48,126 bases of DNA. It comes from Candidatus Kapaibacterium sp. (GTDB taxonomy: Bacteria; Bacteroidota; Ignavibacteria; Kapaibacteriales; UBA4661). The stretch spans positions 1-48,126 of the forward strand of contig JANWZB010000009.1 of NCBI GenBank assembly GCA_025055035.1, given 5' to 3'. The position numbers were made by a program, and so were the translations under genes. Under the pieces are notes generated by a model, which saw nothing but the letters and a program-made list of their open reading frames with translations, did not search any database and was not told the origin of the DNA. Positions 1 through 48,126 of this stretch are shown here, piece by piece (the first letter of the stretch is position 1; every line of letters begins with the position of its first letter).

Positions 1-916
1 TATCCTGCCGAATTTCATAAAATCGCTGACGTATAGGTTCAACCAAAGCGACCATTGCATCAGCAAGCTCTGCTTTGAATTCTGCGTAACTTTTCCCCCA
101 AAAGCGCGCTTCGGCGCTTTCTACACTTGTACCTGCCGCAACACTATATAGCTCCAGCAAGTTTGTCATTGCTGGACGGTCTTCGCCGGCACGAATTTCT
201 GAACCTGAATCGGTAACTGCACGCTTAATTTTCAGGCGAATGTCATCAGGACTGTCTGTCAAAAAGATTGTGGCTTTAGGATTTTCATCAGACTTCGACA
301 TTTTTTTCGTGGGATCTTGAAGACTCATCACACGTGCACCGACTTTCGGAACGAACACCTCCGGAATGGTAAACGTATGGGGATAATAGTAGTTAAAACG
401 CTCAGCAAGATTGCGTGTGAGCTCCAGATGCTGCTTTTGGTCTTCTCCCACAGGAACAAGGTCAGCTTGATATAGCAAGATGTCAGCAGCTTGCAGTATG
501 GGATACGTAAACAGTCCAACAGTAGCGCTGTGTTTTTCTGACTTTTCCTTGAACTGCGTCATCTTCTGGCACTCACCCATAGAAGCAAAACAGCTCAATA
601 GCCATGCTGCCTGAGTATGAGCAGGAACATGGGATTGCACAAACACTACACTTTTGTTCGGGTCAATACCACTAGCGATATACATCGCTGCAACATCCAA
701 TGTCTGCTCGCGGAGCTGCGCGGCATTAGGGCGTATTGTGAGAGCATGTAGATCAACAATGCTGTACACGCAGTCATATGTATCTTGTAGCTCAACCCAC
801 GTCTTGAGTGCTCCAATATAATTGCCAATTGTTAATCCGCCACCTACACCGCTTGTAGGCTGCATTGCGCTGAAAATTACTTTGCGCTGAGCAGCCGTTT
901 GTTGAGATGTATCCAT
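1..916 (-). CDS. trpS: tryptophanyl-tRNA synthetase (3' end cut by window edge)
   Basis: Class I aminoacyl-tRNA synthetase that charges tRNA-Trp in the cytoplasm. Translating the reverse strand from the ATG at 916 gives about 305 residues before the window ends, so the C-terminus (roughly 25-40 residues in most family members) is missing. The signature region reads LTIGNYIGA, followed by FVQSHVPAHTQ, GEDQKQHLELTR and the KMSKS loop (TKKMSKSDENPK), all closely matching bacterial TrpRS. The family assignment is firm. Oddity: the stretch just before the HIGH-like motif is QPTSGVGGGLTIGNY, about four glycine-rich residues longer than the E. coli-type QPSGELTIGNY. It lies downstream of fusA on the same strand but behind a likely terminator, so it is probably a separate transcription unit. 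Confidence 0.96.
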   Translation of the reverse strand, partial: MDTSQQTAAQRKVIFSAMQPTSGVGGGLTIGNYIGALKTWVELQDTYDCVYSIVDLHALTIRPNAAQLREQTLDVAAMYIASGIDPNKSVVFVQSHVPAHTQAAWLLSCFASMGECQKMTQFKEKSEKHSATVGLFTYPILQAADILLYQADLVPVGEDQKQHLELTRNLAERFNYYYPHTFTIPEVFVPKVGARVMSLQDPTKKMSKSDENPKATIFLTDSPDDIRLKIKRAVTDSGSEIRAGEDRPAMTNLLELYSVAAGTSVESAEARFWGKSYAEFKAELADAMVALVEPIRQRFYEIRQD

Positions 917-956
917 AGCATATACAAAGAAACAATCCTACCATATACACATAACA

Positions 957-998
957 CAAAGCGGCGAGAGTGCGCTTTTACTTCTCTCACCGCCTTTG
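957..998 (-). terminator. likely Rho-independent terminator of fusA
   Basis: An imperfect inverted repeat lies between the fusA stop codon and trpS. The arms 957-970 and 984-998 pair as CAAAG, then CGG, then GAGAG, with one bulge and one mismatch, around a 13-nt loop. Read in the fusA direction the stem is followed by a short T-rich stretch (CTTTGTGTT). The U tract is modest, so the call rests mainly on the stem and its position. Confidence 0.55.
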
Positions 999-1041
999 AA
1001 AACCCCTATATCTGATGCTCGAGAAACATCTTATCGAAACT

Positions 1042-3156
1042 TTATGTTTTCCCTTCGGCACGGCGTTTTTGATACTCTTTGACCATTTCTTCTTGTATAG
1101 ATTTTGGTACTTGTGCGTATCTGGAGAACTCCATTGAGAACTCGCCTTTACCCTGTGTTGCAGAGCGCAAATCAGTGGAGTATCCGAACATCTCGGAAAG
1201 TGGTACCTCGGCATTGATGACAACATAGTTATTATCAGCATCTGTGCCTAAAATAACACCACGCCGTTGATTGAGCTGACCAATCACTGCACCCTGGAAT
1301 TCTTCCGGAACAGATATTTCCACATTCATAATGGGCTCTAAGATTACTGGAGCAGCGTCTTTGTAAAACTCTCGTACAGCAGTCATTGCGGCAATCTTAA
1401 ACGCCATTTCCGAAGAGTCCACAGGGTGATACGCACCATCATTCAGTACAACACGAACACCCATAACTGGCTGACCAATAAGCAAACCGCTTTGGAACTG
1501 CTCTTGGAAGCCTTTATCGCACGCAGGAATGTATTCGCGCGGAATTACACCCCCAACAATTTGATCAACAAACTCATATGTTTTATCCCCCTGAATTTCC
1601 ATTGGCTCAAAATAACCTGCAACTCGACCGAACTGACCTGCCCCACCTGTCTGCTTTTTGTGTGTGTAGTTAAACTCGGCTCGTTTCGTGATTGCCTCGC
1701 GAAAGGCTACCTTTGGCTTACCAACGACAACCTCGCAGTTATACTCACGCTTAATGCGCTCGATATAAATCTCCAAATGCAGCTCTCCCATACCTTTAAT
1801 AATGGTTTCACCGCTCTCTTCATCACGATAGACATGGAAGGTAGGATCTTCTTTTGTAAAGCGATTGAGTGCTTTGGAGAAATTCACCTGTCCAGCCTTG
1901 TCTTTTGGCGCAACAGCAAGCTCGATAACAGGGTTTGGCACATACATAGACGACATCGTTACATTTTGCCTGCCGTCTGTGAATGTATCTCCCGACGCAC
2001 AGTCCACACCAAACATTGCGACGATATCTCCTGCTTGAGCGGATTCAATTTCGTGCATTTCATCTGCGTGCATACGCACCAGGCGCGGTACTTTGAGACG
2101 CTTACCATTACTCATATTAACGATAGTATCACCCTTGCTAACTTTGCCTTGATAAATACGCATATATGTTAGCTGACCATATCTACCATCCTCCAGCTTG
2201 AATGCAAGCATTACTAGCGGCTTTGATGGATCAGATTTAAGCTCTATTTTTGCTTCATTATTATCTTGGTCGAGCGCCTCGATTTTGGTGTCAACAGGAC
2301 TTGGAAGATACCGTACTACTCCATCTAATAGAATCTGCACACCTTTGTTTTTATATGCCGAGCCTACGAATACTGGGGTAAGCTTGAGTGCAAGCGTACC
2401 CTTACGAATAGCAGCATGAATCTCATCCTCGGTAATAGCATCTTCTTGCTCGTTGAGAAACTTCTCCATGATACCATCGTCGAAGTCCGATATAGCCTCT
2501 ATCATTTTATGGCGGCGTTCCTTGGCTTCTGCAAGAAGATGCGCTGGAATGTCCTCATAGCGCACCTTTTCACCCGAATTACCATCAAAGTACGCAGCTT
2601 TCATCCGCACTAGGTCAATGACACCCTCGAAGTCTGCTTCTCGACCAATAGGCATTGTCACCATCACAGCATTGTGATGGAGCTTTTCACGAAGCTGATT
2701 CACTACGCGGTCGGGATTTGCTCCGGCTCTATCCATTTTATTAATAAACGCAAGACGCGGCACATTGTATCTGCGCATTTGGCGATCCACAGTAATAGAC
2801 TGGCTTTGTACTCCTGCAACTGAGCAGAGGACAAGTATAGCGCCATCCAACACCCGCAACGCACGCTCTACTTCTACTGTAAAGTCCACGTGTCCCGGAG
2901 TATCAATCAGATTGATATTGTAGTCGCCCCACATGCAGTACGTGGCAGCGGATTGAATTGTAATGCCCTTTTCGCGCTCTAGATCCATCGAATCCATTTT
3001 TGCACCGACACCATCTTTGCCACGCACCTCATGGATCGCATGAATACGACCTGTGTAGTAAAGGATGCGCTCAGAAAGTGTTGTTTTACCAGAATCAATG
3101 TGCGCTGAAATGCCAATATTGCGCACTTTCTCAAGAGGAACTGTTGTAGAAGACAT
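1042..3156 (-). CDS. fusA: translation elongation factor G, mitochondrial/spd-EFG1 type
   Basis: Ribosomal translocase GTPase of 704 residues. The G1 loop is AHIDSGKT (residues 18-25), followed by switch [12 protein letters not shown]3 DTPGHVDF and G4 NKMD, and then EF-G domains II-V. Many stretches match mitochondrial EFG1 better than the usual bacterial [11 protein letters not shown] with Ser rather than Ala, [59 protein letters not shown] and [17 protein letters not shown]. In bacteria that type (spdEFG1) is known as a translocase that works beside a separate EFG2 dedicated to ribosome recycling. It is not adjacent to rpsL, rpsG or tuf, unlike the common str operon. The ATG at 3156 gives the expected N-terminus. 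The subtype is judged by eye, without a tree. Confidence 0.95.
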
Positions 3157-3593
3157 GACGACTCAGCAGAAATTAGGACAAAGAGTTAAGTTTGTTCTGT
3201 TCTTATTAGAATGGCTAGTTTTTGTTAAAGACTTCTAATTTATATATTTTTCCTAACATACGCTACTTTTTTCGTAACACTCTAAACCATTGTAATATCT
3301 CATATACTGCCACAAAGCATTGAGCCTACCGTATAGGCTTTGTACCATATAGCAAGCGCAAAATGTTCGCGTTTTTCTCCTGTAGTACACCAATGATGCT
3401 CTAAGGTCTTTTTATGCACGCTCTTTCTTCCTCTTCAACTTATAGTGCTGCGTTATTGACATTGACATCGCTCTGTATACCGAATGCGTGCTAACAACAC
3501 CAATACCTATTAGCTCAATCTTGTAGCTTTCACTATACCTCCTATTGCGTTTTCACTTAATCTTCTTGTTATTAAGACACTAAGATGTGTAGC
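3157..3593. other. 437-bp intergenic region between fusA and polA
   Basis: No convincing gene, tRNA or long open frame was found. It is AT-rich near the fusA start, where the fusA promoter should lie. I found no clean Bacteroidota -33/-7 promoter pair. The far end holds the short hairpin at 3578-3599. Confidence 0.6.
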
Positions 3594-3599
3594 TTAGTG
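3578..3599 (-). terminator. small perfect hairpin over the polA stop codon
   Basis: CACTAAG (3578-3584) and CTTAGTG (3593-3599) form a perfect 7-bp stem with an 8-nt loop, and the polA stop codon lies inside one arm. A second 6-bp inverted repeat (CTTAAT at 3556-3561 and ATTAAG at 3571-3576) follows in the polA direction. There is no clear U tract, so it may be a 3'-end stabilising structure rather than a classical terminator. Confidence 0.3.
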
Positions 3600-6440
3600 A
3601 GCAGCAGCCCAATGTTTCCCTACACCTATTTCCACTACTACTGGGACATCACCGAGTGGCAGTGCCTGCTCCATACGGGTCTTGACTATGTGGCGAAATT
3701 CCTCTATTTCATCGGGATATACCTCAAAGACCAACTCATCGTGGATTTGCAGAAGCATTCTTGATTGCAGACCTCGACAGTGTATTTCCCGATGAATCGC
3801 AATCATCGCTAGTTTCATCATGTCTGCAGCAGTGCCTTGAATAGGCATATTGATAGCCGCTCGCTCAGCAGCAGAGCGTTCAATACGGTTAGCGCTGTTG
3901 ATAGCAGCATAGTACTTTCTCCTCCCCAGAAGTGTCGTAACGAAGCCATTAGTACGAGCAGACTCGATCGTTGTGTCGATATACTCTTTAATGCGTGGGT
4001 ATTTGGCAAAATAATTCTCGATAATACTCTTGCTTTCTGCGCGACTAATCTTCAAGCGCTGTGCTAGACCAAATGCGCCTAAACCATACATAACACCAAA
4101 ATTTACGGTCTTCGCTACACGACGCATTTCTCGTCCTACTTCGTGCTCGCTGATACCAAACAGAACTGCAGCAGTGGCTGCATGAATATCTCGCCCTTGT
4201 TGAAACGCTCGTATAAGAGTCTCATCCCTAGACATGTATGCCATAATGCGCAGCTCAATCTGCGAATAGTCTGCCGAAAGAAGCACGATATCAGGATGCT
4301 TTCTCGTATCAGCAATGAATGCTTTGCGAATTCCCATACCCAGCTCTGTGCGCACAGGTATATTTTGCAAGTTTGGGTCAGTTGAAGATAATCGTCCTGT
4401 GCTTGTTACTGTGGAGTTGTACGTTGTATGAATTCTTCCTGTATGCGGATTAATAAGCCGTGGGAGCGCTTCTACATATGTGGACTGCAGCTTTGCAAGT
4501 TGGCGATATTCCAGAATCTTCTCTGCTATCGGATATGCAGTTGCTAGTTCTTCCAACACCGAAGAATCCGTACTATATCCTGTTTTTGTCTTCTTCACTG
4601 GTGGAATGCCCATTCTTTCAAATAAGACTTCACCAAGTTGCTTTGTAGAATCCACATTAAACTCCGCACCTGCTTCTTCCCAAATAGAGCGCTTTAACGT
4701 CTCAATTTCCCCTTGAATCATCATTCCAATATTACGCAATACCAACACATCTACAGCAACACCCTGATACTCCATTTCTGCTAATACTTCTACCATCGGA
4801 AACTCCACTCTCTGTGCAAACTCTAGCAGTCCTTCTGCTTGCAACTTTGTGTACAATACATTCCGCAGTCGCAATGTAACATCTGCATCCTCTGCCGCAT
4901 ATTCTGCAACGCGTTCTAGTGCTACATCTGCCATTGAAAGTTGCTGTTTTTTCTTTTCTCCAATCAGTGCTGTAATTGGTATCGGTGCATACCGCAACCA
5001 TCGCTCCGCTAGAGCGTCCATATTATGCTGCATGTCAGCATTGAGTATATAGCTTGCTAGCATTGTATCGAATTCCACTGCAGACACTGCTATCCCATAC
5101 CGCCTCAGCACAAGAACATCAAATTTTGCATTCTGACCACACTTGGGAATATCAGCATTCTCTAGTAGCGCCTTTATAGGCAAGAGCGCTTCAGGGAAAT
5201 GCCATTGTGCCTGTGGTAGTGTACAGGGAGATACAATTGATGATGGCTCGTCGTCTAAATTACCAAATAGTTCACCTTGTGTATGGACGTCTGGAAGAGA
5301 ATATCCGCTGTGAGCAAGAAATGCCGCAAACGGTACATAATAGGCTTTCCCCTCAATTCCACAGAATGATAACCCAACAATAGAGCACATCATCGCATTC
5401 AGGCCATCAGTCTCTACATCAAATGCTACTATTAGAGAATGTTCTAGCTCCTGAACCATCGTGGCAACTTTTTCTGGTGTCTCCACAATTTCATACTCAT
5501 GTGGAGTATCGCGTATTGTTGCTAAGTTCTTTGCAGCTTGTTCGTGTGCATCGCGCGGTGCGAAGTGTGAGGAAGCCTCGTTCTTGAAAAATCGTCCAAC
5601 AATTGCACGAAAGCCGAGTTGATGAAAAAACTCTTTAAGTTCTTGCTCGCGAGGTTCTCTGCATGCAAAATCTTCTAGTTTGTGCTGCAGAGGCACATCA
5701 GTGTGAATTGTAACAAGGTCTTTGGAAAGAAATGCGTTGTCGCGACTCTCTTCAAGCTTTTTGCGCACAGTATCTTTGATAGCGTCCAGATGTGCATATA
5801 CTCCCTCCAGAGTACCATACTGCTGAATGAGCGGTATAGCAGTTTTTTCCCCAATACCTTTCACTCCCGGCACATTATCTGAAGCATCACCCACAAGTGC
5901 AAGAACATCGCGCACATACTCTGGCTCAACGCCAAACTTTGCTTTGACACCCGCTACGTCAACAATTTCATACTCCCCTGCAGAAAAGCCCGGACGGAAG
6001 AGCCGCACACGGTCGCTCACAAGCTGACAGTAATCCTTGTCGTTGGTAACACAGTATACATCGATATTGGATTGGCTAAAGCGCTTTGCAAGTGTTCCGA
6101 TAATGTCATCAGCTTCGTAGCCTTCACATTCTATCTGCTGAATGTTCAGCAGGTGAATCATCTGCTTGATGCGAGCAAGCTGTGGCACAAGCTCTTCTGG
6201 AAACTCTGGACGATGAGCCTTATAGTGTTCAAACTTCTCATGGCGAAAGGTAGGCGCTGCTGTATCAAAGGCAATACCAATATAGTGCGGTTGTTCTTTG
6301 TTGATAATTGTTGCTAAGATATTTGCAAAGCCGAACACCGCACCTGTTGGTTCCCCGCTTGGCGCTTGCAGCCTTGTTTTTGATAATGCATGATACGCTC
6401 GAAAAATGAGCGACATTGCATCTATAAGGAATAGCTTCAT
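3594..6440 (-). CDS. polA: DNA polymerase I
   Basis: Repair polymerase that also removes RNA primers, 948 residues, a normal full length. Domains in order: 5'-3' exonuclease (about 1-290, with ECEGYEADD and GDASDNVPGVKGIGEKTA); 3'-5' proofreading exonuclease (about 335-540); polymerase (about 580-948). The proofreading acidic residues look intact: D341 and E343 in DVETDGL, D441 in NAKFD, and YAAED near 514-518. Polymerase motif A is DYSQIELR (from D724), motif B is RRVAKTVNFGVMYG, and motif C is IHDE near 899-902. The protein should therefore have all three activities, unlike several lineages whose Pol I has lost proofreading. It follows dnaX by 51 bp on the same strand, so co-transcription is likely. 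Confidence 0.97.
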   Translation of the reverse strand: MKLFLIDAMSLIFRAYHALSKTRLQAPSGEPTGAVFGFANILATIINKEQPHYIGIAFDTAAPTFRHEKFEHYKAHRPEFPEELVPQLARIKQMIHLLNIQQIECEGYEADDIIGTLAKRFSQSNIDVYCVTNDKDYCQLVSDRVRLFRPGFSAGEYEIVDVAGVKAKFGVEPEYVRDVLALVGDASDNVPGVKGIGEKTAIPLIQQYGTLEGVYAHLDAIKDTVRKKLEESRDNAFLSKDLVTIHTDVPLQHKLEDFACREPREQELKEFFHQLGFRAIVGRFFKNEASSHFAPRDAHEQAAKNLATIRDTPHEYEIVETPEKVATMVQELEHSLIVAFDVETDGLNAMMCSIVGLSFCGIEGKAYYVPFAAFLAHSGYSLPDVHTQGELFGNLDDEPSSIVSPCTLPQAQWHFPEALLPIKALLENADIPKCGQNAKFDVLVLRRYGIAVSAVEFDTMLASYILNADMQHNMDALAERWLRYAPIPITALIGEKKKQQLSMADVALERVAEYAAEDADVTLRLRNVLYTKLQAEGLLEFAQRVEFPMVEVLAEMEYQGVAVDVLVLRNIGMMIQGEIETLKRSIWEEAGAEFNVDSTKQLGEVLFERMGIPPVKKTKTGYSTDSSVLEELATAYPIAEKILEYRQLAKLQSTYVEALPRLINPHTGRIHTTYNSTVTSTGRLSSTDPNLQNIPVRTELGMGIRKAFIADTRKHPDIVLLSADYSQIELRIMAYMSRDETLIRAFQQGRDIHAATAAVLFGISEHEVGREMRRVAKTVNFGVMYGLGAFGLAQRLKISRAESKSIIENYFAKYPRIKEYIDTTIESARTNGFVTTLLGRRKYYAAINSANRIERSAAERAAINMPIQGTAADMMKLAMIAIHREIHCRGLQSRMLLQIHDELVFEVYPDEIEEFRHIVKTRMEQALPLGDVPVVVEIGVGKHWAAAH

Positions 6441-6491
6441 GTACGCAGTATTACTTCATTGCAGAACGTGCAACACAAGATTCTCTTGCAT

Positions 6492-8396
6492 CTAAAAACG
6501 GCGAGGTAAAGCAACGGCTGAAAAAAGCTCTATTATTGCTTTATCCAACTCGTGGACTATTCCTTGTGGTTGTGGTAGTTCTGTTTCTTGGGACCTGCCA
6601 TTGGATCGCTGCTGTTGGTTCTCTGAACTGTCTGCGGTGTTCTGTGAATGCTCACATGATGGAAAATCAAAACTGCTAAATTCATGCGCATCACCAGAGT
6701 TATCTAAACGTATTTCAACACGTATTGCCTGACCTGCAGCAGCATGCAGTGCCCGCTCAATGTGAGGTATCTTCTCTCGCAGAGCATCAGCAATAAACCC
6801 AAATTTTGGATATAAGTGTATAGCTGTGTCGTGATACTGCACTTGTACCATATCAGGTTGCTCGCAATACGTTTTCAGATCATCTCCCAAGACTGACGTC
6901 TTATGAACCACGTGCCTCCAATGCTGCTCGATGTCAGTAGCTGTCTGGTGTTTCTTCGTATTACCTGTACGCTGAGCTGTAGTGCTTTGGGTACTACTGT
7001 AAGAAAGCACTACAGATGGCTGTGCAGAGCTATCTTGCTGTACCTTGCCTTGATTTTCCACACAATGTTTATTGTATTCCACATTTTCCACAGCGTTTTC
7101 CACACTCTGTGGAAACTTCTGTTTTATTGGGTGTTCTGGCGACGCAGCAGATGTCTTGAGCCTAGAAGGCGGGGAAGCAGTAGAGAGTACAGGTGTACTA
7201 TCGGAGGAGATAAGCGTTCTCTCTGTATCACCTAATTTTTTTTTTATCTCAGCAAGCTCTGCAAGAAGCTCAGAAATCTGTACTGCTGCATCCAGTTTCG
7301 CCATCTCTACTAATGCAAACTCAAAGCGCAAACGTGGCTGTGGCGCAAACCGAAGGGCTTGGTCAGTATTCATGATAATTGTCATGTATTGTAGAACATC
7401 GGCTTGCGTAAAGTACTGTGCTTCTTCTGCATACTGTTGGCGATGTACCTTTGATGCCTCAATCAGTGCACTGGAACCCGTTGCAAGAACAGTGAGAATA
7501 TTGCGAAAATGCTCAGCAAGCCCATGTAGGCACTCCTGCATATCGTATCCCCGGAGAAAGATTTCACGCACAATATTCAGAACACTTGCCACATCATGAT
7601 TGCGAATGGCACGCCCAAGAGTGAAGTACAATTCTCCATCAATCAAGTTCAGCGCTTCATTGACACGGGCATATTCTACATGATGACCACAAAACGCCAC
7701 AACTTGGTCAAAAATGCTTTGAGCATCTCGCATAGAACCATCGCTCTTCTTGGCAATCACTGTTAGCGATTCGTCATCGATATGTATCCCCTCTTGTTCA
7801 GCAATGTAGCGAAGCTGTGTACTCACATCATCTATCTGCATGCGCCGAAAATCGAAGCGCTGGCAGCGGCTTAAAATCGTCGCGGGTACTTTATGTGGCT
7901 CTGTTGTTGCAAAAACAAATATCAAATGGCGCGGAGGCTCTTCCAGTGTTTTCAAAAGAGCATTAAATGCCGACGTTGACAGCATGTGCACTTCATCAAT
8001 GATATATAGCTTATACTTGCCCTTAATTGGTGGATATTTTACATTCTCACGCAACTTGCGAATGTCATCGACGCTATTGTTCGATGCACCATCAATTTCG
8101 ATGACATCAAGGGAGCGCCCAGAACTGATTTCTATGCACGAGCTACATCTATTGCACGGTTCACTGTCTTCTGTCAGAGACTCACAGTTAACTGCTTTTG
8201 CAAGAATACGAGCGGTTGTCGTTTTCCCTACACCACGCGGTCCATTAAAGATATAAGCGTGATGAACTCTGTGAGACTGCACAGCATTGCGCAGTGTGCG
8301 GCAAACATGCTCTTGACCGACCACATCAGCAAACCTCTGTGGACGCCACTTTCGAGCCGTTACAAGATACTGCTCTTCTACCCTAGTGTGCTCCAT
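6492..8396 (-). CDS. dnaX: DNA polymerase III subunit gamma/tau
   Basis: Clamp-loader ATPase that loads the beta sliding clamp, 634 residues as the full-length tau form. Walker A is GPRGVGKT (52-59). The zinc site is C71, C81, C84 and C87, Walker B is DEVH (134-137) and the sensor/arginine-finger region has SRC (176-178). The AAA+ and collar domains (to about residue 375) are well conserved. After them come a Ser/Thr/Gln-rich linker and a tau-specific C-terminal domain (about 505-600). An unbroken run of ten A lies in codons 384-387, exactly at the collar/linker border, with stop codons directly behind it in both other frames; this could yield a short gamma form of about 390 residues. The linker coding sequence also holds five DnaA-box-like nonamers. 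No strong Shine-Dalgarno sequence precedes the ATG. Confidence 0.97.
   Translation of the reverse strand: MEHTRVEEQYLVTARKWRPQRFADVVGQEHVCRTLRNAVQSHRVHHAYIFNGPRGVGKTTTARILAKAVNCESLTEDSEPCNRCSSCIEISSGRSLDVIEIDGASNNSVDDIRKLRENVKYPPIKGKYKLYIIDEVHMLSTSAFNALLKTLEEPPRHLIFVFATTEPHKVPATILSRCQRFDFRRMQIDDVSTQLRYIAEQEGIHIDDESLTVIAKKSDGSMRDAQSIFDQVVAFCGHHVEYARVNEALNLIDGELYFTLGRAIRNHDVASVLNIVREIFLRGYDMQECLHGLAEHFRNILTVLATGSSALIEASKVHRQQYAEEAQYFTQADVLQYMTIIMNTDQALRFAPQPRLRFEFALVEMAKLDAAVQISELLAELAEIKKKLGDTERTLISSDSTPVLSTASPPSRLKTSAASPEHPIKQKFPQSVENAVENVEYNKHCVENQGKVQQDSSAQPSVVLSYSSTQSTTAQRTGNTKKHQTATDIEQHWRHVVHKTSVLGDDLKTYCEQPDMVQVQYHDTAIHLYPKFGFIADALREKIPHIERALHAAAGQAIRVEIRLDNSGDAHEFSSFDFPSCEHSQNTADSSENQQQRSNGRSQETELPQPQGIVHELDKAIIELFSAVALPRRF
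7054..7116. promoter_or_regulatory. cluster of five DnaA-box-like nonamers inside dnaX
   Basis: On the plus strand TTTTCCACA occurs at 7054-7062, 7084-7092 and 7096-7104, TATTCCACA at 7075-7083, and the inverted TGTGGAAAC at 7108-7116. The E. coli DnaA box consensus is TTATCCACA, and TTTTCCACA is the form described for cyanobacteria. The spacings are 21, 9, 12 and 12 bp. The cluster codes for a VEN-rich part of the DnaX linker, so duplication of a short coding unit is the competing explanation. Confidence 0.4.
7236..7245 (-). promoter_or_regulatory. A10 slippage/frameshift site in dnaX
   Basis: On the coding strand codons 384-388 read ATA AAA AAA AAA TTA, giving ten consecutive A. A -1 shift gives AAA ATT AGG TGA and a +1 shift gives AAT TAG, so either event ends the protein within three codons. 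The Thermus thermophilus dnaX makes gamma through transcript slippage on a run of nine A, and E. coli uses A AAA AAG. The position here, just after the collar domain, fits gamma production. Whether slippage happens is inference. Confidence 0.6.
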
Positions 8397-8498
8397 ATAT
8401 CTTTCTTGAACATGCTGCGTTTGGGGGAGAGGCTGCTTACCACTTTTGAGGCTTAAGTGAGTGAAGAATATTGCTCATAGTAGTAGCTGTACGGAGGC

Positions 8499-11384
8499 TT
8501 AACGGCGCACTTTTGTAATCGTAATATTCCGCTTATCAGCAACAGCAAGAAATTGTCCATCAGGGCTAAATGCAGCGGGAGTGCCTTCGCATGAAACACC
8601 TACAGAGCGTTGTAAGGGTTCTCCCGTTGCACTGTCCCACACACGCACGGTTTTGTCTTTTCCACTTGAAATAATAAGCTTACCATCAGGACTAAAAAAG
8701 ACTGATGTAACGCTACTAGCATGTCCCCGCAGAGAACGCATGATAGTTCCTGTAGCTGCATCCCAAATTTTCACGGTCTTGTCATCACCGCCGCTCGCAA
8801 TCAACTTTCCATCAGGGCTAAACGCTATTGCTCGAACTGTGGCAAGATGTCCGCGCAAAATCAGCAGCGGCTCGTTGTACCTTGCACTCTTGACTGCTCT
8901 TTCGAGCTCGACTGTGCTTGCATCTGGACTCTCCAGCTTTTCTTCGGCGGTACGCATGTTCTTTGCTTTCTCACTACGCTCGCTAACGACAAGCTGGTTT
9001 GCTGCTCTCTTTGGTGCAAGAGACAGCATCTGCGATGGCTCTGTAGCACTAGAATCCGTAGACGACGAAGACACAATACCACCCTTGCGGCGTAAATGTT
9101 CTGCATACTGCTTGCGAATGCGCTCGCGTGCTGCTTCCCGTTCTACAAGACTGCGCTCATTCATTGCAGCAAGAGAGCCACTTTTTGTTTCCAAAGGACG
9201 CTGCTGTGCAGGCTGAACAGAAGAAGCATTTCTGTTTGGTATGGGCTGCTGTAGTCCTGAATTCTTGCGTTCTAGTGCAGTATTCCTTTGTCTTTGTGCT
9301 GCTCGCGATTCGTCTATTGTACTTTGAGGCATAGAAGGCTTTTCTGAGGAGCGTGATACTACTGCCTGCTTTGAGCTTTGAGCCACTGCTGTTCGAACAG
9401 GACTTTGAGAGGCTGTGGCTCGTTGTTGTGGTGCAGATACAGCTTTGCTTTGTTTTTGTATCGCGTTGTTTGCTTGTACAGCCTTTGATATATTCTCTAG
9501 AGATTCTTGTTTTGCAGCTTGCTGCTGTGATTGAGCGTTTCTGGAAGCTGACGAACCTGTTTGATTAGATATTAAAGGAGCTTGTTTTTCTACTGCAGGT
9601 TTTTCCAGTGTTTCCTCTCTTGCTCTAACATCCTGTGAATGTACTATACTATCTGGTGATGGCATAGTAGAAGCATCAGGCTGTCGTTGGCTATTATCTG
9701 CTTGCTGCTGTGATTGCTCCAGATGGCGCGGAGCTGAATCTTGTGCCATTTCTTCCACATAACGTGCAACTGAGTCGTGAAGCCGTTCCTGCTCCTCTAC
9801 CGAAATCTCACGCTGTGCTGGGGAGCTAGCATCTCGCGTTCCTGTCTTCAGAGCAATGTAGTATATTCCGCCCCCTAATGCCACAGCACCTACTACAAGC
9901 CATGGGAGAACAGCGCGGCGTTTCTTGTCTTCCTCAGGCTTAGTTTCGCTGGGCGTACTAGTCCATCGTGCTTTTAACTCTTCGGGAGATGGTGGTACAA
10001 GCCCCGACACAGGAGGCACTGAAGATCCAGTAGTACTGGCGGGAACATTTGAAGTGGAGCTGCTTGGAACAGCTGCGCTGGCTTGTCGAATAACATGCCC
10101 TTTGCTTAAGGAACGCTCGTGTTCTGCCTGCATACGAGCAGCCTGTTCTCTTTGTTGTTGCTCAGCTTTCATCGCTTGCATCCGGCGTTCCACCTCAAGT
10201 TGCATCGGGGTTTTTGCCAGCGTTGGCTGTGAGAATATTTTTGGAGGTTCTGATGGCAACGATTGTGTAGGAGCTATCTTTCTTGCTGATTGCTCAGTAC
10301 TGCTTGACTGTACTGGTGCTTGCGATGATGAGACAGTGGAAGACGGCAGCGCTGGAGGAATAGCATTCTCTGAAACTTCCGACGATGCTTGTGTAGTAGG
10401 AGAGGAAGTCTGTAGTGGCGCTAGAGAAGGTTCTTGCAATGGCTTTGTTGGGTCTTGCTGCGCTAGCAACCGCTGTGTAGCATCTCCCACAGCTGCAGCA
10501 GCTACAGTCCCTTGAGCAACAGTTGAAGCAGATATCGGTGCAGCACTCTGCGTTTCTGGCTGAACCTTCTGCAGCAAGCGTGCAAACTCACGGCTTGTTG
10601 GGATACGCTCGCGGCGATCTTTCGCAAGGGCACGGCGAACAATAGATGCAAGCTGTGGCGGCACTTGCAGTTCGGGCATAACCTGAGCAATATCTGGAAC
10701 AGCATGGTGCAATACTGCTTGACGTAGCCGAGCCTCAGAATCACGCTCGCTAACGCCAAATGGTAACTTACCTGTCAGCAAACGGTACAGAATCACTCCT
10801 ACGCTATAGACATCGCTACGCTCATCAAGACTTTCTCCACGAAGCTGTTCTGGGGGCATATACACGATTTTACCAGTTTTCCCAGCAGCACGAACAACAG
10901 CAGTATTGCTTAGTAATGGTGCAATCCCAAATCCACCAACACGCAAAGCACTATCGGATGACATAAGAATATCTGATGGTTTCAAACTTCCATGCAGTAC
11001 ACCTTTAGAATGCGATGCTATCACACCACGAAGCACCTGCTGAATAATATGTGTTGCTTGTTCATACGGCATAGGACGAGCCTTTCTGTTCAGAAGAGCA
11101 TCAAGGCTGCGCCATGGTACATACTCCATGATGATGTGTATTGTATCCCCACTCTCAATCACGTCAAGAACGTGAATAATTGCATCGTTACGCGGCAAGG
11201 CAGTGAGTGTTGTTTTTGCTTCCCTAAGGCGCTTCCGGACAAGAGCGTCGCGTACAAGCTCGGCAGAGAGTGACTTGACAGCAACGTCAGCTTTTGTTTC
11301 AGTGTTGCGCCCTTTGCGGACAATACCCGTACCACCTATACCTATACGGTCGCCGACGCTGTATTGCTCTATCTTTTCAGGCAT
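8499..11384 (-). CDS. membrane-spanning serine/threonine pseudokinase with C-terminal WD40 repeats
   Basis: 961 residues. An N-terminal protein-kinase fold spans about 8-270: Gly loop GIGGTGIV, VAVK with K37, a helix-C Glu near 55, PPEQ in place of APE (177-180), and DERSDVYSVGVILY. Catalytic residues are missing: HRD is HGS (131-133), the Asn of KPxN is D138, and DFG is GFG (151-153). A Ser/Pro/Gln-rich stretch with a charged coiled-coil-like segment (395-425) follows, then KKRR and one hydrophobic helix (about 491-511). A second long Gln/Ser-rich region leads to about three WD40 repeats (835-961, with FSPDGKLIASGGDDKTVKIW). The layout puts the kinase fold in the cytoplasm and the WD40 part outside the inner membrane. 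Three repeats are too few for a closed propeller, so it may pair with another protein. It lies 102 bp upstream of dnaX on the same strand. The ligand is unknown. Confidence 0.85.
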   Translation of the reverse strand: MPEKIEQYSVGDRIGIGGTGIVRKGRNTETKADVAVKSLSAELVRDALVRKRLREAKTTLTALPRNDAIIHVLDVIESGDTIHIIMEYVPWRSLDALLNRKARPMPYEQATHIIQQVLRGVIASHSKGVLHGSLKPSDILMSSDSALRVGGFGIAPLLSNTAVVRAAGKTGKIVYMPPEQLRGESLDERSDVYSVGVILYRLLTGKLPFGVSERDSEARLRQAVLHHAVPDIAQVMPELQVPPQLASIVRRALAKDRRERIPTSREFARLLQKVQPETQSAAPISASTVAQGTVAAAAVGDATQRLLAQQDPTKPLQEPSLAPLQTSSPTTQASSEVSENAIPPALPSSTVSSSQAPVQSSSTEQSARKIAPTQSLPSEPPKIFSQPTLAKTPMQLEVERRMQAMKAEQQQREQAARMQAEHERSLSKGHVIRQASAAVPSSSTSNVPASTTGSSVPPVSGLVPPSPEELKARWTSTPSETKPEEDKKRRAVLPWLVVGAVALGGGIYYIALKTGTRDASSPAQREISVEEQERLHDSVARYVEEMAQDSAPRHLEQSQQQADNSQRQPDASTMPSPDSIVHSQDVRAREETLEKPAVEKQAPLISNQTGSSASRNAQSQQQAAKQESLENISKAVQANNAIQKQSKAVSAPQQRATASQSPVRTAVAQSSKQAVVSRSSEKPSMPQSTIDESRAAQRQRNTALERKNSGLQQPIPNRNASSVQPAQQRPLETKSGSLAAMNERSLVEREAARERIRKQYAEHLRRKGGIVSSSSTDSSATEPSQMLSLAPKRAANQLVVSERSEKAKNMRTAEEKLESPDASTVELERAVKSARYNEPLLILRGHLATVRAIAFSPDGKLIASGGDDKTVKIWDAATGTIMRSLRGHASSVTSVFFSPDGKLIISSGKDKTVRVWDSATGEPLQRSVGVSCEGTPAAFSPDGQFLAVADKRNITITKVRR

Positions 11385-11461
11385 ACGATGAAATAGAAAT
11401 AGGATTGTGTGAACAAGTTGTATATTTCTGACCTACGAAACGCTTGAAGGGGAATGCCACA

Positions 11462-12460
11462 TCAGGCATGTCGAATAGTGTTCGTCAGCGTACCTATGCC
11501 TTCGATGCTGCATTCAACAACATCGCCAACTTTCAACCACAACGGTGGGTCGAACACCTTACTGCCATTCAGTTCCAACAAGCACCCTGTACCACAAGTG
11601 CCACTGCCAATTACTTCTCCAGGATGCAATTCCACACCGTAGCTTACACGCTCAATAATCTGTGCAAATGTCCAGTGCATATCTTTCACATTACCACGCG
11701 AAACAAGCGTGCCATTGATGGCAGCTGTCATTTCCAGATCATAGTGGCAACCTTTTGGTGTGGGGATAGCATGGCTTTTTAAAGCATCCTTACTGACAAG
11801 ACAAGGTCCGAGCGATGTCGCAAAGTCTTTTCCTTTTGCGGGACCAAGATTCATTTGCATTTCTTGCATCTGCAGAGCACGGGCACTCCAATCATTCATC
11901 ACAGTAAAACCATAGATGTGTTCGTCAGCACGCTCAGCAGGAATATTTTTCCCACCTTTTCCAATCACAATCGCACACTCTAGCTCAAAATCAAGGTTTT
12001 GCAGATGCAAGTCTTCGACAAACACATCACCCATACCCGTAACACTCAAATGATTGGTAAAGTAGAAAATGGGAATTTGGTCAAAGACCTCTATCATCGG
12101 CAGACCACGATTGCGTCGCGCTGTTTCGACATGCTGGCGGAACGCGTATCCATCACGCATGGACACTGGACGAGGAATCGGCGATAGCAGGCGTACTGAA
12201 TGTATGTCAAGAGCTATGTCGTCGGGAACAGGAGCATGATGCTCAGCAGCAAACCATGCTTCGAGCTTGTGCGCCTCGTGATGCGCTATATCGCCAAGGC
12301 AGAGGTACTTAAGGATGTCTGAAGGCATCGTTTCCAGGCGCCCATGAATGCTTGCTTTTGCAAAACTATACCCTTGCTCCATATCCAGCACTTTGTTTTT
12401 CACGTGCAACCCAAGACGCGGATTACTATTATGCGCAGTTGCATAGCTTACCAAACGCAT
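11462..12460 (-). CDS. fumarylacetoacetate hydrolase (FAH) family protein
   Basis: 332 residues from the chosen ATG at 12460. FAH-fold enzymes are Mg/Mn-dependent and cleave or hydrate 2-oxo or 1,3-diketo acids. Family marks: RDGYAFRQHVETARRNRGL (D103), the metal pair E159/E161 in DFELECAIVIG, MNDWSARALQ (D190), KGKDFATSLGP, GSGTCGTGCLLE, and a closing LKVGDVVECSIEGIGTLTN. I prefer ATG 12460 over the upstream ATG at 12502 because a GAGG sequence sits about 5 nt before it and similarity begins there. The length and the RDxYAFxQHV motif suggest a fumarylacetoacetase or acylpyruvase-like enzyme, but the substrate cannot be read from the sequence, and no other tyrosine-degradation gene is present nearby. 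Confidence 0.88.
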   Translation of the reverse strand: MRLVSYATAHNSNPRLGLHVKNKVLDMEQGYSFAKASIHGRLETMPSDILKYLCLGDIAHHEAHKLEAWFAAEHHAPVPDDIALDIHSVRLLSPIPRPVSMRDGYAFRQHVETARRNRGLPMIEVFDQIPIFYFTNHLSVTGMGDVFVEDLHLQNLDFELECAIVIGKGGKNIPAERADEHIYGFTVMNDWSARALQMQEMQMNLGPAKGKDFATSLGPCLVSKDALKSHAIPTPKGCHYDLEMTAAINGTLVSRGNVKDMHWTFAQIIERVSYGVELHPGEVIGSGTCGTGCLLELNGSKVFDPPLWLKVGDVVECSIEGIGTLTNTIRHA

Positions 12461-12672
12461 CGTCGCCTCACTTTCTTTTCTTTGGATTGACATGTACCGC
12501 ACACAAAGATACGCAAAACGTCATGTACAGCATAACATATCCTTGCCAAACCAGAGAGAATTTTCATCGAGGCTATTGCTAGAAAGGATTTTTTGCATAG
12601 ATTTCGCATATGTCACGTAGCCCGCGTCGCTTTGTTGATGAGTTGAGGTGTGTCAAGCAGAGGAGAGCCCAT

Positions 12673-14784
12673 ATGATGCGCTTTTACATTGTGCTATGCT
12701 TAGAGTGTCTACTTTTGAGTCTGGCTACTCCTGTGCTTCTTTCTGCATATTCGCAGCCACAGGAGCTTACGCAAGAATCTCTTGCGGGTACACTTCTCGG
12801 GACACAGGTAGCAATACTTGAGGATACATCGGCATCGTTATCAGTTCAGCACATTAGTGCTCTTCCTCCAGAACAGTGGAAGCATTCCCGCAACGCAATT
12901 CTATCTTTCGGATTTACATCATCTGCATATTGGGTACGATTACACGTTGTCAATCCCAACCCTCACCCTCTAGATTGGCTTCTAGAAATAGGTTATCCTA
13001 TGATAGATTCTATCGCACTTTACACACCTGAATCAGGGACATATACATGCAAAACTGCTGGAGATCACTTCCCATTCTACTATCGAGACATTGATTATCG
13101 GCATTGTGTACTCTCGCTGACCGAAAAACCTAGTGCCGAGCGTGTGTATTATCTGCGCTTCCGCACAACAAGCTCAATGAACATTCCCCTTATCGCATGG
13201 TCTCCATCAGCATTTACACAGCATCTAAGCCGAGAGCAGATGATTATTGGCTTGTACTACGGTGCAATGATAGTCATGCTCTTGTACAATCTCTCGCTGT
13301 TTATAGGTATTCGTGATGTTAACTATCTATACTACGTGCTCTTTATTGCCGGACAGATTATGTATCAGTTTACACTAAATGGGTTATCCTTTCAGTACCT
13401 TTGGAGTGATGCAATTTGGTGGGGTAATATTTGCTTGCCCCTGTTTATTGGGTTTGCAACATTTTGGGCAGTGTTCTTTGCACGCTCTTTTCTTAGCAGC
13501 AAAGAAAACGCACCATTCTTTGACTATCTCTATCGCATACTTTTAGTTGCGACGGCTCTTAGTGTCGTAGTAGCACTATTTTTCCCTTACTCTGTAAGTA
13601 TCCGCATGACTACTGTGTTAGCGATGGTTAGCGCTCCCACTCTTGCTGTGAACTCTGGGCTTGAGTGGCGGAGTGGCTTCCAGCCTGCACAGTACTTTTT
13701 CATCTCATGGCTAGCATTCATCACTGGGGTCGTACTATACGCACTGAAAACGTTTGGCGTACTTCCCTCGACTTCCTTTACTAATCTCACCGTACAAATA
13801 GGCTCGATTGCCCAAGTAGTACTGCTATCCCTAGCTCTCGTAGGCAAGTATAATGTAATGAAGCGAGATTACTATAGAGCACAACAAGACCTTATTAAAG
13901 CACAACTTGCTGCATACGAGGCAGAAAGTGCGAAGAAGGAAGCCGAAATTTACCGACTGCGGAACATTGAGTTAGCCCAAGCTTATCGAGATATGGAGGA
14001 ACAGCGTGTCGAGACTGAGCTGCTTAATAGAACACTCCGACAACTGAACGAAGAAAAGAATGAGTTTCTCGGTATTGTTGCCCACGACCTCAAAAATCCT
14101 CTTTCGAATATCTCTATGCTTGCAAAAGTTCTGCATAATGAGTCACATACGCTTTCTGCAGACGAAGTTCGAGAATTTGCTCACGATATTCAAACAACAT
14201 CGGAGCGCATGTTCGAGCTTATTACGAACCTACTCGATATCAATGCTATCGAAAACAAAGCAGTACGCCTTACACCAATTCCCTTCGATGTTACAGAAGT
14301 AGCACAGCACGTTGCTTCCGATTATCGGGGTAGAGCAGAAGCAAAGCAAATTTCTATTAACTTTGAAATTCCTCCCGAGAACACTATGGTCTTTGCGGAT
14401 AAATCGTCAACTGTCCAGATACTGGATAATCTAATTTCTAATGCCATCAAATACTCGCCTCTTGGCAGGCATATCTACATTCGTTTACGTAAGCAAGAAA
14501 ACACCGTTTTAGTGGAAGTACAAGATGAAGGTCAAGGTCTTACAGATGAGGACAAGCGTAAACTATTCGGAAAATTTGCTCGTTTGTCAGCTCAACCAAC
14601 AGGTGGCGAACACTCTACAGGTCTTGGGCTATCTATTGCGAAAAAGCTTGCTCTTGCGATGAACGGGGACATTTGGTGCGAGAGCGAATTCGGTAAAGGA
14701 GCAAAATTCATACTTAAATTGCCTGCCATGAGCGCAGCATATGAAAACATTCCCAATGCCGATTCCTCCTGTACCCCAACGTGA
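12673..14784 (+). CDS. sensor histidine kinase with 7TMR-DISM input module
   Basis: 703 residues. The ATG at 12673 is chosen because AGGAG lies 7 nt upstream and a signal peptide follows directly (MMRFYIVLCLECLLLSLATP); an ATG at 12610 would add 21 residues. Order of domains: periplasmic DISMED2-like beta domain (about 45-180, with SSAYWVRLHV and YYLRFRTTSS), seven transmembrane segments of 7TMR-DISM type (about 195-395), a coiled coil (about 400-460), a DHp domain with phospho-acceptor H471 (FLGIVAHDLKNPLSN), and a HATPase domain with ILDNLISNAIKYSP, DEGQGL and GLGLSIAKKLA. 7TMR-DISM modules are thought to sense extracellular carbohydrates or other small ligands; the ligand here is unknown. 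No receiver gene is adjacent, so it is an orphan kinase. It is divergent from the FAH gene. Confidence 0.93.
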   Translation: MMRFYIVLCLECLLLSLATPVLLSAYSQPQELTQESLAGTLLGTQVAILEDTSASLSVQHISALPPEQWKHSRNAILSFGFTSSAYWVRLHVVNPNPHPLDWLLEIGYPMIDSIALYTPESGTYTCKTAGDHFPFYYRDIDYRHCVLSLTEKPSAERVYYLRFRTTSSMNIPLIAWSPSAFTQHLSREQMIIGLYYGAMIVMLLYNLSLFIGIRDVNYLYYVLFIAGQIMYQFTLNGLSFQYLWSDAIWWGNICLPLFIGFATFWAVFFARSFLSSKENAPFFDYLYRILLVATALSVVVALFFPYSVSIRMTTVLAMVSAPTLAVNSGLEWRSGFQPAQYFFISWLAFITGVVLYALKTFGVLPSTSFTNLTVQIGSIAQVVLLSLALVGKYNVMKRDYYRAQQDLIKAQLAAYEAESAKKEAEIYRLRNIELAQAYRDMEEQRVETELLNRTLRQLNEEKNEFLGIVAHDLKNPLSNISMLAKVLHNESHTLSADEVREFAHDIQTTSERMFELITNLLDINAIENKAVRLTPIPFDVTEVAQHVASDYRGRAEAKQISINFEIPPENTMVFADKSSTVQILDNLISNAIKYSPLGRHIYIRLRKQENTVLVEVQDEGQGLTDEDKRKLFGKFARLSAQPTGGEHSTGLGLSIAKKLALAMNGDIWCESEFGKGAKFILKLPAMSAAYENIPNADSSCTPT

Positions 14785-15118
14785 GCATTGCCGATTTACC
14801 AAAATCTAAAGCTAAAGCTAGAGCAGTATTTCACCATCTTTTCTAAAAAATACCACATGATATTAAATATGTTTGGATATTTTTAACCGAAATTATACAT
14901 TTGCATTGTTCTCGTCACAAAAGAGTGAATAGAGAGTGAATAGAACAATCTCGATCTTGCAAGATAGCCTAACATACTAGATTAGTCTCTTCGTTACACT
15001 TTCTTTGTTCAAGCTCTGCTTCTCCCTCATCACGATACAAAATCGAAAAGAGTAACAAAGAGCGCTAATTAAGTATAAAGAGTCTTTAATATTTATTTTT
15101 TTATCGGAGGATTGTGTT
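14785..15118. promoter_or_regulatory. 334-bp region upstream of the small heat-shock gene, with several repeats
   Basis: No gene seen. It contains an 8-bp inverted repeat (ATTGTTCT at 14905-14912 and AGAACAAT at 14942-14949). Inside this are two perfect head-to-tail copies of AGAGTGAATAG (14922-14932 and 14933-14943; 11-bp period, about one helical turn). A 12-bp palindrome ATCTTGCAAGAT follows at 14954-14965. No CIRCE element (TTAGCACTC-N9-GAGTGCTAA) is visible. GGAGG at 15106-15110 lies 8 nt before the ATG and is one of the strongest ribosome binding sites in the window. A role in heat-shock control is inference. Confidence 0.4.
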
Positions 15119-15577
15119 ATGAGCACCCTATTGAAGCAATATGAACCTTTGCGCGAACTTGACAGTATGATGCGTCGAGTAAGTGATATACTCCACTCAC
15201 CGTTCTCCTTTTCTATGCCCTCATTGTGGGGAAGCAACAATAGCTTTGTACCCAAGGTGGACATAAGCGAAGATGAAAAAAATGTATATGTTCACGTAGA
15301 ACTCCCGGGAATGGAGAAAGAACACGTAAAGGTAACAGTAAGCGAGGACAGAGTCCTCACTATCAAGGGTGAGAGGAAAAAAGAAGAAAAGCATGAAGCA
15401 AAAAACTACATTCGCTTGGAAACCAACTATGGTAGCTTCATGCGTAGCTTTGTTCTCCCTGAAAATGTACAAGAAGATGCTATCAGCGGGGAATTTGATA
15501 AAGGGTTCTTGAAATTAATGCTGCCAAAGAAAGAGACTACACAGCCCCCCAAAGAGAAAGAAATTGCTCTGAACTGA
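15119..15577 (+). CDS. Hsp20/alpha-crystallin family small heat-shock protein
   Basis: ATP-independent holdase chaperone that binds unfolding proteins, 152 residues, typical for the family. The N-terminal arm (1-45) has a hydrophobic stretch, SPFSFSMPSLWG. The alpha-crystallin domain runs from about 46 to 138, with VPKVDISEDEKNVYVHVELPGM, VLTIKGERK, SFMRSFVLPENV and GFLKLMLPK. The usual I-x-I tail motif is not obvious, though IAL near the C-terminus may serve. The strong ribosome binding site and repeat-rich upstream region suggest high and regulated expression. A long hairpin follows the stop codon. Confidence 0.96.
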   Translation: MSTLLKQYEPLRELDSMMRRVSDILHSPFSFSMPSLWGSNNSFVPKVDISEDEKNVYVHVELPGMEKEHVKVTVSEDRVLTIKGERKKEEKHEAKNYIRLETNYGSFMRSFVLPENVQEDAISGEFDKGFLKLMLPKKETTQPPKEKEIALN

Positions 15578-15601
15578 ACTCACTCAATTTCTAGTATCAC
15601 A

Positions 15602-15670
15602 GCATACCTGCCCTTTCTAACAATATAGCATAGCATAGTCAGCACCTCCAAGAAAGGGCAGGTATATGCT
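15602..15670 (+). terminator. long 15-bp perfect hairpin downstream of hsp20
   Basis: ATACCTGCCCTTTCT (15604-15618) and AGAAAGGGCAGGTAT (15651-15665) are exact reverse complements, and three more pairs (AGC/GCT) follow after a 2-nt bulge. The loop of 32 nt contains GCATAGCATAG. No U tract follows, so it may be a terminator, an mRNA stabiliser or a regulatory RNA structure; the sequence does not decide this. Confidence 0.5.
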
Positions 15671-15741
15671 CTATAGCAAGCTCGACCGCAACATCGTCTA
15701 CTACGACCGTAAATTACTCACTTCTAAAAACATCAGTAACT

Positions 15742-16110
15742 ATGTGTTTACCAAGCACATTGCTTCCTCGTCGTGCTGTTCCAGCAATCGAGCAACTAGC
15801 AAACGCTATCGTAACAAGCTTCTGCTATCAGCATTCTTTTTCACACTCTCGCCTTGACTTATGGGAGAACAAGGGGAATCTCCACATCGACTGCCAACTC
15901 TATCCTAGAATCCCATCGTCTTTGAATGTAATCATAAGGTCAGTCGAAACTCTAGCAGAGCGACTCGTCTTTATCATATCTGAATGCACGGGAATGTGTG
16001 TCACTGTACATTGCCATGTAGAACTTTATCGTTGCAATGCACCGAACGAACCACACATTATCATTGCTTTTCCACGAAACAGCATATCTGCACCGCTTCC
16101 TGACAGGTAG
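15742..16110 (+). CDS. small hypothetical protein, possibly Asp23/Gls24-like
   Basis: 122 residues with no firm family match. Residues about 45-105 read as two beta strands around one helix: LHIDCQLYPRI, then a helix SVETLAERLVFIISECTG, then CVTVHCHVELYRC. This loosely resembles the Asp23/Gls24 fold, where a V-x-V strand, a helix with ERV and T-G, and a V-x-V-x-V strand recur. The similarity was found by eye and is weak. The frame is open for its whole length, lies between the hsp20 hairpin and a terminator-like repeat, and starts at an ATG without a clear ribosome binding site. It may be co-transcribed with hsp20 if the hairpin is leaky. It could still be a chance open frame. Confidence 0.5.
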   Translation: MCLPSTLLPRRAVPAIEQLANAIVTSFCYQHSFSHSRLDLWENKGNLHIDCQLYPRIPSSLNVIIRSVETLAERLVFIISECTGMCVTVHCHVELYRCNAPNEPHIIIAFPRNSISAPLPDR

Positions 16111-16119
16111 TACTCGCTA

Positions 16120-16150
16120 ATAAGAGCTAAATACCGTTTGCAGCTCTTAT
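16120..16150. terminator. likely bidirectional terminator between convergent genes
   Basis: ATAAGAGCT (16120-16128) and AGCTCTTAT (16142-16150) form a perfect 9-bp stem with a 13-nt loop. It lies between the small plus-strand gene ending at 16110 and the minus-strand lipoprotein gene ending at 16158. U tracts are weak on both sides. Confidence 0.5.
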
Positions 16151-16157
16151 CAACACT

Positions 16158-18287
16158 TTATCGCAGCAGTACTGGATAGATTGCTCGGAACTCCACCCCT
16201 GATTGACCGTTTGTATTCATCTCTGTTCCATTATCCACACGGCGAACATAGAGTAAGGCAACACTCCCTAGACCAATGCGAAATGCATATACTTGTCCAG
16301 GCTGAGGATTCACAGGGAGCATAGAAAAGCTCCCCAGCGGTGCGGACATATATAGCCGAAAGGTCTGCGCAACGTTGTCAAAATCTTGCTCTGGATACGA
16401 AGCTCTCCATAGCGCCACACCTGTTACCCTACTTCGTGGAACAATATTCAGCGTTGGCAGCTGCGGTGGAACTGCTGACGAGTCGTTGTTCATAACATCC
16501 ACAAAAATATCTCCTTGAGGAGGTGGAAATATTCCACTTGTGCTTCCTGGCACACGTAGAATACGACGAGATTGCTCGCCAAAAATATATACTTCATTCT
16601 CTTCTTGCGGCTTAAGCCGTGTCCGCTGTCTGTACGCCCTTAGATTAATAATTGGACTAATGTCGGGAATTGTGCTCACACGAGCACGCACCTGTAAGCG
16701 TTGGCTACAAGTCTCAGATCGCAGCTGGATACTTACAGAAAAGCTCGAATCCTCAGCAGTTCCTGTACGGCGCATCGGGTCATTGAGAATCATTGCAAAT
16801 GTTGCTGCATCAGGAGGTACAAATCGTACTTGGAAAAAACCCGTCTCACCTGGAGCTAACCGTAATAATGTTGGCGAAACAGTAAAAAACCGACTTGAGT
16901 ACACATCTGAGAACGTCGTAACGATGTTCACTTCAGATATACTACACGATGTTGCTGGATTCATAATCGCATATGTTCGCACAACTGGTGCTACCATCCC
17001 CAAATCCGGAACAGCAACAAACACACTACCATCGAGCCGCGTTGTAAGCGACTCTTGTGTACCGCTTGGAACAGCTGGCAGTGGTACAAATGCGATATTA
17101 GCAGACTGAGTTTGTAGTATTGGGCAATCATTTCTACACGCTAAGCCATTCAGTCTTATAGACAGTGTACAAACTTGTTGTGCTCCCTGTGGACGAAGCT
17201 CGATAAGCAATCGTTCGGGCTGAGAAACCACACTACGTGGACGAAATCGTAATCGTACTGTCAACCGTTCCCCGACCTGAAGCACCTGTGGTAATACTCC
17301 TAGCGAAGGTTCTAGAAGCTCCCACTCCGCTTGCTGCGAGCTTTGTGTAGTTCGAATACCAAGAATGTTTACCGCAACAGGGCACGACAGCTGATTCGTA
17401 TAGACAGCCAGATTGCTAAGCTCACGTGTACTACCTATAGGAACACGCTCAGCAATGTTGACAATAAACTCTGATGATATGCACTCACACTTGCGCTCAA
17501 CAACTAACGCCCGGAGACGAAGTCTGTACATACCCTGTTCACCAGTAGTTTGGCATTGCAAGCTAAGGGGCACTTCTTGTGTAAAATCTCCAGAACGCAC
17601 AGTACTTACACTAAAGCATAACGACAGTGTTCCTGCAGGTGGTATAACGAGAGACTCTACCTGAGGATTGCGAACACGATTATTGATACTCACAGAAAGT
17701 AGCTGGAACGGAGGACTCACTTGCTGAAATGGTATCGAAACACGAATACTATCGTTACCAGTATTCACGAATGACCAGCAACGCTCATACTGGACAATAC
17801 CAGAAGGCTCATTCTGGATAAGCGAGTCAGAAGAAGGGATAGTATTTGTACGAAAGCGCAAAGAATCTACGCCGCTTAATCGAGCACAGCTTGCCGTAGC
17901 CGCTGCTTGATTACTAAACAGCACCGTTACTGTCGTGTCATTACACAGCAGTATAGAAACTCGCTGTTCTTGGCTACTTCTGCGTGCACGAATGAGAATG
18001 TTGCTACCAAGTGCAGGAACATTTTCTAGTCGTACTGTCGCCGCTCCCTCACTGTTTGTTTGGCTGGCTGCAATCTGTGCGCCAGTGCGCTCGTCAGTTA
18101 TTTCAACAATGACCCCTGGTAAAGGCACTCCTTCTGGCAAAAGGCGTGCAAGCACCGTCAGCACACGACTTGAAGGCACTGTTGGTAGCGACGTCTGCAT
18201 GCAGCTTACACTGCTCAGAATTATCAGTACAACAACGCAAAATATACTGTATAGCGGCCGTTGCATGAAGTATAATAGGATACGCAT
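16158..18287 (-). CDS. multi-domain Ig-like surface lipoprotein (choice-of-anchor D/ASH-like)
   Basis: 709 residues. The N-terminus MRILLYFMQRPLYSIFCVVV leads to a hydrophobic core and a lipobox-like SVSC, so it is probably a lipoprotein; Met8 is an alternative start. Next comes a carboxypeptidase-regulatory-like beta domain (about 40-125, PLPGVIVEITDERTG). Then follow three beta-sandwich units of about 110-150 residues that recall choice-of-anchor D/ASH domains (phrases such as FVNTGNDSIRV, VGERLTVRLRFRPRS and LAPGETGFFQVRFVPP), and a C-terminal domain (about 555-709) that I do not recognise. About 15 Cys, mostly one or two per domain, suggest disulfides outside the cytoplasm. Such proteins are common in Ignavibacteria and Kapabacteria, but their roles are mostly unknown. 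It is the last gene of a four-gene envelope run. Confidence 0.75.
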   Translation of the reverse strand: MRILLYFMQRPLYSIFCVVVLIILSSVSCMQTSLPTVPSSRVLTVLARLLPEGVPLPGVIVEITDERTGAQIAASQTNSEGAATVRLENVPALGSNILIRARRSSQEQRVSILLCNDTTVTVLFSNQAAATASCARLSGVDSLRFRTNTIPSSDSLIQNEPSGIVQYERCWSFVNTGNDSIRVSIPFQQVSPPFQLLSVSINNRVRNPQVESLVIPPAGTLSLCFSVSTVRSGDFTQEVPLSLQCQTTGEQGMYRLRLRALVVERKCECISSEFIVNIAERVPIGSTRELSNLAVYTNQLSCPVAVNILGIRTTQSSQQAEWELLEPSLGVLPQVLQVGERLTVRLRFRPRSVVSQPERLLIELRPQGAQQVCTLSIRLNGLACRNDCPILQTQSANIAFVPLPAVPSGTQESLTTRLDGSVFVAVPDLGMVAPVVRTYAIMNPATSCSISEVNIVTTFSDVYSSRFFTVSPTLLRLAPGETGFFQVRFVPPDAATFAMILNDPMRRTGTAEDSSFSVSIQLRSETCSQRLQVRARVSTIPDISPIINLRAYRQRTRLKPQEENEVYIFGEQSRRILRVPGSTSGIFPPPQGDIFVDVMNNDSSAVPPQLPTLNIVPRSRVTGVALWRASYPEQDFDNVAQTFRLYMSAPLGSFSMLPVNPQPGQVYAFRIGLGSVALLYVRRVDNGTEMNTNGQSGVEFRAIYPVLLR

Positions 18288-18339
18288 AAGCTCAGTAAGA
18301 AAGTACAGTACACAACGCTCTCAGATACGCATAGCGAGC

Positions 18340-18385
18340 AAAGAAACAAATCTCAATATCTAAAAGAAACAAATCTCAATATCTA
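18340..18385. repeat. perfect 2 x 23-bp tandem repeat
   Basis: The 23-bp unit beginning AAAGAAACAAATCTC occurs twice without mismatch at 18340-18362 and 18363-18385. It lies directly behind the stop codon of the upstream minus-strand gene (stop at 18389-18391) and 52 bp before the next start (18287). The period is about two helical turns. It may be a binding site, part of a promoter or leader, or a recent slippage duplication. Confidence 0.8.
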
Positions 18386-18388
18386 GGA

Positions 18389-19450
18389 CTAGAATGTTAG
18401 CCCCAAACGCAGCAATAATGCTGTAGAAGCGCGAAAGGGATGACGCATATCACCAAAGCGAGTTGAGCAACAGTCAACAGCAGGAAGCGGAAGATTCATC
18501 TGTCGGACACCAATATCTATCGAAAAATCAAGACCACATGAAAGAGCGATATCATAGCCGATTCCTACACCCCAGAAATATCGCTGATGCTGCCACGTTC
18601 CGCCCCAGTATGGAGCACCTGTTTGCCAGTCAATCGGAACACCAGCTTGTGCAAACAAATACACCGAATTACAGGTAAAATAGTCTGCCAGAAGTGGATC
18701 GAATTCATCGACGGGGCGCTGACGAAAGGTATATCGAACGTGTCCACCAACAGGAACAAATGTAGAACCATCTGTGGGAAGAATCCCAGCAATGACTCCT
18801 GCCTGTAGGTGCTTACTAGTATCTATCTCTGGTATAGACCATAAACCTGATACCTCAAATCCTCCAAGAATTGATGAACCACCTCTGTCGAATCCTATAA
18901 GCGATGAACGATATACTACTGTTCCAGCATTAGAGGGATAGAGAACAGAGTCAGCTGCACCACGGTATCCTGCTGCTAATCGCAGCTCTAGTTTGTCGAA
19001 TAAGCCTACACCGCTACGTTCTCGACAACATGGCGCAAGACTTCGATATGCAGTGCGCTCCAAAGGCTTAAGTTTCCGTGGTGGTGCAAGAGGAGTACTC
19101 AAGTCGCTCACGCGTTTAATCAAGCTTGCTGGAACTTCAATGATGGTTGGCAGAAGACGCTCTTGCTCACATGGAGACACTACCAAAATCCGACATATTG
19201 CCTTACTTAACGAAGTTTCTGGAACAAGAATCGGCTCTCGCGCAGCATAGATAGATAGAACCGAGTCAGCGTCCTTGCTAGAGCATTTACTCACATTCGT
19301 GATAGGCTCGGTAAACTCTACGTTGAAGCGTGCTGTATCCTGCAATCGTTGCGATGTACATGAAGAAATCATACACACCAAAGCAGCACACACGACACCA
19401 GCTTGTGGAATCCCACTACACACCGAGATAAAAGAATATAGCTTACTCAT
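18389..19450 (-). CDS. predicted outer-membrane beta-barrel protein with lipoprotein-like signal
   Basis: 353 residues. The N-terminal signal region ends in CMISSC followed by TSQ, which resembles a lipobox. A Cys-containing globular part (about 35-140) with charged and Pro-rich segments follows. From about 145 the sequence alternates as in beta-barrel strands (ELRLAAGYRG, VVYRSSLIGF, HLQAGVIAGILP, VGGHVRYTFRQRP, SVYLFAQAGVP, YFWGVGIGYDI, FSIDIGVRQM) and ends with LLLRLGLTF, a terminal Phe typical of barrel proteins. I recognise no named family. A lipidated N-terminus on a barrel would be unusual; the SSC might instead be an ordinary signal peptidase I region. It sits 57 bp downstream of a small lipoprotein gene in the same operon. 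Confidence 0.65.
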   Translation of the reverse strand: MSKLYSFISVCSGIPQAGVVCAALVCMISSCTSQRLQDTARFNVEFTEPITNVSKCSSKDADSVLSIYAAREPILVPETSLSKAICRILVVSPCEQERLLPTIIEVPASLIKRVSDLSTPLAPPRKLKPLERTAYRSLAPCCRERSGVGLFDKLELRLAAGYRGAADSVLYPSNAGTVVYRSSLIGFDRGGSSILGGFEVSGLWSIPEIDTSKHLQAGVIAGILPTDGSTFVPVGGHVRYTFRQRPVDEFDPLLADYFTCNSVYLFAQAGVPIDWQTGAPYWGGTWQHQRYFWGVGIGYDIALSCGLDFSIDIGVRQMNLPLPAVDCCSTRFGDMRHPFRASTALLLRLGLTF

Positions 19451-19507
19451 AAATTCTGATAATTCATGACTGAGTATCGAGTTGTATCCGTCTCAGCAGA
19501 GCAGAAA

Positions 19508-20113
19508 CTAATTTTTCCCATACTTACGCAGATTGCGTTCGTATTCAGCGGTACGCAGCCTTTGAAGGTAGTCCAGTGCTTGCGATCGGCAGTTTCTATC
19601 GCCTGTTGTGCCAATGCGCACTTCCCACGAACCATCAGCACGGGGCGTCCAGATGATTTGCTCGTACCGCAAATTATCAGCAACAATAACACTTGTCATA
19701 GCAGGATTAGCAACTATAAACAGCTCACACAGTCTACGAAAAACAACATTGACTGGCTCAAACACTGACGCAAGCTGCACAATATATCCATCTTCTGTCG
19801 GTTCATAGCGTAGATATGTATCCTCAGGGTTAACACCGTCATACACGATATTTACTGTTTCTCCTGCTTTTATCTCAAACTTGTCATTCATGCTTCTGAA
19901 AGTAATTATGCGGTCAGGCTTTGAGACAGGCGTTTTCCCCGGAATGGGAGGGTCTCCTGTTGCCTTGACGGTTACTGTTCTAGCAACTTCTATTGGTCGC
20001 CGTTCAATACCAAATTGCTTGAGACGATCTTCATACTCTATCTTTCTAACAGTCGTACACGAGGGCATACATACTATCCCCACTACACACATTGAGAGAA
20101 GTATAGACTTCAT
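19508..20113 (-). CDS. small hypothetical lipoprotein
   Basis: 201 residues, family not recognised. A signal peptide, MKSILLSMCVVGIVCMPSC, is followed by TTV; C19 is the likely lipidated residue, though the -3 position (Met) is not ideal. The mature part starts with a charged segment (VRKIEYEDRLKQFGIERRP), then a beta-rich middle (DKFEIKAGETVNIVYDG, YIVQLASVF) and a basic helical C-terminus (ALDYLQRLRTAEYERNLRKYGKN). It lies between the OmpA/SPOR protein and the beta-barrel-like protein with gaps of 64 and 57 bp, so it probably belongs to the same envelope module and may be a periplasmic accessory subunit. Confidence 0.65.
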   Translation of the reverse strand: MKSILLSMCVVGIVCMPSCTTVRKIEYEDRLKQFGIERRPIEVARTVTVKATGDPPIPGKTPVSKPDRIITFRSMNDKFEIKAGETVNIVYDGVNPEDTYLRYEPTEDGYIVQLASVFEPVNVVFRRLCELFIVANPAMTSVIVADNLRYEQIIWTPRADGSWEVRIGTTGDRNCRSQALDYLQRLRTAEYERNLRKYGKN

Positions 20114-20177
20114 AACGGCACCTGAGATAAGAATTGAGCAAGATGACTAAGTCTACATCCCGGTAGACCATTAATTT

Positions 20178-23051
20178 TTACATCCGAATAACTACTGGCT
20201 TTGTCGCAATATTTAGCACTTCACGCATTGGCGGCAGGGTTTTGAGAAAGTCAAATGCCTCATAGTCGCTTGAGAAACATCCTGAGCATACACGATAGAA
20301 ACGTTTCCCAATTGGGCTGATGTACACATCTACCCGAGCATCACGGACATTACGTGCTACTAGTAAGTCTCGAAGTCTTAGCGCTTCTTGCTTGTTTCCT
20401 TCTATAGACGTATAGAGAATGGTATAGCAGCGCTCTGGTGCAATAGACACAAGTGTACTATTAGGCTGAGTCGATGGTGTTGCATCCGTAGATGCAAGAG
20501 AATCTTTTCTTCCTTGTGTACTGAGATTTAACCATGGCACTAGTGTCAATGGAGAAAGATACTGCCTCTCCTGTAGTGTAACAGTATGCGAGGTGCCAGT
20601 TAAGAGTGTGTCAGCGCGGTTCTGAGCTGCTGTGCCCTGACCTACAGCGCTATTCGATGGAATTGTCTCTGGAACATTGATGGAATCCAATGATTTCCTC
20701 TCTAGAATAGCAGAAAGAGTATCTGCTTGTATGGCAGAATGCTGCACAGCAGTTTGTGTCAGCATACTAGAACTACCCTTTCGCACGAGTTCAAAGTTCA
20801 TTTCAATTCTACGGCTATAGAGATCATTGTCGTCTCCCGTCTGTGCAAACCGTTCTTTGTCAATACCCATACCAATAATCTCTGGTGGCAACACACGACC
20901 GTTTTCAAAAAGCCAGCGATAAATGTTACGAGCCGAGTCGCGGCGCATCATGAATCGATGAAATGCTTCTGCCATGAACCATGCTCTCAGAATAGAGAGC
21001 TTCACATTACCCCGCTGTCCACTATCCAGCAGCGCCGAAGTCTGGCGCATGATTCGGTCTCCTGTCGGAATAAGAACTATCCTTCCTGTTCTATCTTTCC
21101 CAATCACTGACACATCGTTGTAGTACCCATCCCGTAGCCCCCTTCTATCGGTATAACCACGTACCGTCATTTTCAGCATCAACGTGTCTCCGCCACAATT
21201 CACTCGATTTTCCCAAAACCTTAGCTGTTCTACCTTCGATAACGCATCAGCAAGTTTACCAAATTCTTTCTCAAACTGCTCATCAATTACCGATGCAACA
21301 TCATCGTACGTGCGATATGGTGTCGATACAGTCGAAACACCACGCTTACCTTTGGCTTCAGCTTCCTCAGCACGAAGGTCTGTCGAATCAACAAAAACCG
21401 CATTTCTGAAGAATCCTATTTTATGACGCTCCCGAAATTCTTCCAGATTTTCCCTTGTTGTTGGCTTCCAATACCCCGTAATGAAGAATGCCATAGCAGC
21501 TGTTGGCACAAACTCAAGCCTTGGCATAGGTTTATGTTGCTTGATAATTGTAAACTCTCGCTGATGGAGCGTATCAGCACTACGAGGCTGTACTGTTTTA
21601 ACAAGAATTATCTCATCGCCCTTCAACGAATTCGTATAGCAATGCTCTTTAAACAGTGTGTCAAGCGACAATTCATATGTTTTATCAGGCTCAAGGAAGC
21701 ATTCATCTTTGCTCGAAGGCAGTTTCAGCACAGTGTTTTTGGCTACATCGCGAACTCGTACGCTTACACCTTCGAGCAAACGGGCTTTGCCTATAAGCTT
21801 ACCCTCAGCATCAGTTTCCTGCTCAAAAACTTTAACGCGAAGACGAATACGCGGTTTTGGCAAGCTGAAGGCATACAAATCTAGATCTTCAGATCCCTTA
21901 CGATTGGATGTAAGAAACAAGTACTGTCCATCAGGGGTAATGAATGGGAAGCAATCATCACTATCAGAGTTGATACGTGGCAGAGATTCAAGCGCATGCT
22001 TTCCGGAACCTTTGGAATGAGTAAACGCTTTTCCGTAGTTTCGCACATCATTGGTCAGAGCTTCATCAAGATTGATAGGCTTGATTGGTAGTAGAATACC
22101 TGCTGAATCTCTATAGTCGCAGCGGTATATGTCATGACCGCGCGGGTTAGGTTTATTTGATGCATAATCCCAATTAGTTGCGAAGTAAAAGTGCCCGTCA
22201 ACGCCACAATGTGGTGAAATTTCGTCCCCCGGTGTGTTGATACCCGGCACAAGCTTAGGCGTGCTCCATGAGTTATCAAGGTTGCGCTGTACAAACCAAA
22301 TATTCATATCGTCTGTTGAATCGCCGGGGAATTCTGGACGGTTCGATACAAAGAACAGCGTTTTGCCATATGTTGGTAGATTCGCTCCGCCTTCCATCAG
22401 CACAGTTGGTTGGGATTCCCATGTTGAGTCTGTATTTGCAGCATCAATAGGAAATGTCATAATACGAGTAAGATTGGTTGGTCCGCGCTGGGCCTCGTCA
22501 TAGCGTGAGTAGCTTACAGTGTAGAGTTCAAACAAATCAAGCATATAGCTTGTCCCTATTGCCGCACCTACAGAGATATTGCGTTCCCCTGCAAGGATTG
22601 CTCTTCCACCAGCAAGCATTATTGTTGCTCCATGAGTAGCTCGGTTGAGCGTTCCAATATTTTGGTATGGTAGTGCACCGCTCCACCCCTCGTTGATAGG
22701 ACGAAGATTTCGGCGGCGAATATCGGGATCACGTACTGCATAGAATACTGATGCTGTACGGTCCTTCCGTACTATTCCAAGAGAAGTAGGTAGCGGTCGT
22801 GATGAGGTAAAAAACAGTGTATCAAATGCCCCTGGTGCTTGTGCAAATATTACCCATGATGCATAGTCTTCTTTGGATGCATTCACATCTTTACCTAAAG
22901 ACCCACCCGTTATACTTGCGTGCACAATGTCCCCTGATGGGATATGACTGTGCTGTGCCGCACTATTAAACGACCAACAGGCAAATAGCAACATGTGCAG
23001 TATGCATAGGAAGTCAGTACCGTACAGTCTTGAATACCACTGCCGAGTCAT
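20178..23051 (-). CDS. large periplasmic protein with PD40-like propeller, OmpA-like and SPOR domains
   Basis: 957 residues with an N-terminal signal peptide (MTRQWYSRLYGTDFLCILHM then a hydrophobic run ending near AAQ). Residues about 210-400 carry PD40/TolB-like propeller phrases (TLFFVSNRPEFPG, DEISPHCGVDGHFYFATN, FPFITPDGQYLFLTSNRKG, DLDLYAF). Residues about 400-500 form a carboxypeptidase-regulatory-like unit. Residues about 620-756 look like an expanded OmpA peptidoglycan-binding domain (RGYTDRRGLRDGYYNDVSV, LSILRAWFMAEAF, GMGIDKERF, YSRRIEMNFEL). The C-terminus (about 873-940) is SPOR-like (CYTILYTSIEGNKQEALRLRDLL). Both OmpA and SPOR domains bind peptidoglycan, so the protein probably bridges cell wall and envelope. 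It is the first gene of a four-gene operon; the divergent spacer to rnz (257 bp) should hold its promoter. Confidence 0.82.
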   Translation of the reverse strand: MTRQWYSRLYGTDFLCILHMLLFACWSFNSAAQHSHIPSGDIVHASITGGSLGKDVNASKEDYASWVIFAQAPGAFDTLFFTSSRPLPTSLGIVRKDRTASVFYAVRDPDIRRRNLRPINEGWSGALPYQNIGTLNRATHGATIMLAGGRAILAGERNISVGAAIGTSYMLDLFELYTVSYSRYDEAQRGPTNLTRIMTFPIDAANTDSTWESQPTVLMEGGANLPTYGKTLFFVSNRPEFPGDSTDDMNIWFVQRNLDNSWSTPKLVPGINTPGDEISPHCGVDGHFYFATNWDYASNKPNPRGHDIYRCDYRDSAGILLPIKPINLDEALTNDVRNYGKAFTHSKGSGKHALESLPRINSDSDDCFPFITPDGQYLFLTSNRKGSEDLDLYAFSLPKPRIRLRVKVFEQETDAEGKLIGKARLLEGVSVRVRDVAKNTVLKLPSSKDECFLEPDKTYELSLDTLFKEHCYTNSLKGDEIILVKTVQPRSADTLHQREFTIIKQHKPMPRLEFVPTAAMAFFITGYWKPTTRENLEEFRERHKIGFFRNAVFVDSTDLRAEEAEAKGKRGVSTVSTPYRTYDDVASVIDEQFEKEFGKLADALSKVEQLRFWENRVNCGGDTLMLKMTVRGYTDRRGLRDGYYNDVSVIGKDRTGRIVLIPTGDRIMRQTSALLDSGQRGNVKLSILRAWFMAEAFHRFMMRRDSARNIYRWLFENGRVLPPEIIGMGIDKERFAQTGDDNDLYSRRIEMNFELVRKGSSSMLTQTAVQHSAIQADTLSAILERKSLDSINVPETIPSNSAVGQGTAAQNRADTLLTGTSHTVTLQERQYLSPLTLVPWLNLSTQGRKDSLASTDATPSTQPNSTLVSIAPERCYTILYTSIEGNKQEALRLRDLLVARNVRDARVDVYISPIGKRFYRVCSGCFSSDYEAFDFLKTLPPMREVLNIATKPVVIRM

Positions 23052-23308
23052 ATCATCCGTGTGTCAGCTTAGCACAATTGGGTTGCCATACAGAATTTAC
23101 TCCCAACGAACATTTGCATCTCAAAATATGAAAAACGATGCTGTTAAGCAAGAGACTTATAAGCTATACAAGCGTAGAGCTCACAAGAGCTTACACTTTC
23201 CAATCTAGAGTTATGCTCCTCTTCATCACCATTTTCCCTATTTTTGCTTCGAGCAGACAATTACATACATATTTGACATCTCTATTCTACCTCCACACAA
23301 TACTTGCC

Positions 23309-24223
23309 ATGCAATTTTGCGTTTTGGGTACAAAAGCAGGGGGTGCTCCTCTTGTCCACAAGCATGCTTCTGCTACAGCCCTCCTTATCGGCGGCTCGGA
23401 AGTTCTTTTGTTCGATTGTGCGGAAGATACTCAGACTCAGCTTTTACGCGCAGGTATATCACGAGCACATATTAACCACATTTTTCTTTCCCATCTTCAC
23501 GGTGATCACATTCTAGGACTACTTCCCCTACTCACCACTATGAGTGGTGAAAAGCGTACGGCACCGCTCCATATCTACACACCGCCTGGCTTGAAAGAAT
23601 TCGTAGAAGTAGGTATGAAGGTTATGGATGTTATTCCATCATTTCCCCTGATTTTTCATACACTAGAATCGCCAGAGCGAACAGAGATAGCTGTCATTCA
23701 ACAGTATCGCATCTTTGCTCAACTATTAGAGCATCGCATACCTAGCTTTGGCTTTCGAGTTGACGAGCCTCCGCATCGTAATGTTGACATACAGAAAGCT
23801 CGAGCACTTGGTATAGAAGAAGGAGCTGTTATTGGTCGGATTAAGCGCGAAGGTTATGCTATACTACCAGATAACCGCATTATTCAGTTTGACGATATCG
23901 CCGTTACACCCCAGCGCCCACAGCACAGCTTCGTGTACTGTGGTGATACGCGCAAATGCCGAGCGACCATTGAACTTGCCTACCGGGCAACAGTGCTGCT
24001 TCACGAAGCAACGTTTTGCAGTGATGCATCAGACAAAGCATATGAGCGCTTTCATTGCACATCAATCGATGCAGCAGAAGTAGCTCGCGATGCAGAGGTA
24101 CAACGCTTGTATCTCACTCATATTAGTGTACGCTACCCCTCTGGAACACCGCTGTTACACGAAGCATGTTCCGTTTTCCCAGCGACATCGCTAGCGCAGG
24201 AGCTTGAAATTGTTACCATTTAG
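23309..24223 (+). CDS. rnz: ribonuclease Z
   Basis: Zinc-dependent endonuclease that trims the 3' end of tRNA precursors. The start is set at the ATG at 23309 because MQFCVLGTKAGGAP is the conserved family N-terminus and the resulting 304 residues match the usual 300-310; a frame open back to 23138 adds a non-conserved 57-residue leader. The metallo-beta-lactamase motif is SHLHGDH (61-67, metal ligands H62, H64, D66, H67). Later ligands lie in FVYCGDTR (D), LLHEATF (H) and YLTHISVRY (H). The Pro- and Arg-rich exosite region is in the middle. It lies upstream of dnaB on the same strand with 217 bp between, in which I see no gene. Confidence 0.93.
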   Translation: MQFCVLGTKAGGAPLVHKHASATALLIGGSEVLLFDCAEDTQTQLLRAGISRAHINHIFLSHLHGDHILGLLPLLTTMSGEKRTAPLHIYTPPGLKEFVEVGMKVMDVIPSFPLIFHTLESPERTEIAVIQQYRIFAQLLEHRIPSFGFRVDEPPHRNVDIQKARALGIEEGAVIGRIKREGYAILPDNRIIQFDDIAVTPQRPQHSFVYCGDTRKCRATIELAYRATVLLHEATFCSDASDKAYERFHCTSIDAAEVARDAEVQRLYLTHISVRYPSGTPLLHEACSVFPATSLAQELEIVTI

Positions 24224-24440
24224 GCAACGTTTTAGTTTGACCGTGAAATCTGCTTTTGTCTTGAGCATGGTTTTCCATTATACAACACTGTTCCCGCACA
24301 CTCCGTAGTGTCGTTCGCACACGCTTTCCATAAAAAATGTTCAAACATAAAGTCGCAAAATACAGATTTTTTCATCATATTGCACATTCCAAGCCTTACA
24401 AATGTCGCGAATACTGTCTCACTAACTTGCTCATGTCATC

Positions 24441-25973
24441 GTGTCTAACTTCCTTGAAGAAACACGGCGTGATGGCGAGATCATTATTTCCAAGCTAACG
24501 GAAAGCCGTCCTTCGCGCCCTACAACATCGGGGAACATCCTCCAGCTTGCTGCTGCTGGCGATAAGATTCCTCCCCACTCAAGCGATGCAGAAGCTGCCG
24601 TGCTTGGAGCTATTATGCTCGACCGCAATGCTCTTTCCAAAGCAACGGAAGTGCTTGAGCCGGATTCATTTTACAAAGAAACGCATCGCAAAATATACGA
24701 AGTTATGCTCTCGATGTCGGAGCGTAACATCACGATCGATCTTCTTTCTCTCAGTGAAGAGTTGCGCCGTCGTGGCATACTCGAAGCTATTGGAGGAACA
24801 TACACCCTTGTTCAAATCAATTCTGGCACTCCCACTGCTGCTAATGTCGAGCACTATATTCGAATTGTCCAAGAACATGCCTTAAAGCGTCAGCTTATTA
24901 GCGCTGCATCAGAGATTCTTGCTCGTGCCTACGACCCCACAACCGACGCATTAGATGAAATTGACAAAGCAGAAAGTGAGATTTTTCGGATTGCTGAACA
25001 GCGCCTGCGAAAGAGCTACATTAGCATGAGCAAACTGGCAAAGGATACCTTTGCAACAATTGCTTCTATGGTTAACAGAGAGTCCAGACGTGGTATTCCA
25101 AGTGGCTATACTAAGCTTGATGATGTCATCATGGGGGGATTTCATCGCTCCGACTTCGTGATTATTGCGGCACGTCCGTCTATGGGCAAAACAGCACTAG
25201 CCCTTTCGATTGCACGCAACGTCGCCGTCGAAAGTGGTATACCAACTGCATTTTTTTCTATCGAGATGTCGAAGGAGCAGCTCACTATGCGCCTGCTGAG
25301 CGCAGAAGCACGAGTGAGCCTCCACAAGCTCATGAAAGGGGATATTAAACCAGAAGAGCTACCACGTCTAGCAGGACACATGGACAAGCTTGCAAAAGCT
25401 CCAATTTATATCGACGATAGCTCGATGCTCTCGGTTATGGAGCTGCGAGCAAAATGCCGCCGCCTCAAAGCTGAGCAAAATATTGGCTTAATTATAATTG
25501 ACTACCTTCAACTTCTTCATGCTCCGATTGGCAAAAACGATAGTCGTGAACGTGAGATTTCTATCATTTCACGGAACATGAAGCAAATAGCAAAAGAGCT
25601 TGCTATTCCAGTAATAGCACTAGCACAGCTTAATCGTGGTGTCGAGGGTCGCAGTGATAAACGCCCAATGCTTTCTGACCTTCGAGAATCCGGAAGTCTA
25701 GAACAAGATGCCGACGTCGTGATGTTCGTTCATCGGCCTGAGTACTACGGTATTACAACGTTCGAAGAGGATGGTGCACCGACAGAAGGAACAGCTGAAA
25801 TTATTATCGGAAAGCAACGGAACGGTCCCGTCGGCTCTGTGCGCCTAGCATACGTCAAAGAATTTACACGATTCGAAAATCTTGCCCTTGGCATTGATGC
25901 ACCACCAGACTACAGCACAAGCATTTCAGACTTTAACGCCTCTAGATTTATGACCGATGATGCACCATTCTAG
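24441..25973 (+). CDS. dnaB: replicative DNA helicase DnaB
   Basis: Hexameric 5'-3' helicase at the replication fork, 510 residues. The N-terminal domain (about 45-150) starts with PPHSSDAEAAVLGAIMLD. The RecA-like C-terminal domain has GYTKLDDVIMGGFHRSDF, Walker A ARPSMGKTALA, H1a FFSIEMSKEQL, Walker B GLIIIDYLQLL, the arginine region KELAIPVIALAQLNRGVE and DLRESGSLEQDADVVMF. No intein is present. The frame starts at GTG 24441 because an in-frame stop lies 18 bp upstream and no ATG precedes the conserved domain; no Shine-Dalgarno sequence is visible. A coiled-coil J-domain gene follows 32 bp later and is probably co-transcribed. Confidence 0.97.
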   Translation: MSNFLEETRRDGEIIISKLTESRPSRPTTSGNILQLAAAGDKIPPHSSDAEAAVLGAIMLDRNALSKATEVLEPDSFYKETHRKIYEVMLSMSERNITIDLLSLSEELRRRGILEAIGGTYTLVQINSGTPTAANVEHYIRIVQEHALKRQLISAASEILARAYDPTTDALDEIDKAESEIFRIAEQRLRKSYISMSKLAKDTFATIASMVNRESRRGIPSGYTKLDDVIMGGFHRSDFVIIAARPSMGKTALALSIARNVAVESGIPTAFFSIEMSKEQLTMRLLSAEARVSLHKLMKGDIKPEELPRLAGHMDKLAKAPIYIDDSSMLSVMELRAKCRRLKAEQNIGLIIIDYLQLLHAPIGKNDSREREISIISRNMKQIAKELAIPVIALAQLNRGVEGRSDKRPMLSDLRESGSLEQDADVVMFVHRPEYYGITTFEEDGAPTEGTAEIIIGKQRNGPVGSVRLAYVKEFTRFENLALGIDAPPDYSTSISDFNASRFMTDDAPF

Positions 25974-26005
25974 TTTGATATCTTGTCCTTGCCGCAACTT
26001 TCCCC

Positions 26006-26968
26006 ATGACTATCGTTACCCATCCAACCATCCTCAACCTTCGCGAGCGGCGTCATCAGCTCATTCAGCGCATCAGTGACGTTGTGTACGAGATATATCA
26101 TCTTAAAACACATATACTGCCGGAAATCCTAGAAGAATATGACCGGCACTTTCGTGATTTGGAAATTACTCTTCAGGTAAAAACACTCGCAGCACTAGAC
26201 ATGGTGCGTCGGGAGGAACTATTTCGCCTGAAGCTCAGTAGAGGCGAACACCTTAATGAAGCAATGATTACCTCCGTTCATCAGATTGTTGACAAGGAAT
26301 TCGAACGTGCACGATCACGGTTGTATGAAATCTCCACCGCTATAAACACAGATTCAAAGCGTCGGCTTGACAACTATTCAGAACACAACGAGCATAGCAA
26401 TCACAGCACCAATGCTCTTACTTATTTGTATCGTTCTATTGTCAAGAAAATACACCCCGATACAAGACCATATCACATGCCTAACGACTGGAGTAGCCAG
26501 ACAATCTCATCTACATCAAAAGTAGCACCCCTATCACTTGACCAGCTTTGGCAGCTTGCTCAAGATGCCTACAGAAATTGCAACCTTCGTGAGCTTCAAG
26601 CAATCTATGATGTAGTTTGCTGCACTGACATGCATCAGGACTCACCTTCCTACACCCCAAACGAGCAAGAGCTTGCGCAAGAAATTATTCAGTTAGAAAG
26701 CCGTTTACACATCCAAGAGCGTCGCCTGCACGATATCACACATACCCCTCCGTACACACTACGAGAGCTCATGAAGAGCTCAACGTGGATCGCAAAGGAG
26801 CGAGCAACCCTTCAAGAGAGAATACGGGAAAAAGAGCGCGATTACGAACGTGCAAAGGCGTTTTTGTTATCCATTCATGCTATGCGTTCTGACGAGCCCC
26901 GCCTAAGAAACCACAGCGAGGAATGGTCAAGCGATTTCATAGCAAACACATACTTCAACAATCGCTAG
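26006..26968 (+). CDS. coiled-coil protein with central J domain
   Basis: 320 residues. The N-terminal 120 residues are strongly helical and charged (LRERRHQLIQRISDVVYEIY, RARSRLYEISTAINTD), probably a coiled coil. The middle (about 137-205) resembles a J domain: LYRSIVKKIHPDTRP with the invariant HPD at 150-152, then LWQLAQDAYRNCNLRELQAIYDVV. J domains stimulate the Hsp70 ATPase. Gly/Phe-rich and zinc-binding parts of classical DnaJ are absent. Another helical segment (about 215-290, EIIQLESRLHIQERRLHDI, ERIREKERDYERAKAF-like) follows. Similar J proteins with a flanking coiled coil occur as uncharacterised proteins in other bacteria. Its position 32 bp behind dnaB raises a possible chaperone role for the helicase, which is inference. 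Confidence 0.8.
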   Translation: MTIVTHPTILNLRERRHQLIQRISDVVYEIYHLKTHILPEILEEYDRHFRDLEITLQVKTLAALDMVRREELFRLKLSRGEHLNEAMITSVHQIVDKEFERARSRLYEISTAINTDSKRRLDNYSEHNEHSNHSTNALTYLYRSIVKKIHPDTRPYHMPNDWSSQTISSTSKVAPLSLDQLWQLAQDAYRNCNLRELQAIYDVVCCTDMHQDSPSYTPNEQELAQEIIQLESRLHIQERRLHDITHTPPYTLRELMKSSTWIAKERATLQERIREKERDYERAKAFLLSIHAMRSDEPRLRNHSEEWSSDFIANTYFNNR

Positions 26969-27194
26969 CAAATCTCTCACTACTAGTGAATAATAATGGT
27001 ATTGTGTAGCTTAGATCGTTCCCTTACAACTTTCTCTTTCAGCGCAAATGGCATATCGTTCAGCACTTGCACTTATCACTTCATACCAACAAATTTACAC
27101 TCTTGGAGGTTGGAAGGAATGGAACAAAGTTGTATATTGAGCACTTGCCAACTTGCACTCTGTTTTCGACACACCTTACTGCAAGGAATCGTAT

Positions 27195-27692
27195 ATGCAA
27201 ACAGTATTTGATAAAAGCGCCGAAAAGCAGCGAGAACAATCATCAAGCAATGAAGCAGTGCTCCAGCTGGTAAGCTTTACTCTTGGGAAAGAAGAGTTTG
27301 GCATAGATATTCTCCGTGTTCAAGAAATTAATCGTACCTCATCGGTAACTCGCGTTCCAAACGCACCACACTTTATCGAGGGTGTAATTAACCTACGCGG
27401 CAAGGTTATTCCAATTGTTGATCTTCGAAAACGCTTCGGAATGCCGCCATCGCAGCATGATAAGAATACTCGTATCATCGTTGTGGAAATTCTCTCTAAA
27501 ACTGTTGGATTTATTGTGGACTCGGTGCGCGAGGTGCTGCGCATCCCTCAAAGCGTTGTTGACCCACCTCCCCCTATTATCGCGGGCATCAGCTCAGACT
27601 ACATTGAGGGTGTCGGTAAAATGGATGATCGTCTCTTGATTCTTCTGAATCTTGAAAAAGCACTTTCTGCTTCAGAATTACAAGCACTCTAA
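27195..27692 (+). CDS. cheW: chemotaxis coupling protein CheW
   Basis: Scaffold that links CheA to receptors at the inner membrane. 165 residues from the ATG at 27195, chosen because AGGA lies 7 nt upstream; the frame is open 14 codons further back. The CheW fold is clear: LVSFTLGKEEFGIDILRVQEI, VTRVPNAPHFIEGVINLRGKVIPIVDLRKRFG, VGFIVDSVREVLRIP and YIEGVGKMDDRLLILLNLEKAL. The NLRGKVIP segment holds the conserved receptor/CheA contact Arg. It opens a plus-strand chemosensory cluster running to 36,280. The 226-bp space before it contains a weak promoter-like pair (TTGG at 27110, TATATTGA at 27133). Confidence 0.95.
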   Translation: MQTVFDKSAEKQREQSSSNEAVLQLVSFTLGKEEFGIDILRVQEINRTSSVTRVPNAPHFIEGVINLRGKVIPIVDLRKRFGMPPSQHDKNTRIIVVEILSKTVGFIVDSVREVLRIPQSVVDPPPPIIAGISSDYIEGVGKMDDRLLILLNLEKALSASELQAL

Positions 27693-27841
27693 GCTATTTC
27701 CCAAGGCTACTGTAGGGCTACAACACCATACGTGCCGTTTGCTAAGTGAATGCGAGTAAGGCATTCCCACGCTTCTCTACCTCAGCGCCACATACAAAAT
27801 CCATTAGATAGACCACCATTATCATAGCTGTTTTTCAGTCC

Positions 27842-29149
27842 ATGAGTCCTCAAGACTGTATATCTAGTCTGCTTAGTGTGCCTGATGCAGCACTGCGCCG
27901 CCGTGCCGCCGAAGAGCTTATGGAAGCAGGAAGTGTATCAGAAGATGCGATTTCTGCCTTCGCAAAAGGACTCACCGATCCCGACAAAGGTGTACGTGAT
28001 ATATGCGCGCTTGCACTGGCGCGCATAGGAAACAGTCAGACCCACACACACTTTGTTGCTGAGGCTGTTGTACCTCTCATTACCCACGAAAGCTTAGAAG
28101 TACGTAATCTTGCAGGAGATATTCTGATAAAGCTTGGACCGGGCGCCGCTGACGCTCTGTATCCTTACCTTCGTGATCCCATTTCCGACAACCGCAAGTT
28201 TGCTTGTGATATCATCGGTTTGAGCAACAATCCTTCTGCTATTCCCTATGTGCGCGCTATCCTCACTGATACGGACAGTAACGTGCGGTGTGCTGCTATC
28301 GAAGCTCTAGGCTTTCTAAAGGCTAGTGAGCTACTTGGCGACATCATTGCTATGTATGATGACGAAACCGTTCGTCCGTACGTTGTTGCTGCAGCGGGTA
28401 GTATTGGTGGGAAACACGCACAGGATTTTCTTCTCAAAGTTATGGACGAATCTGACGATGAATTTATCCAGATTGCTGCTATCGATGCTTTAGCGGTTTG
28501 CGCCGACGATATCGGTATTGCTCACAAGCTTCTACAGTTGTTACCAAGTGCTAGCCCCGATGTGCAGGTTGTTCTTCTTCGGACAGTGTATAGTATTGCC
28601 TTTCGCCTGAAGATATCCATAGACTTGCCGCATGGTCTTCGGTCGGTGGCACAGCAAGCGCTGATGGATGATGATCCGGATACCCGAATATCAGGACTCC
28701 TTGCCTTAGGAAAGCTCTATGAAGAGGAGGACATTCCAGCACTTCTGCACGAAATGCATTACAATAACCCTGAAACACAACAGCACATTCTTTCTATTGT
28801 ACTCAATCATTCATCCCCTGCTGTTGTTCGTGAGTTTTTCGAGCAGGTCTTCACAAGCTTACCTGAAACGCATATTGTTCAAGTACCAGAGCTTCTCGGT
28901 TTTCTTACCTCTATCATTCCGACAGCTGCTACAGACAATGCTGCCATTGCGCTTCAGACCATCTCACGCTATTATCAATCAGCAATACCAGACCATCGGC
29001 GTGAAATTATCGAGTTCTTGCTCGCAGTAGACCGTCATGAAGTAGTTCGTCTTTTGTCTGACGAAATTACCTCAGGTCAGCAGCACCGTGTGGAGGACGC
29101 CATACAGTTCGCCGAATTTTACAATATCCGTGAGATTGTGCTTCCGTGA
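27842..29149 (+). CDS. HEAT-repeat protein in the chemotaxis cluster
   Basis: 435 residues made of about ten helical HEAT or PBS-lyase-like repeats of roughly 31-35 residues (for example DPDKGVRDICALALARIGN, SLEVRNLAGDILIKLGPGAA, DSNVRCAAIEALGFLKASEL, DPDTRISGLLALGKLYEEED). No catalytic domain, signal peptide or membrane segment is seen. Such solenoids usually hold proteins together. The place between cheW and cheR suggests that it binds a component of the signalling array, possibly CheY or the coupling proteins. HEAT-repeat genes occur in some chemosensory operons of other phyla, but I cannot say that this one is orthologous. Spacing to cheW is 149 bp. Confidence 0.85.
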   Translation: MSPQDCISSLLSVPDAALRRRAAEELMEAGSVSEDAISAFAKGLTDPDKGVRDICALALARIGNSQTHTHFVAEAVVPLITHESLEVRNLAGDILIKLGPGAADALYPYLRDPISDNRKFACDIIGLSNNPSAIPYVRAILTDTDSNVRCAAIEALGFLKASELLGDIIAMYDDETVRPYVVAAAGSIGGKHAQDFLLKVMDESDDEFIQIAAIDALAVCADDIGIAHKLLQLLPSASPDVQVVLLRTVYSIAFRLKISIDLPHGLRSVAQQALMDDDPDTRISGLLALGKLYEEEDIPALLHEMHYNNPETQQHILSIVLNHSSPAVVREFFEQVFTSLPETHIVQVPELLGFLTSIIPTAATDNAAIALQTISRYYQSAIPDHRREIIEFLLAVDRHEVVRLLSDEITSGQQHRVEDAIQFAEFYNIREIVLP

Positions 29150-29306
29150 CTCTTTACCGTTTGCACGAAAGCAGGATATTCATGGAGCATTTATCCAGCA
29201 ACAGTATATAGCAATGCCTTGCTCTGTTCACCTACTTAACCTGAAACAGTATTTCGATTTCTAAGCATCTGTCCTGTCCTAATGCTTGTACCTGCGTTGT
29301 ACTCTC

Positions 29307-30368
29307 ATGGCTTCCGATCTTTTTGAAAAATTTCGCTTTAGCCAAAGCTTGAATAATCCAGATCACCGTTCAGAAGATACCGAGAATGAAGAATCGAGCG
29401 GTAGCAACATTCTTGACGTAAGCAAATATAACGTCTCGCAGAACGCTATGTTTTCCCCAGCATCAGAGGAAAAATCTCAGCTTGGGCAGATAACTATTCC
29501 TCCCATTCTTCTCTCCGCAGACAACGCCAATGCTCCCAAAATGGATGAGCAAACATTTAAGAAATTTCGTGATTTTATCTATGAACAATGCGGTATCTCA
29601 TTTACCGAAAACAAGAAGTATTTGCTTGAAGGAAGAATTGCCAAACGTCTGGAAGCACATAATCTTTCAACATTTGAGGAATACTTCGAACTTCTCTCCA
29701 ATTCTGCCTCCGCTCGCGAAGAGCTACCAAGCCTCTTTGAAGTCGTCACAATTAATGAGACATACTTCTTCCGCAATCCCCCCCAGTTCGAGGCGCTAGA
29801 GCAAGTCATTTTGCCAGAAATCATAGCAACAAAACAAGCTCAAGCCAGTAAGAAGGTACGCATATGGAGTGCAGCCTCTTCTTCGGGAGAAGAAGCATAT
29901 ACAATTTCCATGCTGATACTAGAACGGATTAAACCTCAGTTTCCCGGATTCACTTTTGAAATTATCGGCAGCGATATCAACACTACGGTGCTCGAAAAAG
30001 CACGATCGGGTGTGTTCAAAGAGTACTCAGTACGCAATATGCCAGAGTACTATCTCAACAAATACTTCACACGCGATGGAGATAAATACATTCTCCTGCC
30101 TGAAGTTCAAAGTCAAGTAAAATTTATGTGGATCAATTTGTACGACACCCCAACAATGCGGACGATGATAGGATTTGATGTTATTTTTTGCTGCAACGTC
30201 CTTATTTATTTTGACACCGTTGCTAAGCAGCAAGTTGTCGCTGACCTGTATGATGCTCTTAACAAGGGCGGCTATCTGTTTATTGGCTATTCAGAGTCCC
30301 TTCATGGCGTGTCGAAAGCATTTAAGCTCGTTCACTTTCCGAAAACAATCGCATACAAGAAAGAGTAG
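29307..30368 (+). CDS. cheR: chemotaxis protein methyltransferase CheR
   Basis: S-adenosylmethionine-dependent methyltransferase that methylates receptor glutamates for adaptation. 353 residues from the ATG at 29307; the upstream TTG at 29286 is less likely. The CheR N-terminal helical domain starts near residue 79 (MDEQTFKKFRDFIYEQCGI) and includes LLEGRIAKRL and TINETYFFRNPPQF. The SAM-binding domain has RIWSAASSSGEEAYTISMLI, EIIGSDINTTVLEKAR, FDVIFCCNVLIYFD and GGYLFIGYSESL. The first 78 residues are an acidic, polar extension not found in short CheR proteins, starting MASDLFEKFRFSQSL. A docking role for this tail is possible. No receptor gene is present in the window. Confidence 0.95.
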   Translation: MASDLFEKFRFSQSLNNPDHRSEDTENEESSGSNILDVSKYNVSQNAMFSPASEEKSQLGQITIPPILLSADNANAPKMDEQTFKKFRDFIYEQCGISFTENKKYLLEGRIAKRLEAHNLSTFEEYFELLSNSASAREELPSLFEVVTINETYFFRNPPQFEALEQVILPEIIATKQAQASKKVRIWSAASSSGEEAYTISMLILERIKPQFPGFTFEIIGSDINTTVLEKARSGVFKEYSVRNMPEYYLNKYFTRDGDKYILLPEVQSQVKFMWINLYDTPTMRTMIGFDVIFCCNVLIYFDTVAKQQVVADLYDALNKGGYLFIGYSESLHGVSKAFKLVHFPKTIAYKKE

Positions 30369-30481
30369 ACACTACTTTTTTATGATATAACGAAATACCC
30401 TACGTAGTCTGGCATGTGGGTATATCTAGCAAGCTAGTTTCTGTCATCGTTCCTTCCAATATAGTTTTTGGAAGACAAGCT

Positions 30482-30844
30482 ATGAAAAAAACTATCCTTA
30501 CTGTTGACGATTCGATGTCTGTGCGGAAATTCATCGCTTTATCACTCAAGCCGGGAGGATATCGTGTAATTTCGGCAGTTGATGGCATGGATGCACTAGA
30601 AATTTTAGCAAAAGAGAAAGTTGATTTAGTAATTACAGACCTCAATATGCCAAATGTTGATGGCTTTGAGCTTGTTCACACTATTCGTCAAAATCCAGCA
30701 TACAAAGAACTGCCTATTATTATTTTATCCTCGCTTGCTGATGCAAAGTACATCGAGCGAGGGATAAACGCCGGAGCAAATTCGTATATTTTGAAACCGT
30801 TCAACATGAAAAAGATTCAATATGAGGTTTCAAAATACATTTGA
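30482..30844 (+). CDS. cheY: CheY-like single-domain response regulator (first copy)
   Basis: 120 residues, receiver domain only. Start at ATG 30482 with GGAAGA about 6-7 nt upstream. Acidic pocket D9/D10, phospho-acceptor D53 (VDLVITDLNMPNVDG), switch residue S83/S84 (IIILSSLAD) and K105 (SYILKPF). The Ser in place of the more usual Thr, with SLAD behind it, recalls CheY forms of non-flagellar chemosensory systems. It should receive phosphate from CheA H52. It differs enough from the second CheY (30949-31317) to suggest a separate role, such as phosphate sink versus output. Confidence 0.93.
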   Translation: MKKTILTVDDSMSVRKFIALSLKPGGYRVISAVDGMDALEILAKEKVDLVITDLNMPNVDGFELVHTIRQNPAYKELPIIILSSLADAKYIERGINAGANSYILKPFNMKKIQYEVSKYI

Positions 30845-30948
30845 TAAATTCTTTTCCTGCTCTTATATTATTTCGGTAGATTTATACACCATGCTTCCCG
30901 CAATCAACGGGCTCTTAGCTATTATTAACTTATTACTCCAGAGTTATT

Positions 30949-31317
30949 ATGAAATTTCTCGTAGTTGATGACTCGCCAACAATGCGCCGCATTGTAATCA
31001 ACGCGCTTCATAGTTTTGGGTACAATGATGTCGTCGAGGCGAGTGACGGACAAGACGCACTTGCAATCCTCTACACTGAGAAGATTGACTTTGTGATTAC
31101 TGACTGGAACATGCCTAATATGAATGGTCTGGAACTCACGAAAGCAATCCGCAACGATGCAACGTTTGGTAATCTACCAGTACTGATGGTAACTACACGC
31201 GGCATTAAAGAGGACATCGTGCAAGCGCTCCAAGCTAAAGTAAATAACTACATCGTGAAACCCTTTACTCCAGCAGTTCTCAAAGAGAAGATACAAGCAA
31301 TTGTGCCAAATGCATAA
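30949..31317 (+). CDS. cheY: CheY-like single-domain response regulator (second copy)
   Basis: 122 residues. Phospho-acceptor D52 (IDFVITDWNMPNMNGLEL), acidic D7/D8, switch T82/T83 (VLMVTTRG) and K104 (YIVKPFT). The DWNMPNMNGLELTKAIR segment is very close to E. coli CheY, so this copy is the more likely output regulator that binds a FliM-like target. In this cluster the only visible FliM-like peptides lie in the tail of the CheZ-like protein downstream. The ATG at 30949 has no strong ribosome binding site. It follows the first CheY by 104 bp. Confidence 0.93.
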   Translation: MKFLVVDDSPTMRRIVINALHSFGYNDVVEASDGQDALAILYTEKIDFVITDWNMPNMNGLELTKAIRNDATFGNLPVLMVTTRGIKEDIVQALQAKVNNYIVKPFTPAVLKEKIQAIVPNA

Positions 31318-31652
31318 TTTCTGTCAGTAGAGAACTCCTGCTTTCCTTTGCATACAGCATGAATGGCACAATTACGACGCTCCTGTATCATCAACTAATC
31401 GCTACTGCATTACCTAATCTGTTATACTGCAGCTATGGGCATACCGTACCTCTGCTTTACCACAGTGGTAGATTCATACACTAGGTGATGCTGCTCTTCT
31501 TCCTACGTACACAACTTCGACCCTTCCTTTTGAGAACGTATGCCTGATACCCTTGTGCGAACAGTGTGCTTACATGAATTCCTCATCAGTGCAAGTGTAG
31601 CGTATAGCTCCTGCAGCTTTCGTCCTTGCATCTTCTATCGGAGAAATCTGCT
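31318..31652. other. 335-bp intergenic region inside the chemotaxis cluster
   Basis: No gene or RNA gene is recognised. A short palindrome TACCAC-A-GTGGTA lies at 31458-31470. A good ribosome binding site (CGGAGA, 31639-31644) precedes the next start. The gap is long for an operon, so an internal promoter for the cheZ-like-cheA-cheB part is possible. Confidence 0.5.
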
Positions 31653-32747
31653 ATGCGCGTAGGTGAAATTAACGAAATACTCCATAAAACAGAAGAACTC
31701 AAGGCTCTCTTTGTGTTCGGGCAACGTGTCATTCCATTCCTAGAAGAAGTTTTCCTCTTTATTCGTGAGGTTACCCCACTTCTAGAAAATATCAATATCT
31801 CGATTGAGGAAAATCTTTCGAAGATGCCCAAAGCAGCCCAGCAACTCTCTTCTGTTACACGGGCTACAGAACTTGCAACCACAGAAATTCTTGATACTCT
31901 CGATGGACTAAGTTATAAAGCCGACGTTATTAGTTCCAATCTTAAGCAACTTCTCCAAATCCAGCGCCAGAATCGCTTAGAGCATGAGCGCATAATTGAG
32001 GCAGTGAACGAGCTCCAAAGAAACGAAACTATTCCCACCGAAGAGAAAGACTCCGTGTATGCACGCATTATCGATGTTATTCGCAAGATTGAGCAGCGAG
32101 ATGGCGGACATTCCTCTGCACATTACCTTGATAATATCAAATCAGCTATAGCCGTACTTCAAAAGCCTGAGGTATCTGAGGAGCTAGTAAATAATTCCGA
32201 AAAACTTCTTGAAAGCATTCGCATGGATTCAACACAAATCATGATGTCGCTTCAAGTGCAAGATATTACAGCACAGCAACTGGCAGCTGTCAATAGTTTG
32301 CTGCAAACAGTACAAAGCAAGCTAAGCGAAATCATGGTTCACTTTCGCAACACGGAGATTGGGGAGCTTATTTCTTCTTCTACTGCACGCCGTCCCCCTC
32401 AAGAAGAATCTCATGAAACAAAAGTTTCGTCTCTCCATCGAGCTATTGCCTATGATAACGATGTCGGCTCTGCACTCTCAAGCGATCCGTCTCAGCGTCA
32501 AGACTCTGTTGATTCAATTTTTGCCTCGTTCCAGCAAAGCCAGAACACCAACGTAGAGTCTGGAGCACACGGTATGTCGAGCCAAAGTGATATCGATGCG
32601 TTATTCAGCGAAGTACGCATATCCTCTTCTACGCATAGTGAGAACGCTTCTCAAGATGATATAGATGCACTGTTTGGTAACACCAGTGGTTCAGACAATG
32701 AGATTGCTTCTCAGGATGATATAGATGCATTATTCAAGAAAACCTAG
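31653..32747 (+). CDS. cheZ: CheZ-like CheY-P phosphatase with repeated CheY-binding tail peptides
   Basis: 364 residues from the ATG at 31653, with GGAGA 8 nt upstream. The body is helical and charged. The segment MSLQVQDITAQQLAAV contains D204 and Q208 spaced as D143 and Q147 of E. coli CheZ (FQDLTGQ), the catalytic pair that dephosphorylates CheY-P. After a Ser-rich linker the C-terminus carries SQSDIDALF (310-318), SQDDIDALF (333-341) and SQDDIDALF (353-361), plus a degenerate copy QDSVDSIFASF (283-293). CheZ ends in one such amphipathic CheY-binding peptide (VDDLLDSLGF type) and FliM starts with SQxEIDALL. Three to four copies on one chain would bind several CheY molecules. It lies between cheY and cheA. 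The family call rests on motif and context, not on a profile search. Confidence 0.72.
   Translation: MRVGEINEILHKTEELKALFVFGQRVIPFLEEVFLFIREVTPLLENINISIEENLSKMPKAAQQLSSVTRATELATTEILDTLDGLSYKADVISSNLKQLLQIQRQNRLEHERIIEAVNELQRNETIPTEEKDSVYARIIDVIRKIEQRDGGHSSAHYLDNIKSAIAVLQKPEVSEELVNNSEKLLESIRMDSTQIMMSLQVQDITAQQLAAVNSLLQTVQSKLSEIMVHFRNTEIGELISSSTARRPPQEESHETKVSSLHRAIAYDNDVGSALSSDPSQRQDSVDSIFASFQQSQNTNVESGAHGMSSQSDIDALFSEVRISSSTHSENASQDDIDALFGNTSGSDNEIASQDDIDALFKKT
32580..32735 (+). repeat. three in-frame repeats coding for SQxDIDALF
   Basis: The units start at 32580, 32649 and 32709 (spacing 69 and 60 bp, i.e. 23 and 20 residues). The second and third share GCTTCTCA-R-GATGATATAGATGCA with a single base difference, so they arose by recent duplication. 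The first uses other codons and is older. Each unit codes for the putative CheY-binding peptide. Confidence 0.85.
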
Positions 32748-32864
32748 TTATCATCGCACCGAGGTCGTCTCTAGTTTCAGTGTTATTCTTTTGTTCTTCC
32801 TACATCTAGCTATCATCAGTAAACCACAGATTTTGCATCGCTCTCCTTCAAGATCTATTAGGTT

Positions 32865-34958
32865 ATGGCAGGTCCTCTCGACAACGAAATGAAAGAGCTT
32901 CTTGATAGTTTCCTCGTTGAAACTCAAGAAATTCTTGACACTCTCGACCAAGACCTCATGCAACTAGAGTCGCAAGCAGAGAACTTTGATTTGCTCAACT
33001 CTGTCTTCCGTAGCTTCCATACAATTAAGGGAACGTCCTCTTTCATGGGCTTCGACCAAATCACTGAAATTACACATCATGCAGAAGACATTCTTAACAA
33101 GCTACGAAAAGCAGAGCTAAGAGTAACCTCAGATATCGTTGATGCCTTGTTGGAAGTGTATGACTGGCTAAAAATTCTCCTCAAAAAAGCACAAGCTGGC
33201 GACACAGAGCCTGTCGACTACTCCAAGACTATGCAGAAATTGCATAAAATCATCCACCCAGAATCTTCTACGCCTGCACCTACACCTTCTTCTCCCCCAA
33301 CTACTACGGTCGCCCCCACCACAGCTTCTACACCTAGCATCCCACCGAGTGGTACATCTATTGTGGAAGCTATTTTAAGCGATAAATCATTCGGTACAAC
33401 AGGGGACTACTTTACCGATGAAGAACTTGCAATGATTGCAAAGGCATTTGATGAAATCAACCGTAGTATGCAATCAGGCTCTAGGCAGTCGACTTCCGCT
33501 CAAGATACTCAAGTATCTAGCCAACCTCTATCCGCTCAGCATGTTCAGACAACGCAACCTAGCATTGCCCCATCACCCTTACCATCATCTCAACTGCCGG
33601 CATCAGCACCAGCGCCCCTTCCCACGACTACCCCAATCGCTGCACGTTCCAGTGAGCACCCATCAGCAGCAAAAAAAGCTCCCACAAAAGAAGCAGCCTC
33701 GGTGCCGGCTAATGCACCTGACGACAAAAAAGCAGTAGCAGCAGCAACAGAGACGACTATTCGGGTAGACATCAATCGTCTTGAAACGTTGATGGATCTT
33801 TCGGGAGAACTCGTCCTAGGACGTAACCGCCTAGCACAGGTAACACAAGAACTCATACAGCGCTATGAAAACCACGATTTTCTGAGAGAGCTTCAAGAAA
33901 CAAGTTCAGCGATAGACTTTATTACTACAGAGTTGCAGTCGGCTATCATGAAAACTCGCATGGTACCGATCTCTAAAATTTTTCAGAAAGCCCCGCGTAT
34001 TGTTCGTGATCTATCGAAAGAATTTGGGAAAGAGATTGAGCTTGTGCTTCGCGGAGAGGAGACAGAGCTTGATAGAGGCATTATTGAGGAACTTAATGAC
34101 CCACTCGTTCACATGATTCGCAACTCATGTGACCATGGAATCGAGCGACCAGAAGAGCGGGAAAAAGTAGGAAAAAGTCGTAAAGGAACTTTGATTCTCG
34201 ACGCACAGCACGAGGGAAATCATATTGTTGTTAGCATCATAGATGATGGCAAGGGAATCGATCCGGAAATGCTCAAGCGCAAGGCTCTGGAAAAGGGTCT
34301 TATTACTTCCGAGCAGGCACAAACAATGACTGATAGAGATGCGTACAGCCTCATTTTCATGCCTGGCTTCAGCACAGCTGAAAAAGTAACAAGCGTTTCG
34401 GGGCGTGGGGTAGGTATGGATGTTGTTCGTACAAACATTCAAAAGCTTAAAGGCATTATCGAAGTTGACTCTAAAATAGGCTCCGGCACAACATTTACCA
34501 TCAAGCTTCCACTAACCCTTGCTATTATACAAGGATTGCTTGTTCGTGTGCAGTCTGAAATCTATGCATTACCCTTAAGTGCCGTTGTTGAAGTAGTTAA
34601 TACCGACCTCAACCAAATATATAGCATCAACCAGAACGAAGTTATTCGCATTCGCAATCAAGTGTTTCCCTTGATTCGAATGGACAAAATACTGAAAACT
34701 CCTACGGTAGAAGAATCCCTAGAAAATCGCTACGTCGTCGTCGTGGGTCTCGCAGACAAGCGTCTAGGGCTCGTCGTAGACGAGCTTTTAGGACAGAAGG
34801 AAATAGTTATTAAATCTCTTGGAGAATATCTTGGTCATATCCGTGGTATGTCAGGTTCGACAATTCTTGGCGACGGTCGTGTTATCATGATTCTCGATAT
34901 TGAAGAGCTCATTCAGGCATCTCACCATACTATTGCAGCATCCGTTTGGCAACAATAA
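32865..34958 (+). CDS. cheA: chemotaxis histidine kinase CheA
   Basis: 697 residues. The P1/HPt domain (about 5-125) carries H52 in RSFHTIKGTSSFMGF. A Pro/Ser/Ala/Thr-rich linker (133-296) contains one ordered island (about 164-202, ILSDKSFG and FTDEELAMIAKAFDEINRSM) in place of a recognisable P2 domain. P3 dimerisation helices follow (RLETLMDLSGELVLGRNRLA). The P4 kinase domain has the N box HMIRNSCDHGIERPEER, G1 IIDDGKGID, FMPGFSTAEKVT and GRGVGMDVVRTN. The P5 CheW-like domain (about 560-690) closes the protein. All catalytic motifs look intact. It starts 117 bp behind the CheZ-like gene and 86 bp before cheB. Confidence 0.96.
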   Translation: MAGPLDNEMKELLDSFLVETQEILDTLDQDLMQLESQAENFDLLNSVFRSFHTIKGTSSFMGFDQITEITHHAEDILNKLRKAELRVTSDIVDALLEVYDWLKILLKKAQAGDTEPVDYSKTMQKLHKIIHPESSTPAPTPSSPPTTTVAPTTASTPSIPPSGTSIVEAILSDKSFGTTGDYFTDEELAMIAKAFDEINRSMQSGSRQSTSAQDTQVSSQPLSAQHVQTTQPSIAPSPLPSSQLPASAPAPLPTTTPIAARSSEHPSAAKKAPTKEAASVPANAPDDKKAVAAATETTIRVDINRLETLMDLSGELVLGRNRLAQVTQELIQRYENHDFLRELQETSSAIDFITTELQSAIMKTRMVPISKIFQKAPRIVRDLSKEFGKEIELVLRGEETELDRGIIEELNDPLVHMIRNSCDHGIERPEEREKVGKSRKGTLILDAQHEGNHIVVSIIDDGKGIDPEMLKRKALEKGLITSEQAQTMTDRDAYSLIFMPGFSTAEKVTSVSGRGVGMDVVRTNIQKLKGIIEVDSKIGSGTTFTIKLPLTLAIIQGLLVRVQSEIYALPLSAVVEVVNTDLNQIYSINQNEVIRIRNQVFPLIRMDKILKTPTVEESLENRYVVVVGLADKRLGLVVDELLGQKEIVIKSLGEYLGHIRGMSGSTILGDGRVIMILDIEELIQASHHTIAASVWQQ

Positions 34959-35044
34959 GCAGCTATTGCTTGGATCCTCTCCACACGAGGCATGTGCAGG
35001 CATACGCTAGATTGACATAACTATCGAAACAAACTACGACACCT

Positions 35045-36280
35045 ATGAAACCAATTCGGGTTCTAATAGTTGATGACTCAGCATTTGTGCGTAAAGCGCT
35101 TTCCACGATGCTTCAGAGCGAGCCAGACATAGAAGTTGTTGGTTTAGCGAACAATGGTAAAGAAGCAATAGAAAAGACAGCCGAGCTCAAGCCCGATATT
35201 ATTACACTCGACGTTGAGATGCCTGTTATGAATGGCTTGGAGGCACTTCGGATTATCATGGAGCAAACTCCAACCCCTGTTCTCATGGTAAGCAGCGTTA
35301 CTACAGAGGGTGCGGAGGCAACACTTGAAGCATTGTCGCTTGGCGCAGTTGATTTCATATCAAAGCAGTCTACGCTCACTATCCAGCAAACGATGCGCGA
35401 TGAGCTCGTAGGGAAAGTAAAAGCTATTACCCAAAGCTCTGGGGTAAAAAGCCGTCTAGCGCGCCCTTCACTACTCGGTGGATTGGGCTTTCGTAAGCCT
35501 GCTGCGTCCGCAGCACCATCAAAGCAAGAAGAACCGTCTCACGAGCGTCTGTCCCTGCAAGAGCGCATAGCCCGCCGCAGGCAGCAGTCAATGCAAGACA
35601 GCAATGCTTCAGTACAGCACGAGGCATCTATCGCTATCCCAGCAAAGCCTCTCCATGAAGTCCGTGTAACTGGAAGAAAGCGACCTGCAGCAGGTCACGC
35701 CAAAATTGTTGTTCTAGGGGTTTCTACCGGTGGACCTCTAGCCTTACATCAAGTCGTACCACGATTGCCCAAAGACTTTCCTGTAGGTATGCTGATTGTT
35801 CAGCACATGCCCGCGCATTTCACCAAATCACTTGCAGACCGACTAAACACTCTTTCACACGTCACCGTGCGAGAGGCACAAGATGGCGACATTCTCGAAC
35901 CTGGTCTAGTGCTTATTGCACCGGGCGGACTCCATATGAAAATTGCAAAAGACCAGCGCACTATTCTAGTTACTCCCGAACCATCAGACACTCTTCATCG
36001 TCCCTCTGTCGATATCACAACTGATTCTGTCGTTGAAGCATTTGGTGGTCATGCTATTGGCGTTATCATGACAGGAATGGGGCGTGATGGCTGTGCTGGC
36101 CTGAAAAAACTTAGTGCTAAAGGTGGGTATATTATCGCACAAGACGAGCAGTCATGTGTGGTGTACGGTATGCCGAAGGCTGTCGTCGACGAAGGAATTG
36201 CCGACGAAGTACAACCGCTTGACAATCTTGCAGAAGCTATTGCTGCATGTATGGGCGTTCACGCCGTGGAGGCACGATAA
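35045..36280 (+). CDS. cheB: chemotaxis protein-glutamate methylesterase CheB
   Basis: Removes methyl groups from receptor glutamates and deamidates glutamines, for adaptation. 411 residues. N-terminal receiver with D56 (DIITLDVEMPVMNG). A linker of about 85 residues (130-215) is rich in Gln and Arg (RIARRRQQSMQ). The C-terminal methylesterase domain has the triad S227 (VLGVSTGGP), H254 (VQHMPAHFT) and D348 (IMTGMGRDG). The linker is longer than in E. coli CheB. Last gene of the cluster; the next gene is convergent. A weak AAACAC/GTGTTT hairpin lies at 36366-36383 between them. Confidence 0.96.
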   Translation: MKPIRVLIVDDSAFVRKALSTMLQSEPDIEVVGLANNGKEAIEKTAELKPDIITLDVEMPVMNGLEALRIIMEQTPTPVLMVSSVTTEGAEATLEALSLGAVDFISKQSTLTIQQTMRDELVGKVKAITQSSGVKSRLARPSLLGGLGFRKPAASAAPSKQEEPSHERLSLQERIARRRQQSMQDSNASVQHEASIAIPAKPLHEVRVTGRKRPAAGHAKIVVLGVSTGGPLALHQVVPRLPKDFPVGMLIVQHMPAHFTKSLADRLNTLSHVTVREAQDGDILEPGLVLIAPGGLHMKIAKDQRTILVTPEPSDTLHRPSVDITTDSVVEAFGGHAIGVIMTGMGRDGCAGLKKLSAKGGYIIAQDEQSCVVYGMPKAVVDEGIADEVQPLDNLAEAIAACMGVHAVEAR

Positions 36281-36365
36281 TCATAAGTCCACACATGTTC
36301 AGTGTTGTACTTTGCACCTTGTCCAATTTTTACACTTCAATCTCTTTTTCTCCTGGCACCACAGA

Positions 36366-36383
36366 AAACACAGGCTCGTGTTT
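36366..36383. terminator. weak hairpin between convergent cheB and T9SS plug genes
   Basis: AAACAC and GTGTTT form a 6-bp stem with a 6-nt loop in the 123-bp convergent spacer, about 85 bp past the cheB stop. T-rich sequence lies around it. It may act as a terminator, but the stem is short and AT-rich. Confidence 0.25.
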
Positions 36384-36403
36384 CTCAGAGCAGTATTCTT
36401 CTC

Positions 36404-37867
36404 TTACCGTTTTGGCTTTCTTGAGTACTGGGCAACCCCTATTATTGCATCATATCCGCCAAACTGTGGGCTGCGGTAGTAGAATAATGCGTAAAAGGTA
36501 TGGTGTGCTGACAATGAATTTCCTTCGCATTCTTCGTAGTCATAGCTCTTAACAACTCCACTGTTCGTTGTTATTCCCGAGGCATACATATAATTATGTC
36601 GACCTCGCCGAATCCACTGAACAAGCTTATACTGCTGAAATACGCTATCGTAGCTCATTCTCCAACTTGGCGTTACCGTCCAGTTATTAAATGATCCTAC
36701 TACGTAGATATCCCTCGACGACGGAACCCCCTCACTTGCAAGCACAAACTCTACGGGAACATATTCATCATGAGCCATCGACACTCCCTCGCTAGAAAAT
36801 GCACCATCGTCAGCATGAACAAATGCCACTCCATTGCGCCGAACATCTGACAGACCAAACCGTAACGGTGTAGTAGAAGCCGGAAATCGTAAAGCATCTC
36901 GTATGTCCAGAACACGATATTCATTCTCTGCAGGTACTGCTCCAACCCGAAATCGTTTCTGTCCGCTAGAAAAGCCCAGTACTGTCGCTCCCGAAGAACG
37001 CTGGTTGTATAGAATATCTATCTTGCTTTTTTCCAAACGTTGTGTGATAGTTATTGGTTCATTCCAACGCCATGCTCGATACACAGTGACGGTGTGAATA
37101 TTCTCATCAAACAACTGAGGTGGAGCTGAAATCATAGCCTCTATAAGATAGGCTGCCGGACTTGTCCCTCCTACGCGTGGGCTATAGGCATCTGGTATAA
37201 CGCTCAGCGATGTTATAGCCTGCTGCTCAACAACGAAGAACCGTGCCTCACAAATAGGTACATCCATATCGTGTGCATCGAACACTTTTGCCTTCCAATT
37301 TCCAGAAAAGTGTAATTGAACTTCACTGTTTGGCACGGTACATCGTGCACGATGCGTATAGTGTAGGGAAAAGCTATGAGCTTGCGTAACCTGTATTTGC
37401 GTAACGCGTAATATCTGGTCGCTGAGAGCAGGATTATTATCCTCATTCCAAAAGGCATCGCAATGCACGAGCGTAACAACAAACATAGGTTGCGTAGATG
37501 CTTGCACATCAACTTCAATTGTTACATACCTACTGCCTACCACTGCACTTTCCTGCTGTTCAGCATCACGCGTAAAGCTTCGAAAAGAATTAAACGATAC
37601 AGCAAACTCGCGCTGAGCTCGCATAACGATAATTGGAGGTGAGCTTTCTGTAGTATCGCCAAAGACTCGTACTCCACGCACATATACCTTTAACAGTGGC
37701 TCAGCAGCATGCTCAAAACAAACTGAGTTTTCTACACTGCATACATAAATGTAAATTACCGCAAGCATATTATACAGCAACGTGTGAGGCAGTTGCTGTC
37801 TATGTTTTAGCGCACTGAAAAAATTTTTCCACCATACACTCAATGCTGCGATAGCTTCTCTATGCAT
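36404..37867 (-). CDS. type IX secretion plug-like protein (DUF5103)
   Basis: 487 residues from the ATG at 37867, which overlaps the proC stop codon by 8 bp; the frame is open further upstream inside proC, but that part is only a shadow. A basic N-terminus is followed by a hydrophobic segment (MLAVIYIYVCSVENSVC) as signal peptide. The rest is beta-rich. The C-terminus fits the DUF5103 pattern: SRDIYVVGSFNNW, YKLVQWIRRGRHNYMYASG, then DYEECEGNSLSAHHTFYALFYYR and a closing GGYDAIIGVAQ. In Bacteroidota this family includes the Plug protein that closes the SprA translocon of the type IX secretion system. It may block or modulate such a channel here. No other T9SS gene is in the window. The N-terminal start is uncertain. 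Confidence 0.75.
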   Translation of the reverse strand: MHREAIAALSVWWKNFFSALKHRQQLPHTLLYNMLAVIYIYVCSVENSVCFEHAAEPLLKVYVRGVRVFGDTTESSPPIIVMRAQREFAVSFNSFRSFTRDAEQQESAVVGSRYVTIEVDVQASTQPMFVVTLVHCDAFWNEDNNPALSDQILRVTQIQVTQAHSFSLHYTHRARCTVPNSEVQLHFSGNWKAKVFDAHDMDVPICEARFFVVEQQAITSLSVIPDAYSPRVGGTSPAAYLIEAMISAPPQLFDENIHTVTVYRAWRWNEPITITQRLEKSKIDILYNQRSSGATVLGFSSGQKRFRVGAVPAENEYRVLDIRDALRFPASTTPLRFGLSDVRRNGVAFVHADDGAFSSEGVSMAHDEYVPVEFVLASEGVPSSRDIYVVGSFNNWTVTPSWRMSYDSVFQQYKLVQWIRRGRHNYMYASGITTNSGVVKSYDYEECEGNSLSAHHTFYALFYYRSPQFGGYDAIIGVAQYSRKPKR

Positions 37868-38666
37868 ATAAGTGTGTCGCTTTGTCTGAAGCTGTTGTAA
37901 TGCCACGGATAAGCGCAGAACTAAATCCTTGGTGCTCCATTTCATTGAGACCAGCAATCGTGCACCCACGAGGAGTCGTTACTTTGTCTATCTCGCTTTC
38001 TGGATGAGAACCTGATAATAGAAGCGAGGCAGCACCACGAGCAGTTTGTGCAGCCATTTTGATTGCCTCATCTGCATGAAAGCCAATTTCTATGCCGCCC
38101 TGTGATGCTGCTCGTATGGCTCGTAGAAAAAATGCTATTCCACATGCACAGAGAGCAGTAGCTGCTGTCATCTGCTCTTCACGAATAAGGATAGTCGCAC
38201 CGACTGTATTGAAAATCTGCTGTGCAATATTTAGTGCAGCACGATGGTCCGCTTCTGCTGCCAGACAAGTCATTGACTCTCGGATAGCAATAGCGGTATT
38301 TGGCATAGCACGTACTACAGGTATAGTTTTACCAAGCCGCTTTGTAATCTCTGCAATGCTTGCTCCTGAAACTACAGAAATAATAACATGCCTTCCGGCA
38401 TCAATTTCTGTGCATATCTCTGCCAACACCTCATTGAGCTGTTGAGGCTGAACAGCAAGGATAATGATGCTTGATGCTCTAAGCGCATGAATGTTATCGG
38501 CTGTAACAACAATACCTTGTTTTGCTAAATCACTAAGAAGCTCGATACGGCGTCGCGTAATTGTAATCTGTCTTGGTGACAACAGTCCTGAAGCAATTAG
38601 ACCTTGTGCAATTGCTACACCGAGGTTGCCACCACCTATAATACCAATAGAGTGCTGGGTATCCAT
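37860..38666 (-). CDS. proC: pyrroline-5-carboxylate reductase
   Basis: Last step of proline synthesis (NAD(P)H reduction of pyrroline-5-carboxylate). 268 residues from the ATG at 38666, the usual family length; a GTG at 38708 would add 14 non-conserved residues. The Rossmann motif is IGIIGGGNLGVAIAQGL, followed by ILAVQPQQLNEVL, VVRAMPNTAIAI, TALCACGIAFFLRAI and the signature TPRGCTIAGLNEME. The usual Ser/Gly in the GSGPA region is changed here to ALCACGIAF. It overlaps the start of the plug-like gene downstream, so the two are probably translated together, though no functional link is evident. Confidence 0.95.
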   Translation of the reverse strand: MDTQHSIGIIGGGNLGVAIAQGLIASGLLSPRQITITRRRIELLSDLAKQGIVVTADNIHALRASSIIILAVQPQQLNEVLAEICTEIDAGRHVIISVVSGASIAEITKRLGKTIPVVRAMPNTAIAIRESMTCLAAEADHRAALNIAQQIFNTVGATILIREEQMTAATALCACGIAFFLRAIRAASQGGIEIGFHADEAIKMAAQTARGAASLLLSGSHPESEIDKVTTPRGCTIAGLNEMEHQGFSSALIRGITTASDKATHLYA

Positions 38667-38795
38667 CGAACATAGTTGATTTGTGAGCACAAAATGAGGA
38701 AAACGCACGTAAACATGCCTACATGAGGATTAGCCTCCTGCCAAGATTCATATCAACACTTTAACTGACTGAATATTGCTAACGAACTTCGATAG

Positions 38796-41321
38796 CTAAT
38801 AAAACATAGGATATTTCTTGGGATATGCTTCATGCATCATTTCGTAAGCAGCCATGAATATATGTTCAACATCTGGCTTTGACCAGAAGTTTCCGTCAGT
38901 ACCATATGCTGGACGGTGCTCCTGTCCTGTAAGCGTGCGAGGCTGCGCATCGAGATACTGATAGCCACCCTGCTTTTCTATGACCTGCTGCATCATGTAG
39001 GCTGTACAACCACCCGGCACATCTTCATCTACAAAAAGAATGCGGTTTGTTTTCTGTAGCGAGGATACAATGACACCGAAGCGATCAAAGGGCAACAAGG
39101 ACTGAACATCAATAACTTCAGCGTTAATGCCAGCGCTGGCAAGAAGCTCAGCAGCCTTGAGTACAAGACGCAGAGTTGCCCCATAGCTCACTATCGTAAT
39201 ATCTGTTCCACTACGCAAAACCTCCGGAACTCCAAGAGGCACGGTAAATTCACCAATATTTGCTGGCATTTTTTCTTTCAAGCGGTAGCCATTCAGCACC
39301 TCAATAACTAGTGCTGGATCATCGGAGCGCAAGAGTGTATTATAGAATCCAGCGGCTTGCGTCATGTTGCGCGGAACAAGAACATGAATACCTCGTACGA
39401 AGTTGATAATGCCAGACATCGGTGACCCTGAATGCCAGACTCCTTCGAGGCGGTGTCCCCGCGTACGGATAATAAGAGGTGCTTTCTGACCACCTTTCGT
39501 TCGATATTGAAGTGATGCAAGGTCGTCAGACATTATTTGAATGGCATACAGCAAATAGTCTAAGTACTGGATTTCTGCTATTGGGCGAAGCCCTCTCATT
39601 GCCAAACCAATTCCCTGCCCCACAATCGTACACTCTCGAATACCAGTATCGCTTACGCGCAGCTCTCCATACTTTTTTTGCAATCCTGCAAATGCTTGAT
39701 TAACATCACCAAGGTGCCCAACGTCCTCACCAAATGCGAGAACACGAGGATCACGCTTCAGAGCAGCATCAAAGCAGGCATTAAGAATTTCAAAACCATT
39801 GACGTTTGGTGCGTCTGGTGCATAAACAGCAGGAATGACAGGCACTTTGAGTGCCGACTCTTTCGATTCGCTGTACAGGTTACTACTATAACGCTCACGA
39901 TTAATAGCATTCTGCTGGTGAATCCATGTTATAAGATCTTGTTTTGCAGGAATTGGTTCGTTGCGCACAGCAAAGAGTGTCCAGCATACGGCAGAAACTA
40001 TATCACGACGCTCAGGATTACGAAGAGTGCTTAGCTCGTGCGATATACGCTGAATTTCATGCGCACACTCCGAAGAGGCAGACAGTGCTATACGGCGCAT
40101 GAGTTCAAGGGCTTCACCTACTTCTTGGCGGATAGGTTGCATATACGCTTCAAACGCTTGCCTGCGAGCATTTTCAACGGATTGTTTTGCTTGTGCTTCA
40201 ATCTCGTCGAGCTCCTGAGGAGATGCAAACTTTTCAGCAATTAACCATTCCCTCATTTTGACAATACAATCATATTCGCGCTCCCATTCCAAGCGCTCCT
40301 TTGGCTTATATCGTTCGTGGCTACCGCTCGTAGAATGTCCCTGAGGCTGCGTCAAATCTACAACGTGAATGATTGATGGGATATGATAAAACCTTGCGTT
40401 ATTTGCTGCTTCGATATATACCTCAAGCAGTGCAGGGTAATCCCATCCCTTCACTTGATAAATATCGAACCCAACGTCTGAACCCTCTTCTCGCTGAAAG
40501 CCCTGCAAGAGAGCGTACATATTTTCTTTCGTCATTTGGTATTTGTTCGGTACAGAAATTCCGTATCCGTCGTCCCAAATTGAAATCACAGCGGGTGCCT
40601 TTAGGACGCCAATAGCATTGATTGCCTCCCAAAACATCCCTTCAGCGCAGCTTGCATTGCCGATAGTACCAAAGGCAACCTCATTGCCCCCTTTTGAAAA
40701 CTGAGTAAAATGACGCAAATCTTCAATTTCTCGATACAGACGCGATGCATATGCAAGCCCTACAAGGCGCGGCATTTGCGATGCAGTAGGAGAAATGTCT
40801 GCCGCAGAATTATACATCTCGCTTAGGTTTTTCCATTGCCCATATTCATCCAAGCTTCGTGTTGCAAAATGAGAGTTCATCGTCCTTCCGGCGGTAGCAG
40901 GTTCGTATCGGACATCGGCGTGAGCATACAACTGTGCGAACATCTGCTGCACCGTGATCTCGCCAATTGCTAGCATAAACGTTTGGTCGCGGTAGTAGCC
41001 GGAACGAAAATCTCCTTTCTGAAAGACCTTTGCCATCGCAAGCTGTGGCACTTCTTTTCCATCACCAAAAATGCCAAACTTTGCATTTCCACTCAGTGCC
41101 TCCCTACGCCCCATGTAACTTGCATGACGACTTTCGTTAGCAATGAAGTAATCCCTTAGAAGCGTTTCTCTCGTAAGAAACGCTGAAGCCATCGCGGAAG
41201 ACGACATCATAGTACGACGGGTATCTTGTATGCGAGAAGACTGGTTATGTGCCCGTACCTCCCTTTTCTTTTGCATATCTTTTCTAGATGCTCTTGTAAC
41301 AGATGCAAGCGATACTTTCAT
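38796..41321 (-). CDS. 2-oxoacid dehydrogenase E1 component, alpha and beta fused
   Basis: Thiamine-diphosphate enzyme that decarboxylates pyruvate or branched-chain 2-oxoacids and passes the acyl group to E2. 841 residues as drawn. The alpha half spans about 45-480 (LRDYFIANESRHASYMGRREALSG, GTIGNASCAEGMFWEAINAIG, WDDGYGISVP, HSTSGSHERYKP). The beta half spans about 495-841 (NGFEILNACFDAALKRDPRVLAFGEDVG, GIGLAMRGLRPIAEIQYLDY, RTRGHRLEGVWHSGSPM, ITIVSYGATL, LFVDEDVPGG). Fused E1 proteins of this type are common in Bacteroidota relatives. The first 37-48 residues are basic and not conserved; ATG 41210 (Met38) is a good alternative start. E2 and E3 are not nearby. Substrate preference cannot be decided. 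Confidence 0.92.
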   Translation of the reverse strand: MKVSLASVTRASRKDMQKKREVRAHNQSSRIQDTRRTMMSSSAMASAFLTRETLLRDYFIANESRHASYMGRREALSGNAKFGIFGDGKEVPQLAMAKVFQKGDFRSGYYRDQTFMLAIGEITVQQMFAQLYAHADVRYEPATAGRTMNSHFATRSLDEYGQWKNLSEMYNSAADISPTASQMPRLVGLAYASRLYREIEDLRHFTQFSKGGNEVAFGTIGNASCAEGMFWEAINAIGVLKAPAVISIWDDGYGISVPNKYQMTKENMYALLQGFQREEGSDVGFDIYQVKGWDYPALLEVYIEAANNARFYHIPSIIHVVDLTQPQGHSTSGSHERYKPKERLEWEREYDCIVKMREWLIAEKFASPQELDEIEAQAKQSVENARRQAFEAYMQPIRQEVGEALELMRRIALSASSECAHEIQRISHELSTLRNPERRDIVSAVCWTLFAVRNEPIPAKQDLITWIHQQNAINRERYSSNLYSESKESALKVPVIPAVYAPDAPNVNGFEILNACFDAALKRDPRVLAFGEDVGHLGDVNQAFAGLQKKYGELRVSDTGIRECTIVGQGIGLAMRGLRPIAEIQYLDYLLYAIQIMSDDLASLQYRTKGGQKAPLIIRTRGHRLEGVWHSGSPMSGIINFVRGIHVLVPRNMTQAAGFYNTLLRSDDPALVIEVLNGYRLKEKMPANIGEFTVPLGVPEVLRSGTDITIVSYGATLRLVLKAAELLASAGINAEVIDVQSLLPFDRFGVIVSSLQKTNRILFVDEDVPGGCTAYMMQQVIEKQGGYQYLDAQPRTLTGQEHRPAYGTDGNFWSKPDVEHIFMAAYEMMHEAYPKKYPMFY

Positions 41322-41616
41322 ACTGTATACATGTTATTGAGCAAGGTGAAGATGTTTGTACTACGACGCAGCGTCAAGCAGAACCCTGTGCTAACTTTCA
41401 ATCTTGCGTGCAAACTACGATGTTCACCGAAGATAGCCAAATTCTTCGTAGGCTGCGCGGAAGAAAAAATTTTCATCTGTTTGCGCTAGCACAGAAGCGT
41501 TTTTTTGATATTTTATACTTATCAACACTTTTGTTTTTACAGGCATTGTAGCTCTTAGTTATTGTGTACATCAATGCTATATATTCTCCATTCAACTGTT
41601 CAGCTCATGAAATTCC
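41322..41616. other. 295-bp divergent spacer between E1 and the response regulator
   Basis: It holds the promoters of both flanking genes. Small frames cross it, but none has a ribosome binding site or a convincing composition. No tRNA-like or repeat structure is visible. An AT-rich stretch (41500-41540) precedes the response regulator. Confidence 0.5.
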
Positions 41617-42234
41617 ATGAAGCGCATTATTATCTGCGACGACCACGATTTCGTTACTCACCTTCTACAAACATGGCTGTCTCTCGAGAAAAGCTTTGAA
41701 GTTGTAGGAATATACAATCGTGGACTTGATGTCATCAAAGCTCTCCAGCAGCTGCGACCAGATATACTTATTCAAGACTTACAACTACCCGACATAAGCG
41801 GTGTGGAAGTTATTCGCCAAGTGCGGCAAAATAATAAGAATATTCGCATCTATGTTATTACAGGTCGGACAGATCTTGCCAGAGCTGCCCTTGAGGCAGG
41901 AGCAAGTGGTTGCATGTTAAAAGATGAAAGTCCAGACGAGCTTTTGCGCGCCCTACGCTCTGATTTACAAACTGGTGTATGGCTGAGCCCAATGCTTGCT
42001 GCTCACTTTTTCAAGGCAAATAAAGCCCTAATGGATTACAAGCTCACAAACACAGAGATTACAGTCCTAACTCACCTCAATAAAACTAACGCGGAAATAG
42101 CTGAACTTCTAATGCTTTCCGAAGGAAGAGTGCGTAATATCGCCAGTTCAATCTATCAAAAGCTTGGTGTAGAAACTCGTGAAGAAGCAATACAGATAGC
42201 GCGTACCTTGCTCCTTATCAATTATATCCCATGA
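41617..42234 (+). CDS. NarL/FixJ-family response regulator
   Basis: 205 residues. The receiver domain (1-120) has acidic D8/D9, phospho-acceptor D54 (DILIQDLQLPDISGVEV), T in VITGRTD and the conserved Lys in GCMLKDESPDEL. The LuxR-type helix-turn-helix follows at about 142-200 (LTNTEITVLTHLNKTNAEIAELLMLSEGRVRNIASSIYQKLGVETREEA). No cognate kinase is adjacent; the orphan 7TMR-DISM kinase at 12,673 has no receiver partner nearby either, but nothing links the two. Convergent with the act operon. Confidence 0.93.
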   Translation: MKRIIICDDHDFVTHLLQTWLSLEKSFEVVGIYNRGLDVIKALQQLRPDILIQDLQLPDISGVEVIRQVRQNNKNIRIYVITGRTDLARAALEAGASGCMLKDESPDELLRALRSDLQTGVWLSPMLAAHFFKANKALMDYKLTNTEITVLTHLNKTNAEIAELLMLSEGRVRNIASSIYQKLGVETREEAIQIARTLLLINYIP

Positions 42235-42237
42235 ATA

Positions 42238-42279
42238 CAAAGCCGCCCCTGTTTAGTCATCGCACAAGAGACGGCCTTG
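42238..42279. terminator. possible terminator between response regulator and actF
   Basis: CAAAGCCG (42238-42245) and CGGCCTTG (42272-42279) pair over 8 bp with one mismatch around a 26-nt loop, in the 90-bp convergent spacer. No strong U tract is present. Confidence 0.3.
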
Positions 42280-42324
42280 CAGCTTTAAAAGAAAGAGAAA
42301 AGACAGCAGAGAAAAAAGAACAAA

Positions 42325-43521
42325 CTACGATACAAGCTCTAATGACTCTTTGAGATAGGGGTCGTTGATGGCAACAATAGAGCGGGTCTGCAGCTGACGT
42401 GCAACAGTAAAGAAGAACAGCCCGGCAAACATGAGCCATGATACCATATCCTGCCATCCAAGATGGAGTGTCGGGCTAAAATTAGGAAGAATAATGAAGG
42501 CGAGGTCTATAAAGTGCATGAACAGAATCCAGCTTCCCACCATAACGAGAACTTTGGGGTTACGCTTGTTGTTTTGTGTAAGCAGAGTTACGAATGGCAC
42601 GATAAAGTGTCCAAAAACTAATCCGTAGCCCAAAAACTGCCAGTTTCCGTGAGCGCGTGCAATGAAGAACAGCGCCTCTTCGGGAAGGTTGCCATACCAA
42701 ATGAGAAAGTACTGGGAGAACGTTATGTATGTCCAAAAGACAGTGAAGGCAAACATAAATTTACCTATGTCATGGTAGTGCTCGTCAGTAACACCCTTAA
42801 GAAGACCTTGCTTACGTAGTACAACCACAAATATCGCAATGAGAGAGAGGGTCGAAACAAAATTGCCAGCAAAGAAGTACACACCGAACATTGTGCTAAA
42901 CCAATGAGGATCAAGCGACATAACGAGGTCAAATCCTGCGAATGTCAGAGAAAGAGCAAAAAGTAATACGAAAGGCGCTGAGCGCTTCATATTGAGCCGA
43001 GTTGGTGTATAGTCTGTGTTGCTTTCATCTTGCTTGAAGGAGTTTACGATAATAAGCCTGTACGTAGCAAACCATATTGCAGCGTACAGTACCAGGCGAA
43101 TTGTGAAAAAAATAGGATTAAGATACCCTCGCTTCAGCGCAAGAATTTCATCAAAGTGCGGTCCGGGCTCATACACATGAGGGTCAGCCCAGTGATAGAG
43201 CTTATGAGTTATCCAAACGTCAGCTACAATTGGTATCATGCCAACAAGCACTATCGGTAGGAAGCCCGCGAATATTTCCGGTATGCGGCGTACAAGCGCG
43301 CTCCAGCCTGCATTAACAAGGAACTGTAGGGTAGCAAAAAACATTGCAACAACTGTAATCCCGGCAAAGTAGATGTATCCAATAAGATATGCTTGTAGAA
43401 ATCGTCCTGTATCAAGAAGTGCGGCGACAGCCATACCAGCAGAGCCGATTCCCAGAGCAATCATCGAATACATTCGCAATTTCTGCACAAAGCTTGAGCT
43501 AGCAATAATTACAGCATTCAT
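42325..43521 (-). CDS. actF: alternative complex III subunit ActF
   Basis: Integral membrane subunit of the quinol:electron-acceptor oxidoreductase that replaces the bc1 complex. 398 residues with about ten hydrophobic segments (for example YSMIALGIGSAGMAVAALL, AYLIGYIYFAGITVVAMFF, IFAGFLPIVLVGMIPIVADV, FVLLFALSLTFAGFDLVMSL). Conserved phrases include SLDPHWFSTMFGVYFFAGNF, FTVFWTYITFSQYFLIWYGNLPEE and the loop PEEALFFIARAHGNWQF. ActF is a shortened paralogue of ActC in the NrfD family. It is the last gene of the visible act operon; ActG and a cytochrome oxidase, which follow in some genomes, are not here. Confidence 0.93.
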   Translation of the reverse strand: MNAVIIASSSFVQKLRMYSMIALGIGSAGMAVAALLDTGRFLQAYLIGYIYFAGITVVAMFFATLQFLVNAGWSALVRRIPEIFAGFLPIVLVGMIPIVADVWITHKLYHWADPHVYEPGPHFDEILALKRGYLNPIFFTIRLVLYAAIWFATYRLIIVNSFKQDESNTDYTPTRLNMKRSAPFVLLFALSLTFAGFDLVMSLDPHWFSTMFGVYFFAGNFVSTLSLIAIFVVVLRKQGLLKGVTDEHYHDIGKFMFAFTVFWTYITFSQYFLIWYGNLPEEALFFIARAHGNWQFLGYGLVFGHFIVPFVTLLTQNNKRNPKVLVMVGSWILFMHFIDLAFIILPNFSPTLHLGWQDMVSWLMFAGLFFFTVARQLQTRSIVAINDPYLKESLELVS

Positions 43522-43581
43522 AGGTGTTTTAGGTATGTAGGGTTTACGACATTCTTACTGTTAGATTGCTCTTGAAAGCTA

Positions 43582-44256
43582 CTATCGGGATGATATACTC
43601 GCTGTCTTTGTAGTAATCTGAGCGGTTGACTGGCTGTGTTGGGTAGCTTTCTCTGCTCCACCAGCAGAAGACATCTTAGGATGCGTACCACCATTCTGAA
43701 GGACTCGAATGTAGTGTACAACACACCAGCGGTCTAGTTCTGAAAGTTTGTCTGCGTACGACGACATGATATTTTGTCCAGCGCTAATGACATGAAAAAG
43801 CCTACCATCGCTATATGCGATAGCGTCTGGGCGAACGAGACTAGGCGGATTTGCGAACCCTCGCTGAACCACAATGCCATTGCCCTTGCCATCATAATTG
43901 TGACATGGCGTGCACATGGTTTCGTAGCGATTCTTGCCACGCGCCAATACTTCAGGTGTTACCGGCACTGTATTGATGTTTTTTACATCCGCTTCGTCCA
44001 GCGATACGCTATACTGTGTGCCATTGCGTGGTACGGTATATTCAATCGGATCGCGCGTCGCTTTGCCATCAGCAAAGAACGAAGAGGCAGCTTGTGCCTT
44101 AACTTTCTGCTGATTATCCATATCGTCAATAATCTGAAGTGGCGGGGTATCCGACGTCCAGAGAATATTACCCGAAAGTAATCCAATCCAGAATATCGCA
44201 AAAAGCACAAATCCAAGTGTCGACCAAAAGCCGAGTTTACGCTTGTTTGTAGCCAT
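43582..44256 (-). CDS. actE: alternative complex III monohaem cytochrome c subunit ActE
   Basis: 224 residues. One N-terminal hydrophobic helix (about 9-31, FWSTLGFVLFAIFWIGLLSG) anchors it in the membrane. A single haem c motif, CTPCH (115-119), sits in RYETMCTPCHNYDGKGNGIV, followed by cytochrome c phrases IVVQRGFANPPSL, GRLFHVISAGQNIMSSYADKLSELDRW (with the likely Met ligand) and VVHYIRVLQ. The C-terminal tail is Ser/Thr/Gln-rich. It passes electrons from the complex to a soluble or oxidase-bound cytochrome. Gaps of 39 and 60 bp to its neighbours fit one operon. Confidence 0.93.
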   Translation of the reverse strand: MATNKRKLGFWSTLGFVLFAIFWIGLLSGNILWTSDTPPLQIIDDMDNQQKVKAQAASSFFADGKATRDPIEYTVPRNGTQYSVSLDEADVKNINTVPVTPEVLARGKNRYETMCTPCHNYDGKGNGIVVQRGFANPPSLVRPDAIAYSDGRLFHVISAGQNIMSSYADKLSELDRWCVVHYIRVLQNGGTHPKMSSAGGAEKATQHSQSTAQITTKTASISSR

Positions 44257-44295
44257 GTTGGTTGATAGTTAATAGTTGTGGATGTACGAGCGCAA

Positions 44296-44859
44296 TTAGT
44301 CCTGTTCTATAGTTTCATGCACGACACGAACGTTGTCCGCCCCTAACCTCCTAAGAAGCTCTTGCGCATTTTCTACAGTAAAGCGAGGATCGTTAGCTTC
44401 CAGAACAACACAGAAATTATCATCTGTTGCTGCTTGGAATCCCTCATCGTACTGATACTTCGAGTGCCAGTTTGGCAGGCGATTCAGATAACCAAACATT
44501 ACAAAAAATACTGTGAGGCCTGTGCATAGCACCGTCAGCTCGAAGAATACCGGAACGCCAAACTGCGGAGCAAAAAGTGGCTTTCCGCCAATATTCAGCT
44601 TGTACTCAATAGCACCTGTCCAGTACTGCAAAGCAAAGGCACACAAAAGACCAAATAGTCCTCCTGCCAGTGCAAACTTTGGTAAACTCGTTTTGGGCAC
44701 GCCCATCGCTTTCTCTAACCCATGAACAGGGTAAGGAGTATAGATGTCGAACTTCGTGTATCCAGCAGCGTGAATACTTTTTGCTGCTGATATGAGCCTA
44801 TTGGGATCTTTGAAGTCTCCCATAACAGCAATGACATCACCTTTTTCCAACGCAGGCAT
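44296..44859 (-). CDS. actD: alternative complex III subunit ActD (DUF3341)
   Basis: 187 residues. An N-terminal ferredoxin-like cytoplasmic part (VIAVMGDFKDPNRLISAAKSIHAAGYTKFDIYTPYPVHGLEKAMG) is followed by two transmembrane helices (about 61-82 and 105-127) and a cytoplasmic C-terminus. The YTPYPVHGLEKAMG phrase is a family hallmark. ActD links membrane and peripheral parts of the complex; it carries no cofactor. Start at ATG 44859 with GAGAG upstream. Confidence 0.93.
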   Translation of the reverse strand: MPALEKGDVIAVMGDFKDPNRLISAAKSIHAAGYTKFDIYTPYPVHGLEKAMGVPKTSLPKFALAGGLFGLLCAFALQYWTGAIEYKLNIGGKPLFAPQFGVPVFFELTVLCTGLTVFFVMFGYLNRLPNWHSKYQYDEGFQAATDDNFCVVLEANDPRFTVENAQELLRRLGADNVRVVHETIEQD

Positions 44860-44928
44860 ATAGCTCTCTCTCGGAAGTTATTGTTGGTATTGTTGATATT
44901 ACTTCATCATCTTTCTATCATAAGCAAA

Positions 44929-46449
44929 CTAGCGCCTTTGCGCTTGAACATTATTTGCTTCAACGTGTTGTTCTGTATACTCGCTGTGCTCAGTATGCTT
45001 TTCATCTTCATGGTGATGATGGCTCGGCTGTGCACCGGGCATGATGGATTTCACCTCTGCAATTGCAATAATCGGCAAGTATTTGGCAAACAGGAGAAAG
45101 AACGTCATAAATAAGCCAAATGTGCCGATAAATATCGTAATTTCGACCCATGTTGGTGTATAATACTGCCAACTTGAGGGAAGATACCCGTGGTGAAGCG
45201 ACGTTGAAATAATCGTAAATCGCTCGAACCACATACCAATGTTGACAAAAATTGAAAGAACAAATGTGAACCATACGTTTCGGCGCAGCTTTGCGCTCCA
45301 GAAAAACTGAGGAGAGATAACATTACAGGTAATCATCGCCCAGTACGACCAAGCGTAGTCGCCCGTCGCACGATTGATAAACACAAAGCGCTCGTAGGGA
45401 TTGCCACTATACCATGCAATGAAGAATTCCATTGCGTATGCATACCCTACCATCATACCTGTGGCAAGTAGAATTTTGTTCATGTTGTCAATGTGTTTCA
45501 GGGTAATATAATCATGCAGGTCGAGCACTTCCCGTGCAACGAGCATGAGAGTGAGCACCATCGCAAACCCTGAAAAGATAGCACCAGCAACAAAGTATGG
45601 CGGAAAGATAGTAGTATGCCAGCCGGGCAATATCGACACTGCAAAATCAAACGATACAATAGAGTGCACAGAAAGCACGAGCGGCGTAGATAAGCCAGCA
45701 AATATTAAGTATGCAAACTCGTAATGATGCCAGTTTCGTGTTGAACCAGTCCACCCTAGACTGAAAATGGTGTATGCTGCCTTGGCTATCTTCGTTTTGG
45801 CACGATTGCGCAGAGTAGCAAGATCAGGAACAAGACCCGTAAACCAGAATAGCAGCGAAATGGTAAAGTACGTACTCACGGCAAAAACATCCCATTCCAG
45901 GGGAGAGCGAAAGTTTACCCACATTTTCATCTGGTTCGGATAGGGAAGAAGCCAATAGTCAAACCAAGGACGGCCTGTGTGAGTAAGTACAAAGATTGCT
46001 GCATTAATAACGGCAAATATCGTCATGGCTTCCGCAGAACGATTAATTGCCGTGCGCCATTTCTGGCGAAAGAGAAATAGAATTGCTGAGATAAGCGTGC
46101 CTGCATGACCAATACCGACCCAAAACACAAAGTTCGTAATGTCCCAGCCCCAACCGACAGTATTGTTCAGCCCCCATACTCCAATACCTACACCTATAGT
46201 GTAAGCCAGTGCTCCCACACCTGCTGCTGTTACGAGAAGCGATACCAAGAAAGCTGCCCAAAATTTCGGTGTCGCCTTCTGCTCAGCAATACCACAGATG
46301 TCTTCGGTAATTTGGTGTATAGTCTTATTTCCTAGTACGAGCGGCTCGCGAACCGGCTTTGCTGCAAGGTTGTCGTGATAGCCATTCAGGACTACTGCAC
46401 CACTTGAGTATCCCGCTGAAGCTACCGTAGCATGTTCTTTTGCTTCCAT
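44929..46449 (-). CDS. actC: alternative complex III quinol-oxidising membrane subunit ActC
   Basis: 506 residues, NrfD/PsrC family with about ten transmembrane helices (for example [61 protein letters not shown]). ActC holds the quinol site near the cytoplasmic-distal membrane face together with the ActB Fe-S subunit. The family phrases [32 protein letters not shown] and [15 protein letters not shown] are clear. Oddity: the C-terminal tail is very rich in His and acidic residues ([20 protein letters not shown]). It follows actB by 56 bp. Confidence 0.95.
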
Positions 46450-46505
46450 AACTATACCTAAAAGTTAAGACGGTTGGACTATTGTTCGTAAAATCAATCC
46501 CAAAC

Positions 46506-48126
46506 TTATCCATGATTGCTCATGGTATGAGTTGCACTATGAAAGGAAGATTCTTCCTGATTACGAACCTTCGCAAGGTATGTAATCTGAGGTCGAACAT
46601 TTAGCTCCTCTAATACTAGAAAGCCGCGTTCGCTTTTGCGCAACTTTGAAACCATACTCTCAGGATTATTTGTGTTTCCAAACACAATCGCACCACTAGG
46701 GCACGCCTGTTGGCAAGCTGTCTGAAACGCACCATCTGGTATATACAGTTCGCCAGCGTCCTTCGCTTTTTGCCGTGCTTCTGCGATGCGCTGCGTGCAA
46801 AACGAACACTTCTCCATAATACCGCGCATGCGCACTGTAACATCAGGGTTATGTACAAACTCTAATGGTGTGCGTTTACCCTTATGCCAGTTCAACCAGT
46901 TGAAGCGACGAACTTTATAGGGACAGTTATTCGCACAATATTTCGTACCGACACACCGGTTATACGTCATCTCATTCAGTCCTTCGGGGCTATGTGTCGT
47001 TGCTGCAACAGGGCATACATTCTCACATGGGGCATTTTCGCAGTGTTGGCACAGCATCGGTTGAAGTACCACTTTTGGGTTGTCAAGATTACTGTGGTCA
47101 TAGTAGCGATCGATACGAATCCAGTGCATCTCACGAGCGTTAATAACGTGCTGTTTTCCAACAACAGGGGTATTGTTCTCTGCTTGACAAGCCGTAATGC
47201 ATGCACCACAACCCACGCACGTAGACATGTCAATAGTCATTCCCCAACGGTGCCCCTTGTAAGCAAAGTTGGGGACTATACTTGGCGGAAGCTCATCGTT
47301 ACTGTGGCTTCTCTTTCCCGGAACATGCTCTTTCTCGAAAAGATGCTCATCCTTTGCTTTAATTTTCGCAAAAGTTGTCTCAAGAGCAAGTTTTCGACCC
47401 ACAAGACTGGAATGTTTCTGCGTTGTTGCAACACGGTAAAGTTTGTCTGTAATCTCAACTGTAACTGGAATGTAGCCAAATGTTTGTTCTGGTGACATCA
47501 ATGCAAAAGCGTTGGCACCAACATTATCAGCAACCTCGCCAATTCCTACTCTTCCGAATCCAGTTGTTGTTGCAATTACACCATCTTGCATGCCGGGCTG
47601 AACCCAAATTGGTAGCTCGATGGCACCATAGGCGCTTTTTAAGCGAACTAACACTGTATCGCTATAATCTGGAGACTCTGCTGCGATTTGCAGTGCTTTC
47701 TTTTCGCCTAAAAGTTTCTTTGCAGTATTCAAACTTACAAGTGCTGCGTTGTCCCACGTCATCTTTGTTACTGGGTCTGGCAACTCCATAAACCAGCTAT
47801 TGTTGCTGAGCGAGCCGTCATACTGTGCATAGGAAGGTGTAACAAGAGCAGTGTATTCGCTCTTTTCCACGTTAGATTCGGCAATGAGTTTGCTTAAAAC
47901 CGCAGAATTTACAACAATAGAGGGAGCTTTTGCTGCCTCTGTTGGTGGAAGTACGCCATCGCGTAGCACTTGTGCCCAAAAGGCATCAAATGTTGGAAGG
48001 GAACTTTTTCGAGTTTTATACAGCTCGCTCCACCGAGCACGTATGTATTCAACAAAGCTTGCTTTTTCTCCTAACTCAGCAAAAGCATCAGCTTTTATAG
48101 CTTTTGTCAACTGCATGAGCAAGTCG
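46506..48126 (-). CDS. actB: alternative complex III iron-sulfur subunit ActB (5' part beyond the window)
   Basis: Periplasmic-facing Fe-S subunit of alternative complex III. The last 540 residues are visible; the full protein is usually near 1,000, with an N-terminal molybdopterin-oxidoreductase-like domain that binds no molybdenum. The frame is open at the right edge; the TTG at 48122 is internal. The Fe-S part has four Cys groups: CVGCGACITACQAE, CQHCENAPCENVCP, CVGTKYCANNCP, and CSFC with CQQACP further on. These form the [3Fe-4S] and [4Fe-4S] wire for electrons from quinol. The upstream pentahaem cytochrome ActA is expected just outside the window. Confidence 0.94.
   Translation of the reverse strand, partial: DLLMQLTKAIKADAFAELGEKASFVEYIRARWSELYKTRKSSLPTFDAFWAQVLRDGVLPPTEAAKAPSIVVNSAVLSKLIAESNVEKSEYTALVTPSYAQYDGSLSNNSWFMELPDPVTKMTWDNAALVSLNTAKKLLGEKKALQIAAESPDYSDTVLVRLKSAYGAIELPIWVQPGMQDGVIATTTGFGRVGIGEVADNVGANAFALMSPEQTFGYIPVTVEITDKLYRVATTQKHSSLVGRKLALETTFAKIKAKDEHLFEKEHVPGKRSHSNDELPPSIVPNFAYKGHRWGMTIDMSTCVGCGACITACQAENNTPVVGKQHVINAREMHWIRIDRYYDHSNLDNPKVVLQPMLCQHCENAPCENVCPVAATTHSPEGLNEMTYNRCVGTKYCANNCPYKVRRFNWLNWHKGKRTPLEFVHNPDVTVRMRGIMEKCSFCTQRIAEARQKAKDAGELYIPDGAFQTACQQACPSGAIVFGNTNNPESMVSKLRKSERGFLVLEELNVRPQITYLAKVRNQEESSFHSATHTMSNHG

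Follow-up and report, generated by a model that had tools for sequence, protein, structure and literature searches.

The che cluster of a Candidatus Kapaibacterium sp. encodes what is probably a CheY-P phosphatase of the CheZ type, in which the C-terminal docking peptide has been multiplied, captures CheY-P in several copies, and has been kept under selection after loss of the flagellum. The cluster lies within the window, the whole stretch of 48,126 nucleotides that was analysed, and its features are collected in Table 1. The multi-peptide tail is genuine, is under selection and belongs to a variation of CheZ that spans the phylum; searches of open-access papers, judged by title and abstract, brought up no CheZ with repeated CheY-binding peptides.

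Table 1. Features of the che cluster and of the cheZ-like gene (positions in the window)
Feature	Position	Strand	Basis or remark
cheW	27153..27692	+	Pfam
HEAT-repeat protein, encoded in the che cluster after cheW and before cheR	27842..29149	+	Pfam; neighbourhood comparison
cheR	29286..30368	+	Pfam
Second single-domain CheY-like regulator	30482..30844	+	39% identical to the other CheY
cheY, likely substrate and docking partner of CheZ	30949..31317	+	56% identical to E. coli CheY
cheZ-like gene	31653..32747	+	364 aa; GGAGA before ATG start
N-terminal helical region, strongly conserved, ELKALF..GQRVIPF...MPKA..QLS.VT.ATELATTEILDTLD	31653..31952	+	Alignment of relatives
Catalytic helix LQVQDITAQQLAAV with D204 (32262-32264) and Q208 (32274-32276)	32250..32291	+	Aligned to E. 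coli D143/Q147
LHR.IAY/F.D motif, conserved, between catalytic helix and tail	32433..32453	+	Alignment of relatives
Degenerate tail peptide RQDSVDSIF	32496..32522	+	RQxxVD kept in most relatives
CheY-docking-type peptide 1, SQSDIDALF	32580..32606	+	Motif search
CheY-docking-type peptide 2, SQDDIDALF	32649..32675	+	Motif search
CheY-docking-type peptide 3, SQDDIDALF, at C-terminus	32709..32735	+	Copy found in most homologs
cheA (Hpt, dimerization, ATPase and CheW domains)	32865..34958	+	Pfam; P2 (CheY-binding) domain not recognizable
cheB	35045..36280	+	Pfam

A divergent CheZ-like protein

The open frame runs from its ATG to the stop at 32747, and the alignment of relatives begins at the same start. 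In Pfam the protein matches CheZ (PF04344) best (E 3e-6), a family also hit by each of the 28 relatives in the alignment (E <= 0.01; best 1.1e-12). The profile search that an earlier note on this DNA had proposed thus points to the expected family, but the window protein itself, at 27.7 bits, narrowly misses the gathering cut-off of 30.7 bits; because its score lies just below this cut-off, it is described as a divergent CheZ-like protein. It falls far short of the NCBIfam CheZ equivalog models, and a phmmer search against solved structures found no relative. The family profile matches E. coli CheZ weakly (E 7.9). When profiles are compared, the family aligns with six proteobacterial CheZs, all taken from plasmid and megaplasmid records, at a probability of 87.5 and an E-value of 3.6e-6. 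In this comparison, the helix MPKA..QLS.VT.ATELATTEILD aligns with IPDARDRLYYVV.MT.QAAERALN, placing in the N-terminal region a counterpart of the E. coli CheZ helix IPDARDRLYYVV.MT.QAA, and the QDITAQQ helix aligns with QDLTGQV. (It should be noted that the AlphaFold model, although mostly helical, has a pLDDT of 49, which is poor, and so lends no fold support to the CheZ assignment, for which a long helical hairpin and a four-helix-bundle dimer would be expected.)

Within the stretch LQVQDITAQQ, D204 and Q208 have the spacing of D143 and Q147 of E. coli CheZ: the helix fits the pattern QD(L/I)T(G/A/S)Q, and the glutamine follows the aspartate by four residues. The earlier note had recognized this catalytic signature from the sequence, and the alignment bears it out: both residues are invariant in 28 relatives, where they are among 43 invariant columns. 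Taken together, the PF04344 match and the profile alignment of both helices support the proposal, made from sequence, that the protein is a phosphatase like CheZ whose docking tail is multivalent.

A further conserved motif, LHR.IAF.D, follows the catalytic helix and precedes the tail. Its residues H262 and D268 are invariant in the 28 Kapabacterial homologs, and the motif is absent from the six proteobacterial CheZs compared.

The docking-type peptides and their conservation

The tail comprises residues 240-364, is rich in serine and aspartate, and has a net charge of -13. It contains the three SQ(S/D)DIDALF peptides (within 32580-32735) and the one degenerate peptide (32496-32522) that had been noticed earlier, and the strict copies are separated by 12-15 residues. 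The SQDDIDALF at the very C-terminus occupies the place of a CheZ docking peptide and is predicted to act as one. These motifs are not chance occurrences, since only a fraction of 5e-5 of shuffled tails has even one such motif, no other frame of the window has any, and the motifs are kept across the genus.

A previous statement that two of them differ by one base is true of their first 21 bases only; over the 27-base motif, peptides 2 and 3 differ at 4 positions, all synonymous. Tandem Repeats Finder detects no array, and a recent DNA duplication within the window cheZ was rejected for this reason.

A comparison of two non-flagellate sister species (L011 and L014) reveals how the tail is maintained. 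The 27 motif codons have no amino-acid changes and 13 silent changes, whereas the 81 linker codons have 28 amino-acid and 28 silent changes (motif versus linker, Fisher p 9e-5). Between genus members that are less closely related, 2 of the 27 residues in the strict motifs differ. Because the genus lacks FliM and FlhA and the peptides are frozen while the linkers drift, these data argue that the peptides are still used without a flagellar motor. The frozen motifs are the strongest evidence that each copy would matter in the absence of FliM.

Copy number across the phylum

The comparison among relatives suggested earlier finds anywhere from none to seven strict copies. Among 63 homologs in the phylum, 6 have no strict copy, 32 have one, 11 have two, 10 have three, one has four, two have five and one has seven; all relatives within the genus have two or three. 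The C-terminal copy is the most constant and is present in most homologs, with none to six upstream copies. When "two or more copies" is scored as a character on a CheZ-core tree, it must have changed at least seven times. Consequently, the idea that copy number is evolving holds for the phylum, but not in the form in which it was first put, as near-identical DNA repeats within the window.

A check of 18 further genomes, some of them with 2-5 copies, found FliM in every one, and the genome with seven copies (G024) also has it. Since multi-copy tails occur in lineages with FliM, the tail cannot be put down to loss of the flagellum, and multivalency as compensation for the loss of FliM was rejected on the same grounds.

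Two side observations concern other members of the family. Some class relatives (L099, L125 and L127) have two adjacent short CheZ paralogs without a tail peptide. An apparent CheZ-CheA fusion in L095 was rejected as an artefact of masked N bases.

The che cluster and its CheY partners

The gene order in the window is cheW, HEAT-repeat gene, cheR, cheY, cheY, cheZ, cheA, cheB. All seven related loci with flanks long enough to cover the cluster keep the che order; in another, L005, only cheW is missing, at a contig edge. The order cheR-cheY-cheZ-cheA recurs across the phylum where short flanks allow it to be seen, with the first cheY sometimes missing, and cheY-cheZ-cheA is also found in P. aeruginosa and Photobacterium.

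As noted earlier, two CheY genes accompany cheZ, both directly upstream. Across the eight related genome loci that were compared, the nearer one is 98-100% identical; it retains the counterparts of E. coli D57, I95, Y106, V108 and K109, residues of the active site and the docking face. For the other, an ATG start was chosen within a longer GTG frame (30416-30844).

The HEAT-repeat protein is 54-72% conserved in the genus and a sister genus, and is possibly an accessory scaffold. The CheA of the window has a long linker rich in Pro, Ser, Thr and Ala, and the CheAs of three other loci (L091, L101 and L105) have two Hpt domains each.

Chemosensing without a flagellum

The window genome (3.16 Mb, 99.5% complete) has Candidatus Kapaibacterium and Ignavibacteria MAGs as its nearest named relatives. 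The observation that no flagellar gene lies beside cheZ extends to the whole genome, which lacks both FliM and FlhA, as do all eight genomes of the genus that were searched and a sister genus. The same genome encodes 25 chemoreceptor signalling domains (e.g. L054-L078). A search for the type IV pilus ATPase gave nothing above the cut-off. For type IX secretion, there is a SprA homolog at G000:C7, GldM was not detected, and a GldL search, whose controls were silent, was uninformative. The che cluster is conserved and the chemoreceptor domains of the genome number 25, yet the genus has neither FliM nor FlhA; the target of CheY-P can now be searched for.

How the tail may act

The tail most likely captures CheY-P for dephosphorylation. 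Each peptide would form a short helix on the alpha4-beta5-alpha5 face of phosphorylated CheY (the product of 30949-31317), as in E. coli, and the bound peptide would tether CheY-P to the CheZ dimer, allowing D204 and Q208 to act on the phospho-aspartate. Because each chain has several peptides and the dimer about six, the local concentration of CheY-P and the rate of its capture would rise; the peptides may also act as a buffer for CheY-P and make signal termination steeper or faster. Such avidity and buffering are what multiple peptides would be expected to confer. The tail would have arisen by repeated multiplication of the ordinary C-terminal peptide of CheZ, which has been multiplied in flagellate relatives too, and would have been kept under selection after the genus lost its flagellum, CheY-P then having to act on a target other than FliM.

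The absence of FliM from the window genome also invites a different view of the tail, as a sink or platform on which bound CheY-P is itself the readout and catalysis is secondary. As the main receiver of CheY-P, the multiplied tail would do more than help dephosphorylation: it would be a multivalent scaffold for storing CheY-P, setting a threshold or handing CheY-P on to a new motor. In keeping with this, the tail motifs are frozen in species without FliM, and no other protein of the genome has a convincing Qx[DE][IV]DxL peptide (the two further matches, in a 439-residue ORF and a 57-residue frame, look like chance). However, tails with multiple copies, up to seven, are found in many lineages that have FliM, so they were not born as its substitute, and the catalytic pair is invariant; such a role as main receiver is unlikely. 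Copy number might also reflect a disordered tail that has expanded neutrally, with one peptide being enough. The range of copies, the at least seven changes on the tree and the freely drifting linkers could be read in this way, but between sister species the protein sequence of every copy is kept although silent sites have changed, and the window retains no tandem DNA array, which makes neutral expansion improbable.

The tail might instead hold CheY near the kinase, with a CheA-associated CheZ recruiting CheY for CheAs that have no recognizable P2 domain. The CheA of the window indeed consists of Hpt, dimerization, ATPase and CheW domains only, and P2 finds no match in ten CheAs of relatives, some of them partial. 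Yet lineages with one peptide lack P2 just as those with several do; since single-copy relatives also lack it, a P2-less CheA does not explain copy number and was rejected as its cause. In addition, docking peptides prefer CheY-P, as established by E. coli biochemistry, and CheY-P is what CheA makes, not what it acts on. A tether to the kinase is accordingly very improbable, and capture of CheY-P by the multiplied docking peptides of a CheZ-type phosphatase is the reading that is preferred here.

Comparison with known systems

CheC, CheX and FliY likewise dephosphorylate CheY-P. These belong to separate families, however, and the window protein has no such Pfam match.

The peptides of the tail belong to the same class of short CheY-docking motif as the N-terminal peptide of FliM (SQxEIDxLL), and the earlier note had seen in the tail a combination of CheZ and FliM. 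Comparison does not support this idea. In flagellate relatives within the phylum, FliM has a single N-terminal LSQxEIDxLL peptide ending in LL, whereas the C-terminal CheZ peptides of the phylum end in F, and the window protein has no Pfam match to the FliM middle domain (PF02154). Moreover, the CheZs of E. coli and P. aeruginosa carry the same motif in the same place: their C-terminal ends are SQDQVDDLLDSLGF and GQDDVDDLLSSLGF, with the peptides SQDQVDDLL and GQDDVDDLL. Since proteobacterial CheZs end in the same peptide, the tail would be the ordinary CheZ docking peptide, multiplied, and a FliM reading is unnecessary; the window protein is not a FliM-CheZ hybrid.

A possible parallel for CheY-P signalling without a flagellum is PorX, whose CheY-like domain is reported to contact GldL, a non-flagellar motor protein of type IX secretion (PMC10951265, PMC5005315). 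The window genome has a SprA homolog; however, with GldM undetected, a link to the window CheY is conjectural. By this analogy, a gliding motor is a conceivable target of CheY-P in the genus.

The closest known system is the CheZ of Gammaproteobacteria and Betaproteobacteria (PF04344; E. coli CheZ, PDB 1KMI), which shares with the window protein the core, the D/Q pair and its spacing, the cheY-cheZ neighbourhood and a C-terminal peptide of the SQDxVDDLL type. Sequence identity to these proteins is low, and they have one peptide, whereas the window CheZ, from a host without a flagellum, is longer, with an acidic tail of about 125 residues that holds three intact peptides and one degenerate one. 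Thus, while well-studied CheZs have a single CheY-docking peptide, this phylum displays natural variation from none to seven that has changed repeatedly, a ready-made series for testing multivalency against CheY-P turnover and signal sharpness.
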